Positions 1 through 5,157 of a DNA stretch of 5,157 bases are shown here, piece after piece. The stretch is from contig JAFZZD010000730.1 in the NCBI GenBank assembly GCA_017615955.1, forward strand, positions 1 to 5,157. The letters are read 5' to 3'. Numbering within the stretch: the first letter of the stretch is position 1; every line of letters begins with the position of its first letter. The position numbers were made by a program, and so were the translations under genes. Below the pieces are notes generated by a model. That model worked only from the letters and a program-made list of their open reading frames with translations. It made no database searches and was not told the DNA's origin. This DNA comes from Victivallales bacterium (GTDB taxonomy: Bacteria > Verrucomicrobiota > Lentisphaeria > Oligosphaerales > Oligosphaeraceae).

Positions 1-1265
1 ACCGTCTTGCGGCATGTGACCTCATAGCCGCCATTGGCAATGGAGCCCCGGTCAGGCATATATGCATTGCGCCCATTGGTGTTGCTGCAAAGCAAGTTAT
101 ATTCAAACGGTCCGAATTTGCGCAATCTCAATGAGAAGATGGAGAACATCTCAAACGGGAATGGGCAGAGCGCCACTGGTCCAAAGGAAACAAGGGTCTG
201 CTCAAATTCAAATATTGGCTCCAAGGGCTTCTTCCAGGTCTCGATTGCAATCTTCGCCAGCTGGTAATCCACCGGCGGTTCCACTTCCTTGTCTGTCTGC
301 GCATCGTATTTCTGCAAGATTTCCTTTGCCTCATCCTCAGTCATTGGAATGGACTGGGGCAATTGAATGGTCACATTCTGGCAGTCCAAAGGCAAATCCT
401 TGCGGAATTCGCGGATATCATCCAGCAGCCTGAGTGCATCTGCCGCCGCGCGATAGCCCACCTCCTCTGCAGAGGCCTCTCCATCGCCGCCTCCCGCCGA
501 AAAGCCCTTGAAGGCAGGATATTCCAGCCAGCGGCTTGTCCTTGGACCCACATCGCCCAAAGCGCCATTAATAAAGATGACAGGCACCTTGTATCGATCG
601 GCGATGCGCTTTTTCATCACGCCACACCAGTCGCTGGAAATGGCAAACGAACCACCCATTGCAGTGTTATGCCCACTGCAGTGAACCATGATGCCAAGTA
701 TCTCCTTTGTTTCGCTGTCGATGAAGAGAGCGGTGGTCATATTGTCATCGTACATCAAATCGGGGTCGCCAATGAAGCCTGTAACTTTACCTTCTTCGTT
801 CATGCCGCGGCGTGAAATGCCAGTCTTTGTCTTTCCAGCGGAAAAGCCCATGCTGCATTCACGTGCTGCCAATTTTGCACGTTTCACCGCATCGGCAATC
901 AAGGGAGCCGCGTTCTTCGTGTATTCAACACCCTTGTTTTCTGGGTCCACAGCAACGCGACCAAGTGTGCGCATATATGTCGTATGCGGCGCAGAATGGG
1001 TATGAGAACAGCAAAGATTGACATTCTGCCCAGGAATCCCTGTGGCCTCGGTAATTGCAGCGCGAATGTACTGTGTCAATTCCCAGTCCACAAAGCACCA
1101 GTCCATGCCAATCACCGCAACTTCCTTGGCACCGTCGCTCAAATACATGGCAACCGCATTCAGCGGGGAATGCACGGATGTCGCAAGGCGCTCTGGCCGC
1201 CCATAGCCAGTCAAATATATCCCCAGTTCCGGTGTAACGTCACTTATCGCAAAACCAACCTTCAT
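1..1265 (-). CDS. Neutral/alkaline ceramidase-superfamily protein (partial, 3' end outside window)
   Basis: The frame is open from ATG at 1265 to the left edge: 421 codons with no stop or frameshift. I read it by reverse-complementing the sequence. The start MKVGFAISDVTP sits 7 nt after a good AAGGAG site. No signal peptide or membrane segment is seen, so a cytosolic location is likely. Family motifs occur in the usual order: SHTHSAP (residues 87-93, H88 and H90), HCSGHNT (195-201, H195), GALGDVGP (234-241), PFEMF (370-374, E372) and AYMP...GGYEV (401-415, Y402). In characterised neutral ceramidases the matching His, His, Glu and Tyr residues bind zinc, and a Ser in GDVSPN is the nucleophile. 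Here that hexapeptide is GDVGPR, with Gly240 in the Ser position. Bacterial relatives are usually annotated as neutral ceramidase, but the substrate of this branch is not known to me. Probably only a few tens of residues are missing at the C terminus. The family call is firm; ceramidase activity is doubtful. Confidence 0.88.
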   Translation of the reverse strand, partial: MKVGFAISDVTPELGIYLTGYGRPERLATSVHSPLNAVAMYLSDGAKEVAVIGMDWCFVDWELTQYIRAAITEATGIPGQNVNLCCSHTHSAPHTTYMRTLGRVAVDPENKGVEYTKNAAPLIADAVKRAKLAARECSMGFSAGKTKTGISRRGMNEEGKVTGFIGDPDLMYDDNMTTALFIDSETKEILGIMVHCSGHNTAMGGSFAISSDWCGVMKKRIADRYKVPVIFINGALGDVGPRTSRWLEYPAFKGFSAGGGDGEASAEEVGYRAAADALRLLDDIREFRKDLPLDCQNVTIQLPQSIPMTEDEAKEILQKYDAQTDKEVEPPVDYQLAKIAIETWKKPLEPIFEFEQTLVSFGPVALCPFPFEMFSIFSLRLRKFGPFEYNLLCSNTNGRNAYMPDRGSIANGGYEVTCRKT

Positions 1266-1272
1266 TTTTCAA

Positions 1273-1278
1273 CTCCTT
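1273..1278 (-). promoter_or_regulatory. Ribosome binding site of the ceramidase-like gene
   Basis: The minus strand reads AAGGAG, then TTGAAAA, then ATG, a near-ideal Shine-Dalgarno match with a 7-nt spacer. It fixes the start at 1265. It lies outside the palindromic element, so that element does not mask it unless its fold extends further. Confidence 0.85.
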
Positions 1279-1297
1279 TTATGCAAAACCAAAACAA

Positions 1298-1398
1298 GAG
1301 GTAATTGCAAAATTCCTGGCAAAACCTGCCTTTTCCGCTGGCTAAAGCCAGCGGCTACGATAGTTTGCGGAGTGGCGCAGGAGTTTTGAAATTGCCTC
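1298..1398. mobile_element. MITE-like 101-bp imperfect palindrome with a 4-bp flanking direct repeat
   Basis: The two ends are inverted copies. The left arm (1298-1318) begins GAGGTAATTGC. The right arm (1378-1398), read on the minus strand, begins GAGGCAATTTC. They match at 18 of 21 positions; the mismatches are at arm positions 5, 10 and 16. Directly outside both ends stands ACAA (1294-1297 and 1399-1402), as expected for a target-site duplication, though 4 bp can match by chance. A perfect 8-bp hairpin lies at the centre (1335-1354), with two weaker 4-bp stems beside it (1318-1330 and 1366-1379). No coding capacity is seen. The element fills most of the gap between the stop of the hydrolase gene (1423) and the start of the ceramidase-like gene (1265). 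In plus-sense RNA two of the three mismatches become G-U pairs. It could instead be an RNA structure affecting readthrough between the genes. The palindrome is seen; mobility is inferred. Confidence 0.55.
1335..1358 (-). repeat. REP-like hairpin headed by GTAG
   Basis: On the minus strand the tetranucleotide GTAG (1358-1355) is followed at once by CCGCTGGC, loop TTTA, and GCCAGCGG, a perfect 8-bp stem with a 4-nt loop. A GTAG or GGAG head beside a short GC-rich palindrome is the hallmark of REP sequences that are handled by REP-associated tyrosine transposases (RAYTs). An intergenic position just behind a gene also fits. It is not a standard intrinsic terminator: on the minus strand the stem is followed by AAAA, and on the plus strand by CTACG, so neither strand has a U tract. 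Only one copy is in this window, so repetitiveness is unproven. Confidence 0.55.
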
Positions 1399-1422
1399 AC
1401 AAGTCAAAATTAGTATTCACAA

Positions 1423-4400
1423 TCACTTCTTTTCAGGTGCGCCGGAGAGCACAAACTTGCGATAGCAGGAAGGATCCTTGCCGCCAGTCGTGCCGTTGGT
1501 CAAAGCCATGTTGAAGGCAGTGCTTCCAGTGGCGGATTCACGGTCGAATATGGCAAGATTGAAGCCAAAGACCGTGCCCTTTTCAGGCTTGAGGCCCAAT
1601 TCCTCCCAGGAAATGCGGAATTCCACAACCATGACATGCTCGCTCTTTTTATTAATGACAGGCGTCAGGTCGCTGCGGTCGCCGCGTTTCGCCTTGTCTG
1701 GATGCAGATGGCACCATGCCGCAGGCCCCTTTGCGGACTGGCCGAATGAAATGTCCAGGTCATCTGCGTCATAGCCGCGTGTCTTCAATTCGTCGCTCAA
1801 TGCATTGTTCAATGGATCAATGGAGATTTCGATTGCGTCCTGGTTCCATAGCATGCTGTCAGTCTTGGTAAAGAACCACTGGTCATCCGTGATCTCCGTA
1901 CCAATGTAGAAGAATTTCTCATCGTAGCCCAGGTATATCTTGGCGCTCAGGTCGTCCTTTCCAGTCCAGAGACCATTGGGGGCGGCATCCACGGGATGCA
2001 GGAAACTGGAATTGTCCATTAAGATTGGCTCGACGCCCTCGAATGACTTGAGCGAACCATCCAGCTTGACATCCTTCAGGAATCTGATTTCATGTCCCTT
2101 CAGCGCAACAGGGAAGGTGGTTTTCTTGCCATTGTATTCAAAGGTGAAGTTGGAGCTGTAGTTGACGCCTACCGCCTTCTTGAAGTGGAATGGGAATGTA
2201 TGCAGAGACTTGCTGTCCCCAACAGGCAACTCCACGTCCTTTGCACCTGCATCTGGATTGGAAATACGTATTTTCACATTGTCGCCCTTGAGATTTCTGA
2301 ACACGAGACGGACGTCCGTCGTGGAGGCGAACTGGTATTCCGCCGCAAATGCGGGCAACTGGTATTCGCCCTTCTTGAGACGGGCCAGGAAGGCTTTCTG
2401 GCTTTCGGACGACTCAATAAAAATTGGATAGCCGGAAAGACTGCCATTGAACTCGCATGGATTGCCCATGATGTCATAGCACACTGCGTCCTTTGGCAGA
2501 ACCAGGCTCGTCTCAACCACAGGCTCGCTGCTGCTCTGCCAGAGAGCCGTCATGATCTTGCCGTTCTTCTTGAATATGTAGCCCCATATCTCGGGCGATG
2601 GATGGAATTCCACGGCGTCCCTGGCGTTGCACAGCAGCCTGGCAATGGCGGCGGTGGAGGCAAGGATGGGGCGGGGATTGTTCTTCAGCCACATTCCCAT
2701 GTCGTAGTTCTTGCTTTCCTTCATTGCCACGCCATAATGGGGCACCCAGTACTGTATGCCCAGCGCCTTGGCTATGATCATTCCACGCTGGCTATTCGCC
2801 GCATTATCCTTCAGTGCCTGGTGGTCAAAGGGAATGGTGCTCACGTAGCCGTAGCCCTTTTCCGCAATGGCCAGCTCCTTGTCCCCCACCAGTTTGCGCA
2901 CATCCAGTATCTGCTCGCGGAAACCGCCCTTCTCCTCCGAAACGGGACGGAAGCCAGGGCCATATACATAAGGCGACACATACCAGTCAGGCGCAACTAT
3001 GTCCATATACTGCAATGTCTTTGGCAGAGCATACTTGAGATAGGCGTAACTGGGATAGTCAACACCGGCCACGCCCATGGACGCCACCTTAAGGTTCGGG
3101 TTGAATGCCTTCACCTCGTCATGCACAATCTGCAGGTTGCGGAAGAAGCAATCCTCGAAATATGGTGACAGCCTGCGCGTGAGGTTGATCTCACCCGAAA
3201 CCATCCAGGAAGGCATCTTGTTGCCATAATGCTGAAGACATGCGTGGACATAGTCCCGTGTCTGCTGGAAATATTCTTCGGTATAGCCATTTTTCATCAT
3301 GTCAGGCAGCTGCTTGTTCAGCCATGCCGGCAATGCCCAGCTGCTTCTTCCCGACAAGCTCAGATGCCCTCGCGGCACCATGCCGCACTTCTCCGCCTCC
3401 GCCAGCAACTTGTCTGGATAGGTGAAGTCATACTGCCCTGGCTTTGGCTCGCTCTTGTACCGGAGGACAGGCACGGTAATGGATCCATAGCCCAATGCAC
3501 GGGAAACGGAAAAGAATTCCACCGTGATGTAATGATGGCACATTTCAAAGAAGGGATCGGGAGCCTCCACCTTCTCTGCCACGATGAAGGCACCTGTACG
3601 TTCGCCATATTGCCCGCCAGTCAGATTGACCTTCACTATGTAGTACCCGTTCTTTTCAGGTGCCTTGAACGTGATTTTGCCCTTGTCATCCACCTTTCCA
3701 TCAAGGACCTTCTTGTTGTAGAAATCCAAGACGGTATAGTTCGCGGCCCTGCCCTGCTTGTCAAACACGCATTTGAATTCCACCTGTTCGCCTGGCAGGA
3801 AGACGCCGCCCAGCTTGACTGCCTCCACCACCTTGATTGGCGAAGGCTTGTGCACTGCCTCGGACTTTTGCTGAAGCACTTCAGGCACATTGCCCGCATA
3901 GATGCCCAGGTCATCGAACCACACGGTGCCCAAATTGTCAGGCTTGCCCTTGTAGTTGTTGGCGTTATGCACACGCAGCGCAAGAACCACGCGTATTGTG
4001 CCTTCAGGCAGCTTTACATTGCCGCCGCAAAGGAGCCAGTCATTCTCGGGCTTCTGCCAGCTGGTGCCCTTGATGAATTCCTTCAGCTTCTTGTTCTTAT
4101 CACCGTAGCATGACAAATGCATGCTGGCGCACCATCCACGCGGAATGCCAGTGGTCTTGATGCGCCCCGCAAAAGTCAACTCGGTTAGTCCAGCGGGCAA
4201 CTTGACCGTCTGCTGTATGTTCGCCACCTTGTCCGGCTCGCCAAGGATCTTCAGGGATTTCTGGCCGGAGGCGAAAACCGCCTCGTCAATCTGCCCCGTG
4301 ATCAGGCTCAGACGCGAAAAGGAATTCACCCAGCCTTCCATTCCCTCTTCAAACGAGGGATTCTTCAGCAGATTCTCATTGCCAAAAACACAAAATGACA

Positions 4401-4437
4401 AGACCGCAAAAACAAGCAAAAAACTTTTCTTCAACAT
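1423..4437 (-). CDS. Secreted multidomain glycoside hydrolase-like protein (clan GH-A-type barrel, C-terminal CBM9/DOMON-like domain)
   Basis: The product has 1004 residues, from ATG at 4437 to TGA at 1423-1425. This start gives a signal peptide (MLKK, hydrophobic core to about residue 18, possible cleavage after VFG19) and has TTGGAG upstream. The frame stays open further upstream, but only inside the neighbouring gene. Domains in order: galactose-binding/CBM4_9-like, about 20-182 (NLLKNPSFEEG...WFDDLGIY); Ig-like linker, about 200-290; TIM barrel, about 293-590; beta domain, about 595-690; a second beta region, 690-785; CBM9/DOMON-like, about 788-1000 (LDG, YLGYDEKFFYIGTEITDD, WNQDAIEISID). 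In the barrel, E416 in WMVSGEIN is the likely acid/base and E526 in LAIAEKGYG the likely nucleophile, at the places expected for strands 4 and 7 of clan GH-A retaining enzymes. The usual Asn before the acid/base Glu is Gly415. I cannot name a GH family or substrate. It is probably exported and acts on a polysaccharide or glycoconjugate. A degenerate, non-catalytic barrel cannot be excluded. Confidence 0.87.
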   Translation of the reverse strand: MLKKSFLLVFAVLSFCVFGNENLLKNPSFEEGMEGWVNSFSRLSLITGQIDEAVFASGQKSLKILGEPDKVANIQQTVKLPAGLTELTFAGRIKTTGIPRGWCASMHLSCYGDKNKKLKEFIKGTSWQKPENDWLLCGGNVKLPEGTIRVVLALRVHNANNYKGKPDNLGTVWFDDLGIYAGNVPEVLQQKSEAVHKPSPIKVVEAVKLGGVFLPGEQVEFKCVFDKQGRAANYTVLDFYNKKVLDGKVDDKGKITFKAPEKNGYYIVKVNLTGGQYGERTGAFIVAEKVEAPDPFFEMCHHYITVEFFSVSRALGYGSITVPVLRYKSEPKPGQYDFTYPDKLLAEAEKCGMVPRGHLSLSGRSSWALPAWLNKQLPDMMKNGYTEEYFQQTRDYVHACLQHYGNKMPSWMVSGEINLTRRLSPYFEDCFFRNLQIVHDEVKAFNPNLKVASMGVAGVDYPSYAYLKYALPKTLQYMDIVAPDWYVSPYVYGPGFRPVSEEKGGFREQILDVRKLVGDKELAIAEKGYGYVSTIPFDHQALKDNAANSQRGMIIAKALGIQYWVPHYGVAMKESKNYDMGMWLKNNPRPILASTAAIARLLCNARDAVEFHPSPEIWGYIFKKNGKIMTALWQSSSEPVVETSLVLPKDAVCYDIMGNPCEFNGSLSGYPIFIESSESQKAFLARLKKGEYQLPAFAAEYQFASTTDVRLVFRNLKGDNVKIRISNPDAGAKDVELPVGDSKSLHTFPFHFKKAVGVNYSSNFTFEYNGKKTTFPVALKGHEIRFLKDVKLDGSLKSFEGVEPILMDNSSFLHPVDAAPNGLWTGKDDLSAKIYLGYDEKFFYIGTEITDDQWFFTKTDSMLWNQDAIEISIDPLNNALSDELKTRGYDADDLDISFGQSAKGPAAWCHLHPDKAKRGDRSDLTPVINKKSEHVMVVEFRISWEELGLKPEKGTVFGFNLAIFDRESATGSTAFNMALTNGTTGGKDPSCYRKFVLSGAPEKK

Positions 4438-4448
4438 GACAGATATTT

Positions 4449-4454
4449 CTCCAA
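4449..4454 (-). promoter_or_regulatory. Ribosome binding site of the hydrolase gene
   Basis: The minus strand reads TTGGAG followed by an 11-nt spacer (AAATATCTGTC) and ATG at 4437. The spacer is somewhat long. The site lies wholly in the 34-nt gap after the pseudopilin stop and supports 4437 as the start over in-frame upstream ATGs, which lie inside the pseudopilin gene and would lack an N-terminal signal peptide. Confidence 0.65.
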
Positions 4455-4471
4455 TAGAAACAAAATAAGCA

Positions 4472-5157
4472 TTACCACAAACAAAGCGCTGCATTGATTC
4501 CGATTGCGCGTCCAGGCGGATTCTGGGCCTGGGCTTTCCAGCCGTTGCGCCAGGTCTCCTCAAACACACCAGGAGAATTGAAGCCCTCCACATGGTAGTC
4601 CATGAACAGGAAATTGCCATTTCGGTGCGCATTCAAATAAAAGCGGGGATTTGGAATGGTGCCGGAATATGCCTCTCTCACCTGGCTTACGGCACCGCCT
4701 TTGCTGTCAGCCCCGTAAGCAGTATAATCCTGTGCGCTGCTATAGCTGTCCCCCGCAAGAATTACCATTGAGAAATGATCGTACTGCCTGAGATCATACC
4801 AACGCCAATAGCTGTTGCTCGTTCCCGGCACGGCGGCCACTATCCCGCGGTTCACACCTGTCAATGCGCCTGACGTGATATGGCAGGCATTCAGGCCATA
4901 CGAGCACCTGGAGGGATTGGACCCAGTGATCTTGCCAAAGTTCTTAGGCCATTTCCATGGCCAGCGGCCAGGGCACACAAAACTGTCCTCGTAGATGTTA
5001 GCATACCCCTCGTAGAATGGTGTCCATGCGCTGAAGGACTTGAAGTCCCAGGGCAGCACGCCCTCGTAGTCGCTGTTGTAGAGAGCAAAGAACATTCCAA
5101 CTTGCTTCAGGTTGTTGGCGCAGGCAATGCTCCGTGCCTTGGTACGGGCGTTGGACA
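4472..5157 (-). CDS. Prepilin-like (type II secretion pseudopilin-type) protein, partial, 5' end outside window
   Basis: The frame is open from the right edge to TAA at 4472-4474, with 227 residues visible. The visible part begins SNARTKARSIACANNLKQVG, which in this family directly follows the N-terminal prepilin cleavage/methylation helix. That helix (typically FTLIELLVVIAIIAILA-like) is therefore just off the window, and about 35-45 residues are missing. Further marks are LYNSDYEGVLPW (25-36), FVCPG (59-63) paired with RCSYGLN (83-89), the SMVILAGDS strand (129-137), and NAHRNGNFLFMDYHVEG (175-191). The last is a variant of the H-x9-DG motif common in these PVC-group proteins: here there are 8 residues between H177 and D186, and Tyr replaces Gly. 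A short Trp-rich stretch, RWPWKWP (64-70), follows the first CP motif. The stop is 34 nt before the hydrolase start, so cotranscription is likely. Large families of such proteins occur in Lentisphaerota genomes; their exact role is unknown, with surface display or secretion inferred. Confidence 0.85.
   Translation of the reverse strand, partial: SNARTKARSIACANNLKQVGMFFALYNSDYEGVLPWDFKSFSAWTPFYEGYANIYEDSFVCPGRWPWKWPKNFGKITGSNPSRCSYGLNACHITSGALTGVNRGIVAAVPGTSNSYWRWYDLRQYDHFSMVILAGDSYSSAQDYTAYGADSKGGAVSQVREAYSGTIPNPRFYLNAHRNGNFLFMDYHVEGFNSPGVFEETWRNGWKAQAQNPPGRAIGINAALCLW

What the first reader, a model, noticed from the sequence alone, without database searches (positions are those of the whole stretch)
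1294..1402. MITE-like palindromic element with a REP-type core between two genes
Seen in sequence: 21-bp terminal inverted arms with 18 matches, bounded exactly by the direct repeat ACAA, enclosing a perfect GTAG-headed hairpin. Each trait alone is modest; together they suggest a small non-autonomous mobile element. The nested form, with long outer arms plus a REP-like inner hairpin, differs from a plain REP or BIME and could be a family of its own. Mobilisation by a RAYT or a DDE transposase in the host is inferred.
Basis: partly seen in the sequence, partly recalled or inferred. Interest (0 to 1): 0.72.

Follow-up and report, generated by a model that had tools for sequence, protein, structure and literature searches.

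The report
Lentisphaerota MITE moved by IS1182-like transposases
A 101-base stretch between two genes is most likely a small jumping piece of DNA without genes of its own: a close relative has the same gene pair with the piece missing, and its ends match those of full-size jumping elements that carry the needed enzyme.

Summary
Window 1298-1398 has 21-bp inverted ends (18 matches; best of 500 shuffles 16), exact ACAA outside, and a perfect inner hairpin. It is a MITE. The nearest relative found (G007, a goat-rumen Victivallales MAG) has the orthologous gene pair with an empty site holding one TTGT. The ends are repeated up to hundreds of times in Lentisphaerota and Desulfobacterales genomes. 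Of 50 distinct elements, 18 have exact, all different 4-bp duplications (chance mean 0.63). Elements of 1.3-1.6 kb in Lentisphaerota carry the same ends around an IS1182-related transposase; plasmid relatives have similar ends, two of three with 4-bp duplications. The REP/RAYT reading is not supported for this copy: GTAG heads 2 of 34 G007 core loci, and four arm-rich genomes lack a detectable Y1 transposase. Open: G007 and seven arm-rich genomes show no such transposase, and 13 of 32 G007 loci fetched by the core lack a recognisable arm. Verdict: a new family of a well-known kind, with a probable autonomous partner.

The parts
1298..1398 (-). MITE, 101 bp (read on the minus strand to match the G007 copies)
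   Evidence: inverted ends, near full-length relatives in G007, empty orthologous site
1298..1318 (+). terminal inverted arm; its first 15 bases GAGGTAATTGCAAAA fit the ends of the full-size elements
1378..1398 (-). terminal inverted arm GAGGCAATTTCAAAACTCCTG
1294..1297 (.). 4-bp target-site duplication, copy 1 (ACAA)
   Evidence: a single TTGT at the empty site in L081
1399..1402 (.). 4-bp target-site duplication, copy 2 (ACAA)
1335..1354 (.). inner hairpin CCGCTGGC-TAAA-GCCAGCGG, shared by the G007 copies
1355..1358 (-). GTAG beside the hairpin; other words, mostly GGAG or GGTG, in most G007 copies
3..1265 (-). downstream flanking gene, ceramidase-like (PF04734); its start and the AAAAGGAG ahead of it are also present at the empty site
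1423..4437 (-). upstream flanking gene, CBM9 domain and weak GH10 match

Best explanation
Window 1298-1398 is a miniature inverted-repeat transposable element (MITE). It entered the intergenic region after the window's lineage split from that of G007 (a clean loss in G007 is possible but less likely). A DDE transposase recognises the GAGG[TC]AATT[GT]CAAAA ends, and insertion duplicates 4 bp of target. The mover is most likely an IS1182-related transposase (DUF772 + DDE_Tnp_1, about 365-415 aa) encoded by 1.3-1.6 kb elements with the same ends. Shown: ends, duplication, empty site, multiple copies, full-size elements with the same ends. Inferred: that this transposase acts on this MITE in trans, and that it binds these ends.
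For: Empty orthologous site: L081 in G007 carries both flanking genes (95% aa identity for the ceramidase-like protein; 91% and 87% nt on the two sides) with one TTGT and no element; flanks joined without the element score 197, with it 115. Three near full-length relatives in G007 at 81-83% identity. Arms: 158, 235 and 218 hits in G002, G005 and G006, with 0 for the pattern read backwards. 18 of 50 distinct elements have an exact 4-bp duplication, 18 different words, against a shuffled mean of 0.63 (maximum 5 in 2000 shuffles); 0 of 50 at offsets 1 to 6 and 1 at offset 7. Full-size elements: of 30 loci around transposase matches, 8 (L195, L200-L205, L207) have both ends exact to GAG[GC][TC]AATT[GT]CAAAA; L220 is a 540-bp form with both ends exact and only a gene remnant. 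G221 has 7 copies of 1334 bp, 5 of 7 with a 4-bp duplication, though their ends are looser (2-3 substitutions). Plasmid relatives: L237 (annotated tnpA transposase) has ends GAGCCTCTTGCAAAAGG and GAGCTTCTTGCAAAACT with TCCT duplicated; L238 (annotated IS1182 family) has GAGGCTCTTGC-type ends with TGGT duplicated.
Against: No match to the transposase in G007 or in G281, G177, G234, G264, G267, G189 and G258, which have 30 to 364 arm hits (G007 has 10); DUF772 in 1 of 13 genomes searched, G005. They are draft genomes in which repeats are often lost, but another mover cannot be excluded there. 32 of 50 elements lack an exact duplication. Of 12 full-size loci other than G221, 2 (L197, L203) have the duplication, 9 do not and 1 ends at the contig edge. 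The third plasmid relative, L239, has similar ends without a duplication. The window's own genome is not held, so copy number in the host is untested.
Confidence: 0.9

Rival explanations
1. It is a REP/BIME-like element copied by a RAYT (Y1 tyrosine transposase) acting on the GTAG-headed hairpin; the outer arms are secondary.
For: Perfect hairpin with GTAG head in the window; G007 has 3 Y1_Tnp matches; the core occurs at 53 places in G007 at up to 3 mismatches; 13 of 32 loci fetched by the core lack a recognisable arm, and some are core arrays (L243, L252).
Against: GTAG head in 2 of 34 G007 core loci, whereas the motif is kept in >90% of members of most GTAG families (PMC3733652, passages seen); 19 of 32 core loci have a MITE arm; the empty site and 4-bp duplication fit DDE transposition of the whole element; arms abound in G002, G006, G264 and G267, which have no Y1_Tnp match.
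Confidence: 0.04
2. It is a MITE, but its mover is a DDE transposase of another clade; the IS1182-like elements only resemble it at the ends.
For: G007 and seven arm-rich genomes lack a match to the transposase; DUF772 in 1 of 13 genomes.
Against: 15-bp end identity in 8 of 30 loci and equal duplication length where present; genomes with 20 or more arm hits hold the transposase more often (7 of 14 against 28 of 274, Fisher p 4e-4; cut-off set after seeing the counts, relatedness not corrected). ISAzo13 (PF07592) loci had no good arm beside them. Among 30 PF01609 loci, ends on both sides of the gene were seen at L175 and L185 and, looser and closer together, at L179, which lies at the place of L211 of the same clade.
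Confidence: 0.12
3. A conserved structured RNA or regulatory element of this gene pair.
For: Stable fold.
Against: Absent at the orthologous pair in G007; present elsewhere in G007; no Rfam match at gathering scores; pair changes no better than shuffled (covariation score reached by 118 of 500 shuffles); no terminator-like site in 1200-1480.
Confidence: 0.02

Closest known systems
IS1182-family insertion sequences (plasmid records annotated 'IS1182 family transposase' or 'IS1182-like element ISUnCu17 family transposase')
   Same: Transposase 43-49% identical to L175 over 98% of its length on 9 plasmid records; in three fetched examples GAG- or GAA-headed ends with a CTTGC word, in two of them a 4-bp duplication
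   Different: The window element has no gene; four Lentisphaerota transposases score 73-96 bits for NCBIfam IS1182 against a cut-off of 270 and also match IS5 models below cut-off, so they are a side branch
Bacterial MITEs such as Nezha, RUP, NEMIS, ERIC (listed in PMC3733652, passages)
   Same: 70-300 bp, 15-30 bp inverted ends, no coding capacity
   Different: Not compared by sequence here; other hosts
GTAG REP families with RAYT (PMC3733652, passages)
   Same: Short hairpin with GTAG at one side in this copy; cores in arrays at some G007 sites
   Different: GTAG not conserved, core often within MITE ends, 4-bp duplication of the whole element, no Y1 transposase detected in some arm-rich genomes

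Membership tests
MITE | Short (70-300 bp), no transposase gene | tested here: met
   101 bp, no transposase gene in the window
MITE | Terminal inverted repeats of 15-30 bp | tested here: met
   21 bp, 18 matches
MITE | Target-site duplication | tested here: met
   ACAA/ACAA; 18 of 50 family elements
MITE | Multiple dispersed copies | tested here: met
   In relatives. In the window's own genome not testable
MITE | Empty orthologous site | tested here: met
MITE of the IS1182-like group | Ends shared with an autonomous-looking element | tested here: met
   8 of 30 loci with both ends exact; L205 and L233 have GAGGTAATTKCAAAACC at both ends
MITE of the IS1182-like group | Transposase present in the same genome | tested here: not met
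   G007: 0 matches. Matches, some only remnants, in 7 of the 14 arm-rich genomes (G008, G009, G068, G130, G171, G247, G286). Draft genomes; window's own genome not held
MITE of the IS1182-like group | Mobilisation in trans by that transposase | not testable with these tools
   needs a transposition assay
IS1182 family (the partner) | Passes the NCBIfam IS1182 model cut-off | tested here: not met
   72.9, 89.7, 96 and 84.7 bits against 270 for 4 proteins
REP (GTAG) / RAYT | GTAG head conserved across copies | tested here: not met
   2 of 34 G007 core loci
REP (GTAG) / RAYT | Core dispersed independently of other repeats | tested here: inconclusive
   Of 32 G007 loci fetched by the core, 19 have a MITE arm (up to 3 substitutions) and 13 do not; some of the 13 are worn MITEs by eye, two are probably chance matches, a few are core arrays
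REP (GTAG) / RAYT | Y1 tyrosine transposase in the host | tested here: inconclusive
   3 Y1_Tnp matches in G007; none in 4 other arm-rich genomes of 12 searched

The most novel reading that the evidence does not exclude
The centre of these MITEs is a replaceable slot for foreign palindromes. In gut Lentisphaerota, copies with near-identical outer parts carry different centres, some with an extra REP-like insert of about 32 bp at differing positions. In G007 some cores stand without arms or in arrays. On this reading the hairpin of the window's family is an old captured REP that can still spread on its own, so a DDE-moved MITE would be carrying RAYT-type palindromes around.
Probability: 0.15. 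Interest if true: 0.5.

Novelty: new member of a known kind. Interest (0 to 1): 0.3.

Why it matters
It describes a widespread repeat of Lentisphaerota (at least one arm hit in 66 of 288 genomes searched, 20 or more in 14; single hits may be chance) and ties it to a probable autonomous partner, so that such hairpins need not be read as REPs or RNAs. Repeat-rich genomes without a detected mover also pose a testable question of how MITEs persist.

Tried and rejected
Viral-contig scans for the arms and for the 24-base core found nothing. ISAzo13 (PF07592), my first guess for the mover from a recalled table of end types, is present in 4 of 17 genomes; only arm-like words with 4 substitutions lie near some of its loci. 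The repeated contig ends of G001 could not be extended beyond 98 bases. A 153-base contig end in G183 looked like the start of a partner element; most of it matches another IS1182-type element (L149, 238 bits against the NCBIfam IS1182 cut-off of 270), apparently sitting in a MITE. 34-base end queries against plasmids and phages gave only hits of E 3-4. Paper searches on Lentisphaerota with MITE and on MITE with IS1182 or IS1182 duplications listed PMC5771137, PMC3852290, PMC11578231 and PMC3281130; I saw these as search listings only, and no listing described this family in the held library. PMC3733652 was seen as passages only. Paired changes in 10 aligned copies gave no covariation.

About counts: loci enter because they matched the arm or a related query, so the 50 elements are not a random sample; pairs that joined arms of two neighbouring elements count as misses. 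Of 53 core places in G007, one search printed about 50; I viewed 12 loci fetched by the core (10 with an arm), two more that had come in by the arm, and 20 further stretches (9 with an arm). The head count of 34 takes one head per locus (L036 holds two copies, both counted), adds L010, leaves out two stretches that are probably chance matches (L258, L259), and in arrays uses only printed units. In one search three of 10 aligned copies (L020, L113, L111) have a lost or diverged left arm. In one search a further two loci (L210, L211) have one substitution at each end around broken genes, four (L196-L199) have 2-3, and 15 of 30 show one end or none around the match.

Full report
What was checked. 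The window (5157 bp) has two genes on the minus strand beside the element, a CBM9/GH10-like one (1423-4437) and a ceramidase-like one (3-1265, running off the window), 157 bp apart. The fold is more stable than all 200 shuffles as DNA and as RNA. Rfam has no match at gathering scores.

Empty site. The window's own genome is not held. The nearest relative found, G007 (source of L010, record title Victivallales bacterium RGIG3456, goat rumen), holds the orthologous pair: the ceramidase-like protein is 95% identical, and the DNA is 91% and 87% identical on the two sides. Between the genes G007 reads TTTTGGTTTGTTTAAATGAATTTGCATAAAAGGAG, with one TTGT and no element. Window flanks joined without the element and one TTGT align over their whole length with one 3-base and one 2-base gap.

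Copies. G007 holds three near full-length relatives at other places, and a profile built from window and G007 copies finds further, mostly partial ones. In ten of these genomes the arm occurs 2 to 235 times at up to 1 mismatch, with 0-1 hits of the backward pattern each. In 288 Lentisphaerota genomes, 66 have at least one hit and 14 have 20 or more, up to 364.

Duplications. Pairing arms at 60-220 bp in the loci fetched by then, and in the window, gave 50 distinct elements; 18 have an exact 4-bp duplication, all 18 words different. Partners dealt at random give 0.63 on average; offsets 1 to 6 give 0 of 50, offset 7 gives 1. The remaining 32 lack it, through decay, mispairing or recombination.

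The mover. A search for DDE_Tnp_1 in 17 genomes led to L175 and L185, where MITE-type ends flank homologous DUF772/DDE_Tnp_1 genes. The L175 protein has matches, some only remnants, in 35 of 288 Lentisphaerota genomes. Of 30 loci around such matches, 8 have both ends exact to GAG[GC][TC]AATT[GT]CAAAA (two of them the L175 and L185 places again), L220 is a 540-bp form with exact ends, two have one substitution per end, four have 2-3, and 15 show one end or none. G221 has seven 1334-bp copies on one large contig, 5 of 7 with a 4-bp duplication. Of 12 other full-size loci, 2 have it, 9 do not, 1 cannot be judged. On plasmids, relatives are annotated as transposase, IS1182 family or ISUnCu17; of three fetched, two have similar ends with duplications TCCT and TGGT, and one has similar ends without. 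NCBIfam places the Lentisphaerota proteins nearest IS1182 but far below its cut-off. Genomes with 20 or more arm hits hold the transposase in 7 of 14 cases against 28 of 274 (p 4e-4; relatedness not corrected). Against this, G007 and the other seven arm-rich genomes have no match. They are drafts, and collapsed repeats are visible at contig ends in G001 and G239, but a different mover there remains possible.

The core. In G007 the hairpin occurs at 53 places at up to 3 mismatches, against 1 for the backward pattern per strand. Of 32 loci fetched by the core, 19 have a MITE arm next to it (10 of 12, 9 of 20). The first 12 were the best core matches, which favours intact copies. Of the 13 without, several (L101, L247, L251, L253 by eye) still show worn MITE sequence, L258 and L259 are probably chance, and L243, L252 and L256 are arrays or solitary cores whose origin I cannot settle. 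The head word is GTAG in 2 of 34 loci. This is not what GTAG REP families look like (PMC3733652, passages), but independent spread of the core is not excluded. Y1_Tnp genes are found in 8 of 12 searched genomes but not in G002, G006, G264 or G267, which are rich in arms. Pairing in the aligned copies shows no covariation beyond shuffles, so nothing points to selection on an RNA fold.

Verdict. An ordinary kind of mobile element, firmly shown, of a family for which the searches named found no description, tied to an IS1182-like partner. The REP idea is not needed for the window element; arrays and nested inserts keep a weaker form of it alive, and for that reason I raised the novel reading from 0.12 to 0.15 on checking.

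Noticed in passing
L051, L060, L065, L073, L074, L078, L177: Gut Lentisphaerota MITEs of 164-166 bp have forms of 184-200 bp with an extra REP-like palindrome in the centre, at differing positions; of 5 distinct copies found by a pattern of the type TGTCC[CT][CG]CCGTAGC...GCGAAGG, 4 lie inside a MITE.
   Followed up: partly
L103 (G007:C637), L099 (G007:C106), L110 (G007:C734), L241 (G007:C181), L243 (G007:C333), L246 (G007:C665), L252 (G007:C604): The MITE core, or a larger part of the element, is expanded into short tandem arrays at several G007 sites.
   Followed up: partly
L069 / G183:C22 end; L149: An IS1182-type element with GGGGCTGTTGCAAAACCTC ends (transposase 514 aa) apparently inserted inside a MITE; the 153-base query has matches in 37 of 288 Lentisphaerota genomes, some only to its MITE end.
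   Followed up: partly
L047 and L124-L125 (G009): Very short forms: a 22-bp full palindrome GAGGCAATTTTGAAATTGCCTC next to another element.
   Followed up: no
L205/L225 and L114-L119 (G239): A 1606-bp element with MITE-type ends; six arms of the same sequence on six contigs, five of them within about 120 bp of a contig end, where a long G run appears in several.
   Followed up: partly
window 4472-5155: Partial minus-strand gene with a weak DUF1559/SBP_bac_10 match (E 0.0034, below cut-off).
   Followed up: no
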